A stretch of 64,000 nt of DNA. It comes from Acidobacteriota bacterium (GTDB taxonomy: Bacteria; Acidobacteriota; Terriglobia; Terriglobales; Acidobacteriaceae). Every line of letters starts with the position of its first letter. The stretch's first letter is position 1. Below are positions 1-64,000 of the stretch, in pieces. The position numbers and the translations under genes were made by a program. The notes under the pieces are model-generated. The model was not told the DNA's origin, made no database searches, and saw only the letters and a list, made by a program, of their open reading frames with translations. The stretch is taken from positions 1-64,000 of the forward strand of contig JABDHA010000001.1 of NCBI GenBank assembly GCA_013285705.1, written 5' to 3'.

Positions 1-178
1 CGTAACGTGCTCCATCCCAGCGGTGATAGCCAGAGGTCCATATGTATCCGGCGCGCGGCGGCGGACCCGGATGTTCCACAATGACCGGAGGCGGCCCAAC
101 GCGGACAACGACCTGCGCAAAAGATGGCGCAGCAGTAAGAGCACAAGTAAGAATTCCGAGGATTGCGAATTTCTTCAT
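1..178 (-). CDS. Partial gene for exported YXWXXGYW-type small protein
   Basis: Reading the minus strand from the ATG at 176-178 gives an open frame that runs off the left edge of the window, so only the first 59 codons are present. Residues 1-22 (MKKFAILGILTCALTAAPSFAQ) form a clear signal peptide with an AxA-like cleavage site. The mature part is proline rich and ends in GYIWTSGYHRWDGARY, which matches the YxWxxGYxxW repeat seen in small secreted proteins common in Acidobacteria and some Proteobacteria. The function of the family is not known to me; a periplasmic or surface location is inferred from the signal peptide. The C-terminal part lies outside the window. Confidence 0.75.
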   Translation of the reverse strand, partial: MKKFAILGILTCALTAAPSFAQVVVRVGPPPVIVEHPGPPPRAGYIWTSGYHRWDGARY

Positions 179-480
179 GGGTTAGAAAATCTCCATCTCG
201 ATGTTTGGCAGAACATTTTTGCTCTGCCTTTGTTTGGTTCTATGAAGTAGAACGCAAGCGAAGAAAGATAGTTGCCCTTGTTTCGCAGATGGAAAAATGT
301 AGCAACAAAAGAATGGTTGCCCGTGCTCTTTTCAGAAATGCGGTGAAGGCAGAAGTAAAATCGTCAGGTACAATTCGTGCCACGAACTGCCGCGATCTTG
401 ACGATCGCATGAAGTAAGCTTTCAGCCACTGCACGTGCGTAAACGACGGCAATTCCGTAATAAAAGGACCTACTGAGGAA
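179..480. other. Intergenic region without recognisable gene
   Basis: This is the divergent region between the partial exported-protein gene (minus) and the phosphatase gene (plus). Short open frames occur on both strands but none has a ribosome binding site or recognisable protein signature. It should contain the promoters of both flanking genes; I do not see a convincing -35/-10 pair. A GAGGA stretch just before 481 is the ribosome binding site of the phosphatase gene. Confidence 0.5.
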
Positions 481-1563
481 ATGGAAAAGCATCGCGTTTT
501 AGGATTGCTGAATTTCGTTGTAGCCACGGCCGTCGCGGCTGTTGCCTATACCGATTGGGTGATCGTTGCCGACGTGTCGCTCGGCTATCTGTATGTGCTT
601 CCTATCGCGCTTAGCGCGCTGGTGAATCCTCTCCCCTTCACCCTTGGGCTCGGAGTGATCTGCACGATCTTGTCGGATATGTTCGGACCGCCAATCATTT
701 CTCTGCAATGGCGGGTCGTGCATTATGCCATCTATCTGGCCAGCTTTCTCGTCGTGGGATTTTTCGTCACGGCCATTGCGAAACAGCGCGACCACATGGC
801 GGAAGAAATACGCAAGCAACGCGACGAATACGAGCGCGACCTGGCACAGGCCGCACAGGTGCAGCATCGGGTATTGCCACAGCCTCTCACGTTGCCTGGA
901 ATTGAATTGGCTGCGGAGATGAAGACGGCGCGGCTTCTGGGTGGCGATTACTACGACTTCTTTCCCGTCTCGGACGATATCGTCGACGTGGTGATTGCCG
1001 ACGTCTCCGGCAAGGGCTCTGCCGCTGCATTGCTGATGCCCTCACTCGCCGTGGCGCTGCGCCTGCGCGCGCGTGAACTGGAGGGCCCGGCGCAGGTGAT
1101 CAAGGATCTCGACGAGGTCTTGAAGAAGGTGACGAGTCCGGCGACTTTCGTAACGATGTTCTATGCGCGGTTCCATCGCGTGAGCCGGGTTTTGCAATAC
1201 GCCAGCGCCGGCCATAACCCTCCGCTCCTTCTGCGTTCGGGAACTGGACAGGCGATAGGCGAGACCATGCAGTTGGAAGAAGCAGGACCGATCTTAGGGA
1301 TTCTGCCCAGCGCACAGTTTTTCGATACTTCCATCACACTCGAACCGGGAGATCTTCTCACGCTCTATACCGACGGCGTCACCGAGCAGGAAAATGAGCA
1401 GGGCGAGGAGTTTTCCGTGGATCGTTTGCAAGAAATCGTGCGCAGGCAAGGGACTGAATCGGCGGCTGCCGTCGTCGCTCACGTTACCGAAGCGGTCGCT
1501 ACTTTTGCCGGACAAAAAGAGCAAGCGGACGATCTGACGATCGTGGTGCTGAAAGTTTTGTAG
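481..1563 (+). CDS. Membrane-anchored PP2C/SpoIIE-family serine phosphatase (RsbU-like)
   Basis: The 360-residue protein has about four hydrophobic segments in residues 8-100, a short charged helix (100-130) and a C-terminal SpoIIE/RsbU-type PP2C phosphatase domain. The metal-binding signatures are visible: GGDYYDF (154-160), DVSGKG (174-179), YTDGVTE and the terminal DDLTIVV. The segment AQAAQVQHRVLPQ before the domain is the usual linker of this family. By family it dephosphorylates a phosphoserine on an anti-anti-sigma (STAS) protein in a partner-switching pathway, but no STAS or anti-sigma kinase gene is adjacent, so the partner is unknown. The N-terminal membrane part may be the sensor (inference). 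The ATG at 481 is preceded by GAGGA. Confidence 0.88.
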   Translation: MEKHRVLGLLNFVVATAVAAVAYTDWVIVADVSLGYLYVLPIALSALVNPLPFTLGLGVICTILSDMFGPPIISLQWRVVHYAIYLASFLVVGFFVTAIAKQRDHMAEEIRKQRDEYERDLAQAAQVQHRVLPQPLTLPGIELAAEMKTARLLGGDYYDFFPVSDDIVDVVIADVSGKGSAAALLMPSLAVALRLRARELEGPAQVIKDLDEVLKKVTSPATFVTMFYARFHRVSRVLQYASAGHNPPLLLRSGTGQAIGETMQLEEAGPILGILPSAQFFDTSITLEPGDLLTLYTDGVTEQENEQGEEFSVDRLQEIVRRQGTESAAAVVAHVTEAVATFAGQKEQADDLTIVVLKVL

Positions 1564-1734
1564 CTGGGTGTTGCTTTTTGAGTTACAGGATCTCTTTATC
1601 CGGGAGGGGATGGATATGGGTACATGGGTCATCCACACACACTACCTCTCTCTTGGGGCTACCCCCGCTCTCACGAAGCAGGGCCAGCTCAAAGCACAAC
1701 AATCCTAATGCGCTGATTTACGACCAGAATCGCT

Positions 1735-1920
1735 CTAGCCTTGCTGGTCGTTCCCGTCTTCTTTCTTTTCGAAGTGCTCAGCGATGGCGCCCGCTCCTTC
1801 AAAGCCGGCAACGGCAGCCGCGCCTTCGGTCAATATCGATGCATTCGGGTCCAGCTTCTTGACGGCTTCCACTGCAACCACAGCTCCTGCGATTTTCTCC
1901 GCATCTTCCAGCAAGCCCAT
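1735..1920 (-). CDS. Small hypothetical protein, 61 aa
   Basis: The start at 1920 is chosen because the minus strand carries a near-perfect Shine-Dalgarno sequence (AAGGAGGTCAG) a few bases upstream; the longer open frame up to 1983 has no such site. The 61-residue product (MGLLEDAEKIAGAVVAVEAV...) is alanine/glycine rich, with an amphipathic N-terminal helix and a charged C-terminus (EKKEDGNDQQG). No domain is recognised. The excellent ribosome binding site argues that it is translated well; the function is unknown. Confidence 0.6.
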   Translation of the reverse strand: MGLLEDAEKIAGAVVAVEAVKKLDPNASILTEGAAAVAGFEGAGAIAEHFEKKEDGNDQQG

Positions 1921-2027
1921 GACTGACCTCCTTGTTTGATTTTGAGAAAGAATGTACGCCTCGCTCGAGACGCGATTCAGCATACCACTGAAAAGGGAAC
2001 AAGGAATGCAGGGATGGCTGGCTGCAG

Positions 2028-2735
2028 TTATTTTGGTCCGTAGCCGAGTTTTGGATACCAGTCCGTGCCGCGGCCTTCGGGCGTCCAGTCGAGCATCTGC
2101 CAGAGCAGGTCGAGGTCCGGGGCGCCGCGTGGGTCTTGTCCGGGATCTGCCATCTCGCCGCCCATCTCGCCACTGTAGAAGTGGCGAATGGTTTTCGCTT
2201 GCCGGGTGAAGACGCTGAAGCCGGGGATATCGGCATCTTCAGGATTGACGTAGGCGCGGGTGTATTCGCCGGAGGTGTCGGAGACAAACGGGAGGTTGGC
2301 GAAGCCGCGCTGCTTCTTGTACTCGACCAGCCGCTCGATGGGAGAACGCGCGGTGACGGCGATGGCAACTCGCTCGCGCAGATTGACGGCGGTTCCGTTC
2401 CAGCCGCTCAGGCATGAGGTGCAACTGGGACATGGTGCTTTGCGTTGCGGGCCATACATCATGCTGTAGACGAGCAGCGTGTCTTTGTCGCCGAAGAGAT
2501 TAGAAAAATGGATTGGGCCGGCTTCGGAGACGAGCTCGAAGTCTTGCAAAATCTCGCCGCCCTGAGGCAGAGCACGACGCTGTGCGGCCACTCGCTCCAG
2601 GTGGCGGCGCAGTTCAATCTCTTCGGCGAGGAGAGCATTGCGAGCTTGGCGATACTCTGCGCTCTCGTTCGGAAAGTGGGCTTTGTTGGTGGCGGCAAGC
2701 TGCTGAGCGGGTGTGAGCGTTGGCGTGTCGGGCAT
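2028..2735 (-). CDS. DUF899 family protein (thioredoxin-like fold)
   Basis: The 235-residue soluble protein begins with a helical charged region containing 'RNALLAEEIELRRHLERVAAQRRALP', the typical opening of DUF899 proteins, followed by a thioredoxin-like domain with LVYSMMYGP and the PCPSCTSCLSGWNG cysteine cluster near residues 100-115. The C-terminus (LLWQMLDWTPEGRG) is also typical. The family is widespread in soil bacteria and is often called a predicted dithiol-disulfide oxidoreductase; its substrate is not established. There is no signal peptide, so it is probably cytoplasmic. It stands alone, with no operon partner. Confidence 0.85.
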   Translation of the reverse strand: MPDTPTLTPAQQLAATNKAHFPNESAEYRQARNALLAEEIELRRHLERVAAQRRALPQGGEILQDFELVSEAGPIHFSNLFGDKDTLLVYSMMYGPQRKAPCPSCTSCLSGWNGTAVNLRERVAIAVTARSPIERLVEYKKQRGFANLPFVSDTSGEYTRAYVNPEDADIPGFSVFTRQAKTIRHFYSGEMGGEMADPGQDPRGAPDLDLLWQMLDWTPEGRGTDWYPKLGYGPK

Positions 2736-3222
2736 GAAATCTCCACAGGTAACGACTCACTTTAGGATGCCTCATGCAAATTACGAGACTTGAACGATTC
2801 GTCGCAAATTCTGCTTTTAGCTTAGAGGGGAGGTTCGCTCCGGCTTTGTCTGCGCTTGAGCCTAGGGCAGTGAGGTGGTTGCCTTTGGCGGCGGTTTTAT
2901 TCTGGAGACTAGGGTCCCGGCTTCTATTGGGAGGCGCTTTGCGCCTCTTTCTGTTTTTAGGCCTTGCTCAGGTTTAATGGCGATTAGATTTTTTGCTCAG
3001 CAGATCGGGCTTCGATCAGCGAATTTAGCTATCTCACTCAAGCCAAAGAAGGCTTGAATGGGCTACCCGCCTATCCAAACAACGGATTTCAAATGGCAAC
3101 ACACTGCTGATTTTTATCTACACTTTAGGCGCTAAGTACGATATAGTTCTTATGGAGGTTTCCTATGGACCGGCCTTAGTTAATCTGCCGACTCAAGATT
3201 TGAAGACGAAGTGAAAGTCTCG
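2736..3222. other. Intergenic region with hairpins and a dispersed repeat
   Basis: There is no convincing gene in this 487-bp stretch. The open frames at 2774-3057 lack protein-like composition and overlap structured DNA. A perfect 7-bp inverted repeat (GAGGCGC TTT GCGCCTC, 2931-2947) is followed by T-rich sequence, like a terminator for plus-strand transcription, though no plus-strand gene lies upstream. At 3043-3069 the sequence CCAAAGAAGGCTTGAATGGG leads into a CTACCCG motif; a close relative recurs at 52634-52666. Confidence 0.5.
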
Positions 3223-4368
3223 TCAAATTCCTGTGAAATCACTATCCTGTAAAACTTTCCCTCCCAAGTCTGTTTCCCACAGTGCTTTAAGGTCAGGGTC
3301 TTCTTTAACGTCATCGATATTTTCCGGACATATTTCAATAGACTCTTTTATCACCTTAAGTGCTCTTTTCACTAAAGATTGCCGTGCTGGTTCGTCGGCT
3401 TGACCTTCAAGTTTAAGCGAATAATAACAAGCTATGTTGAAAAGTGCATCGGAGAGATCAAGGTCTACTTGTTTTGCGATTCGCTTACGCCTTGCAAATT
3501 CGGTCAATACCCGAATGGCACTATCGTAATCCTTCTTGTATCTATACAGGCGACCTAGAGTGATGTGTAGACGTCTGTTCAGCGGAAATTGAACGCGAAA
3601 TCTAGATAGTTCGTTTATGAGGTAATCTAGGCGACTGGGGGTTTGAAGTTCTTTTCTTTTTAGAATATCAAATGCCCCACTGACCTCTCCTTCCATTTCT
3701 GCGAGTGCTAAAGCTGTTTGTGCTGTGTCATATGCGACCCCACTGTGCGTAGCCTGATCAGCGAGTAAAAAGGCTGGTCCTACAAACATACGTGTGAGTA
3801 AATAGCTACTTAAGAGGCCAAGGCCCGTGAAGTAAATGACTATGCTAGATGCGGTGGTCTGCATTCCCTCACCAAGTCCCCTACCGATGTAATCTCCTAA
3901 GCGAGCCATGTGTTCCGGAACTGATCGCAATTCAACGAGGCCGATACCAACAATCATCTTGGTTAACCAGTCAGAAATGTCTTCTAGATTTGTATTGATC
4001 CCAAGACCTAAACCTCGTTCAGCATGCTTAAGTAAGGTTATTGTTTTCTGCTCGACGTTAACATCAGGCTCCTCCTCGCGAGAGTAGGGTTGGCTTGGCT
4101 GAGTCGAGAATCTGGATTTTGACCCATGTAGATCAGTGTCGGTATCCGACCGAGATACCCTAGGTATGGCAAACAAAAATCCACCGATACCACCAATCAC
4201 GAGGCAGGCGAATGCCCATAGGAGTCCGCCCCCGATGTTTCCTTTGGCAATTCTCAAAACTACGAAAATAATTCCGCTTACGAGTAGGAGCGAAAGCGAA
4301 ACACCCGTCTGAATCAGTTTACGTCTGAGGTCCTTCTCTCCAGCCGGAGGAAGTTGACTTGCTAGCAT
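3223..4368 (-). CDS. Membrane protein with C-terminal helical (TPR-like) region, unknown function
   Basis: The open frame extends upstream to 4668, but that part overlaps the radical SAM gene and the terminator; the ATG at 4368 gives a 381-residue protein starting MLASQLPPAGEKD. Hydrophobic segments lie at about 20-40, 48-68 (ending GGIGGFLFAIPR) and 175-196. Between the second and third is the block GINTNLEDISDWLTKMIVGI (123-142), a pattern I associate with uncharacterised bacterial membrane proteins. Residues 220-370 are helical, with a TPR-like stretch (LHITLGRLYRYKKDYDSAIR), and are probably cytoplasmic. Codon use is much more AT-rich than in neighbouring genes, suggesting horizontal acquisition. 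Function unknown. Confidence 0.7.
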   Translation of the reverse strand: MLASQLPPAGEKDLRRKLIQTGVSLSLLLVSGIIFVVLRIAKGNIGGGLLWAFACLVIGGIGGFLFAIPRVSRSDTDTDLHGSKSRFSTQPSQPYSREEEPDVNVEQKTITLLKHAERGLGLGINTNLEDISDWLTKMIVGIGLVELRSVPEHMARLGDYIGRGLGEGMQTTASSIVIYFTGLGLLSSYLLTRMFVGPAFLLADQATHSGVAYDTAQTALALAEMEGEVSGAFDILKRKELQTPSRLDYLINELSRFRVQFPLNRRLHITLGRLYRYKKDYDSAIRVLTEFARRKRIAKQVDLDLSDALFNIACYYSLKLEGQADEPARQSLVKRALKVIKESIEICPENIDDVKEDPDLKALWETDLGGKVLQDSDFTGI

Positions 4369-4461
4369 AACGCGGATTTTAGACCTATTTGGTGTACCGT
4401 CAATACCGAATCGAATTATTATTTCGATCGACTCGAAACTAGACTTTACGATCAATAAAGG

Positions 4462-4494
4462 AAAAAGCCCGGCGCGAGGCCGGGCTTTTTTTTT
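4462..4494. terminator. Bidirectional rho-independent terminator
   Basis: GCCCGGC (4467-4473) pairs with GCCGGGC (4479-4485) around a 5-nt loop, flanked by five A on the left and nine T on the right. It lies just past the 3' end of the minus-strand radical SAM gene (stop at 4526) and separates it from the downstream membrane-protein gene. Confidence 0.85.
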
Positions 4495-4525
4495 GCTTTT
4501 GCGCGAAGCGCGTGTGCCTGGACGG

Positions 4526-6619
4526 TTAGTCCCCCATGACGGGTTCTTCGCTGGGGGCGGCAACCGGCTTGGCTGGCGCAATGGAGTTGATGGAGACGAG
4601 GCCTTCGACTGGCTTTTCGCCGAGAACGTGCTCGCGGTAGAGCTTTGCCATCTGCGCGTTTTCCGCATCTTGCTTCATCTTGGCGTCGCGGGCGCGAATC
4701 TTTTCTTCGCGCGAGTTCTTGGCGATGCCCGACTTCTCGAAGGTGTCATTGGCAGCGGCGTGCACGTGCTCGTCGTTGAGGACGAGGGTGTGCTCGGCTC
4801 CGCCCATGCCGACCTTCTTGCCGCCGGCGAAGATCTCGTGACGGCCATGCTCGTCGTACCACTTGGTGAGCGTGGAGGTCATGTGCATCTTCTCGATGAT
4901 GTTGCGCCAGCCCACGCCCGTGTTGTACGCGCAGAAGCTGATTTCGCCTTCCTGCGTGGCGTAAGGGATGATGCACTGCTCGGTGCGGCGGAAGTCGTAG
5001 TTGAAGAGGTCCTGAAACCACATGCCGGCGATGAAGAGGAAGTTCCAGCGGTCGTTACGACGCTGCTCGATGTCGGCCATGGTGCGGTCAGCGGTGACCT
5101 TGCCATACTTGCGGCCGGTCGCGCCAAAGCATTTGTCGAACTTGGCCAGCAGGTCGACGATCTTGAAGTGGGTCGGCGACTTGGTGGGATCGTAGTTGCG
5201 CAGCAGCGCGAGGGTGACGCCGACAATCGAGAGGAACTTGCCGCGGGAGGCGTCGTTGATCTTGGCGACGTCCTTCGCAAGGCGATCCGCATTCAGGAAG
5301 GCGGTGACGGGCACGGCTTCCTTGGTTTCCTTATCGATCATGAGCGCCATGCCGATGCCGCAGTTCGGGTGGCATCCGCAGGAGAGCTGGCCCCAGTCGT
5401 GGTTCGGTCCGTGTACCAGATCGGCCCAGTCCGAGAAGGTGCTCATAAAGCTGATGGGGAACCAGTCGCGGGTCGGCTCGCCGAGTCCGGTCTGGTTCTT
5501 GACGTCGTGCGCCATGTGGCTCAGGGTGTAGCGCTGGGCGGCGCGGCGCTCGTCGGTCACGGCCTCGTCGCGTCCGGTGAAGGAGACTGGCTGGAAGCTG
5601 ATGAAGTTGATGCGCTTGGGGTTGTCGAGCGCGAACTGGATGATGCGGCCCACCTGCTCATTGTTGATGCCGTTGATGATCGTCGTTACGGGAACGATGT
5701 CGACACCGGCTTCGTGCAGGTTGTGGATGGCCTGGAGCTTCACATCAAACAGGTTGCCGACCTTGCGGTGCGAGTTGGCAGCGTTGCCGATGCCGTCGAA
5801 CTGCAGGTAGGCGTAGCGCAGACCGGCTTCGGCTGCGGCCTTCGAGAATTCCTTGGACTTCGCGAATTCGATGCCGTTGGTCGCGGCCTGCACGGAGTTG
5901 TAACCAACCTTGCGGGCATAGGCGACGGCGTCGAGGAAGTAGGGCGAGAGCGTCGGCTCGCCGCCGGAGAACTGGACCGACATCTGACGACGCGGCTTGA
6001 TGGTGATCGCGTTGTCGAGCATGGTCTTGATCTCGTCCCACGTGAGCTCGTGGACGAAGCCAACCTGGTTGGCGTCCATGAAGCAGGGATCGCACATCAT
6101 GTTGCAGCGGTTGGTCAGGTCGATGGTGAGGACCGACCCGCGTCCGTGCGTCACGGTTGAAGTGCCGTGGTTGTGGAGCTTTTCGTCATTGTGGGCGCGG
6201 ATGTCGCGGCCCGGGAAAACCTCTTCGAGGTGGCGGAAGAACTCGGTGTCGATCGACATCACGTCTTCAAAGTGGCCGTGCTTGGGACAATCCTTCACCA
6301 TCAGGATCTCGCCGTTGCGCTCGATGATCTGCGCCTTGATCTCGCCAACCTTCTCATTCAGAAGGATTTCGTGGGGCAGCTTGCCGTCGATGATCTGCTG
6401 GCGAATCTCGGGAACGCACTTGGGGCAGAGGGAATCGGTGGTACGGGGCCAGCCAAGGGGCGGTTTTTCTTTCTGGTACGACTTCAGAAGGGGCTTATCG
6501 GACCATTTGGGGGTGAAAGAAGCGTTGGGGCTGATGCGGTTCAGTCTCTCAAAGACGGACCAGGCGCCCTGTGCGGCGATGGTTACCGCTCGCTCTGCGT
6601 ACTTGACGGCTTTCGACAT
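4526..6619 (-). CDS. Radical SAM enzyme resembling tetraether lipid synthase (Tes / MJ0619-like)
   Basis: The 697-residue protein has an N-terminal cysteine motif (LCPKC, C65 and C68; DCPKHGHF, C111), a radical SAM core with the CX3CX2C cluster motif (C172, C176, C179 in TNRCNMMCDPCF) and SAM-binding GGEP (219-222). Further cysteine sets lie at C414/C416/C420 (SCGCHPNCG) and C549/C563 (EQCIIPYAT...SFCAYN). This order of an N-terminal CPxC/CPxHG module, radical SAM core and C-terminal 'C-I-x-Y-A...FC-x-YN' module is that of archaeal Tes, which joins lipid tails by sp3 C-C coupling. Acidobacteria make the membrane-spanning iso-diabolic acid, so a role in making membrane-spanning lipids is plausible but inferred. 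It is monocistronic; the C-terminal ~100 residues are charged and Ala/Pro rich. Confidence 0.75.
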   Translation of the reverse strand: MSKAVKYAERAVTIAAQGAWSVFERLNRISPNASFTPKWSDKPLLKSYQKEKPPLGWPRTTDSLCPKCVPEIRQQIIDGKLPHEILLNEKVGEIKAQIIERNGEILMVKDCPKHGHFEDVMSIDTEFFRHLEEVFPGRDIRAHNDEKLHNHGTSTVTHGRGSVLTIDLTNRCNMMCDPCFMDANQVGFVHELTWDEIKTMLDNAITIKPRRQMSVQFSGGEPTLSPYFLDAVAYARKVGYNSVQAATNGIEFAKSKEFSKAAAEAGLRYAYLQFDGIGNAANSHRKVGNLFDVKLQAIHNLHEAGVDIVPVTTIINGINNEQVGRIIQFALDNPKRINFISFQPVSFTGRDEAVTDERRAAQRYTLSHMAHDVKNQTGLGEPTRDWFPISFMSTFSDWADLVHGPNHDWGQLSCGCHPNCGIGMALMIDKETKEAVPVTAFLNADRLAKDVAKINDASRGKFLSIVGVTLALLRNYDPTKSPTHFKIVDLLAKFDKCFGATGRKYGKVTADRTMADIEQRRNDRWNFLFIAGMWFQDLFNYDFRRTEQCIIPYATQEGEISFCAYNTGVGWRNIIEKMHMTSTLTKWYDEHGRHEIFAGGKKVGMGGAEHTLVLNDEHVHAAANDTFEKSGIAKNSREEKIRARDAKMKQDAENAQMAKLYREHVLGEKPVEGLVSINSIAPAKPVAAPSEEPVMGD

Positions 6620-6962
6620 TTTTTCAATCTCCTGATGCTTACCTGCCGGTTAGAACTGCCGGATTCTTGTCTTTCGGACAGGAAAGCCAAGCTTAAATGC
6701 TTACCGGCCCTCGGGGGAAGTGCGGGTCAAGGTAACTGCCGCTTCCAGAGGACTTTACCAGCCTCCAGCATAGCCTCACGTCAAGGCCAAGAGAAACGAC
6801 TTCGGCTGAATGGTGAGAATTGGTGTTTAGACGGGGATGCTTGGGGGTGAATGGGATAGGGCTCGGTGACATTTTGCAAACAATTCGCTTGCCCACGCGT
6901 AACGTTTTCATGCATGGTAGCGACCATTCCCCCAGAAGACTCTCCCGGAACAGGAAAACGAC
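6620..6962. other. Divergent intergenic region (radical SAM / patatin)
   Basis: This 343-bp region separates two divergently transcribed genes and must contain both promoters and leaders. The minus-strand frame at 6693-7058 overlaps the patatin gene and has no protein-like features. I see no repeats and no convincing operator. Confidence 0.45.
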
Positions 6963-8075
6963 ATGGCACTTTACGATCTGGTGTTTGAAGGCGGCGGCGC
7001 GAAAGGCATGGCCTTTGTAGGGGCGCTCGAAGTATTTAAGCAGGCGGGGCATACGCATCGGCGCATTGTCGGGACATCAGCCGGCGCGATCACCGCGACA
7101 CTGACCGGCGCAGGCTATTCTCCGGAGGAATTGTTCACGGAGTGCACGAAGACCGATCCGGCAACCGGAAACCCTGTCTTTGCTTCATTTATGGATGCGC
7201 CGGTTGAGAGTGATTTCACGAAGCAACTGATCGAAGGCTGCGAAACGATCGCACTGATGAAGCAGGCCGGATTTCCTTTTTCGGGAATGCTGGAGAACGT
7301 CGAGGAAAAGATCATCCAGGCGCTGCTGCATCTCGAACTGTATCGTGAGCTGTTTTCCTTCAACGAGTGCGGAGGGTTCTATGCCGGAGATAAGGCGCTG
7401 AACTGGTTCCGTGACCGGCTGGTGCAGAAAGGCATGGCGGCGGATGTCACCTGGGCCGACTTTGCGAAGAAGACCGGCAAAGACGTTTCCGTTGTGACGA
7501 CCGATGTGACCGACAAGGAGATGGTGGTGCTGAATGCGCGCACGGCCCCCAATGTTCCGGTGGCCGAGTCGGTGCGCATGTCGATGAGTATTCCTTTTGT
7601 GTGGCGGGAGATGATCTGGAAGCCCGAGTGGGGCACCTACCGTCTGCTGAATGGGAGCGGCCAGATGGTGGAGAGAGTTAAGGCGGGCCACATCTTTGTC
7701 GACGGCGGTGTGCTGTCGAATTTTCCGCTGCGGTTGATTGCTCTGTCGACGCCAGACGTGGTGGCGGTGATGGGGCCGACCGATCCCAATGGGGCTGGAA
7801 ACCTTGGGCTGTATCTTGACGCTTCCGTGATGGTGCCCGGGGCTGACGTTTCCGACACAATACGTCCGCGGCTGCGGGCGGCCGACCGGGTGACGCGATT
7901 GATCGACACGCTCACCGACAGCTCAGATCTGGCGATCATACGGCAATACGAGTCGAGCGTCTGCCGCCTGCCCGTCGGTGGATATGGGACCACGGAGTTC
8001 CGCATGTCGGCTGAACGCCAGCAGTTGCTGATCAATTCGGGTAAAACGGCGATGCAGAAGTATCTCGCGCAATAA
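6963..8075 (+). CDS. Patatin-like phospholipase
   Basis: This 370-residue protein has the full patatin catalytic set: the oxyanion-hole glycine loop EGGGAKG (9-15), the nucleophile elbow GTSAG (37-41, Ser39) and the catalytic aspartate in VDGGV (Asp247). Patatins hydrolyse acyl chains from phospholipids or other lipids with a Ser-Asp dyad. There is no signal peptide, so a cytoplasmic or membrane-peripheral enzyme is likely. It is transcribed divergently from the Tes-like gene with a shared 343-bp upstream region; a link through lipid metabolism is possible but unproven. The substrate cannot be told from sequence. Confidence 0.88.
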   Translation: MALYDLVFEGGGAKGMAFVGALEVFKQAGHTHRRIVGTSAGAITATLTGAGYSPEELFTECTKTDPATGNPVFASFMDAPVESDFTKQLIEGCETIALMKQAGFPFSGMLENVEEKIIQALLHLELYRELFSFNECGGFYAGDKALNWFRDRLVQKGMAADVTWADFAKKTGKDVSVVTTDVTDKEMVVLNARTAPNVPVAESVRMSMSIPFVWREMIWKPEWGTYRLLNGSGQMVERVKAGHIFVDGGVLSNFPLRLIALSTPDVVAVMGPTDPNGAGNLGLYLDASVMVPGADVSDTIRPRLRAADRVTRLIDTLTDSSDLAIIRQYESSVCRLPVGGYGTTEFRMSAERQQLLINSGKTAMQKYLAQ

Positions 8076-8130
8076 ATATCAGCAAGTTGAGCATATTTCG
8101 TCATTGACGGTGGAAAACTGGCTGCTATGA

Positions 8131-9057
8131 CTACTGGCCTTCTTCAATCGCTACGCGGTTGATGACGCGCTGCACGAAGACGACGTGGAAGTTGACGCGG
8201 CGGGCGAGGTCGGGAACGAACTCTGTGATGAAGTTGCCGATCGGGTCCGTCGCAAGGGCCGTGCCATAACGCGCGGTCGCGTCGCTCCAGCCGGTTTCGC
8301 GATACGGAACATAGGCGTCGCTGATCGCCTCTTCAAAGGCTCCGCCTACGACGTTTGCGTAGTTGAACATGCCTTTGCCGTCGTCACCCTGTGTCCATAC
8401 CACCTGGTAAATGCAATGCGCGATGCGCCGCTTGTAGGACGCATTGGGCATGCGGTGATAATGCGGGTCCTGGTGCGCGATTGCGGGGATGAGGAAGGTG
8501 CCGAAGAACTCGTTGGTCATGTCCTGCGTGAACGAAACGCCGGAGAGCTTGGCCCAGCCTTTAAGGCCGGGTCCGTAAGCGGAGTGGGAATCGCTGGCGA
8601 CGGTAATGGCCGAAAGTCCTCCGATGGTGAGGAGGTTAAAAGGGTCGATGACGTCTTTCCCGGCGAGAATGGCCTTCTGTTTCGCCGTCATGGGGTGCGG
8701 TTCGGCGGAGTTGATGAACTTCTGAAAGGGGTCGTACATGGGGGTGCAGCTCATCTGCGGCGAGGCAGTCGATCTTGACTGCGTATCGCCACAGGAGGCC
8801 TGTGCCGAGGGAAACACTGCGCGAGGGTTCAGCGTCGACTTCGGCGGACCGGGCGCGGCCGGAGGAAAGGTCTGCCCCGGGTCGGGCGTGGACGCCAGCT
8901 CCATGGCAGCCGAGGGCGCGTCCGGCAGAGACTGCTGCGCCCTTGCCGATCCGGCCACACAGCCGCAAAAGAAGAAAAATAATACGACACTCAGCGGCGA
9001 TCTATGCTGTATGCCCGATCCTCGACGGTGCACCAGCCGGTTGTAACCAAACTGCAT
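8131..9057 (-). CDS. Exported protein of unknown function, 'PDAP' family, paralogue of upstream gene
   Basis: The 308-residue protein has a long basic N-terminus, a hydrophobic core (VVLFFFFCGCVAGSARA) and then QQSLPDAPSA, the mature N-terminal motif of many exported acidobacterial proteins. The body contains FFGTFLIPAIAHQDPHYHRM and DPIGNFITEFVPDLARR. The next gene upstream encodes FSDGVLPALLHEDPRYYRK and WSEFWPDVRDKF at matching positions, so the two are diverged tandem duplicates. The chosen ATG overlaps the upstream gene by 67 bp; a GTG at 9033 is an alternative and neither has a good ribosome binding site. Outer membrane or periplasmic location is inferred. Function unknown. Confidence 0.7.
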   Translation of the reverse strand: MQFGYNRLVHRRGSGIQHRSPLSVVLFFFFCGCVAGSARAQQSLPDAPSAAMELASTPDPGQTFPPAAPGPPKSTLNPRAVFPSAQASCGDTQSRSTASPQMSCTPMYDPFQKFINSAEPHPMTAKQKAILAGKDVIDPFNLLTIGGLSAITVASDSHSAYGPGLKGWAKLSGVSFTQDMTNEFFGTFLIPAIAHQDPHYHRMPNASYKRRIAHCIYQVVWTQGDDGKGMFNYANVVGGAFEEAISDAYVPYRETGWSDATARYGTALATDPIGNFITEFVPDLARRVNFHVVFVQRVINRVAIEEGQ

Positions 9058-9833
9058 ATGGATTGGACGTATCTCGACGCACTTCTTTCTGGGGGTGACC
9101 TGAACATGATGACAGAAAACTCAGGGCTGCTCACATGGCGCCGGAAGAACTTGTCGCGCACATCAGGCCAGAATTCCGACCACAGATCTCCACCGGCTTC
9201 ACCCAGTAGAGAGAAGCCAAATGTAGTGAAAACGGTGGTGGCGTTGGAACTCTTGTCGGGATAGTAAGCCATAGTGAGCGCCGAGGCCATGCCATGACCG
9301 AGGATAACCGATGTATTGAAACCGCCTTTGCCTGAGTCGCGTTGCCCCACAAAAACACGGGATGCCGCGTAAAGACCACGGTGAACGATGGTGCCATCCG
9401 CCTTGCGGTAGTAGCGCGGGTCCTCATGCAGCAGGGCGGGCAATACGCCATCAGAAAATGTGCGCATGCTCAGGTCGCGGATGGCTGCTGCGCCAAGGCG
9501 CTGGCCGTAGGCGCCTGAATCCACACCATATCGCGGAGCTGTGTCGCGGAGTTGCTGCCATCCGGAAGAGAAAAAGGTCGGAAACCAGGCGGTCCAAGTT
9601 AGTTCTTCGTGGAGCGGGAAGAGAAGTTTACTTTTTGCCGAGAGCGAGGGTATGGTTTCGCCCGGTTCCACGACACCGGACCACTTTCTTTTTTCGACGG
9701 CCGCAGGCGTATTGACGCTGGGGTCGACCGGCTTAGGAGCGTCTGGCATGGCGTTTTGTTGGGAAAAACCGGGCATGCTAAATAGCGCAAGGAGCAAAAA
9801 GCTTGCGCCCAGAAAAGTAGATCTCAAACGCAT
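8991..9833 (-). CDS. Exported protein of unknown function, 'PDAP' family
   Basis: The start at 9833 gives a good signal peptide (MRLRSTFLGASFLLLALFSM... cleaved near FSQQ) preceded by an AAGGGGG stretch; the open frame extends to 10091 without a better start. The mature protein begins QQNAMPDAPKP and has the shared block LPALLHEDPRYYRKADG and a C-terminal ...WSEFWPDVRDKFF. It is the upstream member of a two-gene minus-strand operon with its paralogue, and the reading frames overlap. Mixed aromatic/glycine segments suggest an outer-membrane or periplasmic protein, but no characterised domain is recognised. Confidence 0.7.
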   Translation of the reverse strand: MRLRSTFLGASFLLLALFSMPGFSQQNAMPDAPKPVDPSVNTPAAVEKRKWSGVVEPGETIPSLSAKSKLLFPLHEELTWTAWFPTFFSSGWQQLRDTAPRYGVDSGAYGQRLGAAAIRDLSMRTFSDGVLPALLHEDPRYYRKADGTIVHRGLYAASRVFVGQRDSGKGGFNTSVILGHGMASALTMAYYPDKSSNATTVFTTFGFSLLGEAGGDLWSEFWPDVRDKFFRRHVSSPEFSVIMFRSPPERSASRYVQSICSLVTTGWCTVEDRAYSIDRR

Positions 9834-10022
9834 CGGGTATGAGACCCCCTTACCGCCTCTGGCGTTATTTGGATCTCTGCATTCATTCAAGTTGGATGGT
9901 TTGAGCAGGGGACTGGATGCATGCCCGATGAAGGGTAACGGCTTAGGCACTCCATGAACAAGAATCATTGACCTTGCCAATAAGCGAAAGCACACTAAAA
10001 AGTGCAGAGGAGTGTGTATACC

Positions 10023-10250
10023 ATGCCGGAAAACGAGCCCAAGCGAGGCTGCAATCCCTTTGAAGAGTTCGGACGCAAGGTCGATGAGCATGTTGGTAAC
10101 GTCGCTCCGCGCGTGGAAGAAGAGGTGCGCAAGGTGATTGCTTATCTGAATGATGAAGTCGAGCCCAAGGTGAGACAGAATTCGTCAGAGGCGCTGCGTA
10201 TCGCAGCGGATCATCTGCGGAATCTTGCAGACCACCTGGAGCGGCGCTAG
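10023..10250 (+). CDS. Small helical hypothetical protein, 75 aa
   Basis: The ATG at 10023 has an AGAGGAG site about 10 bases upstream. The 75-residue product is soluble, highly charged and predicted helical (PFEEFGRKVDEHVGNVAPRVEEEVRKVIAYLNDEV), with no signal peptide. Its stop codon TAG overlaps the GTG start of the RlpA gene by one base, which indicates translational coupling. Amphipathic helices suggest a small scaffold or membrane-binding protein; function unknown. Confidence 0.7.
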   Translation: MPENEPKRGCNPFEEFGRKVDEHVGNVAPRVEEEVRKVIAYLNDEVEPKVRQNSSEALRIAADHLRNLADHLERR

Positions 10251-11044
10251 TGAAGCGGATGAGTATGGACAGGAAGTATTTTGCATGCGCGGTTTTCGCG
10301 GGGCTTGCAGGGATCGTGGGCTGCTCCCATAACAAGCAGGCAGCCTATACGCCACCGCCACCGCCGGCAATCCGTACGCTGCCGGAACAGGCATCGCCCG
10401 CAATACAGCCAACTGCGCCACCGGTAACGGCGAGTACACCCAGCGCAACGGAGCCAACCACGGAGACAGCGGACGACGCGTTCGTCGCGGCGCACTCGCC
10501 GATTTATACGGAGACCGGGCTGGCGAGCTGGTATGGGCCGCCGTATCACAACCATCGCGGAGCCAATGGTCAGATCTTCGACCAGAATGCGATGTCGGCT
10601 GCGCACCGTACGCTGCCGATGGGATCGCTGATTCGCGTGACGAATCTGCAGACAGGGCAGATGGCGGTAATGCGCGTGACCGATCGCGGGCCGTTTGTGC
10701 CGGACCGCGTGCTCGATCTCTCCGTTGCGTCCGCGAAAGTAGTCGGCGTGTGGCGCCCAGGCACGGCGAATGTGCGCATCGATGTGTACGCGGCGCCGAA
10801 GCCGATTGACGAAGGTGGCCGCTGGTGCGTGCAGATTGGCGCATTCAGCAAGGAGAAGGAAGCGACGAAACTCGAGGAGCATCTCGAGCACAAATACCAC
10901 ACGGCCAACGTCATCGAGTTCACCGGGCCGACGGGACACTGGGTGAGGATTCGTCCACTGAACGATGACAAAGAACGCGCGGTCGAGATTGCGAAAGAGC
11001 TGAAGCCGGAAGAGGGCGAGGCTTATCTGGTGAGATTGGATTAA
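10250..11044 (+). CDS. rlpA: RlpA-like lipoprotein (septal ring lytic transglycosylase family) with SPOR domain
   Basis: The GTG at 10250 overlaps the previous stop codon and sits 8 bases after GGAG, so I prefer it to the ATGs at 10259 and 10265. The protein has a lipoprotein signal (lipobox GIVGC, Cys25), a Pro/Ala/Thr linker, a double-psi beta-barrel domain (GLASWYGPPYHNHRGANGQ ... MRVTDRGPFVPDRVLDLS) and a C-terminal SPOR domain (WCVQIGAFSKEKEATKLEE) that binds denuded peptidoglycan at septa. RlpA proteins cleave naked glycan strands in some species. Residues typical of the active site (H in the GAAHRTLPMG-like motif, D in RVTDRGP) are present. It forms a two-gene operon with the preceding small gene. 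Confidence 0.9.
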   Translation: MKRMSMDRKYFACAVFAGLAGIVGCSHNKQAAYTPPPPPAIRTLPEQASPAIQPTAPPVTASTPSATEPTTETADDAFVAAHSPIYTETGLASWYGPPYHNHRGANGQIFDQNAMSAAHRTLPMGSLIRVTNLQTGQMAVMRVTDRGPFVPDRVLDLSVASAKVVGVWRPGTANVRIDVYAAPKPIDEGGRWCVQIGAFSKEKEATKLEEHLEHKYHTANVIEFTGPTGHWVRIRPLNDDKERAVEIAKELKPEEGEAYLVRLD

Positions 11045-11138
11045 GCGGCGAGGCAGGGCTTTGCGAGTGGTCAGTGGAAAATCGAATCGTTGAAGAGTCG
11101 GATGGGCGCGAATTTCGGTCCATAAACATTCGCGGTAT

Positions 11139-11243
11139 CCCACCCTTCGCTACACGTAGGATGGGGCACCCGAGCAAAGCGAAAAATCTTAACGATGTAC
11201 CAAACACGCATCGCTGGGATTCTTTGCGTTGCTAAGAATGACG
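11139..11243. repeat. Dispersed intergenic repeat (GGATGGGGCACCC + AATCTTAACGATGT type)
   Basis: Between the convergent rlpA and tyrS genes lies CCCACCC...GGATGGGGCACCC, able to form a hairpin, followed from about 11181 by AAAAATCTTAACGATGT and ATCGCTGGGATTCTT...AGAATGACG. The second half closely matches 37095-37158, and the GGATGGGGCACCC half matches 56939-56980. This is a multi-copy non-coding element of unknown role. Confidence 0.75.
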
Positions 11244-11260
11244 TTCTTTCCTGGTCACGC

Positions 11261-12538
11261 TTAGTGGATGACGGCTATTTTGGCTTTCTTACCCACGCGT
11301 ACAGGGATGCGTGCAGGCCGTTTTGCCACATCGAGAAATTTCTGTGTCGTTGTTGCGCCGTCGATGTTGACTCCTGCTGCGACCTGCTTTTCCGCTTCGG
11401 TGCGCGACGCTTTGATGCCAAGCGCGACGAGAAGCTTCGCAACGTTCACACGAATCTCAACCGAAGGGTCATTCAAAGCGCGTTCAATCTGCGCTGGCTC
11501 CCCCATCGCGATCGTGGCCAGATCGACTGAGGATTCTTCAGTCACCGCAGAGGTGTCTTTTTGTTGAAAAAGGCGCGCCCAATTCTCGTCGGCTTCCTTT
11601 GCGGCTTCTTCTGAGTGGAAGCCAGTGACGATGGTGCGCGCGAGGAGCTTCTTTACCCCCATCGGGTGTAGCTTGCCGCTGGCTACGTCCGCCTGCATCT
11701 GCTCGATCTCTGATTGGCGCAGGTCGGTGAGCAGCGTCCAGTAGCGCCACATCAGCTCATCGTTGATCGACATGAGCTTGCCGTACATCTCCTGCGGCGG
11801 CTCGTGGATGCCGATTGCGTTGTTGAGCGACTTCGACATCTTCTGTACGCCGTCGAGTCCTTCGATGATCGGCGTCATGAGGACGATCTGCGAGGGCTGC
11901 TCAAAGTGGCGCTGCAATTCGCGGCCTGCCAGCAGGTTGAATTTCTGATCGGTGCCGCCCAGCTCGACATCGGCCTTCAGTGCGACGGAATCGTATCCCT
12001 GCATTAGCGGATAGAGCATTTCGTGCAGAGAGATCGGCTTCTCTTCCTGAAAGCGCTTGTGGAACTCGTCGCGCTCGAGCATCTGCGAGACGGTGAACTT
12101 GGCGGCGAGACGGATGACGCCTTCGAAACCGAGTTTGTCGAGCCACTCGGAGTTGAAGCGGATTTCCGTCTTCTCGCGATCGAGGATGCGGAAGACTTGC
12201 TCGGTGTAGGTTTTGGCGTTCTCGTTGATCTGTTCGCGCGTGAGCGGCTTGCGCGTCACCGAGCGGCCCGTTGGATCGCCGATGAGCGAGGTGAAGTCGC
12301 CGACGAGGAAGATGACCTGGTGGCCGAGATCCTGAAAGTGCTTGAGCTTGCGCATCAGCACGGTGTGGCCGAGGTGCAGGTCGGGCGCGGTGGGATCGAA
12401 GCCGGCCTTGACGCGCAGGGGCGTGCCGGTCTGCCGCGATTTTTCCAAACGCTCGCGCAGATCGGAGACGCGGATAATCTCTGCCGCTCCTTTTTGGAGC
12501 AGATCTAATTGCTCATCGACGGGAAGAAAATTTGCCAT
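11261..12538 (-). CDS. tyrS: Tyrosyl-tRNA synthetase
   Basis: This 425-residue class I aminoacyl-tRNA synthetase charges tRNA-Tyr with tyrosine in the cytoplasm. The ATP-binding HIGH motif is HLGH (55-58) within [12 protein letters not shown], and the second signature is KMSKS (233-237). The C-terminal ~90 residues form an S4-like RNA-binding domain ([28 protein letters not shown]). Length and order fit the TyrZ-like bacterial subfamily. It is transcribed alone, divergently from the molybdopterin oxidoreductase gene 85 bp away. No T-box is seen in that short upstream region. Confidence 0.96.
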
Positions 12539-12623
12539 TGCTCTTACCAGTATAGAGTTAGCCTCGGAAACCGTTCTGCAGACTAAGCTACCCTACACGG
12601 CATTCCGCACCTACAATCTAGCT

Positions 12624-14762
12624 ATGCCAGCCGCAAAAACAGTCCATACCGTCTGCTCGCATGATTGCCCTGATTCCTGCGGTGTTCTGGTCACCGTCGA
12701 CGAGTCAGGGCGGGCAACGCGCGTGCAGGGTGACCCGGACCATCCGGTTACCCAGGGATTTCTCTGCGGCAAGGTAGCGAAATATCTCGACCGGGTTTAT
12801 TCGCCCGATCGCCTGCTCTATCCCATGCAACGCCGTGCCGGAGTTGCCAAAGGGCCGTTGCCGCAAGGCAGGGAAGCTGAGGCCTTCGAGCAGATTTCGT
12901 GGGACGAAGCGCTGGACGTCATCGCAAAAAAACTGCGGCAGATCAGCGACGAGCACGGTCCCGAGTCCATCTTGCCCTATTCCTATGCGGGAACCATTGG
13001 TGCGCTCGGCTATGGCTCGATGGACCGCCGCTTCTTTCATCGGCTGGGAGCCTCGCAACTGGATCGGACGATCTGCGCGTCTGCAGGGGGCGAAGCGCTG
13101 ATGTCGGTCTATGGACGCAAGCTCGGCACCGACACGGAGCACTTCCGCTACGCGCGCTACATTATCGCGTGGGGAGCAAACATCCACGGCAACAACATCC
13201 ACCTGTGGCCGATGATCGAAGAGGCCCGCCGTAACGGCGCGAAGCTCATCGTCATCGATCCTTACAAGACGCGTACCGCGAAGCTTGCCGACTGGCACAT
13301 TGCGATCAATCCGGGAACGGATGTCGCGCTCGCCCTCGGCATGATGCATGTCATCCTGCGCGAGGGCCTCGAAGACGCGGGCTACATTGCCGAAAACACG
13401 TATGGCTTTGCCGAGCTGAAACAACGCGTCGCCGACTATACGCCCGAACGCGTCGCTGCATGGACCGGCATCCCCTCAGCCGGCATCGAGCGTCTTGCCC
13501 GCGAATACGCGACGACCACGCCCGCCGTCATCCGCATGAACTATGGCATCCAGCGCAGTCAAAATGGCGGAACAGCCGCCCGCACCGTTGCCATGCTGCC
13601 TGTGCTCATCGGCGCGTGGAAGCATCTCGGAGGAGGTCTGCAGCTCTCGACCAGCGGCGCTTTCGCCTGGGACAAAGCCGCGCTCGAACGCCCCGACCTG
13701 ATGCTGGACAGCCCGCTTAAGCGGCATGCGCGCATCGTCAATATGTCCGAGCTCGGCCACGCGCTTACCACGCTCAGCGAACCGCCGGTCAGGGCGCTCT
13801 TTGTCTATAACTCGAATCCAGCTGCCATAGCACCCGACCAGGCGCAGGTGTTGCGCGGCATGGCGCAGCCCGATCTCTTTACCGTGGTCCACGAGCAGTT
13901 CTTTACCGACACGGCCGACTATGCCGACATCCTGCTGCCCGCAACGACCTTTCTTGAACACAAAGACGTGCAGGGAGCCTACGGCCATTACTACGTCCAG
14001 ATTTCAAACCCGGCCATCGAACCGCCGGGTGAAGCCCGCTCGAATGTCTGGCTCTTCTCGCAGCTTGCCCAGTGCATGGGCTTTACGGAGCCATGCTTCC
14101 GCGACACGTCCGAAGAGCTGATCGCGCAGGCACTCCGCGCTGAGCATCCGGAGAAGCAAGACCCGTGGATGGCGGCCATGACGGAAGCGACGTTGAACGC
14201 AGCCGGAGGCCATCAGCGGCTGCAATTTGCCTCGGAAAAGGAGGGCCAGCCATTTCTGCCGTTCGCGACCGGCCCGTTTCCGACGCCCAGCGGCAAAATC
14301 GAATTTTTATCGGAGGCTCTGGCGGCCAGAGGTTTCGATCCGCTGCCGTCCTTTGTCCCGCCCGAAGAGTCGCGCCATACGAAGCAGACCCGCTACCCGC
14401 TCGAATTTCTGCCCCGCAAGGCTGACAACTATATGAATTCGACCTTCGCCAACCTGCCGGTGCATCAGCGCATGGAATCGGCACACACAAACCGCCTGGA
14501 AATGCATGCCGACGACGCGGAGGCGCGCGGCATTCGCGCAGGGGACACCGTGGAGATCTTCAACGATCGCGGAAGTCTGCGGATGATCGCGCAAGTGAAC
14601 GGCAGCCTGCCGTCGGGCGTAGTTGCCGGACGCTTGAACTGGAACAAGCTTTCCCCCGGCGGAAATAACGTAAATCTGCTCACCTCACAGCGGCTGACCG
14701 ACATCGGCGGTGGCCCCACCTTCTATTCCACGCTGGTCGAAGTGCGAAAAGTCAGCGCGTAA
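12624..14762 (+). CDS. Molybdopterin-dependent oxidoreductase (DMSO reductase superfamily), orphan
   Basis: The start at 12624 is chosen because upstream frame overlaps tyrS and the first conserved block begins here. The 712-residue protein opens with a 4Fe-4S motif C11-X3-C15-X3-C19-X28-C48 (CSHDCPDSCG ... FLCGK), then the molybdopterin domain (ISWDEALDVIAKKL; IIAWGANIHGNN; VIDPYKTRTAK) and a C-terminal dinucleotide-binding domain (GDTVEIFNDRGSL ... NWNKLSPGGNNVN). Cys151 in RTICASAGGEAL is at about the position of the molybdenum ligand (inference). There is no twin-arginine signal, so it is cytoplasmic. No electron-transfer or cofactor gene is adjacent; the substrate is unknown. Confidence 0.85.
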   Translation: MPAAKTVHTVCSHDCPDSCGVLVTVDESGRATRVQGDPDHPVTQGFLCGKVAKYLDRVYSPDRLLYPMQRRAGVAKGPLPQGREAEAFEQISWDEALDVIAKKLRQISDEHGPESILPYSYAGTIGALGYGSMDRRFFHRLGASQLDRTICASAGGEALMSVYGRKLGTDTEHFRYARYIIAWGANIHGNNIHLWPMIEEARRNGAKLIVIDPYKTRTAKLADWHIAINPGTDVALALGMMHVILREGLEDAGYIAENTYGFAELKQRVADYTPERVAAWTGIPSAGIERLAREYATTTPAVIRMNYGIQRSQNGGTAARTVAMLPVLIGAWKHLGGGLQLSTSGAFAWDKAALERPDLMLDSPLKRHARIVNMSELGHALTTLSEPPVRALFVYNSNPAAIAPDQAQVLRGMAQPDLFTVVHEQFFTDTADYADILLPATTFLEHKDVQGAYGHYYVQISNPAIEPPGEARSNVWLFSQLAQCMGFTEPCFRDTSEELIAQALRAEHPEKQDPWMAAMTEATLNAAGGHQRLQFASEKEGQPFLPFATGPFPTPSGKIEFLSEALAARGFDPLPSFVPPEESRHTKQTRYPLEFLPRKADNYMNSTFANLPVHQRMESAHTNRLEMHADDAEARGIRAGDTVEIFNDRGSLRMIAQVNGSLPSGVVAGRLNWNKLSPGGNNVNLLTSQRLTDIGGGPTFYSTLVEVRKVSA

Positions 14763-14808
14763 GCAGCGAAAACTCCTTCATTCCGATAGACTAAAGGCGG
14801 ACCAAGCG

Positions 14809-14991
14809 ATGCCGTACGCAGCGGGTTTCCAATGCGCTGGCTGTGGAGAGTGGAATGAAACTGTGGTTGACGAGTCAGCCGGCGGAAAACAGTCTTATGT
14901 CGAGGATTGTCAGGTTTGCTGCAAACCAAATCTTCTTAGAATCGTCTGGAATGGTGATGGCTTCGACATCCATGCAGATTTGGAAAGTTAG
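14809..14991 (+). CDS. CPXCG-motif cysteine-rich small protein, 60 aa
   Basis: The 60-residue product MPYAAGFQCAGCGEWNETVV... carries two CxxC pairs (CAGC and CQVC followed by CKP), the pattern of the 'CPXCG motif-containing' small zinc-ribbon family. AAAGGCGG precedes the ATG at 14809. It starts 46 bp after the oxidoreductase stop codon and may be co-transcribed with it. Zn binding by the four cysteines is inferred; the role is unknown. Confidence 0.8.
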   Translation: MPYAAGFQCAGCGEWNETVVDESAGGKQSYVEDCQVCCKPNLLRIVWNGDGFDIHADLES

Positions 14992-15078
14992 CGGTGGTTG
15001 TCGCGGCCGCCGGGGTGGTCTGGAACGGATCGGCTTACCCGGATGACCGGTAGTGGTGGACGCAAAGATGCTCCGGAG

Positions 15079-15108
15079 TTGGGAACAGTACCTCCGGTCC
15101 CTTATAAT
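15079..15108 (+). promoter_or_regulatory. Probable sigma-70 promoter of bamA
   Basis: TTGGGA (15079-15084) and a consensus TATAAT (15103-15108) are separated by 18 bp. The predicted transcript would begin near 15115, which rules out the upstream in-frame start at 14998 for the following gene and supports 15151 or 15169. Confidence 0.6.
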
Positions 15109-15150
15109 CGCCTTTTCCTCAAGTTCGATCTGATTTTTTGCAGTGAGGGT

Positions 15151-18039
15151 GTGCCTATTTTTCCCGCAATGCGAGAGAGCGTAAGCTCTCCAATCAAAAC
15201 AAGCCAGAATGCGAGCCGCAAGTTTCGCCGCACGCTGAAGCCGTTGGCCTTCGTTCTTCTTTGCTTCACCGTCTTTTCGGCATGGGCACAGCAGCAGACG
15301 ATCACCCAGATTCGCGTCATCGGCAACCGCCGTATCCCCAAGGAGACGATTGTCGCCCGCCTTTTCAGTCATGAAGGCGAGACCTTCGACCCGACGACGG
15401 TCGAACGCGACTTCAACTCCCTTTGGAACACCGGATACTTCGAAGACGTCCGCATCGAGCGCGAAGAGAACCCCAAGGGCGGCATCATTCTCGACATCTA
15501 CGTCCGCGAGAAGGCCACGATCCGCGAAATCAATTACAAGGGCCTGAATTCCGTCACGCAGTCCGATGTGCTCGACCGCCTGAAGAAGGAAAAGGTCGGC
15601 TTCTCCGTCGAGAGCCAGTACGATGCCACCCGCATCGCCCGTGTCGAGACGGTGCTCAAAGAGCTTCTTTCCGAGCACGGCCACCAGTTTGCGACCATCA
15701 AGGCTGACGTAAAGACGATCCCGCCCGCTTCCGTGCAGGTGAACTTCCTCATCAAGGAAGGTCCCACGGTCAAGGTCGGCAACATCAGCTTTACCGGCAA
15801 CCAGCACCTCAGCTCGCGCCAGCTTCGCTTTGCGATGAAGAACCTGCGGCCGATCGGCATTCCGCACTCCATCATCTTTGAGAACCTCTTCGCCAGGACC
15901 TACGACGAGAGCAAGCTTGAAGAAGATGGCGAGCGCGTCCGTCAGGCGTATCGCGACAAGGGCTACTTCCGCGCCTCTACGGGTGACCCGCAGAAGCGGA
16001 TTCGCAACGAGAGCGGGTTGTCGATCCTCACCTTCCGGCCGCGCAAGGGGAAGCGCATCGATATCCGTATCCCCGTCGAGGAAGGGGCTCGCTACCGCCT
16101 GGGCAATATTACCTTCAGAGGCAACAAGGCAGTGCCTGACGCCAACCTTAGGGCGCTTCGTGCGCAGTTCCCGTTGAAGGATGGCGACTGGTTCAACTTC
16201 ACCGCCTTTGGCAAAGGCCTGCAGAACCTGCAGAAGGCATACGGCCAGCTCGGGTATATCAACTTCTCCGCATCGCCGGTACCGACCATCGACGACAGCA
16301 AGCAGACCGTCTCCTTCGTTGTCGATCTTGAAGAAGGCAAGCCGTTCTATGTCTCCCGGATCGAGTTCCAGGGCAACACCGTCACCCGCGACTTCGTCAT
16401 TCGCCGCGAGCTCGCCCTCGAAGAAGGCCAGATCTACAACAGCCACCTCTGGGAGCTGAGCATCCTGCGTCTCAATCAGCTCGACTATTTCGATCCATTG
16501 AAGGTCGACCAGGACTCCGAAACGCACCAGAACCCTGAAGCGGGCACCGTCGACCTGCTTCTCAAAGTGCATGAGAAGGGCAAGAACTCCATCGGCCTGA
16601 ACGGCGGCGTCAGCGGCCAGTCCGGCGCCTTCCTGGGCCTCAACTACCAGACCAACAACTTCCTTGGCCTGGGCGAAACGCTCAGCGTGCAGGCCAGCGC
16701 CGGCAACCTGTCGCGCAACCTGCTCTTCGGATTCAATGAGCCGTATCTGCGCAACAAGCCGATCAGCCTCGGCTTCCAGGTCTTCTCGCAGAAGACCGAC
16801 TACAACTCCGCCAAGGCCTACAACGTCACCGGCGCGGACGCGAATACCTCGGCTGCCGTCACTTCACTGACGCAGAACTACAACCAGTCCACGACCGGCC
16901 TCACGGTGTCCGGAGCCTACCCGATCCGGCACTCCTTCAAGCGCATCGGCATCACGTACTCGCTCAATCGTTCGTCGGTCACGGCCTTCAGCCAAGCCTC
17001 GCAAAACCTCTTCCAGACGCTCGCCTTCCGCAGCGGCATCCAGGGCCAGAACTCGCTGGACGGCATCATCAGCAGCATGATCTCGCTCAGCTACTCCTGG
17101 AACAAGCTCGATTCCAGTTACATGCCGCGTAGCGGTTCATCGTTCTCCTCCGCGTTGCAGCTCGCCGGGCTTTGGGGCAACGTCCGCTACTTTGAGCCGG
17201 TCATCGAATACAAGCAGTTCCGCCCCATCAAGTGGTTCCGCTTGAACAATGAAGGCCGCAACGTGATCGGCTACCGCGTCCAGGCACAATACATTCAGGG
17301 CATCAGCGGCGATGTCGCTCCGCCTTTCAACCGCTTTTACGGCGGCGGCGAGAGCGAAATCCGCGGCTTCGACCTGCGCACGGCTACGCCGTACGGGTTT
17401 GTTCCGACGAAGGTGCTCTTCAACCTCACCAACCCGGATGGAGTCTGCGTTCCGCGCGACCCGACCAATCCGCAGACCAACCAGTGCGTGCAGGTGCCCC
17501 TCCCCGTATATGGCATTGGCCCCATCGGTGGCGATACGCAGATCACCGGCAACGTCGAGTACCGTATCCCGCTCGTGGGCCGTACGGCAGCGCTTGAATT
17601 CTTCGACGACTTCGGCATGAACATGGCCTTGAACGAAGGACAGCTGAAACAGAGCCCGCAAGGCTTCGACAGTTTGAATTCGCCCCTCTATGGCTGCCCG
17701 AATTATGTCAACGGCGCCTGCGTCGGCGGTCAACAGATTCAGTTCGACCGCTTTATTCGGCCCATCTCAGGTACGAATTATGTGCCGCGCATGTCCCTGG
17801 GCGCGCAGATTTCGGTCATGATGCCGATCATCAACGCTCCATTCCGCATCTACTACGCCTACAACCCGTTACGGCTGTTTGACACCTTCAACGGTAAGAA
17901 TCTGATCACCCGCAGCATGTTCCCCGCTGGCGGTGCAGGCGATTACAGCTATGCACAGTCACAACAGCTGTACGGCTCTCTCTACGATCTCCGCGAGCCG
18001 GACAAAACCTTCCGCCTGACGGTCAGCACCACGTTCTAA
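15151..18039 (+). CDS. bamA: Outer membrane protein assembly factor BamA
   Basis: BamA inserts beta-barrel proteins into the outer membrane. A signal peptide ends at FSAWAQ, followed by five POTRA repeats (starting TITQIRVIGNRRIPKETI, with later repeats near VGNISFTGNQHLSSRQL, YRLGNITFRGNKAVPDANL and VSRIEFQGNTVTRDFV), then a C-terminal barrel from about residue 480. The lid-lock loop motif appears as IRGF (SEIRGFDLRTATP) instead of VRGF. The protein ends in a barrel-type strand (KTFRLTVSTTF) with terminal Phe. At ~960 residues it is longer than E. coli BamA because of inserted loops. The start is GTG 15151 or ATG 15169; the promoter excludes earlier starts. It is single-gene, followed by a terminator. 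Confidence 0.95.
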   Translation: MPIFPAMRESVSSPIKTSQNASRKFRRTLKPLAFVLLCFTVFSAWAQQQTITQIRVIGNRRIPKETIVARLFSHEGETFDPTTVERDFNSLWNTGYFEDVRIEREENPKGGIILDIYVREKATIREINYKGLNSVTQSDVLDRLKKEKVGFSVESQYDATRIARVETVLKELLSEHGHQFATIKADVKTIPPASVQVNFLIKEGPTVKVGNISFTGNQHLSSRQLRFAMKNLRPIGIPHSIIFENLFARTYDESKLEEDGERVRQAYRDKGYFRASTGDPQKRIRNESGLSILTFRPRKGKRIDIRIPVEEGARYRLGNITFRGNKAVPDANLRALRAQFPLKDGDWFNFTAFGKGLQNLQKAYGQLGYINFSASPVPTIDDSKQTVSFVVDLEEGKPFYVSRIEFQGNTVTRDFVIRRELALEEGQIYNSHLWELSILRLNQLDYFDPLKVDQDSETHQNPEAGTVDLLLKVHEKGKNSIGLNGGVSGQSGAFLGLNYQTNNFLGLGETLSVQASAGNLSRNLLFGFNEPYLRNKPISLGFQVFSQKTDYNSAKAYNVTGADANTSAAVTSLTQNYNQSTTGLTVSGAYPIRHSFKRIGITYSLNRSSVTAFSQASQNLFQTLAFRSGIQGQNSLDGIISSMISLSYSWNKLDSSYMPRSGSSFSSALQLAGLWGNVRYFEPVIEYKQFRPIKWFRLNNEGRNVIGYRVQAQYIQGISGDVAPPFNRFYGGGESEIRGFDLRTATPYGFVPTKVLFNLTNPDGVCVPRDPTNPQTNQCVQVPLPVYGIGPIGGDTQITGNVEYRIPLVGRTAALEFFDDFGMNMALNEGQLKQSPQGFDSLNSPLYGCPNYVNGACVGGQQIQFDRFIRPISGTNYVPRMSLGAQISVMMPIINAPFRIYYAYNPLRLFDTFNGKNLITRSMFPAGGAGDYSYAQSQQLYGSLYDLREPDKTFRLTVSTTF

Positions 18040-18068
18040 CCGCATCGGGTTCTAACCGCACCAGAACG

Positions 18069-18104
18069 AAAGCCGTCCTCACTGAGAGGACGGCTTTTTT
18101 CTTT
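18069..18104 (+). terminator. Rho-independent terminator of bamA
   Basis: AAGCCGTCCTC pairs with GAGGACGGCTT around a short loop, followed by a T run. It lies 30 bp after the bamA stop codon. Confidence 0.9.
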
Positions 18105-18154
18105 ATGGAATCGATGCCGTGAGCTTTCCAGGGACTAGCCTTAAAGAAGGCGCT

Positions 18155-18793
18155 CTAAATCGTCCGCACCGAACAGGCTGCCAGATACGCGCAGGCTAGC
18201 AAAACGAGTTCATCGCGCAGAGCGGCGAACTGCTTCTCCGGAGCATCACTTTCGAGCAGTCTCCGGCTGACCCCTGCCATCGCACCCTGCAGCATCGAAG
18301 CCACAAGCTGCGGGTCTTTCGTCATGGGCTCACGAGAGCTCGCCAGCATTGCGGCGATGGCTCCGTTCGATCGCACTGCCATCTGCTGCACAATTCTCAC
18401 TCCATCCACATCTGAGCTGACGGAGTAAAGCGCGATGCTGGTCTTCACATCCCGCATTTTCGCAGCAAGAAATGCGTGAATGAGCGCCGTCGCCATCTCT
18501 GCAAGTGTGCGCCCTCTCTGTTCCAGGCAGATGCGCTCTACAGCCTCCGTCACTTCGTCCATGTGACGCATCAAAGCGGCCTGTAACAGCGAGCTCTTAT
18601 TGGGAAAGTATTGATACAGCGTTCCGACAGAGACACCGGCTCGCATAGCCACCCTTGTGGTGGTGAGCTGTTCCTTTCCTGACTTCAGCAAAACCTGAAT
18701 GGTCGCTTTCAAAATCGCGTCTACGCTGACGGCCGAACGCGCCTGAACAGGCAATTTACGCGGCTCTAAGGATGCTCGTGAAGGCTGCGGCAA
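18155..18793 (-). CDS. TetR family transcriptional regulator
   Basis: The 212-residue protein has an N-terminal TetR DNA-binding domain (AILKATIQVLLKSGKEQLTT, then TRVAMRAGVSVGTLYQYFPNK) and a helical ligand-binding domain. The likely start codon is TTG at 18793, since AGGAG lies exactly 7 bases upstream on the minus strand; no ATG is available ahead of the HTH. It is divergent from the aldo-keto reductase gene 63 bp away, the usual arrangement for a TetR repressor of its neighbour, so regulation of that gene is inferred. The inducer is unknown. Confidence 0.9.
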   Translation of the reverse strand: MPQPSRASLEPRKLPVQARSAVSVDAILKATIQVLLKSGKEQLTTTRVAMRAGVSVGTLYQYFPNKSSLLQAALMRHMDEVTEAVERICLEQRGRTLAEMATALIHAFLAAKMRDVKTSIALYSVSSDVDGVRIVQQMAVRSNGAIAAMLASSREPMTKDPQLVASMLQGAMAGVSRRLLESDAPEKQFAALRDELVLLACAYLAACSVRTI

Positions 18794-18856
18794 ATGCGAA
18801 CTCCTAACCTGAAGCTTTCTTCATCTAAACACCAGTCTCCCTCGAAAGGAAAACAA

Positions 18857-19741
18857 ATGGCATTCGAAAACAAGCTTGGCGGCAATTTCACGCTTCCCGG
18901 TACGTCCATGACCTTGAACCGCGTGGGCTATGGCGCCATGCAGCTCGCCGGCCCGCAGGTGTGGGGACCTCCGCGCGATGCCGAGGAGGCAATCGCCGTC
19001 CTGCGCGAAGTAGTTGCGGCGGGGGTCAACCACATCGATACCAGCGATTTCTATGGCCCGCATGTCACCAATCAGATCATCAAACAGGCTCTCCATCCTT
19101 ATCCCGAGGGTCTGGTCATTGTCACCAAAATCGGCGCTCGACGCGGCGAGGACAAGTCGTGGCTCCACGCGCTTTCGCGCCAGGAAATCACCGATGGCGT
19201 ACACGACAACTTGCGCAACCTGGGCCTGAATGCTCTCGATGTCGTCAATCTTCGCGTGGGAGGAGTCATGGGGCCCTCGGAAGGTTCAATCGAGGAGCCT
19301 TTGACTGTGCTAGCCGAACTGAAGCGGCAGGGGCTGATTCGTCACATCGGCCTGAGTAACGTCACACCCTGGCAGTTAGCGGAGGCGCAGAAGATTACCG
19401 AGATCGTCTGCATCCAGAACCTGTACAACGTGGCACATCGAAAGGACGACAGCTTTATCGACGACCTGGCGGCGCAGGGGATTGCCTATGTGCCTTTCTT
19501 TCCACTGGGAGGATTCACTCCACTGCAATCCTCAGCGCTCGACACAGTGGCAGCATCGTTGCAGGCTACGCCCATGCAGGTGGCGCTTGCCTGGCTGCTG
19601 CAACGCTCTCCGAATATTCTTCTTATCCCCGGCACATCGTCACTTGGGCATCTTCGTGAGAATCTCGGGGTGGCTGAGTTCCAGCTACTCCCTGACATAG
19701 TCGCCGTTCTTGACTCCATCGGCCAAGTTCCCACACCGTAG
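18857..19741 (+). CDS. Aldo/keto reductase
   Basis: The 294-residue product is a cytoplasmic NADPH-dependent TIM-barrel reductase. The ATG at 18857 has AAAGGA upstream. Visible family motifs are VGYGAMQLAG, HIDTSDFYGP (catalytic Asp and Tyr), IVTKIG (catalytic Lys), IRHIGLSNV and the NADP-binding ILLIPGTSS near the C-terminus. At the position of the family's catalytic His ('xxxH' after the DVVxL strand) it reads DVVNLRVGG, lacking His, as in the pyridoxal-reductase-like subgroup. The divergent TetR gene suggests inducible expression. The carbonyl substrate is unknown. Confidence 0.92.
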   Translation: MAFENKLGGNFTLPGTSMTLNRVGYGAMQLAGPQVWGPPRDAEEAIAVLREVVAAGVNHIDTSDFYGPHVTNQIIKQALHPYPEGLVIVTKIGARRGEDKSWLHALSRQEITDGVHDNLRNLGLNALDVVNLRVGGVMGPSEGSIEEPLTVLAELKRQGLIRHIGLSNVTPWQLAEAQKITEIVCIQNLYNVAHRKDDSFIDDLAAQGIAYVPFFPLGGFTPLQSSALDTVAASLQATPMQVALAWLLQRSPNILLIPGTSSLGHLRENLGVAEFQLLPDIVAVLDSIGQVPTP

Positions 19742-19841
19742 GCCTTGACACGCGTTCCTAAGCTTCACAAAGTATGACGTTTAGCGAAGAAATGCTCGGC
19801 AGATCATTCCTACTGAACTTCTTATCTTGAGAAAAAGAGCA

Positions 19842-19877
19842 GAAAAGCCCGCGGATTCGTGGGCTTTTCTTTTGCGA
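19842..19877 (+). terminator. Rho-independent terminator of the aldo/keto reductase gene
   Basis: AAAAGCCCGCG and CGTGGGCTTTT form a stem with a short ATT-containing loop, followed by TCTTTTG. It lies about 100 bp past the stop codon at 19741. Confidence 0.8.
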
Positions 19878-19904
19878 GAAACGAGCACTTCCCCTAGACA
19901 AAGT

Positions 19905-19933
19905 TTGACCTTGCTCATCGGCCCACCTATAAT
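19905..19933 (+). promoter_or_regulatory. Strong sigma-70 promoter of ompH
   Basis: TTGACC (19905-19910) and consensus TATAAT (19928-19933) are separated by the optimal 17 bp. Transcription should start near 19940, leaving a leader of about 170 nt before the ompH ATG at 20110. That leader contains a perfect hairpin GGAAGCG/CGCTTCC (20038-20057). Confidence 0.8.
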
Positions 19934-20109
19934 TCGCTTGAGTTCCTGAGAATGTCCTCTGTCCGTGTTTCTGCTTGCATTTCTGGTTTTTCCAGCCGGG
20001 AAGTAGCCTCCACGAAGCGCATCAGACGGGAAAGCCAGGAAGCGAAAGTGCGCTTCCGCACAGAAATGCGGGCGACCTCACCCAAGAACCGAAGGAGTTT
20101 CTGATTTCC

Positions 20110-20796
20110 ATGAAGCGTTCGTTAACACTCGTTTGCATGCTCGCGTCCGGGCTCGGCGTCAGCGCCCTCGCCCAGGCCGGCAGCGCCGCCACCACTGATC
20201 CGGCGCCCACTGCGCCGGCGACCACCGCGGCTGCTCCTGCAGGCGTGACCAAAATTGCCGTCATCATGTTTCAGCCGGCTGTCATGCAGACCAACGAAGG
20301 TCAGCGGAACTTTGCCGATCTGCAGAAGAAGTACGAGCCGAAGCGGGTTCAGCTCAAGGCCCAGAGCGACGAGATCGAGTCGCTCAAGAAGGGCCTGCAG
20401 ACTTCGGGTGCTAACCTGAGCGATGCCGAGCGTCAGAACCGCCTGAAAGCCATCGATGACAAGGAAAAATCCTTCCAGCGTACGGGCGAAGATACACAGA
20501 ACGACTTCCAGCAGGATCTGCAGCAGACCTATACCCAGCTTGCCGAGAAGGTCTTCGGCGTCCTGCAGAGCTATGCGCAGCAGAACGGCTACACGCTTGT
20601 AATCGACGGCAGCACGCAGCAGAGCCCGGTTCTCTGGGCGAACCAGGGAACGGATATTTCCGCTGCAGTGATCCAGGCCTACAACGCGAAATCGGGTGTT
20701 CCCGCTCCGGCAGGTGCCGCAGCCGGCGCGCCTTCGGCTCCAACACCACGGGCAACCACTCCCCGTCCGGGTGCTGGTGCCGCTCCCAAGCAGTAA
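20110..20796 (+). CDS. OmpH/Skp family periplasmic chaperone
   Basis: The start at 20110 gives a standard signal peptide (MKRSLTLVCMLASGLGVSALAQA), with AAGGAG upstream, and avoids the long untypical N-terminus of the full frame. After an Ala/Thr/Pro linker, the OmpH domain begins at TKIAVIMFQPAVMQTNEGQR and contains the long charged coiled-coil arms (EPKRVQLKAQSDEIESLKKG...). It ends with YTLVIDGS and ISAAVIQAYN typical of the family. Skp holds unfolded outer-membrane proteins in the periplasm on their way to BamA. It is separated from bamA by the TetR/AKR pair and has its own promoter and terminator. The C-terminus is Pro/Ala rich. Confidence 0.9.
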   Translation: MKRSLTLVCMLASGLGVSALAQAGSAATTDPAPTAPATTAAAPAGVTKIAVIMFQPAVMQTNEGQRNFADLQKKYEPKRVQLKAQSDEIESLKKGLQTSGANLSDAERQNRLKAIDDKEKSFQRTGEDTQNDFQQDLQQTYTQLAEKVFGVLQSYAQQNGYTLVIDGSTQQSPVLWANQGTDISAAVIQAYNAKSGVPAPAGAAAGAPSAPTPRATTPRPGAGAAPKQ

Positions 20797-20812
20797 TCCA
20801 GCTTCTTCCGCA

Positions 20813-20849
20813 CAAACAAAAGACCCCGAAATTCGGGGTCTTTTGTTTG
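20813..20849. terminator. Perfect 18-bp palindromic terminator after ompH
   Basis: Arms 20813-20830 and 20832-20849 are exact reverse complements around one base, with A-rich left and T-rich right ends, so it can work in both directions. No other gene ends between it and lepA; lepA (minus) ends 286 bp further right, and the sequence between 20850 and 21135 has no recognisable feature. Confidence 0.88.
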
Positions 20850-21135
20850 CCTTGATCCACCTTGAAAACTGTCCCAAAATAGGGCCTCAGTCTGTGGAAA
20901 AAAATGTGGAAGAAATTGCCGCTCCAAAACGGAACTCCTTGAAAAAATAGTGAATCCTGAGCAGTAACCAAAAACAGGGCGGGCAACCTCTTTATTTTCA
21001 ATAGAGAATTGTTACGAAAGTACCGTGACCCTTTACCGGGTAACCGTGCGCCAATTCGCGAGCTCGCATTTGCACTTTCCACAGGTCAGATTAAAGGAGC
21101 GTGACTCTGCAAGCCGCGAGTGATGAGGAAGATAG

Positions 21136-22947
21136 CTATCGGCTGCTATCGTCCCCCAATTTGAGCACGGCCAGGAACGCCTCTTGCGGGATGTCCACTT
21201 TCCCGACCCGCTTCATGCGCTTCTTGCCTTCTTTCTGTTTTTCCAGCAACTTGCGCTTGCGGGAGATATCCCCCCCGTAGCACTTGGCGATCACGTTTTT
21301 GCGCAGGGCTGTCACCGTTTCACGGGCGACAATCTTCGATCCAATCGCAGCCTGAATGGCCACTTCAAACTGTTGACGGGGAATCAGTTCGCGCATCTTC
21401 GAAACCAGCGCCTTGCCCCGCTCATAGGCAAATTCGCGGTGCACGATGATGGAGAGCGCGTCCACCGGTTCGCCCGAGACGAGAATATCCATCTTCACCA
21501 TGGGCGAATCCCAGGTTCCGGCAAGGTGGTAGTCAAGCGAGGCATAGCCGCGTGATACCGACTTGAGCCGGTCGTAAAAATCGAGCACGATCTCGTTCAA
21601 CGGGAGCTCGTAGGTCAGCATCACCCGCGTCGGCGAGACGTATTCGAAATTCTTCTGCCGCCCGCGCTTCTCTTCGACCAGCTTCAGAATTCCGCCGACA
21701 TATTCTTCGTTCGTGAGAATGGTCGCCGTGATGATCGGCTCTTCGATCTTCTCGATTTCGCTCGGATCGGGCCAGCGCGACGGGTTATCGACTTCGAGCG
21801 TTGATCCGTCAGTCGTGGTGATCTTGTAACGCACACCGGGAGCGGTCGTGATCAGGTCGAGGTCGTATTCGCGCTCCAGCCGCTCCTGGATGATCTCCAT
21901 GTGCAACAGGCCGAGGAAACCGCAGCGAAAGCCAAACCCCAGCGCGACTGAACTTTCCGGCTCGAAGAAAAAGGACGAGTCATTCAGACGTAATTTCTCG
22001 AGCGCATCGCGCAGCAGAGTGTGCTCATGCGAGTCGACCGTATAGAGTCCGGCGAAGACCATCGACTTGATGTCTTCAAAGCCTGGTAGCGCCGCATCCG
22101 CAGGGCGACGGTCTTCGGTGACCGTATCGCCGATCTTTGTATCTGCCACATTCTTGATCGTTGCCGAAAAGACTCCAACCTCTCCCGCGGTAAGCGATTC
22201 GATCTCGACTGCCTTTGGTGTCATCACCGCAAGCGATTCCACATCGAAGACCTTGCCATTTGACATCAGGCGGATCTTCATCCCTTTGCTCAGCGTGCCG
22301 TGGATGATGCGTGCCAGCACGATGACGCCGCGATAGGCGTCGAACCATGAATCGAAGATCAGGGCCTGCAATGGCGCATGCGGGTCGCCCGCCGGCGGCG
22401 GCAGCCGGTTTACGATGGCTTCCAGAATGTCAGGCACGCCCTGACCCGTCTTGGCGCTCACGGGGATCGCGTCCGTTGCATCGAGGCCCACGGCCTGCTC
22501 GATCATCTCCTGCGTGCGCAGAATGTCAGCGCTGGGCAGGTCAATCTTGTTGATGACGGGAATGACTTCCAGGCCATGGCTGATGGCGAGAAACGCATTC
22601 GCCAGCGTCTGCGCCTCTACGCCCTGCGAGGCATCGACTACCAGCAGCGCGCCTTCGCACGAGGCGAGCGAGCGCGACACTTCGTAAGAAAAATCGACGT
22701 GACCAGGGGTATCGATCAGGTTCAGCTGATAGGTCTGCCCGTCTTTAGCCGGATACATCATGCGCACCGAATGCGCCTTGATGGTGATGCCGCGCTCGCG
22801 CTCGAGGTCCATGGCGTCGAGCACCTGCGCCTGCATCTCGCGTGCGGTGAGAGAGCCGGTCAGCTCCAGCAGTCGGTCAGAAAGCGTGGACTTGCCATGA
22901 TCGATATGCGCGATAATCGCGAAATTGCGGATGAGCTTGTTGTCCAT
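21136..22947 (-). CDS. lepA: Elongation factor 4 (LepA), back-translocating GTPase
   Basis: The 603-residue protein has the translation GTPase motifs: G1 AHIDHGKST (residues 12-20), G3 DTPGHVDF, G4 NKIDLP and a switch region, then EF-G-like domains II, III and V. It ends in the LepA-specific C-terminal domain, with a terminal [26 protein letters not shown]. Length is normal for the family (about 600). LepA acts on ribosomes and helps biogenesis or stalled translocation. It is monocistronic; the next gene upstream is divergent. Confidence 0.97.
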
Positions 22948-23156
22948 GAGAAAAAGCGCGAGGCGAAAGAGCCTGCATCCGAGGTATCGGAGGCGAAGAA
23001 ACTTCTCTAGCTCACGCCTTTATTATCGCATCCGCTTTCGCATCCCATACAATAAAGCAATAAATTCAGTGTCTCAGTTTGAAAGTGGGCGAGTAGCACG
23101 TTTGCGGGATGGCCGCAGTCCTACAGGCAAATGGGGAAACAGAGGAGCAAGGCTGA

Positions 23157-23390
23157 ATGCTAATTCATATTTTCAGAGGTCCTGGCCGCGTGTTCGGATG
23201 TACGACAGATGCGACGGGAGCCAACCTTCCTTCGCGATTTGCCCCCTGGAACAGCTTTAAGTCAATCGATCTGAGCAGAGATGGAGCGCCACAACCAGGA
23301 GTGAATGCGAACGAGTGTTTAGATGATATTGACAAGCATGGCTTTCATATCACCGACGCGCATGTTCGCATCACAGAGGATGTTCTCTGA
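23157..23390 (+). CDS. Small conserved-looking hypothetical protein, 77 aa
   Basis: The ATG at 23157 has AGAGGAG about 11 bases upstream. The 77-residue product (MLIHIFRGPGRVFGCTTDATG ... PWNSFKSIDLSRDG ... NECLDDIDKHGFHITDAHVRITEDVL) has the balanced composition of a folded protein: aromatic anchors, alternating polar/hydrophobic strands and a terminal helix. There is no signal peptide or membrane segment. No domain is recognised. It stands between divergent lepA and the transglycosylase gene, with 104 bp to the latter. Confidence 0.6.
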   Translation: MLIHIFRGPGRVFGCTTDATGANLPSRFAPWNSFKSIDLSRDGAPQPGVNANECLDDIDKHGFHITDAHVRITEDVL

Positions 23391-23494
23391 TTCCACCGTT
23401 GCTCAATCACCGGCGCAAGGATCATGATCAGGTATGGAGCCTGACTCGGAAATCGATCGCTTACGTTCAAACTGAAACGCTACCGTAAATCCGC

Positions 23495-25297
23495 ATGGTT
23501 GTTGTGAAACTCTCAGGCGCCGCTTTTGTTGCGGCCATGATTTGCCTCTCAAGCTGCGACGCAAGCGCTGTAGCCCACTTGTCACCAGACCCGCAGACAT
23601 CTGTTGCCGCAAGCCCGCAGACGCAACCGGCACAGACGACGACCAAGACAGTGCAGCCTATCTCTCCTAGCGACCAGTCGCTGATCGACAGCGTGGAGAA
23701 GGCATACCAGGCGGGCATCACCAACTATCACGACGGGCACATCCCCGCAGCGAAATCCAACTTCGACTATGCCGTCGATCTGATGCTGCGCAGCGGCATC
23801 GATCTAAAAAACGATTCTGCGCTCAGTGCAGAGTTCGACCATATCGTCGACGCTATCAATACGCTGGAGCTGGATGCGCTGCGTGAAAACAGCCCGCTTA
23901 CCGCGCAGCAGCACCCGGAAGATACGCCTGTCGATATCGCCAACGACGTTACCTTCCCCGCCGATCCGAAGGTGAGAGCGCAGGCCGAAGCGGAATTGAA
24001 GACGACGCAATCCGATCTGCCCCTCGTCATGAACGACTACGTTGCCAGCTACATCAATTTCTTCAGCAACACGACGAAGGGCCACAACACCATCGTGAAC
24101 TCGCTCACGCGCGCAGGCCGCTACAAGGACATGATCCAGCGCGTGCTCAAGGAAGAAGGTGTGCCGCAGGACCTGATCTATCAGGCAGTGGCGGAGTCAG
24201 GCTTTCGCCCACAGGCAGTCAACCCGCGTTCCCGAGCAGGCGGCATGTGGCAGTTCATGCCCGGCGATTCCTTTGCTCCGCCGCGCAGTGCCTGGTATGA
24301 CGGGCGCTTCGATCCGGAAATGGCGACACGCGCCTACGCGAAATACATCAAATACCTCTACAACCAGACCGGCGACTGGTATCTCGCCATGGCCTCTTAC
24401 GACTGGGGCGCGGGCAACATTCAGCGTGCCGTCGAACGCACCGGCTACGCCGACTTCTGGGAGCTGTATCGCCGCAACAATCTTCCCCAGGAAACAAAGA
24501 ACTACGTCCCCATCATCCTCGCCGTCACCATCATGGCGAAGAATCCGAAACAGTATGGTCTGACGGACATGGTTCCCGATCCGCCGCTCTTGACCGACCA
24601 GGTGACCACCGACTATGCCATCGATCTGCGCCTTGTAGCCGACGTGGTCAATGTGCCGATGCAGGAGATCGTAGGCCTGAATCCGGGTTTGCTGCGCATG
24701 ACCACGCCTCCGGATGAGTCGTTCGATCTTCATCTGCCGCCGGGCGGCAAAGAGCTTTTCGAGAAGCGCATCGCGGAAATTCCTGAAGAGAAGCGCCGCT
24801 ACTGGCGCTTCCATGTCCTTTCTCCCAGCGAGTCGCTCGATGAGGTGGCGCGCCAGTACCATGTCTCTGCTTCCGAGATCGCGTTCGTCAACCAGTTGAG
24901 TTCGACAACCGACTTAAGCGGCATCGATTCGCTGGTCATTCCCGTTGCGCCTGCGGCCGCTCCAGCGTCCACGCGAAGCAGCGTGTATAAAACGCAGCGC
25001 GGCGACACTTTAGTCACAGTGGCAGATCGTTTTGGCGTGACAGTGGATCAATTGCGGCGTTGGAACCACATCAGCAGCAGCGCGATTGCGCCCGGACGCA
25101 GGCTTTATATCGCAGAGCCGGCGCGCATCTCGGCTACATCGCACGCATCGCGCGGGAAGGCTGCGGCGCATAACTCGCAAACTGCATCTCACCACGCACC
25201 ACAGGAGGAAAAGCAAGTGCATGCGGCTCCAAAAGCGGCTGCTTCCACGCACGCCACTTCCGTAAAAGGGAAGAAACCAGCCGGTGACACTCACTAA
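23495..25297 (+). CDS. MltD-like membrane-bound lytic murein transglycosylase with LysM repeats
   Basis: The 600-residue lipoprotein has a short signal with lipobox LSSC (Cys21). An N-terminal helical region leads into an SLT domain; the catalytic Glu is in QAVAESGFRPQAVNP (about residue 234), followed by AGGMWQFMPG and the YDWGAGNIQRAV motif of the soluble lytic transglycosylase fold. Two LysM peptidoglycan-binding repeats follow (about 440-490, degenerate; about 505-550, RGDTLVTVADRFGVTVDQL). The tail is Ala/His/Lys rich. MltD-type enzymes cut glycan strands non-hydrolytically in the periplasm. No strong ribosome binding site precedes the ATG; a GTG at 23504 is the alternative. Confidence 0.9.
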   Translation: MVVVKLSGAAFVAAMICLSSCDASAVAHLSPDPQTSVAASPQTQPAQTTTKTVQPISPSDQSLIDSVEKAYQAGITNYHDGHIPAAKSNFDYAVDLMLRSGIDLKNDSALSAEFDHIVDAINTLELDALRENSPLTAQQHPEDTPVDIANDVTFPADPKVRAQAEAELKTTQSDLPLVMNDYVASYINFFSNTTKGHNTIVNSLTRAGRYKDMIQRVLKEEGVPQDLIYQAVAESGFRPQAVNPRSRAGGMWQFMPGDSFAPPRSAWYDGRFDPEMATRAYAKYIKYLYNQTGDWYLAMASYDWGAGNIQRAVERTGYADFWELYRRNNLPQETKNYVPIILAVTIMAKNPKQYGLTDMVPDPPLLTDQVTTDYAIDLRLVADVVNVPMQEIVGLNPGLLRMTTPPDESFDLHLPPGGKELFEKRIAEIPEEKRRYWRFHVLSPSESLDEVARQYHVSASEIAFVNQLSSTTDLSGIDSLVIPVAPAAAPASTRSSVYKTQRGDTLVTVADRFGVTVDQLRRWNHISSSAIAPGRRLYIAEPARISATSHASRGKAAAHNSQTASHHAPQEEKQVHAAPKAAASTHATSVKGKKPAGDTH

Positions 25298-25310
25298 ATA
25301 CTTGCGTTCA

Positions 25311-25341
25311 TTGGCAAGCCGTTGCATGCTGTTGCTATAAT
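25311..25341 (+). promoter_or_regulatory. Probable promoter of the histone-like gene
   Basis: TTGGCA (25311-25316) and a consensus TATAAT (25336-25341) are separated by 19 bp, slightly long. The start codon of the downstream gene is 81 bp after the -10, and GGAGGG precedes it. Confidence 0.5.
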
Positions 25342-25422
25342 CCGCGCCGCAGGGCAGGTGCACCATAAATGCGCACTCTGTGGTAGAACGGAAAACAGGC
25401 ACCGAAGCCGGAGGGCATTTTC

Positions 25423-26064
25423 ATGCAGGACGATCGTAGACTTTACGCGAAGAATGATGGTGAATTTGAACCTGAACCAGATGACTATTCAGAAGAAGTA
25501 GAAGATGGCTTCGGCGAAGACGAGGAAGAAGAGGAAGTAAGAATCTCTGTCTCCTCTGACGATGACGACATCGAAGATCTCGACGATGAAAAGCCGGAAG
25601 CATTTGAAGTGCCCGCGATTATCGCCGAAGAAGTAATTGAGGTGGTGTCTGCGAAGCCGCCGAAGAAGGCACCCGCCAAGAAGGCTGCAGTAAAGAAGGC
25701 CGCCGCAAAGAAATCTCCGGCGAAGAAAGCAGCAGCCAAGAAGGCGCCTGCGAAAAAGGTCGTGGCCAAGAAGGCTGCGAAAAAAGCTCCGGCCAAAAAG
25801 GCCGCAAAGAAGTCTGCCGCTAAGTCCAGCAGTAAGGGCGCTCGTAGCGGCGGTAAGGCCACGAAAAAATCCGTGGTTAGTAAGAAGAAGAGCGCCAGCG
25901 GTAAAAAACCAAATAAACGAGGTACTACTTTGGCAGTGAAGAAAGCAGCAAAGAAGGCAGCAGCCAAGAAGGCTCCTGCAAAGAAGGCAGTAAAGAAGGC
26001 AGTGAAGAAGGCTCCTGCAAAGAAGGCAGCCAAGAAGGCAACAAAAAAGGCAACCAAGAAGTAG
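25423..26064 (+). CDS. Histone H1-like protein with acidic N-terminus and AKKA repeats
   Basis: The 213-residue product has two opposite halves. Residues 1-75 are strongly acidic (runs of E and D, for example GFGEDEEEEEV and SSDDDDIEDLDDEK). Residues 76-213 are almost entirely Lys/Ala/Pro in repeating AKKAPAKKAAKK units, like the C-terminal tail of histone H1 and bacterial H1-like proteins (HC2, BpH1). The basic half should bind DNA or RNA without sequence specificity; the acidic half may mask it or bind basic proteins (inference). GGAGGG lies upstream of the ATG and a strong terminator follows. The DNA is internally repetitive, so length variation between strains is likely. Confidence 0.8.
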   Translation: MQDDRRLYAKNDGEFEPEPDDYSEEVEDGFGEDEEEEEVRISVSSDDDDIEDLDDEKPEAFEVPAIIAEEVIEVVSAKPPKKAPAKKAAVKKAAAKKSPAKKAAAKKAPAKKVVAKKAAKKAPAKKAAKKSAAKSSSKGARSGGKATKKSVVSKKKSASGKKPNKRGTTLAVKKAAKKAAAKKAPAKKAVKKAVKKAPAKKAAKKATKKATKK

Positions 26065-26085
26065 TTACGTAGCATTAAGGCAAGC

Positions 26086-26117
26086 AAAAGAGCCCGGCTC
26101 ATCGCCGGGCTTTTTTG
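26086..26117 (+). terminator. Rho-independent terminator of the histone-like gene
   Basis: AGCCCGGC and GCCGGGCT form the stem, followed by six T. It lies 22 bp after the stop codon. The minus-strand DUF120 gene ends at 26169, so it may also serve that transcript through the A-rich left flank. Confidence 0.88.
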
Positions 26118-26168
26118 CGTCTGTGCTCCGATTGCATCATTCTCTGTGCATATCTACATGCCGTTTTG

Positions 26169-26540
26169 CTACAGGTGCACCTCTACCTCATCGCCGTCGC
26201 GAAGATGATAGAGGTCGCGCAATTTGATGTCAGTGGCGATTTCAATCACGTTTTTCGGATGATGCCCGCGTCCGGCTTCGTTCGCGTCCGTGCGCAGAAG
26301 AAAGGCAGGCCTGTCGAAGATGCGGCAGCGCACCATGCTTACGGAAACCGTGCCGCCGTACTCTTCTTTCTCCAGGCGAATCACATCCGCAGGCAGCGAA
26401 TACGGTTGATCCAGCCGAAGATTCAGCGTGCCGGGGAACAATCGCATGCCCGTCTTCTGCGTGTAGTAGCTCTCGAGCTTTTCCAGCCAGAAAGAGAAGT
26501 TCCCCATGCCCGAAACAACCACCCCTCTCAGGATGGGCAC
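26169..26540 (-). CDS. DUF120 domain protein, CTP-dependent riboflavin kinase-like
   Basis: The 123-residue protein matches the archaeal-type riboflavin kinase (MJ0056, DUF120) from end to end: an opening GVVVSGMGNFSFWLEK (archaeal form GxVxSGxGxGxxFxxL), the core PGTLNLRL (36-43), EEYGGTVSVSMVRCRIF (59-75), HHPKNVIEIATDIKLRDL (93-110) and LRDGDEVEVHL at the C-terminus. The archaeal enzyme makes FMN from riboflavin and CTP; PGTLN is its nucleotide/metal site. Bacteria normally use the unrelated RibF. The start overlaps the dinB-like gene by 13 bp, so the two are coupled, and it is the last gene of a long minus-strand operon. Activity is inferred from the family. Confidence 0.78.
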   Translation of the reverse strand: MPILRGVVVSGMGNFSFWLEKLESYYTQKTGMRLFPGTLNLRLDQPYSLPADVIRLEKEEYGGTVSVSMVRCRIFDRPAFLLRTDANEAGRGHHPKNVIEIATDIKLRDLYHLRDGDEVEVHL

Positions 26541-26977
26541 AGGATCTGCGCCAGGTGGTGCTGCTGATGTGCGATGTAATCCTCAATGAGGAACCGCAGC
26601 GTTACCTGCTCTTCATCTCCCACGCGGCATGAGGCATCGAGCCTGTCGATAGGAATGCGCTCGACCACAGCCTTCAGAATCTCGTGATACGCCTGCCACC
26701 AGCCGAGCAGCGTCGTCCACGGCATCTCGCCATATCCGTGAGCGTCTACCCACCCCTGCTGCGCATAGAACGGCCCTGTGTAGCTGCCATCGAGCGCGGC
26801 GCGTACAAAGCGCTGGTGGTTGTTCGCAGCCGAATCGATCATGTGCCCCAGCACCTGCCTGCGTGTCCATCCGCCTTCACGCCAAGGCAATGCGGTTACA
26901 TTTACGGGAACGCCTAAAAGCGAATGGCGGATTGCATCGCAACCCGCCACAAAATCCTGCGCTGTTTGATTTGCCAT
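26528..26977 (-). CDS. DinB family protein
   Basis: The 149-residue protein shows the four-helix DinB/YfiT pattern: WTRRQVLGHMIDSAANNHQRF in the first half and IEDYIAHQQHHLAQIL at the end. The three metal-ligand histidines of the family correspond to H in GHMIDS and H residues of HQQHH. DinB-like proteins are metal-dependent thiol transferases or remain uncharacterised; the substrate is not predictable. It starts 6 bp after the peroxiredoxin stop and overlaps the DUF120 gene. Confidence 0.85.
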   Translation of the reverse strand: MANQTAQDFVAGCDAIRHSLLGVPVNVTALPWREGGWTRRQVLGHMIDSAANNHQRFVRAALDGSYTGPFYAQQGWVDAHGYGEMPWTTLLGWWQAYHEILKAVVERIPIDRLDASCRVGDEEQVTLRFLIEDYIAHQQHHLAQILCPS

Positions 26978-26983
26978 GTTGAT

Positions 26984-27535
26984 TTAGTGTTGTGCTTCGA
27001 TCTGATTCAACGCCGTCAATACCTCTTCGCTGTGATGCGAAGGATCGACCTTCGTCCACACCTTTACGATCTTGCCCTGCGGATCGATCAGGAACGTGTT
27101 GCGGTTCGCGATCTTGAATCCCGCGTAGCTGCCCAGGGAGCCATACTGCGCGACAACTTTCTTCTCCTCATCGCTCAACAGCGTGAAGTTGAGGCCGTCT
27201 TTCGCGCAGAATTGTTTGTGGCTGTCCACGGAGTCGACGCTTACGCCCAGAATCACGGCATTTACTTTCTGAAACTTATCCTGATCGTGCTGGAAGTTGT
27301 GCGCTTCAATGGTGCAGCCAGTGGTCATATCCTTGGGATAGAAGTAAAGCACCACCCACTTGCCGCGGAAGTTATCCAGGCTGACCGGCTTGCCTTCCTG
27401 CGAGTTCAACGTGAAGTTGGGCGCCTGCTGGCCCACTTGCGGCAGGGCCGACTCGTCGGCAGCAAAGCCGCGGACTGCGAAAAGAGCTGCACCAATAACA
27501 ACTGCGGCAATCAAAACGATCGAAATCTTAGACAC
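26984..27535 (-). CDS. Exported BCP/PrxQ-type peroxiredoxin
   Basis: The 183-residue protein has an N-terminal signal or anchor (MSKISIVLIAAVVIGAALFA...GFA), so it acts outside the cytoplasm. The peroxiredoxin domain contains APNFTLNSQEGKPVSLDNFRG and YPKDMTTGCTIEAHNF. The peroxidatic Cys is in TTGCT (canonical TPGCT has Pro; here Thr). A second Cys in HKQFCAKDG is a candidate resolving residue. It reduces peroxides using thiols. It lies 32 bp after lpxI in a minus-strand operon, next to envelope lipid genes. Confidence 0.9.
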   Translation of the reverse strand: MSKISIVLIAAVVIGAALFAVRGFAADESALPQVGQQAPNFTLNSQEGKPVSLDNFRGKWVVLYFYPKDMTTGCTIEAHNFQHDQDKFQKVNAVILGVSVDSVDSHKQFCAKDGLNFTLLSDEEKKVVAQYGSLGSYAGFKIANRNTFLIDPQGKIVKVWTKVDPSHHSEEVLTALNQIEAQH

Positions 27536-27567
27536 GGCGGATCACCCTCCTTTACGGGGCATCTTCA

Positions 27568-28428
27568 TTATCCCCGTTCCGTCGCGACAATCGCAATGCC
27601 TGCTTTCCTGGCACGCAAAAGAACTGTGTCCCGGTCAAAAATCAGCGTTCGCCCGGCCTCAATCGAGAGGCATGTCGCCTGCGCGTGCTCCATCGCTTCA
27701 ATGGTCTTCAACCCAATCACGGGAACATCGAACCGCATGTCCTGCCTCGGCTTGGCGACCTTGACCACCGTGAGGCTCCGGTCAAAGGTGGAAGGATCGC
27801 CTTCAGCCGCCATCGTCTTCATAATGGCTCCGGCGCGTTCGATCGCGGCATCCGTGCCTTCCATGGCCTCGACCGCCACGCAGGCCTGGCTGGCAACGAC
27901 GACCGTCTGCCCGATGTCATATCCGGCGATGGCGTTCGCCACGTCGCGCCCGTAGGCGATGTCGGTCTGTTCCTGCTCGGAGGGCGCGCGGTCCGTCAGA
28001 ACGCCTGCCTCGGCCAGGAGCGGCTCCAGATACGCGGTCGACGAGATCAGCTCGATTCCTTCATCGCCAAGCACCTTGGCTACCGCGCCCAGCAGCATAT
28101 CGGTATTTTTGGTGCGAAGAGAAAGCAGCAACTTCGCCAGTCGCCAGTCCGGACGGATGCTCGAAAAAATCTGCTTGTGCTTCACCTGCCCGGCCATCAC
28201 AGCGCGCGTGACATTTTCTTTTTGAAATGTCTCGATCAACTTCGACAACTCGCCCAGCGATAGCCAATGCACGCGCACGCCAGAGTCTGCGGCTGCGCGG
28301 TCATTCATTTCAGGATCGGTTTCTTCCTTGATCGCGGCGACTACGACTTCAAGGCCATGCGCGCGCGCCGCATCCAGCAGCAAAAAGGGGAAGCGGCCAT
28401 TGCCTGCGATCAGTCCGAGCTTTGTCAC
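27568..28428 (-). CDS. lpxI: UDP-2,3-diacylglucosamine pyrophosphatase LpxI
   Basis: The 286-residue protein matches the LpxI (DUF1009) family: MTKLGLIAGNGRFPFLLLDAA at the start, AVMAGQVKHKQIF, a second domain with PSEQEQTDIAYGRDVANAI, and the C-terminal FDVPVIGLKTIEAMEHA / AGIAIVATE. LpxI cleaves UDP-2,3-diacylglucosamine to lipid X in lipid A synthesis, replacing LpxH. It lies in the same operon as fabZ and lpxA with one small exported gene between. The order fabZ-lpxA-x-lpxI supports the assignment. Confidence 0.92.
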   Translation of the reverse strand: MTKLGLIAGNGRFPFLLLDAARAHGLEVVVAAIKEETDPEMNDRAAADSGVRVHWLSLGELSKLIETFQKENVTRAVMAGQVKHKQIFSSIRPDWRLAKLLLSLRTKNTDMLLGAVAKVLGDEGIELISSTAYLEPLLAEAGVLTDRAPSEQEQTDIAYGRDVANAIAGYDIGQTVVVASQACVAVEAMEGTDAAIERAGAIMKTMAAEGDPSTFDRSLTVVKVAKPRQDMRFDVPVIGLKTIEAMEHAQATCLSIEAGRTLIFDRDTVLLRARKAGIAIVATERG

Positions 28429-28494
28429 TTAGCTTCTTCTCACAAGAGTCTTTTCATGCGGTAGACATGGTCTCAGCCTTGAAGGTAGCCGTGC

Positions 28495-28884
28495 CTACTC
28501 CATCTGCCCAATGACATTGAAGGTCCGCGTGCTTCCATCCGGAAACATCAGACTGTAGGACCGGGTAAACTCACCCGTGGGTTTCTCTTTGTGATCACCC
28601 AGTTTTGCAGAATAGTCTCCGAGCGCCACCAAACCTTTCGAGAAGAAGGTCGCGGCTTCAAGCTGATACTTCTTGCCCTCAACTTGAGCTGTCAGCACCT
28701 GAGTCGATTTGCAAGTAGACGTGCCCTTATTGGTGTCGCAAGAGAGGCCGATGTGGCTTTCCGTTACATGTACGGGAATCGTGTAGTCGGCTTTGGACTG
28801 ACTGAACGCTAACAGCGGCGCGGCAAATATAAGCAGTAAGAGCGAAGACTTCAATGGAATCTCCATGATGGAAGAGCAATTCAC
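28495..28884 (-). CDS. Small exported protein of unknown function within the lpx operon
   Basis: The GTG at 28884 overlaps the lpxA stop (GTGA) and has GGAG 7 bases upstream, so it is preferred over the ATG at 28866. The 129-residue product has a signal peptide ending near LAFSQ and a mature domain of about 100 residues with two cysteines (LSCDTNKGTSTCKS) that could form a disulfide, then mostly beta-strand-like sequence (SYSLMFPDGSTRTFNVIGQ). No family is recognised. Its position between lpxA and lpxI, translationally coupled to lpxA, suggests a periplasmic role related to the envelope, but this is inference. Confidence 0.75.
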   Translation of the reverse strand: MNCSSIMEIPLKSSLLLLIFAAPLLAFSQSKADYTIPVHVTESHIGLSCDTNKGTSTCKSTQVLTAQVEGKKYQLEAATFFSKGLVALGDYSAKLGDHKEKPTGEFTRSYSLMFPDGSTRTFNVIGQME

Positions 28885-29657
28885 TTCAGCACTCCGCGCT
28901 CGGACTTCTCGACGAACTCCACCAGATACGCAACATCTTCCGTAGCAACGCCTTCGCTTTTCAGCTTCTCAATTGCCTGCGACGTATTCATCTTGCCGGC
29001 GAGCAGATACCGGTAAGCATGCTGAATCGCCCGCAGACGCGGGCGATCGAAGCCGCGCCGCTCGAGGCCCACTTTATTCAAGCCGTAAGCATGCGTCTCG
29101 CGCCTGGCCGATGTCAGCGAATACGGCAATACATCCTGCGTGATGGTGGTGCCTCCGCCGGTGTAGGAATATTTGCCGATCCGGCAGAACTGATGCACCT
29201 GGTTGAGCGCGCCCACCGTCGCATAGTCTTCGACGATCACATGCCCGGCCAGTGTCGCCGCATTCGCCAGAATGCAGTGGTCCCCAATCACGCTGTCATG
29301 CCCGATGTGCGTGTACGCCATGATGAGACAATGGCTGCCGACGCGGGTATTGCCTCCTCCGCCTGCGGTCCCGCGTGAAATGGTCACGCTCTCGCGGATG
29401 ACATTGTCGTCGCCCAGCATCGCTCCGGTAGGCTCGCCTTTGTACTTCAGGTCCTGCGGCGCGACGCCCACACAGGCAAAGGAATAAAACTTGTTCCGCG
29501 CACCAGTCTTCAAGCGCCCATCGAGCACGACATGCGAAATCAGTTCACAATCTTCGCCGAGCGCAACCTCTGGACCAACGATGCAATAAGGGCCAATCGT
29601 GCACGACTCCGGGATGACTGCTGTCGCTGCAACAATGGCTGTTGGATGAATACTCAC
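28881..29657 (-). CDS. lpxA: UDP-N-acetylglucosamine acyltransferase LpxA
   Basis: The GTG at 29657 overlaps the fabZ stop codon (GTGA) and gives a 258-residue protein starting VSIHPTAIV, the normal LpxA N-terminus. The left-handed beta-helix hexapeptide repeats are evident (CTIGPYCIVGPEVALGEDC; VGSHCLIMAYTHIGHDSVIG), with the catalytic His in YTHIGHDSVIG and a C-terminal helical domain (GFDRPRLRAIQHAYRYL). LpxA adds the first hydroxyacyl chain to UDP-GlcNAc in lipid A synthesis, using ACP from the pathway shared with FabZ. The upstream frame extends further but only as fabZ overlap. Confidence 0.94.
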   Translation of the reverse strand: MSIHPTAIVAATAVIPESCTIGPYCIVGPEVALGEDCELISHVVLDGRLKTGARNKFYSFACVGVAPQDLKYKGEPTGAMLGDDNVIRESVTISRGTAGGGGNTRVGSHCLIMAYTHIGHDSVIGDHCILANAATLAGHVIVEDYATVGALNQVHQFCRIGKYSYTGGGTTITQDVLPYSLTSARRETHAYGLNKVGLERRGFDRPRLRAIQHAYRYLLAGKMNTSQAIEKLKSEGVATEDVAYLVEFVEKSERGVLK

Positions 29658-30175
29658 TCTGGGTTCACCGCAGCCAGAGCGGGTGCCTCTGCAGGCGCTT
29701 CCTGCCGCTGCCGCGGAACGAGTTGGCACATCACCGTTCCTTCGCAGGCCAACTTACCGTCAACTGTCGCCCGCCCTTCCAGACGCACAGCCCGCGTCTT
29801 CCATTGCAGCACGTTAATCTCGAGCCGCAACTGATCTCCCGGTACCACCGGACGACGAAACTTCGCCCGCTCGATTCCCGTAAAGACCATCAGCTTGCTT
29901 TCGCGGTCAGGGATCTCGGTTAACAGAAGCGCCCCGCCAGCCTGCGCCATCGCTTCAATCACAAGGACGCCAGGCATAATCGGGAAGTTGGGAAAGTGCC
30001 CCTGAAAAAAAGCCTCGTTGATCGACACATTCTTGATGGCAACAATACGCTTCTTCCGCTCCAACTCGATCACGCGATCGATCAGAAGAAACGGATAGCG
30101 GTGGGGCAAAATCGCCATGATTTCGGTAATATCCATCACCGGGCGAGACTCCGAAGTGTGGGTTGAGTTCTCCAT
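29654..30175 (-). CDS. fabZ: 3-hydroxyacyl-[acyl-carrier-protein] dehydratase FabZ
   Basis: This hotdog-fold dehydratase of fatty acid synthesis has the block LPHRYPFLLIDRV, the active-site His in FFQGHFPNFPIMPG and the catalytic Glu in VIEAMAQ. The ATG at 30175 gives 173 residues; a second ATG at 30136 (MDITEIM) has GGAG upstream and is a good alternative, because a TATAAT lies only a few bases before 30175 on the minus strand. The C-terminus carries an Ala/Pro/Glu tail beyond the usual end. It is the first gene of the fabZ-lpxA-X-lpxI operon. Confidence 0.94.
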   Translation of the reverse strand: MENSTHTSESRPVMDITEIMAILPHRYPFLLIDRVIELERKKRIVAIKNVSINEAFFQGHFPNFPIMPGVLVIEAMAQAGGALLLTEIPDRESKLMVFTGIERAKFRRPVVPGDQLRLEINVLQWKTRAVRLEGRATVDGKLACEGTVMCQLVPRQRQEAPAEAPALAAVNPE

Positions 30176-30373
30176 AATCTGCAAGTGCGATTATAAAGGG
30201 ACTCGCCGTCCAGGCACACGCGCCCTTTTGGGCGCCATGCTGTGGCTTATCGGGTTCTGGTGGGCGCGGACGTTGTCCGCGCTGGGAAGGTTGCTGGATA
30301 GCCGCATCATTTTGACGGGCGAAGACGATAAATCTCAGAGATATTTGCTCAGGAAAAACACTTTCGGCAAACA

Positions 30374-30403
30374 AACAGGAGCGGCCCAAAGGCCGCTCCT
30401 GTT
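30374..30403. terminator. Hairpin terminator between the Spy-like gene and fabZ
   Basis: AACAGGAGCGGCC (30374-30386) pairs exactly with GGCCGCTCCTGTT (30391-30403), loop CAAA. It lies directly downstream of the minus-strand Spy-like gene (stop 30416), and T-rich sequence (TTGTTTG) follows on that strand. Confidence 0.82.
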
Positions 30404-30415
30404 GCATTTCCCGCG

Positions 30416-31015
30416 TTATTCCATCTGCGGAGGAGGCCCCGGCTGAGATCCGCCCTGAGGGCTTCCACCCTCTGCAGGCGGACCACCCGGTCCACGCCTA
30501 TCCCAGTTGCCACGCTCGCCGTCGCGGCCATCTCGGCCCCAGGAACGTGATCCCCCCTGTGCCCGCAACTCCCTGAGCTTCTTCCATTGATCGGGTGTCA
30601 GCACCTGCCGGATCCCCAGCAGCATCCGCGCATTGGCTTTTTCCAGCTCAGCCCGAGCCTGGGCAATTGAGTCGATCTGCGCCAGAATCTTGTTCTCGTC
30701 CGGCTGATCGGCCTCGATCAGCGGATGCATGAGAGCTTCCTCCTTCTGCAGCGCGGCATTCAGGTCAATCAGCTTGAGGCGGTGCTGCTGCATGATGTCA
30801 TCCATCTTTTTCTGCTGGTCGGCGGTCAATCCGATTTGCTGCGTGATCTTCGGATCGTTCCACCACCGTCCATGCATCGGGCCCTGAAACGCCCGCTCCA
30901 TTGGAGGAGGTCCGGGTCTCCAGTCCTGCGCGATTGCTCTGCTCTCCAACCCGAGTCCACCGAGACAAGCTCCTAAAACAATTGCCAGTCCTGCAAATTT
31001 CTTAATTTCTCCCAT
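30416..31015 (-). CDS. Spy/CpxP-like periplasmic protein (LTXXQ family)
   Basis: The 199-residue protein has a signal peptide ending near AIAQ. Two LTxxQ motifs mark the Spy/CpxP fold: GLTADQQKKMDDIM and VLTPDQWKKLREL, joined by long helices. The C-terminal 45 residues are a Gly/Arg/Pro-rich low-complexity tail, not found in E. coli Spy. Such proteins are periplasmic chaperones or metal/stress sensors. It is the last gene of the sigma factor operon, overlapping the middle gene by 14 bp, so it may report stress back to the sigma system (inference). Confidence 0.85.
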   Translation of the reverse strand: MGEIKKFAGLAIVLGACLGGLGLESRAIAQDWRPGPPPMERAFQGPMHGRWWNDPKITQQIGLTADQQKKMDDIMQQHRLKLIDLNAALQKEEALMHPLIEADQPDENKILAQIDSIAQARAELEKANARMLLGIRQVLTPDQWKKLRELRAQGGSRSWGRDGRDGERGNWDRRGPGGPPAEGGSPQGGSQPGPPPQME

Positions 31016-31496
31016 TTGTTTTCTCCGTTTTTCCGATCGATGTCTGATTGTTCGTATAATCCGAGTCCAACTCCTCCAGCGGCTGCATCGAGTCCGGCAC
31101 CGTGACTGACAATTCGCTCGTCACCTGGTCGAGGAGCGCCGTATCCGCCTCACGCTGCTTCAACAACTGCTCCTGCCGCTGCGCCTGCAACTGCGCCGCA
31201 TGGTGGCGGTAGGAGCCGACCGCCGGCACCAGCATCGTCACGCACAGGACCGTGGCCGCGACCGTCGCAACCGCCCACTGGAGCATGGTGCGCCGCTGCG
31301 CAGAGCGCCTGCGCTGCCGTGCCTGATCGAGCTGCCATGCTACCGATGCCGGCTCCGCCTGCTGCTCCGCAATATGACGAACCGCCGCGCGAAACTGGCT
31401 GATCGAATTCGCCAGCCCTTCCAGATCGCGCTTGGTTGCTGCGTCGCTCTCCGGATACATCTCCTGCACTTGCCGGGTTGTCGTTTCCTTCGTCAT
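31002..31496 (-). CDS. Single-pass membrane protein, candidate anti-sigma factor
   Basis: The 164-residue protein has a charged cytoplasmic N-terminus (about 1-70), one membrane helix (about 73-93, LQWAVATVAATVLCVTMLVP) and a periplasmic region with a coiled-coil-like QAQRQEQLLKQREAD. It overlaps the sigma factor gene by 4 bp (ATGA) and the Spy-like gene by 14 bp. Position and topology are those of an anti-sigma factor holding the upstream sigma, but no zinc-binding anti-sigma motif (HxxxCxxC) is present, so the assignment rests on context only. Confidence 0.65.
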   Translation of the reverse strand: MTKETTTRQVQEMYPESDAATKRDLEGLANSISQFRAAVRHIAEQQAEPASVAWQLDQARQRRRSAQRRTMLQWAVATVAATVLCVTMLVPAVGSYRHHAAQLQAQRQEQLLKQREADTALLDQVTSELSVTVPDSMQPLEELDSDYTNNQTSIGKTEKTNGRN

Positions 31497-32074
31497 GCTT
31501 TGCCTCCTCCCACGCTCGCCCGCACTGCCGCCAGCGCGCGATACAGATGTGTTTTCACCGTGCTCGGGTTCATCCCCGTCATCTCTGCAATCTCTTTCAG
31601 CTCCATCTCTTCCACAAAGCGCAGGACAAAGACGCTGCGCTGCTTGGGGGGAAGCTGGTTGACCGTCTCCCAGATGCTCTTTACCTGGGTGCGGGCAATA
31701 AACTCCGCCTCCGGAGAACTGCGGCCATCTGGCACCCAGTCGCTCACATCCACTGGATCAAGTGCCGTCTCTCGCGTCTTCGTCCAGAAGCGCAGTCGCT
31801 TGCTGCGCAGGTGGTCGCGCACCAGGTTCATGGCGATCTTCATCAGCCACGTGCTCAGGCTGGAGTCGCCGCGAAAATGCGCCCGTCCCATATACGCCTT
31901 GAGAAAGCAGTCCTGCGTCAGGTTCTCCGCCACATCCCGGTCACGCAGCGAGGCCAGCAGAAACCGGAAGACACGCGGACGGTATAGCCGAACGACCTCG
32001 TCAAAATCCGCAAGGTCAAGGACGGCCTGCTCTCGCGCCAAGTGCGTCAACTCACTCGTTGCAATTTGTTCCAT
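31493..32074 (-). CDS. ECF-type RNA polymerase sigma factor
   Basis: The ATG at 32074 gives 193 residues; the upstream extension to 32200 is not protein-like. Region 2 is VVRLYRPRVFRFLLASL ... ENLTQDCFLKAYMGR ... STWLMKIAMNLVRDHLR, and region 4 is LPPKQRSVFVLRFVEEMELKEIAEMTGMNPSTVKTHLYRAL with a clear HTH. It should direct RNA polymerase to a small stress regulon that commonly includes its own operon. Downstream are a membrane protein and a Spy-like gene, all overlapping, suggesting an envelope-stress switch. No Shine-Dalgarno site is seen before the ATG. Confidence 0.93.
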   Translation of the reverse strand: MEQIATSELTHLAREQAVLDLADFDEVVRLYRPRVFRFLLASLRDRDVAENLTQDCFLKAYMGRAHFRGDSSLSTWLMKIAMNLVRDHLRSKRLRFWTKTRETALDPVDVSDWVPDGRSSPEAEFIARTQVKSIWETVNQLPPKQRSVFVLRFVEEMELKEIAEMTGMNPSTVKTHLYRALAAVRASVGGGKA

Positions 32075-32190
32075 GCAAAGGAATAGACGGGGTGGGTGAG
32101 GGACGAGTTTACGGCGTCGAAATAACTGCGCACGGTAACTCCACTCAACATGTAATGAAACCAAAAGCTCTACCGTTTCGCCGGTATCTA

Positions 32191-32245
32191 TTAGTACCAA
32201 ATAGTACTAACATTAAATTTGTACTACTTGGTACTATGTGGTACC
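32191..32245. promoter_or_regulatory. Phased GTAC operator-like array upstream of the ParB-like gene
   Basis: GTAC occurs at 32194, 32204, 32221, 32231 and 32241, spaced 10, 17, 10 and 10 bp. Around them, 15-bp arms at 32193-32207 and 32221-32235 form an inverted repeat with one mismatch (AGTACCAAATAGTAC versus GTACTACTTGGTACT). Sites about one helical turn apart on one DNA face suggest cooperative protein binding. It is 20-70 bp upstream of the ParB-like start and also upstream of the divergent sigma factor gene. Confidence 0.7.
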
Positions 32246-32264
32246 CTGTTTTTGGAGGTGGAGC

Positions 32265-33272
32265 ATGGCTACCACGGAAACACTTTTAATCCAGGGAAAA
32301 TCGATCCCTTATCATCGCGGTTCTGTACCTGTTAGTGATTGCATTCTTGACCCGCAAAACCCTCGCATTCAGTTTCTTGTAGGGCAGAAAGCGGGATCGG
32401 CTACGGAGTCCGAACTCGAAGATCTCATTTGGGAGAAGGACGCTGTCAAGGGATTAGCCCAATCCATTCAGCAGAATGGAGGTATCTACGAGGCGATCAT
32501 TGTTCAGCGCAAAAAGAATAAATATTTGGTCCGTGAGGGAAACTGCCGTACGGTTTCGGCACGTCACTTGTTGGCACAATATCCCAATGACGCAAGATTC
32601 ATGACCGCTCCAGCGATGATTTTTGAATCCGATCTGACGGAGGAGGATCTCGCAGTTCTGCTCGCTGACATGCATGTGAGCGGGAAGATTCGTTGGGATG
32701 CTTACGAGCAAGCGAAGCACATAGCCGATCTATATAACGTCTATGGCAAAACATATGACTGGCTTGGAAACCACCTCCGACTCAGCAAGACGAAGATCAA
32801 TGAAATGCTTCTCGCCTATGCTGCGACGCGTGAATTTCTTCAAAATAATCCGGATCCTGGGAATGTTCGTAAGTTCTCCTTCTTTCATGAACTAATGAAA
32901 AAACGGGAGCTGCGGGAGCAGTTTAAAGAAGATCCTGAATTTAAGCAGAAATTCCATCGGTGGCTCGCAGAAGGAAAACTAAGCGACGCAAAGCAAGTTC
33001 GGAATTTATCGGCCGTGTTACAGAGCAAGGATGCAGCCACGGCTCTTGACAAGAAGGGGATCGAGGAAGCCAGCCGAATTCTAATCAAGAATGACCCTTC
33101 TCTAGAAAGTGACCTATTCCAAGCTGTTAAGAGGGCAACTGAGCAGCTCCGAAAGGCCCCAGCAAGTGATATTCAGGACCTCAAAACTGGAAATCCTCAG
33201 AAAGTCATTATGATTCGTGACCTGAGTAGAGCTATCGAAGATCTTTATACTCTTGCAGGAATTGCTAAATGA
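32265..33272 (+). CDS. ParB/Srx-fold protein with HTH region, partner of an HNH nuclease
   Basis: The ATG at 32265 follows GGAGGTGGAGC. The 335-residue protein has a ParB-type N-terminal domain (about 15-135) with LDPQNPRIQ (28-36), AVKGLAQSIQQNGGIYEAII (60-79) and the signature REGNCR (90-95). An HTH-like region follows (YDWLGNHLRLSKTKINEML, 164-182), then a helical C-terminal half. No Walker ATPase (ParA) gene is nearby, so it is not a normal partition locus. The downstream gene overlaps by ATGA and encodes an HNH nuclease. ParB-fold plus HNH pairing recalls GmrSD/DUF262-DUF1524 restriction proteins (analogy only). The composition is more AT-rich than in flanking genes. Confidence 0.8.
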   Translation: MATTETLLIQGKSIPYHRGSVPVSDCILDPQNPRIQFLVGQKAGSATESELEDLIWEKDAVKGLAQSIQQNGGIYEAIIVQRKKNKYLVREGNCRTVSARHLLAQYPNDARFMTAPAMIFESDLTEEDLAVLLADMHVSGKIRWDAYEQAKHIADLYNVYGKTYDWLGNHLRLSKTKINEMLLAYAATREFLQNNPDPGNVRKFSFFHELMKKRELREQFKEDPEFKQKFHRWLAEGKLSDAKQVRNLSAVLQSKDAATALDKKGIEEASRILIKNDPSLESDLFQAVKRATEQLRKAPASDIQDLKTGNPQKVIMIRDLSRAIEDLYTLAGIAK

Positions 33273-33571
33273 GCAAGTTGGCCTGGATTCCCCGCTCACC
33301 GCGTCTGCGTCATCTTTCCACGCGGGCACGTTCCTTTCGTCCGCCTACCCAGCATATCGTTCGGCCATCAATCCCAACGGATACTCGCCTCTTCGTCTGG
33401 AACAGAGATGGCGGAAAATGTGTTTCCTGCGGATCCAGGAAAGATCTGCAGTTTGATCATGTGATTCCGATCTCTCGTGGAGGTGCGAATACGGCAGAAA
33501 ATCTCGAATTGCTATGCGCAACATGCAATCAACGTAAACAAGCCAATCTGTTTGTACCCAAAGAATCCTAA
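33269..33571 (+). CDS. HNH endonuclease domain protein, 100 aa
   Basis: The product has a basic N-terminus (RSPRLRHLSTRARSFRPP) and a complete HNH/ββα-metal domain: RDGGKCVSCGSRKDLQFDHVIP, GGANTAENLELLCATCNQRK. Two CxxC pairs form the structural zinc site, and the DH and N residues of the active site are intact, so metal-dependent nicking or cutting of nucleic acid is expected. The ATG overlaps the ParB-like stop codon by 4 bp, which means the two proteins are made together. It is small, so target specificity would have to come from the partner (inference). Confidence 0.88.
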   Translation: MSKLAWIPRSPRLRHLSTRARSFRPPTQHIVRPSIPTDTRLFVWNRDGGKCVSCGSRKDLQFDHVIPISRGGANTAENLELLCATCNQRKQANLFVPKES

Positions 33572-33613
33572 GCTGTTGTCCCAGAGAGGATGGCCAGATG
33601 TGCCCCAAGTCTC

Positions 33614-33653
33614 GCCGGGTGCCCCAGGTCTCGATTTTGAGACCTGGGACTCA
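33614..33653. repeat. Palindromic CCCAGGTCTC/GAGACCTGGG repeat, copy 1
   Basis: GCCGGGTGC leads into CCCAGGTCTC, loop GATTTT, then GAGACCTGGG and TCA. A second full copy is at 35606-35649 and a degenerate one near 34574-34590. It lies 43 bp after the HNH gene, and could act as a terminator or a REP-like element; no T run follows. Confidence 0.75.
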
Positions 33654-34210
33654 AGTCTGAAGGGCTTTCCCGGTGAATGAAGCCACACAGGAAAGGGGCT
33701 TCAGTACGGAAATCTCTAACCGTGCTATCGTGATCGCACCCAAATCACCAGCACCGAACGCAAAGCGCTGCAGCGCGGGTAGCCCAAGATCTATCCATTG
33801 CAAGAAAGAAAGCCTGTCAAGCCCACAAAGTTAATAACTACTTTATTTTAAATAACTTAATCCTGAAAGCAGTTACCCCAAAATTTGCTAAACTAAATAA
33901 AGAAGGCATGGCCAGAAGCCATGCCTTTTCTGTTTCGACATCTTGATTGAAAAGCCCGATAGAGATGTAACTCAAGTAAATAGAGGGATTTAGGTGAAAA
34001 GGCAGCACGAAAATGCATCTAACTCACTGTGAAATGAGTAATTTAACGGAAATGGGGGCGGGTGCCCCCGGATCTCAACGCGACTTGGACCTAATCCCGA
34101 AGGGCAGCAGATGAAGAAAATGGCAGGAGCCTCGCTACTCTCAATGCAACCGAGAGACTATTCCATCCCGACCGGGTTTGAAGCATCATAGAAGCGAGCG
34201 AGGTCCAACC
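33654..34210. other. Gene-poor region with an orphan terminator hairpin
   Basis: No protein-like frame is seen in this 557 bp. It is AT-rich at 33820-33900. A perfect hairpin AAGGCATGGC (33903-33912) / GCCATGCCTT (33918-33927) followed by TTCTGTTT looks like a rho-independent terminator, with no gene directly upstream except the HNH gene 330 bp away. A further inverted repeat GGGGGC GGGT GCCCCC lies at 34054-34069. A small RNA or decayed element is possible. Confidence 0.5.
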
Positions 34211-34534
34211 ATGAAAGCCGGACTCATCACCTTCACGCTGTGCACTCTCATAGCAGTCGTACCCTGCCACGGTGAGAAAAAGACACGCAGCGCCGGCGGC
34301 GAGGTCGCCAGCGGCACCGGGGACATTGGCAAAGGCGCGGCAAAAGGCGTCGGCAGTCTGGCCGCAGGCACCGGAAAGGGTGCCGTGAATCTGGTTACGC
34401 TCCATCCTGTGGATGCGGCAGCCTCGGTTGGAAAGGGTGGCGTTGTCGCGGGCAAGGATGTGGCCGTCGGAACGACCAAAGGAACCGCGAAAATCGCCAC
34501 AGGTATCGGCAAGGGAATCAAGCACATCTTCTAA
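34211..34534 (+). CDS. Small exported glycine/lysine-repeat protein, 107 aa
   Basis: The ATG at 34211 (GAGG about 9 bases upstream) gives a signal peptide MKAGLITFTLCTLIAVVPCHG. The mature part is made of short glycine-rich units of the type GTGxIGKG / GTGKGAV / GVGSLAAGTGKG, rich in G, A, K and V and ending GIGKGIKHIF. The low-complexity periodic pattern resembles small secreted proteins of unknown role. No neighbour gives a clue. Confidence 0.65.
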   Translation: MKAGLITFTLCTLIAVVPCHGEKKTRSAGGEVASGTGDIGKGAAKGVGSLAAGTGKGAVNLVTLHPVDAAASVGKGGVVAGKDVAVGTTKGTAKIATGIGKGIKHIF

Positions 34535-34765
34535 ACCGTCCCAGGCGCCTCAAAGCCCCCGCAGGATTCGCCTCCAGGTCTCGATCTTGAATCCCTGAGA
34601 TTCTCTGCACCCCACGCCGCTCTCCGAACTGGCCGACGACTGGCCCTCCAAAGATAGCTTCTTATCCCAAAATTCCCGCCGTTCGGCGGCTTCAGCGAAT
34701 GCAAGCCCCCAAGCGAGTGCTAAGCTTCGTCGCTAAGCGCGACCCCTCGCATACCGGGAGAACAG

Positions 34766-35578
34766 ATGAACCGAAGCCAGCAGCCTGCCCTGGCACTTTT
34801 TGCTATCGGAATGATTGGCCTCGGCATTCTCGCCCTCGTCAACCGCGATTTCGCGCTGGTCTGGCAGCCCGTAGCCCCCTGGGTTCCCGGGCGTACCGTT
34901 CTCGCCTGCGTCTCGGGTCTCCTCATGGTCTTCGGTGGCATCGGTTTGCTCTTCCGGATCACCGCACCCTGGTCGGTTCGTATCCTCTTTCCCTATCTCA
35001 TCATCTGGACCCTGCTGAAAGCGCCGGCCCTGTTCGTCGCCCCACAGATAGAAGGCGTATGGCTAGGCCTCGGCGAGATTGCCGCACTTCTTGCCGGAGG
35101 GTGGGTTCTCTTTGCGACACTCGCCGAAATCCCGTCCGATTCGCCCTTGGCATTCGCCGCCGGCGAAAGAGGCCTCCGCATTGCCCGCATCCTCTTTGCC
35201 GTTTCCATCATTCCCATCGGGCTCGGCCATCTCTTCTATGTAAAAGCGACAGCGGATCTGGTACCGCACTGGCTTCCCTTTCGAACCGGCTGGGCCTGGC
35301 TGACCGGTCTGGGGCAAATCGCCTGCGGCCTGGGTATACTTTTCTCTGTCCTTCCCCGCGTGGCCGCCATCGCGGAGGCCTGCATGATAAGCCTCTTCGC
35401 GGTTCTCGTCTGGGGACCTGCAGTTTTAGCCGCCCCCAAAGGTCGCTTGCCTTGGACGGCATTCCTTATCTCAAGGGCGATCGCCGCAGCCGCCTGGGTC
35501 GTCGCACAAGAGGTCGTCAGGCAGCTATCTGCGAAGTCGAGCGCGAAACACGCCACTCCCCTCACAGCCAGAGTGTAG
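34766..35578 (+). CDS. Multi-pass integral membrane protein (DoxX-like), unknown function
   Basis: The 270-residue protein has about seven hydrophobic segments with short loops (AGxxxG-rich helices such as LALFAIGMIGLGILAL and VSGLLMVFGGIGLLF), consistent with a DoxX/YphA-like fold duplicated in tandem; the second half repeats a similar four-helix unit. No catalytic motif is seen. A long plus-strand frame in another phase covers the same region and is a shadow. It is monocistronic, with the GGTCTC repeat just downstream. Confidence 0.7.
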   Translation: MNRSQQPALALFAIGMIGLGILALVNRDFALVWQPVAPWVPGRTVLACVSGLLMVFGGIGLLFRITAPWSVRILFPYLIIWTLLKAPALFVAPQIEGVWLGLGEIAALLAGGWVLFATLAEIPSDSPLAFAAGERGLRIARILFAVSIIPIGLGHLFYVKATADLVPHWLPFRTGWAWLTGLGQIACGLGILFSVLPRVAAIAEACMISLFAVLVWGPAVLAAPKGRLPWTAFLISRAIAAAAWVVAQEVVRQLSAKSSAKHATPLTARV

Positions 35579-35605
35579 TCAAGAACTCTGGCAAGCCCCA
35601 CCAGT

Positions 35606-35649
35606 GCCGGGTGCGCCCCAGGTCTCTGTGGCGAGACCTGGGATTCAGC
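35606..35649. repeat. Palindromic CCCAGGTCTC/GAGACCTGGG repeat, copy 2
   Basis: GCCGGGTGC, then CCCCAGGTCTC, a short loop, and GAGACCTGGGATTCA; it matches the copy at 33614-33653 apart from the loop. It lies between the convergent DoxX-like gene and the Vgb-like gene and could serve as a transcription boundary. Confidence 0.75.
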
Positions 35650-35670
35650 CCCGATCCTAAAAGCCCACCC

Positions 35671-36858
35671 TTACCAGCTTCTCGTATTCAGATTGCCCAC
35701 CTTCGTAGGCACCGCTCCGAAAGCGCCAGCTTCGGTGAACCAAAGCCGATTCGTTGTCTGGTCGAGGGTGATGTTGTAAAAGCCGCTGTTGATCGATGGA
35801 ATCGCGTATTGCGTAAACACAGCGATGTAGGGGTTGAGCACGCCGAGAAATCCGGTGTCGCCCTCGTACCAGAGGCGTCCAAATTGATCGACGCGCATAT
35901 CTTCGGATTCTGTGTTGGCGGTCGGGATCACATACTCCACCCAGCCGGGCGTGAGGTTGGGCCTTACAAAGTTGATCGTGGGAGTCTCCGGCGTGCGAAC
36001 GCCCGGCAAGCGACCGAAGTTTGTCGCGCGGGCTCTGGCAGAGCTGTTGCTACCGAGCTGGGAATTGGGCGCCACTACCTCATTGGTATGCGGAGCCACA
36101 TTCGGAAAGAGCAGCGCAAAGGCGTTGGCGAAGTATTCCGAAACCCACACCGTTCCATCCTGATTGGCCTGCACGCCCGCCGGATTTCCACCGAAGGTAG
36201 GCACCATGTAGGTGCTGATGACATTCGTCCAGGGATTGAGGCGGCGCACCTTGTTGGTTCCGGCCGCGCCCACACCATCGAAGTTGCGCTCCACAAACCA
36301 TATGTCGCCGGAGCGGTCGATGCTGAGCTGCTCGATGTTGTCGTCCGGATGCTCGAGCGCCACGTCCCATTCGGTGACTGTTCCATTCAGAGACAGCCGC
36401 CCGACCCCTGTCGTCTCTGAGAACCATTTGCTTCCGTCCAATGCAATCTGCAGGAAAAGCGGCGAAGCGCCGGAGGGGATGGGGAATTCCTGAATTTTGC
36501 CGGTAGTCGGAGTCAAATTTCCGATGGCGTGATTCGAGCCGTCGGTGAACCAGATGCCGTCGACGGCCACTTTTACCGTGACCGGGGTGCCTCCATTCGG
36601 CACCGGATACTCGGCGGTGGTGCGATCCGGGTGCAGTACGGCGATCTTGCCCGCGGCGGTCTCCGTATACCAGATGTTGCCAGCCTCATCGATGTCCAGC
36701 CCCTGCGGAAGGCTTTGTGCGGAGGGCGTGGGAAATTCCGTGATGACGGCGCTACGGATCGAGTTGTCAACAACGGCGGAAGTTGTTTGCGCATGCGTGT
36801 CAACGGGCACGGCGGTGCATAGCGCGACGACAGTCACCAGACTCAAAATGCGGTTCAT
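35671..36858 (-). CDS. Exported beta-propeller protein (virginiamycin B lyase / SMP-30-like)
   Basis: The 395-residue protein has a signal peptide (MNRILSLVTVVALCTAVPVDTHA) and repeated propeller blades of the Vgb type: ITEFPTPSAQSLPQGLDIDEAGNIWYTE, then VAVDGIWFTDGSNHAIGNL, IALDGSKWFSETTGVGRL, LSIDRSGDIWFVE and VDQFGRLWYEG. Vgb lyases open streptogramin B lactones, but most exported acidobacterial homologues have no tested activity and may bind sugars or lactones. The catalytic His/Glu positions of Vgb cannot be confirmed by eye, so I name only the fold. It stands alone on the minus strand. Confidence 0.8.
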   Translation of the reverse strand: MNRILSLVTVVALCTAVPVDTHAQTTSAVVDNSIRSAVITEFPTPSAQSLPQGLDIDEAGNIWYTETAAGKIAVLHPDRTTAEYPVPNGGTPVTVKVAVDGIWFTDGSNHAIGNLTPTTGKIQEFPIPSGASPLFLQIALDGSKWFSETTGVGRLSLNGTVTEWDVALEHPDDNIEQLSIDRSGDIWFVERNFDGVGAAGTNKVRRLNPWTNVISTYMVPTFGGNPAGVQANQDGTVWVSEYFANAFALLFPNVAPHTNEVVAPNSQLGSNSSARARATNFGRLPGVRTPETPTINFVRPNLTPGWVEYVIPTANTESEDMRVDQFGRLWYEGDTGFLGVLNPYIAVFTQYAIPSINSGFYNITLDQTTNRLWFTEAGAFGAVPTKVGNLNTRSW

Positions 36859-37259
36859 TTCGGAATCCTTTTCTTCAGGTTTGAACTACTTCTGAGGTTG
36901 AACTACGGTTCAGTTCGAGATGCGGGAATTCCTGCAAGACTCTCAATCAGAACGGCTACTAATGCCAGATTTCTTCCAGCGGAAAATGCAGATTTGAGAG
37001 CGCCCGACGATGGCAATCAACCAAATTAACACATGCAGGTAAAAGTAGTTCGGCGATCGCAGATTGAGATGGGGGAGCCCATTCCTAGCTGGAGGAAAAA
37101 TCTTAACGATGTGCGCTAAGAAATATCGCTGAGATTCTTCGCTCCGCTCAGAATGACGAATTTATACCGGTACAGAATGATCCGAGTTAATCGAGACCAA
37201 CCCGAGCGCCTAGGCGCGTGTGCCTGAACCCTGCCCTGAGCGAAGCCGAAGGGGCCGTA
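36859..37259. other. Intergenic region with dispersed repeats
   Basis: There is no gene in these 401 bp. The block 37095-37158 (AAAAATCTTAACGATGT ... GATTCTTCGCTCCGCTCAGAATGACG) matches 11182-11243 in both halves. GCCCTGAGCGAAGCCGAAGG near 37230 is a further repeat of the GCTCAGG/GAGCGAAG family. Promoters for the Vgb-like gene should lie at the left end. Confidence 0.6.
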
Positions 37260-38039
37260 CTACTTCTTGATCTTCGCCGCCGTAGCATCCACATCAAACG
37301 CATTCGGCGGAAGCGCCACGTTGTACGCAGCCTTGTAGATAAACCGCTGATTCGTCATGTCGCCGTTGTGGAAGCGCGTGATGGCAAATGGAGTAGGGAT
37401 ACCGTCGATCGTCTGATAGTTGTCGTACTCCTCAGCCTCTTCGTTCTTGTCTTTGTAGAGCGGATCGCGCCATTGATAGGTGCGCCGCAGCGGCAGGTGC
37501 GTCTCGGCGTCCATCTGGATGGTGATGGAATCGTTCGAAGGCGAGATCAACGTGACCTGGTCGGCCAGGTGACGCTCTGCGAGCGACTGGCCGTCGAAGA
37601 GAAAGATCGTGCCGGGGTCTTTCATCCAGACCTTCACCGCGGTTTCAATCGAGTGGTCTCGCCTGCGCAAAAACTCGTCGCGCTGGTCTGCCGGCAGAGC
37701 AAGCTTGCCGCGATAGGTAATCTCCCAACCCTCCTTGCCGAGAAAGATGTCGACGACATCGCGTTTCTTCGTCAGCTCCACACGGTCTTTGTCGGGAAAG
37801 ACATGCCAGGAGAAAAAATCACCAATTGCGCCCGTCGGCTTGCCCTGGTAGAAGCCCGAGGTGCGTCCTTCGAAATAGCTGTTTTGCAGATTCAGCCAGC
37901 GGTCGCCTCCGAGGGCCTGCACCATCGCATCGAGCGCTGCGTGCGCCCTTTTCGCGTTGGCATCCTGCGTGTTGCTTTGCGCCCAGAGAGAGTTCGCCAA
38001 CAGAAGCACACAAATTGCCGACAGCCATGATTTTTTCAT
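37260..38039 (-). CDS. Exported protein of unknown function (LolA-like fold suspected)
   Basis: The ATG at 38039 is one base after the SDR stop codon, with GGGGTGA upstream. The 259-residue product has a signal peptide (MKKSWLSAICVLLLANSLWAQ) and a beta-rich body typical of outer-membrane lipoprotein-sorting-like proteins: LDAMVQALGGDRWLNLQNSYFEG, VTLISPSNDSITIQMDAETHLP and YDNYQTIDGIPTPFAITRF. This domain type is frequent in acidobacterial exported proteins. The precise substrate is unknown. Tight spacing makes it an operon partner of the SDR gene. Confidence 0.7.
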   Translation of the reverse strand: MKKSWLSAICVLLLANSLWAQSNTQDANAKRAHAALDAMVQALGGDRWLNLQNSYFEGRTSGFYQGKPTGAIGDFFSWHVFPDKDRVELTKKRDVVDIFLGKEGWEITYRGKLALPADQRDEFLRRRDHSIETAVKVWMKDPGTIFLFDGQSLAERHLADQVTLISPSNDSITIQMDAETHLPLRRTYQWRDPLYKDKNEEAEEYDNYQTIDGIPTPFAITRFHNGDMTNQRFIYKAAYNVALPPNAFDVDATAAKIKK

Positions 38040-38040
38040 C

Positions 38041-38826
38041 TCACCCCACCAGAACCGCGCCGCCATTCACATTGACGATCTCGCCGCTCATAAAGCCCGC
38101 AAACGGCGTGCAGAGAAACAAAATTGGCCCGGCAATTTCTCGCGGAGTCGCCACGCGCCCCAGCGGAATCGTGCCAAAAATCTTGTTGCTGATCACTGGA
38201 TCGCTCAACGCAGATACGGACATCTCCGTCGCCACCCATCCCGGCGCGACGCAGTTGACATAGATGCCTTCGCCCGCCAGCTCGCTCGACAAGCTCTTGG
38301 TAAGACTGATCACCGCGCCCTTCGTCACGGCGTAGTCGGCATGGAAGGCCTCGCCGCGCTGGCCGGCGGTCGAGCTGACAAGAACGATATGCCCAGCCGC
38401 GTCGCCCGTCTTCGATTGCTTCTGTATCTGCGCCACTGCAGCCTGCACCAGACCAAAGACGCTATCCAGATTGACGCCGAGCGTCTTCCGCCACTGCGCG
38501 TCGGACATCGATGCAATCGGAGCATCGTCAGGCGGCCAGATGCCGTGGTTTACCACCAGGCAATCTAATCGCCCAAAGGCCTCGATAGCCTTGGCGACCA
38601 ACGCACGGCCATCCTCGGAGGACGACAACTCCTGCTCGATTGCAACGCAATGGTCTGTGCCGCATTCTGTCACCAACGCCTCAGCCTGGGTCCGCGCTGC
38701 GCGATAATTAAAGGCTACTTTCGCGCCAGCCTGGCGAAATAACCGCACACATTCCGCGCCTATTCCACGCGAGCCGCCGGTAATCAACGCAATCTTGCCA
38801 TTCAGCGATAACGCCACTCCACTCAT
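38041..38826 (-). CDS. Short-chain dehydrogenase/reductase (FabG-like)
   Basis: The 261-residue protein has the Rossmann glycine motif TGGSRGIG (about 15-22), NHG, the catalytic Ser in VLVSSTAG, YxxxK as YAVTK and the C-terminal MSGEIVNVNGGAVLVG of FabG-type 3-oxoacyl reductases. The ATG at 38826 is preferred because upstream sequence is not conserved-looking. It is an NAD(P)H-dependent oxidoreductase, with substrate unknown; FabG-like does not prove a role in fatty-acid synthesis. It is the first gene of a two-gene minus-strand operon. Confidence 0.9.
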   Translation of the reverse strand: MSGVALSLNGKIALITGGSRGIGAECVRLFRQAGAKVAFNYRAARTQAEALVTECGTDHCVAIEQELSSSEDGRALVAKAIEAFGRLDCLVVNHGIWPPDDAPIASMSDAQWRKTLGVNLDSVFGLVQAAVAQIQKQSKTGDAAGHIVLVSSTAGQRGEAFHADYAVTKGAVISLTKSLSSELAGEGIYVNCVAPGWVATEMSVSALSDPVISNKIFGTIPLGRVATPREIAGPILFLCTPFAGFMSGEIVNVNGGAVLVG

Positions 38827-39029
38827 ACGTTTGACGCTACCGAATGACGGCTCCCTTCGCAAGTTCAACGGATGGCGAGCGGCCTTTGAAGGTTCAAACT
38901 CTTGCTTCTCTTTCCGTGGACGTGGTTATAATTACCCGCTGCAATCAAGGCAGACGCCGCTCACCGCTGTTCCGATCCCTCCCGCTCCTTGCCGCCTGCC
39001 TCGGCACTATTTCCTGAGGAGGAATTACC

Positions 39030-40112
39030 ATGGCTACCGCGAACCCCGTTTCCCGTCCCATCGATCCAGAGAAGCTCAATCAACTACTTCATCAGGCTGT
39101 CTCTGATATGGCGGCTTCGATGCACTCGGCGCTGATTCTTATCGGCGACAAGCTCGGCCTCTACCGAGCCATGGCCGATGGAACGCCGGTGACTGCGGCC
39201 GATCTCGCTCGCCGCACGGGCACCGCGGAACGCTATGTGCGGGAATGGCTCAACGCGAACGCCGCCGGGCGCTACATCGAATATGATCCGGCGACCGATA
39301 CCTATTCCATGACGCCGGAGCAGTCTTTTGCACTCGCCCAAGACGACACCGCCGTACACCTGCCGGGCTTCTATCACATGCTTGCCTCGTGCATGAAGGA
39401 CGAGGAGAAGCTTACCGAGGTTTTCCGCACGGGCAAGGGCTTTGGCTGGCACGAGCACGAAAAAGGATTGTTTGAAGGATGCGAGCGCTTCTTCCGTCCC
39501 AGCTATCTCGCCAACCTCACCAGCAGCTGGATTCCCGCACTCGAAGGCGTGGACGCGAAACTGAAAACTGGAGCCCGGGTGGCGGATGTAGGCTGCGGTC
39601 ATGGTGCCTCCACTCTACTGATGGCGCAGACCTACCCCAATTCTGAGTTTTACGGATTTGACTATCACCCTGCTTCGATTGAACAGGCGAAGAAAAAAGC
39701 CGCCGCCGCCGGGCTTAGCGACCGCGTTCATTTTGAAGCGGCGCCTGCTAAGACCTTTCCTGGAAAGGGCTATGATTTTGTGGCCTGCTTCGATTGCCTG
39801 CATGACATGGGCGACCCCACGGGAGCAGCGGCGCATGTTCGCCAGACGCTTGCTGACAATGGCACCTGGATGATCGTCGAGCCCTTTGCCGGCGACAGCA
39901 TCGCCTCGAACATGAATCCGATAGGACGGCTCTATTATTCAGCGTCCACGGTCTTCTGCGTGCCCGCTTCGCTCTCGCAGGAGGTAGGCTTGGGACTTGG
40001 CGCGCAGGCTGGCGAAAAGCGGATTCGCCAGGTGGTCACAGATGGCGGCTTTACGCACTTCCGCCGAGCGACGGAGACGCCATTCAATATGGTTTTTGAG
40101 GCGCGGCCCTAG
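39030..40112 (+). CDS. Class I SAM-dependent methyltransferase with winged-helix dimerisation domain
   Basis: The 360-residue protein has an N-terminal winged helix (MHSALILIGDKLGLYRAM ... TAADLARRTGTAERYVREWL), as in O-methyltransferases acting on small aromatic or natural-product substrates, then a Rossmann methyltransferase domain: motif I VADVGCGHGAST (184-195), FYGFDYHPASIEQAKKKA and VACFDCLHDMGDPTGAAAHVR. A strong GAGGAGG site precedes the ATG; a TATAAT with a weak -35 at 38902-38932 is a possible promoter. The substrate is not predictable. It is monocistronic. Confidence 0.9.
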   Translation: MATANPVSRPIDPEKLNQLLHQAVSDMAASMHSALILIGDKLGLYRAMADGTPVTAADLARRTGTAERYVREWLNANAAGRYIEYDPATDTYSMTPEQSFALAQDDTAVHLPGFYHMLASCMKDEEKLTEVFRTGKGFGWHEHEKGLFEGCERFFRPSYLANLTSSWIPALEGVDAKLKTGARVADVGCGHGASTLLMAQTYPNSEFYGFDYHPASIEQAKKKAAAAGLSDRVHFEAAPAKTFPGKGYDFVACFDCLHDMGDPTGAAAHVRQTLADNGTWMIVEPFAGDSIASNMNPIGRLYYSASTVFCVPASLSQEVGLGLGAQAGEKRIRQVVTDGGFTHFRRATETPFNMVFEARP

Positions 40113-40134
40113 CGTTCAAGATCAGGCTGATCGG

Positions 40135-40569
40135 CTATCGCTCCTTTTTTTGCGAAGCGAGCACCTTCCTTCGCTCTGCAATCAGCTTGCGCCTTTGTGT
40201 AACAGGCATGGCCAGCACGTCTTTTGTTTTCTTGGGCAGCTTGGCGAAGACAAGCTCATGGGCGCGCTCCAATAATTCGCGCAGTTCGCGCTCCGGCAGA
40301 GCATCCCATCGCTCCAGACAGACCCAATAAATTCGCGCCATATACGGGGCTGGAATTACGCCTTCGTTTTCCAGCAGCTCGCTGTACCGCTCTGCCCCCG
40401 CATGAAAGGACAGCACACCTTTACCCACGCCGTCGAGGTTCGTTACCGCAAACATCTTGCCGCCGATGGCCTTGTCTCCGGCCCAGAAGACAAGAGTCTC
40501 ACCCCACTGCACCGTCTCCTCGACATGCGGCAACTTCAGCAGGAATTCACGCAGGCGTTCTACGTCCAT
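40135..40569 (-). CDS. MmcQ/YjbR family DNA-binding-like protein
   Basis: The 144-residue protein has the YjbR/CyaY-like fold signature LREFLLKLPHVEETVQWG ... FAVTNLDGVGKGVLSFHAGAERYSELLE ... PAPYMARIYWVCLERWDAL. The C-terminal 40 residues are rich in Lys/Arg, extending past the usual domain. Family members bind DNA non-specifically or are of unknown role. Convergent with the methyltransferase gene, 22 bp apart. Confidence 0.85.
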   Translation of the reverse strand: MDVERLREFLLKLPHVEETVQWGETLVFWAGDKAIGGKMFAVTNLDGVGKGVLSFHAGAERYSELLENEGVIPAPYMARIYWVCLERWDALPERELRELLERAHELVFAKLPKKTKDVLAMPVTQRRKLIAERRKVLASQKKER

Positions 40570-40653
40570 ACGGATTGCCCTTTCTCCTATCTTTTTATTT
40601 TGTCCCTGATCGGATTATGCTGGGCATGCTTTCCAGGTGCATAGAGGAAAACG

Positions 40654-41115
40654 ATGAAACGATCCGGACGGGTATGGAGAGATGTTCTATTCGCAGCTCT
40701 GCTGGGCTTGCTGCTGTTGGTGCCACTCAAGACGGCATATGCTCAGAGTCCTGACAGCGCAATTAAACAGGTGCTGGCCGATCAGGTTTCCGCATGGAAC
40801 CAGGGCGATATTGATGGTTTTATGCATGGCTATAAGGAGTCGCCGGAGACGACGTTTGTCGGTAAGACGGTGCAGCACGGCTGGCAGAAGGTGCTCGAAC
40901 GCTATAAGCGTAACTATCCGACGAAGGAAGCGATGGGAACGCTCGATTTTTCCGATCTGGAGGTGCGGATGCTCGACGCGGAGCACGCTGTGGCTACGGG
41001 GAAATATCACCTGGCGCGAAGTGCTGCGGGCGGTGGTGAAGCTTCCGGGGTCTTTTCGCTGGTTTGGGAGAAATCGGCGGAGGGGTGGAGGATTATTTTG
41101 GATCACACGAGCTGA
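40654..41115 (+). CDS. Exported SnoaL/DUF4440-like (NTF2 fold) protein
   Basis: The 153-residue product has a signal peptide (MKRSGRVWRDVLFAALLGLLLLVPLKTAYAQ) and a cone-shaped NTF2-like domain: QVLADQVSAWNQGDIDGFMHGY, ETTFVGKTVQHGWQKVLERYKR, LDFSDLEVRMLDAEHAVATGKYHL and GVFSLVWEKSAEGWRIILDHTS. This matches DUF4440/SnoaL small exported proteins. Binding of a small ligand is likely and catalysis uncertain. Confidence 0.82.
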   Translation: MKRSGRVWRDVLFAALLGLLLLVPLKTAYAQSPDSAIKQVLADQVSAWNQGDIDGFMHGYKESPETTFVGKTVQHGWQKVLERYKRNYPTKEAMGTLDFSDLEVRMLDAEHAVATGKYHLARSAAGGGEASGVFSLVWEKSAEGWRIILDHTS

Positions 41116-41179
41116 ATAGGTTCAGATCACACTGCAAAGGCGTTAAATTCAGTCGATTTATATTCCATTGAGTTGATTC

Positions 41180-41623
41180 ATGTTTCCATCCTTAGAAGAT
41201 AGTGTGCCTTGGCATCGCGCAACCGTGGATAGTCTGACAGTTTTGGTCCTTCCTACGATGCTCTCAATGTGTTTGACGTTTCCGTTATTGATCTTATTTC
41301 CGCCTCTGAATAAGGCTGCAGACTATCTTAGTTTTGCACCAGCATTTCCCGGACCTTTGATATTAGGTCTTGTTCTGGGAATAAAGCATGCAAAACAAAA
41401 CAAAGATCATCCTCGCTTCCTCTATTGGTTGTGGATTGCTCCTCTAGTTTTGTTGATTATTGGTCATCTCTGTCCTGGAGGAACATCGCAGATAGATTTA
41501 TTCAGAAGTGAATTTACAAATGATACAGATGACGAAGGCCTCACTCAGCTCTTTATAATGAGTCCAATGGTTGGCTCTATTGGTTATTCTTTGGGTAGGC
41601 TTGCAGTGCTGAGGCGCAATTAA
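41180..41623 (+). CDS. Small integral membrane protein, unknown function
   Basis: The 147-residue protein has about four hydrophobic segments (LTVLVLPTMLSMCLTFPLLILF; FPGPLILGLVLGIK; FLYWLWIAPLVLLIIGHLC; FIMSPMVGSIGYSLGRLAVL). Its codon use is AT-rich compared with neighbours, which suggests later acquisition. No family is recognised. The ATG at 41180 has no strong ribosome binding site. Confidence 0.55.
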   Translation: MFPSLEDSVPWHRATVDSLTVLVLPTMLSMCLTFPLLILFPPLNKAADYLSFAPAFPGPLILGLVLGIKHAKQNKDHPRFLYWLWIAPLVLLIIGHLCPGGTSQIDLFRSEFTNDTDDEGLTQLFIMSPMVGSIGYSLGRLAVLRRN

Positions 41624-41775
41624 CCGAAGATGTATTCTGCCGCATCAGTTAGCTGTATTCACGGTAAGTTAGCAAGCTGCCTGTCGCTCCGCTTACGATG
41701 GCCACTCTTTTTCTCGCGAAACTTGAAGCTGCCTTGGCGCGCGCTCAGAATGACGCGGTTAATTGAGCGCTGTCG

Positions 41776-43314
41776 CTACAAAATATAACGGGACAAATCC
41801 TGGTCCTTCACGATCGAAGCGACCATCTGGCGCACATATTCCGGGTCGATGACGGCCACTTTTTCGCGGCCTGTAGCGGTTTCGCGTTCGATGATCGGCA
41901 ACGGCGTAGTGCTGCCATTGTTGTCGCCGGCAGCGGCAAGATCGATCACGTTGCTCTCGTTCTTGGCGGCTTTGCCCAAATCGGGTGCGAGGAAACTGAT
42001 TTCGTCGAGCACGCGCTCCATGATGGTGTGCAAGCGGCGTGCGCCGATGTTTTCCGTTGTCTCGTTGACGCGGAAGGCGAAGCGCGCGATCTCTTCGAGC
42101 GATTCCGGAGTGAATTCGAGCTTCAGCCCTTCGGTTTCGAGCAGCGCGGTGTACTGCTTGGTCAGAGACGACTTGGGCTCGGTGAGGATGCGAATGAAGT
42201 CTTCCACCGTGAGCGAGTGCAGCTCAACACGAATGGGAAAGCGGCCCTGCAATTCTGGAATCAGATCGCTGGGCTTTGAGACATGGAAGGCTCCGGCGGC
42301 GATGAAAAGAATGTGGTCGGTGCGCACCATGCCATACCGTGTGTTGACCGTGGTGCCTTCGACGATGGGCAGGATGTCGCGTTGTACGCCTTCGCGCGAA
42401 ACGTCGGGACCGTGTCCGCCTTCGCGTCCGGCGATCTTATCGATTTCGTCGAGGAAGACGATGCCGGAGTTTTCGACGCGCTCGACGGCGGTGCGCGTCA
42501 CCTGGTCCATATCGATGAGTCGGCCTTCTTCTTCCTGTACTAAATATTCGAAGGCTTCGCCGACCTTCATCTTGCGCTTCTTGGTGCGCTGGCCAAAGAT
42601 GTTCGGCAGGACATCCTTGAGGTTGATGTCCATCTCTTCGACGCCCTGGTTCGAGATGATCTCAAACGACGGCGCATTGCGCTCGCGCACATCGATCTCA
42701 ACCATGCGGTCGTCCAGCTTGCCTTCGCGGAACTGCTGGCGCAGCTTTTCGCGCGTGCGTTGATGGGATTCACTGCTGGGCGAGGGGAAGGTGAGCGTGT
42801 TGTTGTTGCCCGGCTCGCTTTGTGGGGGCGCAGCGGCGGGTGGAGTCATAGTCGGGGGTGGCAGCAGGAGATCAAGCAGGCGCTCTTCGGCGTTCAACTC
42901 GGCCTTGTCTTCCACTTCCTCAAGCTTTTCCTCCCGCACCATGTCGATGGCGATCTCAGCCAGATCGCGCACAATGGCTTCGACATCGCGGCCAACATAG
43001 CCGACTTCTGTAAACTTCGAGGCTTCGACTTTCAGGAAGGGCGAGTTGGTAAGCTTAGCCAGGCGGCGGGCGATTTCCGTTTTGCCCACGCCAGTCGGCC
43101 CGATCATGATGATGTTCTTGGGCATGATCTCTTCGGCGAGGTCGGGTGGAAGCTTCTGACGGCGCATGCGATTGCGCAATGCGATGGCGACGGCGCGTTT
43201 CGCGGCCTTCTGGCCGACGACGTACTTGTCCAGCTCGGCAACGATTTCGCGCGGGGTCAGGTCGTCGAGCGCGAGTTCCTGGTCTTCAGCGGTTCCCGGT
43301 AAATAAATAGCCAT
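41776..43314 (-). CDS. hslU: ATP-dependent protease ATPase subunit HslU
   Basis: The 512-residue AAA+ ATPase unfolds substrates and feeds them to HslV. Walker A is GPTGVGKT, Walker [13 protein letters not shown], the pore loop GYVGRD and sensor 2 region IGARRLHT are present, with the I-domain insertion between. The N-terminal [17 protein letters not shown] is typical. Length is larger than E. coli (443) because of an acidic, Pro/Ser-rich stretch in the I-domain. It follows hslV by 30 bp in one operon. Confidence 0.96.
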
Positions 43315-43344
43315 GTGCCTGCTCCTTTGGGGCGGGCTTACAAA

Positions 43345-43959
43345 TTATGCGTGCAGTTCTTCAATCGTGATCTGGTCGTTGGTATAGATGCAGATCTGTC
43401 CTGCAATACGCAGAGACTTTTCGGCAATATCGCGAGCCGACAGGTCCGTGTTCTCGTAAAGCGCCCGCGCGGAAGCTAATGCAAACGACCCGCCGCTGCC
43501 GATGGCGGCGATGCCCTCGTCCGGCTCAATCACGTCGCCCGATCCACTGAGCAGAAAGGTCTGGTGCGGGTCGGCGACGATGAGAAGCGCTTCAAGATTG
43601 CGCAGCATCTTGTCTGTGCGCCATTCCTTCGCCAACTCGACTGCGGAGCGGCCGAGGTTGCCGGCATATTGCTCCAGCTTCGATTCGAAGCGGCCGAAGA
43701 GCGAAAAGGCATCGGCGGTCGATCCGGCGAATCCGGCAAGGATTTTGTCCTGATACAGGCGGCGTATCTTCTTTGCCGAGTGCTTGATGACGGATTCGCC
43801 CAGCGTGACCTGACCATCGGCGGCCATGACGACGCTGCCATTGCGGCGCACGCACAGGACGGTTGTGGACCGGATACGCGGGGACCTGGCCGGTGCGTTC
43901 AATTTCAGCAGAGAAGTGCCACGACGAACGGTGGCCGGAGAAGACTTTCGATTCGACAT
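43345..43959 (-). CDS. hslV: ATP-dependent protease subunit HslV with an N-terminal extension
   Basis: The 204-residue threonine peptidase of the HslUV complex has the conserved start [23 protein letters not shown], but here it begins at residue 32, after 31 residues ([16 protein letters not shown]...). The usual protein begins with Met directly before this Thr. No ATG, GTG or TTG occurs closer than about 11 codons upstream of Thr32, so the catalytic Thr must be exposed by propeptide cleavage. Other family features ([42 protein letters not shown]-like [12 protein letters not shown]) are normal. It lies just upstream of hslU. Confidence 0.94.
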
Positions 43960-44012
43960 GCTCAAGCCCAAGTATAACGCAGGGGCTTGAGCTGCATAGT
44001 GCGAACCGGACC

Positions 44013-44513
44013 CTAGCTGTTGGCCTGTTTTGCTGCGAAATCGCCGATGATCGGCAGCTTGAAATACTCGCCCTTGCTGGCCTTGAGCATGACCAGGAGC
44101 CACGCGATAAAGAAGCCGACCGAAACAGCCAGATCTACGAGAAGGAACAGGACTCCAATCAATGGAATGACATGAAGCGCCAGATGGACGATCGTAATCG
44201 CGATCCAGATAACGACCCAGGCGACGGCCAACGCAATGGATTGAATGGCATGGAAGCGGACAAGGCGCATCCTGTTGTAAGGCTCAAGCACCAGAAAGAT
44301 GATGGCCGGAATAATTGTCAGGTAGGAGATGGCCGCTGCGGCGTTTTCCGAGAGGCCGCTGGCCGCCGGGGCGACAGCTGCCGTCGGGGCGCTGCCTGCG
44401 CCTACCGGGGTAAAACCAGAGGGTGCGGCTGGGGCTGCATTGAGCTGCGCTCCGCAAAAACCGCAAAAGGTGGCCTGGGAAGCAACTTCGTTATGGCACG
44501 AAGGGCATTGCAT
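44013..44513 (-). CDS. Zinc-ribbon membrane protein with DUF4870-like domain
   Basis: The ATG at 44513 has AGGAG about 9 bases upstream. The 166-residue protein starts with a zinc ribbon ([22 protein letters not shown], two CxxC pairs), an Ala/Pro linker, then about four membrane helices ([65 protein letters not shown]), the pattern of DUF4870 proteins. Function unknown. It is 53 bp upstream of hslV on the same strand and may share its transcript. Confidence 0.85.
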
Positions 44514-44787
44514 AGGTAGTTCTCCTGCGTGGACTTGAGGTCTCAAGGATGAAGCGGGGAGAATGTCCTCGGAACGCACACCAGCATACGCCCGCGAGCG
44601 TCAAATTGAGGACATATTTTTGCGGCCGCTATCGCCCACCTCCTATAGTTTGAGGAGAGCGGAGAGCGTTTCATGGACCGTATTGAAAATAGCGCGGGAA
44701 ACTCGCCCGACGCGCGACAACATCCAGATTGCCATCTGGGGTATCCTTCTCTTAGCGAACGAGAGGCGAATTGAGGCGGAGATCTTG

Positions 44788-45273
44788 ATGAACGGCCTTT
44801 CCCTGCGAGACCCTCAGGTGATCGGAACTTTGGCGGCAGCCAGCCTCTGCCTGGGCGGCGTGGCGGTTTACTTTGCCATGCGCAAAAAGCCTACCGCGGA
44901 GGAGATGGAACGCGAACGCCGTGCTTTTCTAGTGCAGACAGGGCGAATTATCGACGGGACCCTGCTGGATATTTCGGAGCTTGACCCTGACGAAAGCGGC
45001 CGCCCGACCGGTATGCAGCTCATCCTCTACAAATACGAGATTGGCGGGGTGGTGTACGAGTGCTCTCAGGATGTGACGACTCTTCGCGATCTGGTGAACA
45101 TCTACGACTGTCGCCTGGGCTTTCCCTGCTCGGTACGTTACGACACGCACAAACCGGAGAACAGCATTATCTTTGCCGAAACCTGGAGCGGCCTGCGCGA
45201 TACGGCAAACTCGGTTCCGGTGCGCCGGGTCGTGCCCAACACTCCGCGTTCCCGGCCGGCGCCGCTTGGCTAG
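44788..45273 (+). CDS. Membrane-anchored protein of unknown function (DUF3592-like)
   Basis: The start at 44788 follows GGCGGAG and gives a 161-residue protein, one membrane helix (about 8-29, VIGTLAAASLCLGGVAVYFAM) and a beta-rich domain containing RAFLVQTGRIIDGTLLDISEL, YKYEIGGVVYECSQDV and a Cys/Tyr-rich FPCSVRYDTHKPENSII. This resembles DUF3592-type domains, which have a CxVxYxPxxPxxA-like end; here the sequence is CSVRYDTHKPENSI. Upstream frame is not protein-like. Function unknown. Confidence 0.7.
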   Translation: MNGLSLRDPQVIGTLAAASLCLGGVAVYFAMRKKPTAEEMERERRAFLVQTGRIIDGTLLDISELDPDESGRPTGMQLILYKYEIGGVVYECSQDVTTLRDLVNIYDCRLGFPCSVRYDTHKPENSIIFAETWSGLRDTANSVPVRRVVPNTPRSRPAPLG

Positions 45274-45347
45274 GTTAACCATGAATCACGTTCATGGAGC
45301 GAGAACACGCGTTGAAGTGTTGATCGGCCGCAGCATAGACTAAGTTC

Positions 45348-46295
45348 ATGCATGTTCACGGCTCACCTACCGGCAAAATGCAGCGCGTGCTGCAGTTCTC
45401 GCTCATGGCGACGCTTGCCTACGTGGTGCTGACGTTCGTTGCCGGGCTGCGCGCACATTCACTGGCCCTGATCTCCGAAGCCGGACATAATATTTCGGAC
45501 GCGCTGGCGCTGCTGCTCTCATTTGTTGCCGTTTACTTCCAGAGCCGTCCTCCAACTGATGCGAAGACCTTTGGCTATCAACGCGCTGGTGTACTCGCTG
45601 GCTTTGTCAATGCACTGACGCTGATCGTGATTGCCGCTTGGATCGCGGTCGAGGCGATTCACCGCCTGAGTGAGCCCGTCCAGGTGCAGCCTCGGCTGAT
45701 GATGATCGTCGCCGCAGCCGGCGTCATCATGAACGGCGTGATTGCCGCCCTGCTGTCGCGCGTCAACACAGATGTGAATATGCGCAGCGCCTTCATTCAT
45801 ATGCTGGGCGATACGCTTTCAACTGCGGCGGTGATTGTAGGCGGCGCGGCGATTCTCTGGACGGGGCAGGGATGGATAGACCCGGTACTCTCACTGGCGA
45901 TTGCGGTCCTCATCATCTGGTCGTCACTCTCAATCGTGCGGGAGACGCTGAATATTCTGCTCGAAGGCACGCCGCGCGGTATTTCGCTATCCGAGATTCG
46001 CGAGAGCCTGTGCGGGATTTCTGGCGTCGAGGATGTGCATGATCTGCACGTCTGGAGTCTCGGATCGCAGACGCACGCTTTGGCCAGCCATGTGACGATT
46101 CCCGATATTCCGCCTTCTGAAAGCAACCGGATTCTCGCGCAGATCAAGACGACGCTCCATGATCGTTTTCACATTACTCACACGACGATTCAGTTTGAGA
46201 ATGTGGATTGCGAAGTGGCGCATGGATGCGTGATGGCGGTAGAGGAAGTGCAGTTGCATGCGCATGGACATGGTCATCACGGACATAGCCATTGA
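45348..46295 (+). CDS. Cation diffusion facilitator (CDF/CzcD) family metal exporter
   Basis: The 315-residue protein has six membrane helices with the paired metal-binding sites HNISD (H47, D51) and HMLGD (H151, D155), which form the transport site of Zn(II)-type CDF proteins. A cytoplasmic C-terminal domain (ISLSEIRESLCGISGVEDVHDLHVWSLGS) follows, and a terminal His-rich tail (HAHGHGHHGHSH) probably binds metal. The likely role is export of Zn2+, Co2+ or Cd2+ from the cytoplasm against H+. It is monocistronic, ending before the inverted repeat at 46310. Confidence 0.94.
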   Translation: MHVHGSPTGKMQRVLQFSLMATLAYVVLTFVAGLRAHSLALISEAGHNISDALALLLSFVAVYFQSRPPTDAKTFGYQRAGVLAGFVNALTLIVIAAWIAVEAIHRLSEPVQVQPRLMMIVAAAGVIMNGVIAALLSRVNTDVNMRSAFIHMLGDTLSTAAVIVGGAAILWTGQGWIDPVLSLAIAVLIIWSSLSIVRETLNILLEGTPRGISLSEIRESLCGISGVEDVHDLHVWSLGSQTHALASHVTIPDIPPSESNRILAQIKTTLHDRFHITHTTIQFENVDCEVAHGCVMAVEEVQLHAHGHGHHGHSH

Positions 46296-46309
46296 ATTCG
46301 TGATCGCGG

Positions 46310-46413
46310 GTCATTCTGAGCGCAGCGAAGAATCCACTCACCATTGTTGAGTCCATGCAGCCTTAAGTTTCTAGCAAGAAAGCCGGAAGGTTTTTTGCTG
46401 CGCTCAGAATGAC
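46310..46413. repeat. 17-bp inverted repeat pair (GCTCAGAATGAC family)
   Basis: The 17 bases at 46310-46326 (GTCATTCTGAGCGCAGC) are the exact reverse complement of 46397-46413. The element lies between the convergent CDF and DNA ligase genes. The GCTCAGAATGAC core also occurs at 37145-37156 and near 41746, and a GCTCAGGATGAC variant at 57062 and 57773. It may act as a bidirectional terminator or be a MITE-like remnant. Confidence 0.8.
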
Positions 46414-46421
46414 TAAGCAGC

Positions 46422-48278
46422 TTAGCTATCCTGTGGCTTATCCGGCTGCGCGTTGTAGATTTCCTCGGCCCGCTCCAGGGTATCGATTTCGCTGACAGGC
46501 TTGTCCTCTCGAATACGCAGGATGCGGGGAAAACGCAGCGCAAAGCCGCTGCTGTGGCGATCCGAGCGCATGATGTTGTTGAAGGCGACCTCGAGGACAA
46601 CCAGCGGCTCAACAGTGCGAAAGCCGCCGAAATCTTCGAGCGTGTGCTGCTTGAAAAATTTCGTCAACTCATCGATTTCCGCGTCGGTGAGGCCGGAATA
46701 GGCTTTGCCGATGTTCTTTAGCTTGTCACCGTCTTTTACGGCAAAGGTGTAGTCGCTCAAGACTCCGGCGCGGCGGCCGTGGCCATACTCGGCGCCGGTT
46801 ACGACAACATCGAGTGTTGCCAGCTCGCGCTTCAACTTGAGCCACGCCAGGCCGCGTCGTCCTGGCTGATAGATGCTGTGCAGCGCTTTGAGCATGACTC
46901 CTTCGTTTCCCCGCTCGCGGGCCTCGGTATAGGCACGATCCAACTGTTCGGCGCTGCGTAATCGAATCGCAGGCGCCAGAATGAGGCGGGGAAACGGACT
47001 GAGTCGATCTTCTTCGCCGACGGGAAATAAATCTATCTGTCCGCGCGCGCTCTGATTTCCTGTTGTTTTCGCGTGTTTGCCGATGAATGCTTCGAGAGCG
47101 CTGCGGCGCTCCTGCAGTGGCCGTTCGAGCAATAGCTCTTCATCGAGATAGAGAATGTCGAAGGCCACGAAAACAACAGGCGTCTGCTCGCGCATCTCGC
47201 GCGAAACACGCTTACGCCCAAGGCGCTGCTGGAGCGAGGTGAAGGGCAACGCGCGCTGATCCGTTGCATTCCACGCGACGATTTCCCCGTCGAGAATTGC
47301 CGGTTGAGAAATCTGCTCGAAGGCTTCGAGGAGTTCCGGGAAGCTTTCGCCGATGTCTTCGCGATTCCGGGAGAAGAGTGCTACGCGTTCGGGCTCATTC
47401 GGATCGCCGCAGTGCAATTGCGCGCGGACGCCGTCATATTTGTCTTCCAATTGTGCTTCGCGCACGGCTTCCAGCGGGGCGGTGCTCCCATCCGCAGGAG
47501 CTTGTTCGGGCACGCGCTCTTCTTTGGGAAGCGCTTCTGATACGCCCTTGTGCTCAGCTGTGACTTCTTCGCTGAATCGTTCGAGCGCTTCTTCCACGGT
47601 GGCGACAGGGCTTGCTAGCATGAAACCCAGCGCGTGAAAAAGCCGCATCTGCGCTTCGTGCAGCTTGCCGGATACCGCCATCGCAGTTACCTCGGGCAGG
47701 CTGCCGGTGAGCATAACGGCGCGGCGTACCTCAGTGGGTTCAGCATTGTAGGCAAAGGCGATGGCCTCCTCGACCAGGCTCTGCTTGACGCCGATCCGCA
47801 TGTCGCCGGTGATGAGCTTGATGAGATATTTGGCTTCGAGGGGCGTGGCTTTTGTAAACAGATCGAGCACCAGCCGCTGCTTTGCGGTCGGGCCTTTCGC
47901 GGCGGCGATTTCATCCAGGGCCGCTTCCACATCTTCCAGGCTTAAAGTTGGAGACATGGGTTGCCGGTTTGCGAGCAGATCGTAAGCGGCGGCGCCAAGA
48001 TCGCCGTTCTGGCGATAGGCAGCGTACATGGCATCCCGGTCGGCGCCGGAGAGCTGGGATACGGCCTTTGAAAGAAGCGAGCCGCCGACATTGAGCGTGC
48101 GGCGGTCCGTCTCGGCAAAGGGCTGGCCTGATAAGTAGAGCGCAGCTCTCGATATGTCTTTGATAGCCAGCGGTTTAAGGTAGTCGGCGATCAAAGAGCG
48201 CTTTTCGAGCTTTTTGCTGGTGGCGGCCAGCTCCTGGCATAGCTGCGCGAATTGTTGCAGGCTGGCGCTCATCTCCAT
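46422..48278 (-). CDS. ATP-dependent DNA ligase (archaeal/LIG1-like, LigB type)
   Basis: The 618-residue protein has the three-domain LIG1-like layout: N-terminal DNA-binding domain (residues ~1-235), adenylation domain with catalytic Lys280 in EDKYDGVR and other motifs (LFSRNRED; ILDGEIVAW; GNEGVMLK; WLKLKRE), and an OB-fold (DVVVTGAEYGHGRRAG). Between the first two domains is a charged/Ala-rich insert at about 238-272. It seals nicks using ATP, unlike the NAD-dependent LigA. Bacterial homologues often accompany a DNA repair helicase/exonuclease pair, but none is adjacent here. ATGs at 48278 and 48272 are both possible starts. Confidence 0.93.
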   Translation of the reverse strand: MEMSASLQQFAQLCQELAATSKKLEKRSLIADYLKPLAIKDISRAALYLSGQPFAETDRRTLNVGGSLLSKAVSQLSGADRDAMYAAYRQNGDLGAAAYDLLANRQPMSPTLSLEDVEAALDEIAAAKGPTAKQRLVLDLFTKATPLEAKYLIKLITGDMRIGVKQSLVEEAIAFAYNAEPTEVRRAVMLTGSLPEVTAMAVSGKLHEAQMRLFHALGFMLASPVATVEEALERFSEEVTAEHKGVSEALPKEERVPEQAPADGSTAPLEAVREAQLEDKYDGVRAQLHCGDPNEPERVALFSRNREDIGESFPELLEAFEQISQPAILDGEIVAWNATDQRALPFTSLQQRLGRKRVSREMREQTPVVFVAFDILYLDEELLLERPLQERRSALEAFIGKHAKTTGNQSARGQIDLFPVGEEDRLSPFPRLILAPAIRLRSAEQLDRAYTEARERGNEGVMLKALHSIYQPGRRGLAWLKLKRELATLDVVVTGAEYGHGRRAGVLSDYTFAVKDGDKLKNIGKAYSGLTDAEIDELTKFFKQHTLEDFGGFRTVEPLVVLEVAFNNIMRSDRHSSGFALRFPRILRIREDKPVSEIDTLERAEEIYNAQPDKPQDS

Positions 48279-48449
48279 CGACTATAGATGCGGCTTTATC
48301 GGGAGTAAAAAGCGCGGTAAAATAAAAGAGATGCAGTTCGATCTCCAGAACGGCGCTCTCCTCTAGCGGCTCCCGCCGCCCATACGATTCGTTTCGTTTT
48401 TTTCCTTAAATTCACACTTTACAGCGCAGAGCGCACGAGAAAGCACACC

Positions 48450-49526
48450 ATGTTTGAGCGTTTAGAACAGTTCGCAGCCCGCTATGAGGAATTAGGCGAG
48501 CAGCTCGCCTTGCCGGAGATCGTTTCCGATCAGCAGAAATATCAGAAGATTGCCAAACAGCATCGCGACCTGCAGGATGTCGTCGAGAAGTATCGCGAAT
48601 ATAAGCAGATAGAGACGGGTATCGCCGACGCTACAGCGATGCTGAATGAGGCGGATGCCGATATCCGCACCATGGCGGAAGAAGAGCTCGCCGCACTGGA
48701 AGAGCGCCTGCCGAAGATTGAAGAAGATTTGAAGCTGTCGCTGCTGCCGAAAGACCCAAATGACGAGAAGAACGTCATCCTTGAAATTCGTGCCGGCACG
48801 GGCGGCGACGAGGCTTCGTTGTTTGCGGCAGAGATGTTCCGCATGTACTCGCGCTTTGCCGAGCAGCATCGCTGGAAGGTCGAGGTTCTGTCGAGCTCCG
48901 ATTCTTCTGTGGGCGGATTGAAGGAAGTCATCGCCATCATTGAAGGCGACAAGGTCTACTCGCAGCTGAAGTATGAGAGCGGCGTCCATCGCGTGCAGCG
49001 CGTGCCGGCAACGGAGACGCAGGGCCGCGTGCATACCTCCGCCGTGACTGTCGCCGTGCTGCCGGAAGCCGAAGATGTCGATGTCAAAATCGAAGCGAAA
49101 GATTTGCGCATCGATACATTCTGCTCATCCGGTCCCGGTGGCCAATCGGTGAACACGACCTACTCGGCCGTACGCATTACGCACATTCCGACAAACACGG
49201 TCGTCAGCTGCCAGGATGAAAAGTCGCAGATCAAGAACCGCGAAAAAGGTATGCGCGTGCTGCGTGCCCGCCTCTATGAAATCGAGATGGAGAAGCAGCA
49301 GCAGGCGTTGGCCAAGGAGCGCAAGCAGCAGGTTGGGTCTGGCGACCGCAGCGAGAAGATTCGCACCTATAACTTCCCGCAAAACCGCTTGACCGACCAT
49401 CGCATCGGGTTGACGATCCACCAGCTGGCCGACGTGATGGAAGGCAGGCTGCAATCTGTGATTGACGCACTGACCTCGCATTTCAACGCGGAGCGACTGA
49501 AGGCTGAGACAGCTTCCGCCGCATAA
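48450..49526 (+). CDS. prfA: Peptide chain release factor 1
   Basis: The 358-residue protein contains the stop-codon reading PxT motif PAT ([15 protein letters not shown]) and the catalytic GGQ (230-232) in [22 protein letters not shown]1 terminates translation at UAA and UAG. The start ATG at 48450 follows CGAGAAAGC. It is the first gene of a prfA-prmC pair, which is a common arrangement. Upstream there is an 11-codon mini-frame (48331-48366) of uncertain meaning. Confidence 0.97.
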
Positions 49527-49555
49527 GGTGCTGCGCGCTTCGCGTCTTCTTGCTC

Positions 49556-50398
49556 ATGCAATCACTCACTCTCTATCAAGCGCTTGCCCAAGGTGCAAGC
49601 AAACTCTCCGGCATCACGGCGCAGCCGCGTCGCGATGCCGAATTGTTTTTACTGCATCTGATCGGCCGCGACCGCGCTTTTCTGCTGACGCATCCTGATA
49701 CGCCGCTTACCGCCGAGCAGGTTGCGCAATATGAGAGTTGGCTGGAACGCCGCGCTGCACATGAGCCCGTCCAGTACATTCTTGGTGAGCAGGAGTTCTT
49801 CGGTCTGACATTTACTGTCACACGCGACGTTTTGATTCCGCGTCCTGAGACGGAGCACCTGGTCGAAGCCCTGCTTGCGCGGGTTCCGCACGATCAGCCG
49901 CTGCGTATCGCTGATATCGGTACCGGTTCTGGAGCCATCGCCGTTGCATTGACTCATGCTTTGCCGCAGGCACAGGTCACGGCGCTGGATATTTCTGCCG
50001 CTGCTCTTGCTGTGGCGAAGGGCAACGCCGAAACGCATCGCGTCGCTGACCGGATGCGCTTTCTCACATCCGATTTGTTAAGCGCCGTTGCGGGTGAGCG
50101 TTTTGATGCGATCGTCTCGAATCCTCCTTATGTTGCGGACAGCGATCGCGCCTCTCTGGAGCCGCAGGTGCGCGACTACGAGCCAGCATCGGCGCTTTTT
50201 GCCGGGCCGTCGGGGCTCGATGTGTATGAGCGGCTGATTCCGGAAGCATATGAAGCGCTTAAACCTGGCGGCTGGTTGCTGATGGAGATCGGGCAAGGGC
50301 AGCGGGATGCCCTGGCGCAACTCCTTTCCGGCTGGAGCCAGATCAGTTTTGTCGACGACTTGCAGGGGATTCCGCGGGTCGCCTGCGCGCAGCGATAG
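49556..50398 (+). CDS. prmC: Peptide chain release factor N5-glutamine methyltransferase
   Basis: The 280-residue protein has the PrmC/HemK signatures: N-terminal helical domain (AEQVAQYESWLERRAAHEPVQYILGEQEFFG), RPETEHLVEALL, motif I IADIGTGSGAIAVALTHALPQ, and catalytic NPPY (189-192) in IVSNPPYVA. It methylates Gln of the GGQ motif of RF1 and RF2, which are encoded elsewhere or just upstream (prfA). The ATG at 49556 is 29 bp after prfA, indicating co-transcription. Confidence 0.95.
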   Translation: MQSLTLYQALAQGASKLSGITAQPRRDAELFLLHLIGRDRAFLLTHPDTPLTAEQVAQYESWLERRAAHEPVQYILGEQEFFGLTFTVTRDVLIPRPETEHLVEALLARVPHDQPLRIADIGTGSGAIAVALTHALPQAQVTALDISAAALAVAKGNAETHRVADRMRFLTSDLLSAVAGERFDAIVSNPPYVADSDRASLEPQVRDYEPASALFAGPSGLDVYERLIPEAYEALKPGGWLLMEIGQGQRDALAQLLSGWSQISFVDDLQGIPRVACAQR

Positions 50399-50413
50399 GC
50401 ATAAACTGGAAGC

Positions 50414-51670
50414 ATGACCACTGCCGCACTTGCCGCCGAACGACTGACTCACGAACAGAAACTGGACCGTCTTGCCGAAGTTGCCGTCCGCGTCGGGCTG
50501 GGCCTGGAACGCGGTCAGGAGCTGGTGATGACCGCCTCGCTCGATTCGCTGGCGCTGGCTCGCCGCATCACGGAGCATGCGTATCGCGTCGGAGCTTCGC
50601 TGGTGACGACGCTCTTCAACGACGATGAGGCGGCGCTGATGCGCTACCGCTTTGCACCAGACGAGAGCTTTGATCGCGCTCCCGCGTGGTTGTATGACGG
50701 CATGGGCGCTGCCTTCAAGAGCGGCGCTGCGCGGCTGGCGATTGCGGGAGCGAATCCATCGCTGCTTTCGAATGAAGATCCGGACAAAGTGGGACGGGCG
50801 AACCGGGCGGTATCGCAGGCGTACCGGCCGGCACTGGAGCTGATTACGCGGCATGAGATTAACTGGACGATCGTGGCCAGCGCTACGCCAGCCTGGGCGG
50901 CGGCGATGTTTCCCGGCGATGCTCAAGATGTTGCGCTAGCCAAGCTGTGGGACGCCATCTTCGCGTCTTCACGTGTCGATACCGATGACCCTGTCGCGGC
51001 ATGGAAGGCGCACGATGCCGGGTTGCATACGCGTGCTGCGTATCTGAACGAAAAGCGGTATGCGGCGCTGCAATATCGTGGGCCAGGGACCGATTTCCGG
51101 CTGGGCTTGTCCGACGATCATCTGTGGCTTGGCGGCGGCACTACGGCGGGGAATGGCGCGTATTGCATTCCTAACATGCCGACCGAGGAGGTCTTTACCA
51201 CTCCGCACAAGAACCGCGCCGATGGTACGGTGACGGCGACCAAGCCGCTCTCGCACCAGGGGACGATGATCGAGGGCATCCAGGTACGCTTCGAAGGCGG
51301 ACGCATCGTCGAGGCTCGCGCTACGAAGGGGCAGGAAGTGCTGCAGAGGCTGATCGACACCGATGAGGGGGCGCGACGGCTGGGTGAGGTGGCGCTGGTG
51401 CCGCATTCGTCGCCGATTGCAGCGAGCGGACTGCTCTTCTTCAATACGCTCTTTGACGAGAATGCTGCCTGCCACATCGCGCTGGGGCAGGCTTACAGTT
51501 CTTGCCTGATCGATGGTGACAAGCTCACGCCGGAGCAGCTTGCGGCGAAGGGCGCGAATGACAGCCTGATCCATGTGGACTGGATGATCGGATCGGACAA
51601 GCTGGATATTGACGGCATTACTTTCTCTGGTGCGGCTGAGCCTTTGATGCGGCAGGGTGAGTGGGTGTAG
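50414..51670 (+). CDS. Aminopeptidase of family M29
   Basis: The 418-residue cytoplasmic metallopeptidase matches M29 (aminopeptidase T-like): LAEVAVRVGLGLERGQELVMTASL, YDGMGAAFKSGAARLAIAGANP, and the metal-ligand region NMPTEEVFTTPHKNRADGTV (Glu), VPHSSPIAASGLLFFNTLFDENAACHIALGQAY (His, His) and LIHVDWMIGSDKLDIDG (Asp). It removes N-terminal amino acids from peptides. It starts 15 bp after prmC and may be the third gene of that transcript. Confidence 0.92.
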   Translation: MTTAALAAERLTHEQKLDRLAEVAVRVGLGLERGQELVMTASLDSLALARRITEHAYRVGASLVTTLFNDDEAALMRYRFAPDESFDRAPAWLYDGMGAAFKSGAARLAIAGANPSLLSNEDPDKVGRANRAVSQAYRPALELITRHEINWTIVASATPAWAAAMFPGDAQDVALAKLWDAIFASSRVDTDDPVAAWKAHDAGLHTRAAYLNEKRYAALQYRGPGTDFRLGLSDDHLWLGGGTTAGNGAYCIPNMPTEEVFTTPHKNRADGTVTATKPLSHQGTMIEGIQVRFEGGRIVEARATKGQEVLQRLIDTDEGARRLGEVALVPHSSPIAASGLLFFNTLFDENAACHIALGQAYSSCLIDGDKLTPEQLAAKGANDSLIHVDWMIGSDKLDIDGITFSGAAEPLMRQGEWV

Positions 51671-51725
51671 ACCCCCTCCCCTGTTTCTGTAAATTCGTCC
51701 AAATACAGGTGGTTGCATGTGTTGA
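51670..51725. repeat. Direct repeat element A flanking the GGCT-like gene
   Basis: GACCCCCTCCCCT, then TAAATTC...CCAAATACAGGTGGTTGCATG, starts at the M29 gene stop codon. A related copy occurs at 52687-52740 (GACCCCTCCCCT...TAAATTCACCCAAGTAAAGGTAGTTGCATG). The two flank the gamma-glutamylcyclotransferase-like gene in the same orientation. Confidence 0.7.
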
Positions 51726-51952
51726 GTTCCTTTCACATGCACTACGCGCGGTCTTAAAGACCTATCCTTCGACTGCCTCAGGGGCAGGCTGGTATCCCGC
51801 GAAATATTCGGCTCCGCTCAGGGGCTGCAACATCAGCTGGACATCCTTAGGGCGGATGGATAGTATTGGCCCGCGCTTCCAAATATCAAAAAAAATTAGC
51901 GCTCTCACCAATTCATTTTGTTTCCCGCCTGTGAAATTTCAAACACTAGTGC

Positions 51953-52600
51953 ATGGAGGGATTCTTGAACTACATCTTTGGATACGGATCGTTGATTGAG
52001 CAGGCATCTCGAACGAGGACGACGGCGGCGGCGATATATGTGCTCCCGGCCAAGGTTAAAGGGTTTGCCCGTGGTTGGTGGGCTCGTACCGGGGTCGTCG
52101 GTTTTTCCACCACGTTTGCCGGCGCAATTCCCAAAGAATTGGCTTTCATGAACGGAGTCGTGTACGCAGTGAGTGACGACGAGCTGGACCGCACCGACAA
52201 GCGCGAATCAGGTTATACGCGGACCGACATTACCAAATCGGTTGAGATTCTTGGGGGCAGCTTCAAGCCGGAAGGCAAAGTCTGGGTCTACCTCAACAAA
52301 TTCAATGACGAGCAGGAGCTGAAGAACAGTCTGCCGTCGGCCGAGTTTCCTATCGTGCAATCGTACGTCGACATCTGCCTGGCCGGCTGCCTGCAAATTC
52401 AACAGGGATTTCCTGAGGCAGGGAACTTCGCAGCGGAGTTCATCCAATCCACGCAAGAATGGTCGACGTATTGGGAGAACGATCGCGCCAACCCGCGCCG
52501 GCCATTTGCTATTCCCATGGCGCAGGACATCGATGTATTGCTCCAGAAACATCTGCCCACCTACTTTCCGGAAATCCGCCTTGCCCCAGGGCGGTGGTAA
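51953..52600 (+). CDS. Gamma-glutamylcyclotransferase-like protein (GGCT fold)
   Basis: The 215-residue protein begins MEGFLNYIFGYGSL, the substrate-binding YGSL loop of the GGCT/AIG2-like fold, and contains GVVYAVSDDELDRTDKRESGYTR, the usual region with the catalytic Glu. C-terminal Pro/Trp-rich sequence is unusual. Members cleave gamma-glutamyl amines or act in cyclotransfer; the substrate is not predictable. No ribosome binding site precedes the ATG; a TTG at 51965, with GGAGGG close ahead, is another possible start. The gene is enclosed by direct repeats. Confidence 0.78.
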   Translation: MEGFLNYIFGYGSLIEQASRTRTTAAAIYVLPAKVKGFARGWWARTGVVGFSTTFAGAIPKELAFMNGVVYAVSDDELDRTDKRESGYTRTDITKSVEILGGSFKPEGKVWVYLNKFNDEQELKNSLPSAEFPIVQSYVDICLAGCLQIQQGFPEAGNFAAEFIQSTQEWSTYWENDRANPRRPFAIPMAQDIDVLLQKHLPTYFPEIRLAPGRW

Positions 52601-52633
52601 CCCCGGCGATTTCCTGGTAGGATCTGCCCCATT

Positions 52634-52740
52634 CAATCCAAAAAGAAGGCTTGAATGGGGCACCCGGCCGTTGATCCGCCTTGAATGACCCCTCCCCTAT
52701 GTTTTTCGTAAATTCACCCAAGTAAAGGTAGTTGCATGCA
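52634..52740. repeat. Hairpin element and direct repeat element B
   Basis: TGCCCCATTCAA (52626-52637) and TTGAATGGGGCA (52651-52662) form a perfect 12-bp stem; a relative of this element is at 3043-3069. It is followed at 52687-52740 by the second copy of the GACCCC/TAAATTC/GTTGCATG repeat seen at 51670. The remaining sequence up to 52976, other than the terminator, shows nothing notable. Confidence 0.7.
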
Positions 52741-52778
52741 TTTCATTCGCGCCAATTCACTGTGCGGCGTGTGGAAAT

Positions 52779-52815
52779 GAAAAAAGCCCGCTGACCGCAG
52801 CGGGCTTTATTTTTG
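52779..52815 (+). terminator. Rho-independent terminator after the GGCT-like gene
   Basis: AAAAAAGCCCGCTG and CAGCGGGCTTTATTTTT form a stem with an ACCG loop and strong T run. It lies about 180 bp past the gene stop. Confidence 0.85.
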
Positions 52816-52976
52816 CTCTCTATTTCCAGGATAGCTGATACGGAGATAAACGTACGCCAGTAGTCGTTGCAACGACGATTATTTTTTTAGTTATTTCCCA
52901 TTTTGGGAGCTACTTGGGGCTCTCTGGTCGAATCGTCTGCCACAGTCTGTCCATCCAAACGTCACGAGGTGATTGT

Positions 52977-53969
52977 ATGCCGAAGGTGGTTCGCTTCCAT
53001 GAAGTGGGCGGTCCGGAAGTTCTGAAGTTTGAAGAAGTGCCGTCGCCGGAGCCGGGCAAGGGAGAAGTGCGGTTGAAGGTCGAGGCGATTGGGCTGAATC
53101 GGGCTGAGTCGATGTTTTACCACGGACAGTATATTTACGCGCCTTACTTGCCGGCGGGGCTTGGATATGAAGCGGCAGGCGTGGTGGAGGCTGTTGGGCC
53201 GGATGTGGACAAGAGCTGGATCGGGAAGCAGGTTTCGACGATTCCAGCGTTTTCGCTGCACGATTACAGCATGGTGGGCGAGGAAGTGCTGGCTCCGGTG
53301 GCGGCGCTGGGTGAGTATCCGGCGAACCTGTCGGCAGCGGAGGGCGCGGCGATCTGGATGCAGTATGTGACCGCATATGGCGCACTGATTGGGATTGCGG
53401 GACTGACGAAGGGCGATTTGGTGGTGATCCCAGCGGCATCGAGCAGCGTGGGGATTGCGGCGATTGAGATTGCGAAGGCTGAGGGTGCGGTATCGATTGC
53501 CACGACGCGGAAGAGCGGCAAGAAGGCTGAGCTGACGGCGCTGGGTGCCGATCATGTGATTGCGACCGAAGAAGAGGATTTTGTGGCACGCGTGCTCGAG
53601 ATTACAGACGGCAAGGGCGCGCGGGTGATCTTCGACCCGGTGGCGGGGCCGTTTCTCGAAAAGCTGGTGGAAGTGACGCAGCCGCAGGGGATCATTTTCC
53701 AGTATGGAGCGCTGTCGGGGCAGGCGACTCCGCTGCCGCTGGTTCCGGTGCTCAGCAACGGATTGACGATTCGCGGCTATACGCTGATGGAGTTTACGCG
53801 CGTTCCGGAGAAGCTTACCCCGGCCAAAAAGTACGTCTATGACCGGCTGGCGGATGGACGGTTTGTTCCCAAGATTGCGAAGACGTTTCCATTTGCGCAG
53901 GTGGTGGAGGCTTACCGCTATCTGGAGTCGAATGCGCAGGTGGGGAAGATTGTGGTTACGGTGGAATAG
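52977..53969 (+). CDS. NADPH:quinone oxidoreductase-like MDR family protein
   Basis: The start at 52977 follows GAGGTGA. The 330-residue medium-chain reductase/dehydrogenase shows the GroES-like domain (VRLKVEAIGLNRAESMFYHGQYIYAPYLPAGLGYEAAGVVEAVG) and a Rossmann domain with VVIPAASSSVGIAAIEIAKAEGA. It lacks the zinc-binding Cys cluster of alcohol dehydrogenases, so it is a zinc-independent quinone oxidoreductase type, reducing quinones or enones with NADPH. It lies upstream of an AraC-type gene and is followed by a terminator. Confidence 0.9.
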   Translation: MPKVVRFHEVGGPEVLKFEEVPSPEPGKGEVRLKVEAIGLNRAESMFYHGQYIYAPYLPAGLGYEAAGVVEAVGPDVDKSWIGKQVSTIPAFSLHDYSMVGEEVLAPVAALGEYPANLSAAEGAAIWMQYVTAYGALIGIAGLTKGDLVVIPAASSSVGIAAIEIAKAEGAVSIATTRKSGKKAELTALGADHVIATEEEDFVARVLEITDGKGARVIFDPVAGPFLEKLVEVTQPQGIIFQYGALSGQATPLPLVPVLSNGLTIRGYTLMEFTRVPEKLTPAKKYVYDRLADGRFVPKIAKTFPFAQVVEAYRYLESNAQVGKIVVTVE

Positions 53970-54033
53970 AACAAGCTGCCCGCGTGTTGTAAAGGTGTAC
54001 TCATTCGTGGCTATTTCATCAGACGGTTGGTGC

Positions 54034-54065
54034 ACGGACAGCGCCGTAAAGGCGCTGTCCGTTTT
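54034..54065 (+). terminator. Rho-independent terminator after the quinone oxidoreductase gene
   Basis: ACGGACAGCGCC (54034-54045) pairs with GGCGCTGTCCGT (54051-54062) around GTAAA, followed by TTTT. It ends 8 bases before the AraC-type gene's ATG, so readthrough would feed that gene. Confidence 0.9.
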
Positions 54066-54073
54066 GGAGAGTT

Positions 54074-54916
54074 ATGAACGAGCAATTCCCTTCCAGTTCA
54101 ACGCCAGTTTCCATGACAGGGGAATTGCCTGCGGTAAGCATCGCTGAATTCTCAGCGGTCAAGGGCGAGTGGACCATTCCAGCGATCAAGGATGTGAGTC
54201 TCGCTTTGTCGCTTTCAAATTTTTCCGCCAGCTGGCGCGGTTCGCGCGGGCTGCGGTCTGAAGCTATGAGTGCAGGCACGGTAGCCATTTGCGAAGTCGA
54301 CCGGGAACGAAGCTTCGACATGCGAAATGATGCGAATTTTGCTGTTGTGCTGGTGCGGAATGAAGCTTTGGAACTGGTCGGGCGAGATGGCAGTGTTGGC
54401 GGTGAATTGCAGCCAAACGATGTTCTTGAAGATCAGACTCTGCGCAGGCTCATGACTGTTTTAGTTGAAGAAAAACGGAACGGCTTCAAAAGCGGAGCAT
54501 TCTTTCTGGACGGTGTAGCAACGGCATTGGCAAGTTATCTTGTGCATCACTATTCCACGATGCCGCTGGGGAAAGTAAGCGTGCGCGGAGGAATGGCACC
54601 CGCGATTCTGCGCCGGTGCATTGAGTTTATGGAATCGCGTCTAGAGGGGGATCTCAAACTGGGCGATTTGGCGCGCGAAGCGGGCTTGAGCACATCGCAC
54701 TTTGTTCGTAGCTTTCGCGAGAGCACGGGAAAGACACCTTATCAGTTTGTGCTCCACAGGCGCGTGGAGAGAGCTCGGGCTTTGATGCGGGATCCCCGCG
54801 TTTCTCTCACCGAGGTTGCGCTGGCGAGCGGCTTTGCCGATCAACATCATCTGGCAAACGTCTTTCGACGTATGACCAGGATGACGCCAAGCAGTTATCG
54901 CCGCTCGTTGCAGTAG
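54074..54916 (+). CDS. AraC family transcriptional regulator
   Basis: The 280-residue protein has a variable N-terminal sensing region (about 1-175) and a C-terminal double-HTH AraC domain: YMESRLEGDLKLGDLAREAGLSTSHFVRSFRESTGKTPYQFVLHRRVERARALM and VALASGFADQHHLANVFRRMTRMTPSSYRR. GGAGAG precedes the ATG. It is convergent with the cupin gene (3 bp between stops) and next to a quinone oxidoreductase, so control of one of these is plausible but not shown. Confidence 0.92.
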   Translation: MNEQFPSSSTPVSMTGELPAVSIAEFSAVKGEWTIPAIKDVSLALSLSNFSASWRGSRGLRSEAMSAGTVAICEVDRERSFDMRNDANFAVVLVRNEALELVGRDGSVGGELQPNDVLEDQTLRRLMTVLVEEKRNGFKSGAFFLDGVATALASYLVHHYSTMPLGKVSVRGGMAPAILRRCIEFMESRLEGDLKLGDLAREAGLSTSHFVRSFRESTGKTPYQFVLHRRVERARALMRDPRVSLTEVALASGFADQHHLANVFRRMTRMTPSSYRRSLQ

Positions 54917-54919
54917 CTG

Positions 54920-55510
54920 TTATCGCTGTCCAGATGGTGCGTTGTGGTTTCGCTTTTCGATTTCGCGGAATACTTCCAGGCCATTGCTAGCGTTCATTTG
55001 CGGGGCGTACATGTGGACCTTCATCGCGTCGTTCAGCAGTTGAAGGTATTGCTCCCCGTCAGCCTCGGTCGGTTCCTTCGGAGCCGGAAGCGGATCGTCG
55101 ATATTCACGGTTGGAGCGTAGGTCTCAAAGAAGACCTCATGGTAATACACGGATGCGCTGAGAAAGCGGCTTGGCTTGTCTGTGCGATTGTGAAACGTGT
55201 GCAGCGCGTTCATGGGAGCAACGAGGGTGTCTCCGGGACCGCAGCGCACCCACTCTTCTTTTCCATTTTCGTCGATGCGTAGGAAGTCAGTGTGTCCTGA
55301 GATGATGTAGAAGACCTCTGCATACGGGTGGCTGTGTATGGGAATGCCTCTTCCGGGAGGCAGGTCCATTTCATAGATGCTGGTGGTGTATCCGGTGTCC
55401 TCGCCGGTGGCTTTCCAGGTCAGACGCAAACCTGCGGCTTCTTGTGTCCGGCCTTCTCTCGGGCCTAGTTTTTTCACTCCCTTGCTGGCAACGATTGTTT
55501 GCAGATCCAA
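54920..55510 (-). CDS. Cupin domain protein
   Basis: The 196-residue protein has the cupin motifs PIHSHPYAEVFYIISGHTDF (metal-ligand His, His, Glu) and PGDTLVAPMNALHTFHNRT (His). The metal-binding HxHx4-6E ... H pattern is complete, so a metal-dependent sugar isomerase, dioxygenase or binding role is possible; no specific family is recognised. It is transcribed toward the AraC gene. Confidence 0.88.
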   Translation of the reverse strand: MDLQTIVASKGVKKLGPREGRTQEAAGLRLTWKATGEDTGYTTSIYEMDLPPGRGIPIHSHPYAEVFYIISGHTDFLRIDENGKEEWVRCGPGDTLVAPMNALHTFHNRTDKPSRFLSASVYYHEVFFETYAPTVNIDDPLPAPKEPTEADGEQYLQLLNDAMKVHMYAPQMNASNGLEVFREIEKRNHNAPSGQR

Positions 55511-55627
55511 TTTTTTACTCCTGCTTGGTGATTAGGCGAGTGATTGATCTCGCTTCTTTATGACAGCAGTCTTTGCAGGAGCGCGAGTATTGGAAATAAC
55601 TGTGGTGTGCAGGATCTGATTATCGAT

Positions 55628-56845
55628 CTATTTGGAGCGCGGGGCGATCAGGCTTTGGTAGAGGTCGATGGTCTGGTCGGCGATGGCGGTCCAGGAGAAG
55701 TGTTCTTCGACGCGCTTGCGGCCTGCGTGGCCGAACTGTTTTGCTTTGGTCCGGTCGGCCAGCAGCTCGGAGAGTTTTGCTGCGAGGTCGCGGGCGAACT
55801 TGTCGGGGTTGGTGGGGAAGCTGGTTACCGGGTCCTGTTCGAAGGGAACGAGATAGCCGGTGACGTTGTCGACGACGACTTCGAGGATGCCTCCGGTGGC
55901 GCTGGCGACGACGGGTGCCTGGCAGGCCATCGCTTCGAGGTTGATGATGCCGAAGGGCTCATAGACAGACGGGCAGCAGAAGACGGCGCAGTTGCTGTAG
56001 AGCTGGATGGCCTCCTGCTTGGTGACCATCTTGTCGATCCAGACGATGTTAGCGCTGTGGGCGCGAGCTTCTTCGACTTTGCTGCGCATCTCGGTGAGGA
56101 TCTCGGGGGTGTCGGGTGCTCCGGCGCAGAGGACCACTTGGGTGTTTGGCGGCAGGTGGCGGATGGCGTCGACGAGATGGGTGACGCCTTTCTGCCGTGT
56201 GATGCGGCCTACGAAGAGGATGTAGGGCTGGCTGAGGTCCACGCCTAAGCCGGGGAGTTCTGAGGTGTCGGTGGTCTTCTGATATTGCGCGAGATCGATG
56301 CCGTTGTAGATGACGTGGATGCGATCTTCCTGCACGTCGGGGTAGGCGCGTAGGATATCCGCTTTCGTGCCTTTTGATACGGCGATGATGGCGTCCGCAT
56401 CCAGAATTGCCGTCCGTTCCATCCATGAGCTCATGGCATAGCCGCTGCCGAGCTGTTCGGCCTTCCATGCGCGCAGCGGTTCGAGGCTGTGCGTGGTGAG
56501 GACGAAGGGGATGTTGTGCAGCTTCTTGGCGAGGAAGCCGGCCATGGAAACATACCAGGTGTGCGTGTGGACGATGTCCACGTTGGCAAGGCTCTTGACC
56601 TGAAGCAGGTTGAGGCTCATGGCTTCGAGCGCGGTCGAGAATTTCTGCGGATCGCCCTGTGCGAGCTTCTCCCAGGGCTGCGCGCCGCGGACGTGGAGAT
56701 TGGCGTCGTCGGAATTCTGATTGCCCCAGCAGTGGACTTCGACTTCGATCTTTCTGGCGAGCTCGCGGCTGAGGTATTCGACGTGAACTCCGGCGCCACC
56801 GTAGACGTTCGGCGGGTATTCGCGGGTCATGAGGGCTGCTCGCAC
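55628..56845 (-). CDS. Glycogen synthase / GT4 glycosyltransferase (GlgM-like)
   Basis: The GTG at 56845 has GGAGG upstream. The 405-residue GT4-type protein starts MRAALMTREYPPNVYGGAGVHVEYLSREL, the ADP-glucose-dependent actinobacterial GlgA/GlgM opening, followed by VDIVHTHTWYVSMAGFLA, the acceptor/donor region RITRQKGVTHLVDAI and the C-terminal EPFGIINLEAMACQAPVVASATGG (EX7E motif). It makes alpha-glucan from nucleotide sugar; ADP-glucose or maltose-1-phosphate synthesis cannot be distinguished by eye. No partner glycogen genes are in the window. Confidence 0.88.
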   Translation of the reverse strand: MRAALMTREYPPNVYGGAGVHVEYLSRELARKIEVEVHCWGNQNSDDANLHVRGAQPWEKLAQGDPQKFSTALEAMSLNLLQVKSLANVDIVHTHTWYVSMAGFLAKKLHNIPFVLTTHSLEPLRAWKAEQLGSGYAMSSWMERTAILDADAIIAVSKGTKADILRAYPDVQEDRIHVIYNGIDLAQYQKTTDTSELPGLGVDLSQPYILFVGRITRQKGVTHLVDAIRHLPPNTQVVLCAGAPDTPEILTEMRSKVEEARAHSANIVWIDKMVTKQEAIQLYSNCAVFCCPSVYEPFGIINLEAMACQAPVVASATGGILEVVVDNVTGYLVPFEQDPVTSFPTNPDKFARDLAAKLSELLADRTKAKQFGHAGRKRVEEHFSWTAIADQTIDLYQSLIAPRSK

Positions 56846-56938
56846 TTTGTCCTCCGGTGATGGCGTGATTTTGGGTGAGATGCGTGTTTGGACTGCCGAA
56901 GCATTCTAGCGGATTTCGTGAGCGAATGTCCGTGCTTT

Positions 56939-57076
56939 CCCACCCTTCCGCAAACTACGCGAAAGGATGGGGCACCCGTTTTTCATGCTGATACCAAGGA
57001 GAGCGGGCCTTGCGTGCGCAAGGCTTCGCACGAACCTTGTTCGCGCGGGTCCTTCGACTCCGCTCAGGATGACGGC
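56939..57076. repeat. Composite repeat 1 (GGATGGGGCACCC + GCAAGGCTTCGCAC ... GCTCAGGATGAC)
   Basis: CCCACCCTTCCGC ... GCGAAAGGATGGGGCACCC can fold as a hairpin and matches 11139-11172. From about 57009, GCGCAAGGCTTCGCAC ... GGGTCCTTCGACTCCGCTCAGGATGAC matches the region 57712-57785 on the other side of the glutathione peroxidase gene. Confidence 0.75.
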
Positions 57077-57078
57077 GT

Positions 57079-57624
57079 TCATTTTGCCAGTTCGGATTCG
57101 ATGGCGCGGACTAACGCTGGATCGTCGGGAGTGGTGTTGGGAGCGAAGCGAGCGGCTACTGCTCCGTTGCGGGCTACGATGAATTTTTCGAAGTTCCAGA
57201 GGATCTCCGGCGCTTCGTTGGGTTGGACGCCGAAGCGGCGCAGGTCTTCTTCGAAGGGCTCTGCCGATGTGCTGACGGCTGTGGGCTGGGCTTCGATCAG
57301 GGCGCTGTAGAGCGGGTGCTTTTCTTCGCCTACGACGGTGATTTTTTCGTAGAGCGGGAAATCAACGCTGAAGGTGAGGCTGCAGAAGCTTTGGATGTCT
57401 TCATTGGAACCGGGCTCTTGTCCAGCGAAGTCGTTCGAAGGGAAGCCGGTGACGACGAAGCCCTGGTCGCGGTATTTGCGGTAGAGGTTTTCAAGGCCTT
57501 CGTATTGCGGCGTGAGCCCGCACTTGGAGGCTACGTTGACGACGAGGAGGACTTTGCCTTCGTGGTCGGCGAGGGTGGTTTCTTCTCCGGTGATGCGGCG
57601 GACTGGGATGGTCTGGATGCTCAT
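57079..57624 (-). CDS. Glutathione peroxidase
   Basis: The ATG at 57624 (or 57633) gives a protein of about 181 residues with the family core: LVVNVASKCGLTPQYEGLENLYRKY (peroxidatic Cys in place of Sec), FVVTGFPSNDFAGQEPGSNEDI and the catalytic WNFEKFIVARNGAVAARFAP. The thioredoxin-fold enzyme reduces peroxides; bacterial Cys forms often use thioredoxin. It is flanked by direct repeats on both sides. Confidence 0.93.
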   Translation of the reverse strand: MSIQTIPVRRITGEETTLADHEGKVLLVVNVASKCGLTPQYEGLENLYRKYRDQGFVVTGFPSNDFAGQEPGSNEDIQSFCSLTFSVDFPLYEKITVVGEEKHPLYSALIEAQPTAVSTSAEPFEEDLRRFGVQPNEAPEILWNFEKFIVARNGAVAARFAPNTTPDDPALVRAIESELAK

Positions 57625-57711
57625 GGGGGACATTGTAAGTGGTTTTGGTGGATGTTGGGTGAATGGATTCCTACCTGATTTTGCCGGGATGGGTAGGTGG
57701 AACCGAACTGC

Positions 57712-57785
57712 GGACCTTGCTTGCGCAAGGCTTCGCACCCTCGGTGCGGGTCCTTCGACTTCGCTGCGCGCATCGCTCAGGATGA
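57712..57785. repeat. Composite repeat 2 (GCAAGGCTTCGCAC ... GCTCAGGATGAC)
   Basis: CTTGCGCAAGGCTTCGCAC, GGTGCGGGTCCTTCGACTTCGCTG and GCTCAGGATGACATCAG mirror the copy at 57009-57076. The two copies lie in the same orientation on either side of the glutathione peroxidase gene, about 630 bp apart. Confidence 0.75.
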
Positions 57786-57810
57786 CATCAGGTTGTGAGG
57801 TGGGAATGCG

Positions 57811-57843
57811 AAAGGGGAAGGAGCGTTTGCTCCTTCCCCTTTT
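57811..57843. terminator. Rho-independent terminator of clpB
   Basis: AAAGGGGAAGGAGC (57811-57824) pairs with GCTCCTTCCCCTTTT (57829-57843), loop GTTT, flanked by A and T runs. It is downstream of clpB (minus, stop at 57903), and also close to the preceding peroxidase promoter region. Confidence 0.85.
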
Positions 57844-57902
57844 CGCTTATGCCCGTCCGGCGAGGACCGCGCCGCGCGGAGCGGCCGCCGGAGGCACTGG
57901 GG

Positions 57903-60557
<2,655 letters not shown>

Positions 60558-60771
60558 ATCTGGTCTCAGCTTTCAATCTTCTAGATGTAACAAAGCGGAA
60601 GAAAGTCATATTTAAGACGTCCTTCCGCAAATAATGCTTGAAGTGGAGTGGCGCGGTTTCCCGCGCCCACTCAAAGCCCCGGCTCAACACTCGCACCGTA
60701 GCATCAACGGCGGAGATTTCAGGAGCCAAGGCGGCTCTTCCCGATACATCCTGCAGGGAAGAGCGAACCCC

Positions 60772-61266
60772 TTACGCTGCCGGCTTGGATTCAGCCTGCG
60801 GCGCTTCGACCGGCTTACTGTCACCGACCGATACCTTGATCTGCTTCGGCTTGGCTTCGGCGCGCTTCTCGAGTTCGATCTTCAGAACACCGGCATCATA
60901 GCTGGCCTTCACGTTCTCCGTGTTCATCGTGGTGGCCACGGTGAAGGCGCGATAGAAGCTGCCGTGGCGGCGTTCGATGCGGTGGAAGTTCTCTTCCTTT
61001 TCCTCTTTTTCGAACTTGCGCTCGCCGCGGACGGTCAAGGTGTTGTTCTCGACGCGGATGTCGAAATCGTCCTGCTTCATGCCCGGGACTTCGAGCTTGA
61101 GAACGACTTTGTGCTCGTCCTCATAGACATCGACCGGTGGTACGAAGGCCGCTGTCGTCAGCGCGTCTGTTTCGCCCTGGCTGCGGTTGAAGTCCTGAAA
61201 GAGCGAATTCATACGGTTCTGCAGCGCCAGTGCGTCGCGAAATGAGTTGAAACGAATGATAGCCAT
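60772..61266 (-). CDS. Small heat shock protein (Hsp20/IbpA family)
   Basis: The ATG at 61266 follows a perfect GGAGGAAATT site. The 164-residue protein has an N-terminal helical region (FRDALALQNRMNSLFQDFNRS), the alpha-crystallin domain (VDVYEDEHKVVLKLEVPGMKQDDFDIRVENNTLTVRGERK ... HRIERRHGSFYRAFTVATTM ... GVLKIELEKRAEAKPKQIKV) and an IxV-type tail motif IKV. It holds unfolded proteins for ClpB/DnaK. It is upstream of clpB on the same strand. The upstream region (61267-61400) is AT-rich with a TATAGT, but no clear sigma-32 or HrcA site is seen. Confidence 0.95.
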   Translation of the reverse strand: MAIIRFNSFRDALALQNRMNSLFQDFNRSQGETDALTTAAFVPPVDVYEDEHKVVLKLEVPGMKQDDFDIRVENNTLTVRGERKFEKEEKEENFHRIERRHGSFYRAFTVATTMNTENVKASYDAGVLKIELEKRAEAKPKQIKVSVGDSKPVEAPQAESKPAA

Positions 61267-61521
61267 AATTTCCTCCAGATTTCTGGTTTCAGAGATTTGA
61301 GGCCGGATCTTTTTCGGCCTTGCATTCAATCAGATTCATACTATAGCGCACGCGATTCATAAAATATGAGTGATATATTGTCATGTTTAGTCGATAGATA
61401 TAACTAGATGTTTTTCAAATACTTATGGGTTTTTCTGGCTGCTCAAGCCGGAGACTCGCCGGGATTACGCATCTTCTTTCTTGTCAGTCCGTGATAGCTT
61501 GCAGGGGAAACGAGAAACCCG

Positions 61522-62268
61522 ATGCCACTCTTCCAAAACGGCATGACCGTCGCGGCGGTCTTATTTTGTCTGTCCTCATTGTGCGCTCAGGACACGGATC
61601 AGCTTGCCCGGGAAGACGCCCGGCTGAATCAGATTTACCAGCAGCGTGTAGCGCAGTTGCGCAGCGATCCGGCTGCGCTGGCGGCGTTGCGTCGGCAGGA
61701 GCGCGACTGGATCAGGCAGCGCGACCAGCAGTGCGGCAAAGATGTCGCGTGCCTTACGCAATCGACAAAGGCGCATGCCGACTATTTCCAGGAGCAGGTC
61801 TCGCAAAACGATCCAAACGCAAAGCCGGGGGCATCGATTCCCCAGGAGCTTTTGGGAAGGTGGGTCATCCGCAAAAATCTGCCCGTCGGAGGCGTTGTTT
61901 GCTGGGGAGAAAAGCAGGCTCAGGCGCTGGTAGGCACGTCGCTGGAATATCGTGCGGGCAGCTTTTTGTGGAAAGACAAGTCGATACGCAGCCTGGGAAG
62001 CAAGACCAACGTGGTTAAAGCTCAGGAATTTGCCGAGGAGAATTCCGGCAGCGGCGGATCTGTGACCTTCCACGACCTGGATATTGCCGCGCCGTCCGTG
62101 AAGCAGATTGAAATTCAGTACCCCGACATCACGGTCTATGACAAAACGATGGATTGCTGTGCGATCGTGCCCGGCGAAAACGTCCTAATGAAAGGACCCA
62201 ATACGCTCATCCTGAATATCTGCGGGGTATTTTATGAGGCCACCCGCGCCGATGGGCCGAAGAATTAG
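61522..62268 (+). CDS. Exported protein with LprI-like (DUF1311) N-terminal domain
   Basis: The 248-residue product has a signal peptide (MPLFQNGMTVAAVLFCLSSLCAQ) and a DUF1311/LprI-like domain at about 25-95: DARLNQIYQQRVAQLRSDPAALAALRRQERDWIRQRDQQCGKDVACLTQSTKAH. This family includes lysozyme inhibitors. The C-terminal part (95-248) has two conserved-looking cysteines (DCCAIV) and a beta-rich domain of unknown role. The ATG at 61522 has GGGGAAA upstream; the internal ATG at 61543 is also possible. It is 51 bp upstream of trmJ. Confidence 0.78.
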   Translation: MPLFQNGMTVAAVLFCLSSLCAQDTDQLAREDARLNQIYQQRVAQLRSDPAALAALRRQERDWIRQRDQQCGKDVACLTQSTKAHADYFQEQVSQNDPNAKPGASIPQELLGRWVIRKNLPVGGVVCWGEKQAQALVGTSLEYRAGSFLWKDKSIRSLGSKTNVVKAQEFAEENSGSGGSVTFHDLDIAAPSVKQIEIQYPDITVYDKTMDCCAIVPGENVLMKGPNTLILNICGVFYEATRADGPKN

Positions 62269-62319
62269 CGCGTTCCGGATTATGCCCCGACATGGGATCT
62301 GTGCTGCAATGGAACGGCA

Positions 62320-63045
62320 ATGTTAGCCGAAGAAGAACGCGAACGAGTCTGCATCGTGCTGGTGCGGGCGCGCAATCCTAACAACATTGGCGCGGTAGCG
62401 CGTGCGATGCATGACTTCGGATTTCGTGATCTGCGGCTGGTGAGTGACTATCCCGTGGCGCTGCATGACGCGCGTTCTGCGGTCGATGCTACGGAAGTGT
62501 TGGCCGGAGCGCGAGAGCATACGAGTGTCGCCGAAGCTGTAGCTGACTGCCATCTGGTTGTTGGCACAACCGCGGCCGGGAGACGAGTGCTGGAGCATCC
62601 GCTCTATCCCGTTGCGGAGGGAAGCGGACTGTTGCGAGCGACGCTGGCAGGGGGTGGACGCGTGGCGCTGCTTTTTGGGTCAGAGAAGACGGGGCTGAGC
62701 CGGGAGGAACTGAGTCACTGCAACTGGATCATGACCATTCCGATGTTCCAGAGAGATGGCATGAGGCACCCGTCGATGAATCTCGGTCAGGCGGCAGCGG
62801 TCTGCCTCTATGAACTGGTGCGGAGCGGATCAGGGCCGTCGCAGGATATCGATATCGATGTAGCCACAGCTGCTGACCTGGAGCGATTGACGGAGCGGAT
62901 GACGGAGATGCTGGATGCGAGCGGAAATCCGGCCCACCCCGAAACCTATGTGCGGGAATTGGTCCGGCGCATGCATCTGAATCGAGAAGATGCAACGGCG
63001 TGGATGGGAATACTGCGGAAGGTTTTGTGGAAGCTGCGTCGATGA
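62320..63045 (+). CDS. trmJ: tRNA/rRNA methyltransferase of the SpoU/TrmH family (TrmJ-like)
   Basis: The 241-residue protein has the SPOUT knot motifs: VCIVLVRARNPNNIGAVARAMHDFGFRDLRLV (motif 1, Asn/Arg), FGSEKTGLSREELSHCNWIMTIPM (motif 2) and PSMNLGQAAAVCLYEL (motif 3). Sequence and length fit TrmJ, which makes 2'-O-methylated nucleotide 32 in tRNA anticodon loops. The C-terminal helical region (EYTERMTEMLD-like RLTERMTEMLDASG) is typical. Start ATG at 62320. Confidence 0.9.
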   Translation: MLAEEERERVCIVLVRARNPNNIGAVARAMHDFGFRDLRLVSDYPVALHDARSAVDATEVLAGAREHTSVAEAVADCHLVVGTTAAGRRVLEHPLYPVAEGSGLLRATLAGGGRVALLFGSEKTGLSREELSHCNWIMTIPMFQRDGMRHPSMNLGQAAAVCLYELVRSGSGPSQDIDIDVATAADLERLTERMTEMLDASGNPAHPETYVRELVRRMHLNREDATAWMGILRKVLWKLRR

Positions 63046-63220
63046 CGACTGTATCCCGGGAAAATTGATCCTCTACGGCCTGACTCAAGAGAAGTGATTT
63101 GCGACAACACGCATGCGATTTGTGCGGCGCGCGTTACCTACTGCTGATCGCATATCGTATAGTGCAGCCAATAGTATTTCCATTTCCAAAGCTGCATCAC
63201 GCAAACATTTCTGGAGAGGC

Positions 63221-64000
63221 ATGTCGAAATCACGTAGAGAATTTCTGACTCATTCATCGCTGGGGCTGCTGGGGGCTGCTGTTGCCTGCAAAGGCAAATC
63301 ACCTGAGCCTGCGTCATCGCCGTCCGCGGCAACATCAACGCCGGGCGCGCCGCCGGCATTCGCGACCGCACCGGCGGTTGGGCCTGAAGTATCAGCAGAG
63401 ACCTTCGCCCAGGCGGAGAAGCTGGTGGAAGTGGAGCTGAACGACGCGGAGAGAGCCGAAGCCGCCGGGAGCTGGCGACAGGCGATGGCTCCGCTGTATG
63501 AGCGCCGCGTGGGGCCGCGCAAGGTAGCGCTGGAGCCGACGCTGGCTCCGTGGTCGCGCGTAGAAGCGGTGCAGCCGGGACAGCACGCGGGTCCGGAGCG
63601 GGACCGCTTTATCCGCAGCAAAAACGACGCCGGGACGTTGCCGGCGAACGACGAAGACATTGCTTTTGCTTCCGTGGCACAGCTTTCGCGCTGGATCGAG
63701 CAGCGCAAGCTGACCTCGGAGCGGTTGACGGGGATCTATCTCGACCGGCTTACGCGCTTCGATCCAAAGCTGCGCTGCGTGATCACGCTGACCCGCGAAC
63801 ACGCGATGGTGCAGGCCAAACAGGCGGATGAAGAGATTGCCGCCGGCAAATATCGCGGGCCGCTGCACGGCATTCCCTGGGGCGCGAAGGATCTGTTGGA
63901 TACGGCCGGAATCCCGACGACCTATGGCGCGGAGCCGTTCCGCAATCGCGTGCCAACGGCGGACGCAGCTGTGGTGAAGCGGCTTAACGATGGGGGTGCG
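63221..64000 (+). CDS. Partial amidase-signature family protein, Tat-exported lipoprotein-like
   Basis: The ATG at 63221 has GGAGAGG upstream and the frame continues to the window edge, giving the first 260 residues. The N-terminus is a twin-arginine signal (SRREFLTHSSLGLLGAAVAC) ending in a lipobox-like AAVAC, so the product is exported folded and maybe lipidated. A Pro/Ala linker is followed by the amidase domain: ERLTGIYLDRLTRFDPKLRCVITLT ... IAAGKYRGPLHGIPWGAKDLLDTAGIPTTYGAEPF (catalytic Lys in GAKD). The catalytic serines lie outside the window. Substrate unknown. Confidence 0.9.
   Translation, partial: MSKSRREFLTHSSLGLLGAAVACKGKSPEPASSPSAATSTPGAPPAFATAPAVGPEVSAETFAQAEKLVEVELNDAERAEAAGSWRQAMAPLYERRVGPRKVALEPTLAPWSRVEAVQPGQHAGPERDRFIRSKNDAGTLPANDEDIAFASVAQLSRWIEQRKLTSERLTGIYLDRLTRFDPKLRCVITLTREHAMVQAKQADEEIAAGKYRGPLHGIPWGAKDLLDTAGIPTTYGAEPFRNRVPTADAAVVKRLNDGGA

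Follow-up and report, generated by a model that had tools for sequence, protein, structure and literature searches.

A 64,000-nt stretch of contig JABDHA010000001.1 from the genome of a soil acidobacterium (hereafter referred to as the window) encodes a ParB-fold protein and an HNH nuclease in two overlapping genes, and we favor, with slightly better than even confidence, the reading that this pair is a horizontally acquired, autoregulated controller–effector operon in which the ParB-fold protein is the controller and the HNH nuclease the effector. The first gene (32265 to 33272, forward strand) specifies a 335-aa protein with a helix-turn-helix (HTH), the proposed operator-binding controller, which was identified by TIGR00180, PADLOC profiles, an AlphaFold model, and purifying selection, and its start codon is immediately preceded by a GGAGGT ribosome site. 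The second gene (33269 to 33571, forward strand) specifies a 100-aa HNH nuclease. Both reading frames are intact, each running from an ATG to a stop codon, and they share the ATGA at 33269 to 33272. The original prediction of a ParB-fold/HTH protein overlapping an intact HNH nuclease by ATGA agrees with the two open reading frames, with Pfam, and with the structural model. The position at which it began the module, 32191, does lie in the array described below, but this is within the putative operator and the ParB gene itself opens at 32265. No Rfam structured RNA was matched within the window.

The second protein is a member of a standard HNH nuclease family (PF01844, E 6e-14; HNH_5 is also matched), and its predicted active residues are intact. 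Pfam and the homologue alignment place the HNH core at residues 51–90 (33419 to 33538, forward strand) with the pattern CxxC...DH...N...CxxCN, and the catalytic and zinc residues C51, C54, D63, H64, N78, C83, C86, and N87 are invariant in four homologues; the N-terminus is rich in arginine. In a search of 257 Bryobacterales genomes, the profile of this HNH subfamily was matched over its full length only twice, both times directly behind this ParB gene; the next matches in these genomes span mostly the common HNH core.

The pair lies in a variable segment (32113 to 33850) that is missing from three same-genus genomes in which the flanks are conserved. The sigma-factor gene of the left flank is 88–91% identical in these genomes (G723, G748, and G603), and the flanking DNA can be aligned up to approximately position 32112; the alignment resumes at 33851 in G723, past an insert of unrelated DNA that carries a transposase-like gene (identified by eye), and at approximately 37260 in G748 and G603. 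Because none of the three genomes has the pair at the corresponding junction, the pair is best read as a recent, lineage-specific, horizontally acquired insertion at a variable site. As had been predicted, the pair is more AT-rich than its surroundings (47–48% GC vs. mostly 55–62% in both flanks), and neither ParA, nor a plasmid-partition context, nor a transposase was found adjoining it. Both genes are under purifying selection: in a comparison of the window with the Edaphobacter lichenicola locus L017, pN and pS are 0.084 and 0.84 for the ParB gene and 0.22 and 0.77 for the HNH gene, raw values that were used because dS is saturated, as is pS itself. Elsewhere in the window, an AT-rich region of approximately 1.8 kb (2736 to 4525, 44–49% GC) has no open reading frame of at least 90 aa in a simple gene pick, and a gene at 25423 to 26064 encodes what is by eye a histone H1-like protein with an acidic head and an AAKKAPAKK-repeat tail.

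Sequence profiles match the ParB-like protein weakly (TIGR00180, E 2e-4, over residues 56–184; PF02195, E 0.04), and two PADLOC profiles, PDC-M38A (E 7e-16) and PD-Lambda-5_A (E 4e-8), match residues 17–221. The AlphaFold model has a pLDDT of 89.6 and a pTM of 0.74, based on an alignment of 14 homologues drawn from the genome loci only, and its matches in the PDB are Noc, ParB, KorB, and Spo0J (E 1e-6 to 1e-3). According to this model the protein has an N-terminal ParB/Srx fold plus an HTH, and its closest folds are those of Noc, ParB, and KorB, which are CTPases that bind DNA. The HTH region corresponds to residues 164–194 (32754 to 32846, forward strand), with predicted helices at 164–171 and 175–194. 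The residues E91-G92-N93-C94-R95 are unchanged in an alignment of 10 homologues, and the codons for GNCR (residues 92–95; 32538 to 32549, forward strand) mark a GxxR-type phosphate-binding motif (box II) of the kind described for the ParB-CTPase fold in a recent survey (PMC12704722). Box III (ENLQR-type) is not recognizable in the alignment, where (D/E)xH(V/I)xGK stands in its place; we do not hold this against the fold because orphan ParBs often lack box III (PMC12704722). Among the orphan ParBs covered by the same survey are binders of CTP, of ATP, and of GTP, and nucleotide preference is reported there as not predictable from sequence (PMC12704722). The LG-R/K-GL motif for ParA binding is absent from the N-terminus of the protein.

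Upstream of the ParB gene is a putative operator array (32184 to 32244), recognized by its unique triple and by its recurrence before homologues, that consists of a GTAT at 32184 followed by five GTAC sites at 32194, 32204, 32221, 32231, and 32241, that is, in steps of 10, 10, 17, 10, and 10 bp, so that three of the four gaps between GTAC sites are exactly 10 bp. The array is surrounded by an imperfect dyad with arms at 32183 to 32210 and 32218 to 32245. Pattern searches of the 4.47-Mb draft genome found GTACN6GTACN6GTAC once. GTAC sites recur upstream of all nine close homologues; their 150-bp upstream regions together contain 34 of these sites vs. approximately two expected, as judged by a mean of 0.22 per start at 146 other gene starts of the same loci (Poisson P 5e-30; 0 of 100,000 resamples gave more than 13 sites); the nine homologues are kin and their sites are thus not fully independent, although the upstream DNA beyond the boxes differs widely. 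The sites have a consensus of approximately RGTACYRA, show a 10-bp period in several homologues, and surround a TTGAC-type promoter (identified by eye) in L018, L027, L028, L079, and L083. Only one or two sites are present in L026 and L027, and few or none in L029 and the tandem-ParB relatives; within the window, a simple scan detected no standard sigma-70 promoter.

Sites that recur even though their genomic contexts differ are most naturally explained by binding of the ParB-like protein itself, which probably binds the array at its own gene. Given the enrichment before close homologues, often flanking a sigma-70-like promoter, autorepression similar to that by KorB or Noc is the most likely function of the protein. 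A phased array on one side of the pair and a palindromic repeat on the other had been predicted as its borders. Both are present, but the array recurs together with the ParB gene in different genomes and for this reason is better regarded as belonging to the unit than as bordering it. The palindrome (33623 to 33648), CCCAGGTCTC-N6-GAGACCTGGG, has perfect 10-bp arms around a 6-nt loop and lies downstream of the pair. A dispersed REP element is not supported, as the palindrome is single-copy in the draft genome at up to two mismatches, and a standard terminator was rejected, since there is no T-run.

Close homologues of the ParB-like protein (57–86% identity) were identified in eight other acidobacterial genomes. 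An HNH gene follows the ParB gene with a 4-bp overlap, ATGA or GTGA, in four genomes: that of the window, E. lichenicola (L017/L023), a Solibacter MAG (L024), and a Bryobacterales MAG (L025). In three others, G797 (L026), G841 (L079), and G840 (L082), the ParB gene is followed instead by a gene for a 256-aa protein, and where the contig continues, in G841 and G840, this is followed by two genes for BrxC/BrxD-like proteins; in G797 the ATPase (PF10923) is located at another contig end. The Solibacter locus carries both the HNH gene and the ATPase set. The operon of ParB, the 256-aa protein, and BrxC/D-like proteins of 322 and 424 aa is located at L024:11505–14514, L079:10431–13443, and, in flipped orientation, L082:603–3606. 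Its 256-aa protein matches nothing in Pfam or PADLOC, neither PglZ nor a helicase adjoins its BrxC/D-like genes, and it is possibly a minimal BREX-related operon. In G026 (L018) the ParB gene lacks an HNH partner and lies beside genes for a NotI-type enzyme, a Dam-like methylase (identified by eye), and a DEAD-MZB helicase. The ParB homologue of G559 is truncated, ending after approximately residue 209 (L054:9221–9835) with its upstream GTAC sites retained, which gives it the appearance of a decaying copy. A two-gene module had been predicted, with co-occurrence across genomes as the proposed check, and the translationally coupled pair in four genomes agrees with this, but the pairing is not obligatory, as the ParB gene occurs without HNH elsewhere. 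Because this is so in several genomes, the HNH gene may be accessory to ParB; the tree is compatible with an ancestral HNH gene that was lost twice.

Linkage to defense genes is seen among the ParB homologues and is absent at the window locus, where no known defense genes were found adjoining the pair. In E. lichenicola (L017), a divergent PglW gene and the PDC-M61A and B genes adjoin the pair. A 36–37% identical homologue from a gammaproteobacterium (L028) is encoded between DISARM DrmD and DrmA and is followed by a PC4-like gene. That DISARM cluster (L028:2111–19349, from a MAG) is headed by its own GTAC-bearing promoter, and its inserted genes encode ParB-like, PC4-like, and, by eye, TIR-like and PIN-like proteins. 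Homologues at a greater distance, often encoded in tandem as pairs or triplets, share a defense-like gene cluster with SNF2-type helicase, DGQHR/DpdB-like, radical SAM, PIN-like, and HATPase-like proteins. This cluster recurs at L052:2724–16078, L053:40–7250, L020:3824–12101, L030:1–8392, L015:8818–20942, and L016:7062–18898 with one to three ParB-like genes, an SNF2/ZorD-like helicase, and the DGQHR/DpdB-like, radical SAM, and HATPase-like genes, the PIN-like gene being present in some; PADLOC labels only single parts of it, and as a whole it looks like a defense or DNA-modification system. Because close relatives of the ParB gene head other antivirus gene clusters, its probable role is to switch defense genes rather than to partition chromosomes. 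Of the two roles originally proposed for the module, defense gains from the repeated occurrence of homologues in defense-type loci; a mobile-element function is unsupported.

Under the controller–effector reading, the ParB-fold protein would use its HTH to bind the GTAC array, phased at 10 bp, at the operon's own promoter and keep expression of the operon low. The N-terminal fold with its GxxR motif probably binds a nucleoside triphosphate, which would switch the protein from operator binding to a different state, for example DNA clamping or release, and back. We infer that the trigger of this switch is probably phage infection; once triggered, the translationally coupled HNH nuclease would be made and/or directed to DNA, which it would cut, giving the pair an antiphage role. 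Elsewhere, the same controller is combined with other effectors, namely the 256-aa protein plus a pair of BrxC/D-like ATPases or, among distant homologues, genes inside DISARM and other defense-like clusters. KorB is a ParB-fold repressor, and defense operons must stay silent until infection; to our knowledge, few dedicated switches of such operons are known. A ParB-fold switch with a conserved operator before several effectors would, if true, bring nucleotide-switched ParB clamps, so far a matter of partitioning chromosomes and controlling plasmid genes, into immunity, and the two-gene version is small enough for direct testing in laboratory Escherichia coli. A bolder generalization, which we put forward tentatively and consider doubtful in its full extent, is that these proteins form a new family of NTP-switched master regulators of defense, each with its own phased GTAC operator and pluggable before an HNH nuclease, a BrxC/D-like ATPase pair, or DISARM genes, with release of the ParB clamp on infection both derepressing the operon and loading the effector onto DNA.

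Four other explanations deserve consideration. The pair could be a GmrSD-like, two-chain, modification-dependent restriction complex in which ParB senses modified phage DNA and NTP and delivers the cleaving HNH protein, autoregulation being secondary. The combination of a ParB-fold protein with an HNH protein is the GmrSD plan (PMC4619093), ParB–HNH fusions are reported from bacteria (PMC12704722), and a 4-bp gene overlap suggests a complex. However, the ParB-like protein does not match DUF262 (PF03235, the GmrS family) at E ≤ 1, the HNH protein matches PF01844 and HNH_5 and not DUF1524 (PF07510, the GmrD family), and the alignment has REGNCR where the (I/V)DGQQR motif that defines GmrSD (PMC4619093) would be expected. 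Membership in GmrSD is therefore rejected by Pfam and by the motif, and the likeness to GmrSD drawn in the original prediction is not supported on the same points. The clear HTH and conserved operator, which point to sequence-specific binding, and the occurrence of ParB without HNH likewise count against a GmrSD-like complex, and we regard it as unlikely. Somewhat less probable again is a toxin–antitoxin-like addiction module with ParB as autoregulating antitoxin and the HNH nuclease as toxin: ParB is far larger than usual antitoxins, and in several genomes it lacks the HNH partner and precedes other effectors, which makes the pairing non-obligatory. This is so despite an arrangement that would suit such a module, in which a regulator precedes its effector with a 4-bp overlap and a palindromic operator at an orphan variable site, and despite the location of the Bryobacterales pair (L025) among other toxin–antitoxin-like genes (identified by eye).

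The intactness of both genes and the purifying selection seen between the window and L017 also count against the idea that the pair is a remnant of a larger operon of ParB, HNH, the 256-aa protein, and two BrxC/D-like proteins that has lost its original job. The full set does exist in L024, no ATPase match was found anywhere in G000 (59% complete), G233, or G767, and truncated ParB remnants are known (G559), but a pair without ATPases is found in two separate lineages, and this explanation appears improbable. The least probable, to the point of being hardly tenable, is a partition or mobility gene pair of a plasmid, phage, or transposon. The horizontal acquisition and the ParB fold are in keeping with it, and distant relatives occur on rhizobial plasmids and viral contigs; against it, ParA, the LG-R/K-GL motif, an integrase, a transposase, and a close phage homologue are all lacking, and the context of all close homologues largely refutes it. 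A partition or plasmid locus was rejected on the lack of ParA and of the ParA-binding motif, and a phage or transposon origin because a single-sequence search of IMG/VR found no close relative and there was no DNA match; phage records gave one distant match. That the pair belongs to no known prophage or partition locus, as the original prediction presupposed, is consistent with the contexts found, none of which is of prophage, plasmid-partition, or transposon type.

Orphan ParB proteins, ParB–HNH fusions, and GmrSD have been described before; the literature searched, most subscription journals lying outside it, contained no ParB controller that is a separate protein, bears an operator, and has exchangeable defense effectors. 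With GmrSD (DUF262 plus DUF1524), the operon considered here shares the pairing of a ParB-fold protein with an HNH-type nuclease and the occurrence in defense islands, but it differs in its Pfam families, its separate small proteins, the HTH, the putative regulation by an operator, and the optional nature of the pairing. The PADLOC families PDC-M38A and PD-Lambda-5_A have a ParB-like N-terminal domain similar to residues 17–221, but their profiles are longer (715 and 440–503 aa, respectively), and PD-Lambda-5 was described as a compact RM- and Abi-like system that includes a methyltransferase domain (PMC9519451). Some relatives of the ParB gene stand at the head of an operon with BREX-type BrxC/D-like ATPases, or are located within a DISARM cluster; however, the ParB-like protein is no described core component of either system, and the window pair is accompanied by neither set. 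ParB–HNH fusion proteins likewise combine a ParB-CTPase fold with an HNH nuclease and are orphans lacking ParA (PMC12704722), whereas here the two are separate overlapping genes and the HNH gene may be absent. With the KorB/Noc/ParB family, finally, the protein shares the N-terminal ParB/Srx fold, the GxxR motif, the central HTH, and palindromic DNA sites, conserved copies of which lie upstream of the ParB gene as candidate binding sites, and with KorB it would share promoter-proximal repression. It differs in having EGNCR rather than GERRxR, an unrecognizable box III, neither ParA motif nor ParA partner, another C-terminal helical region, GTAC sites, and linkage to a nuclease or to ATPases.
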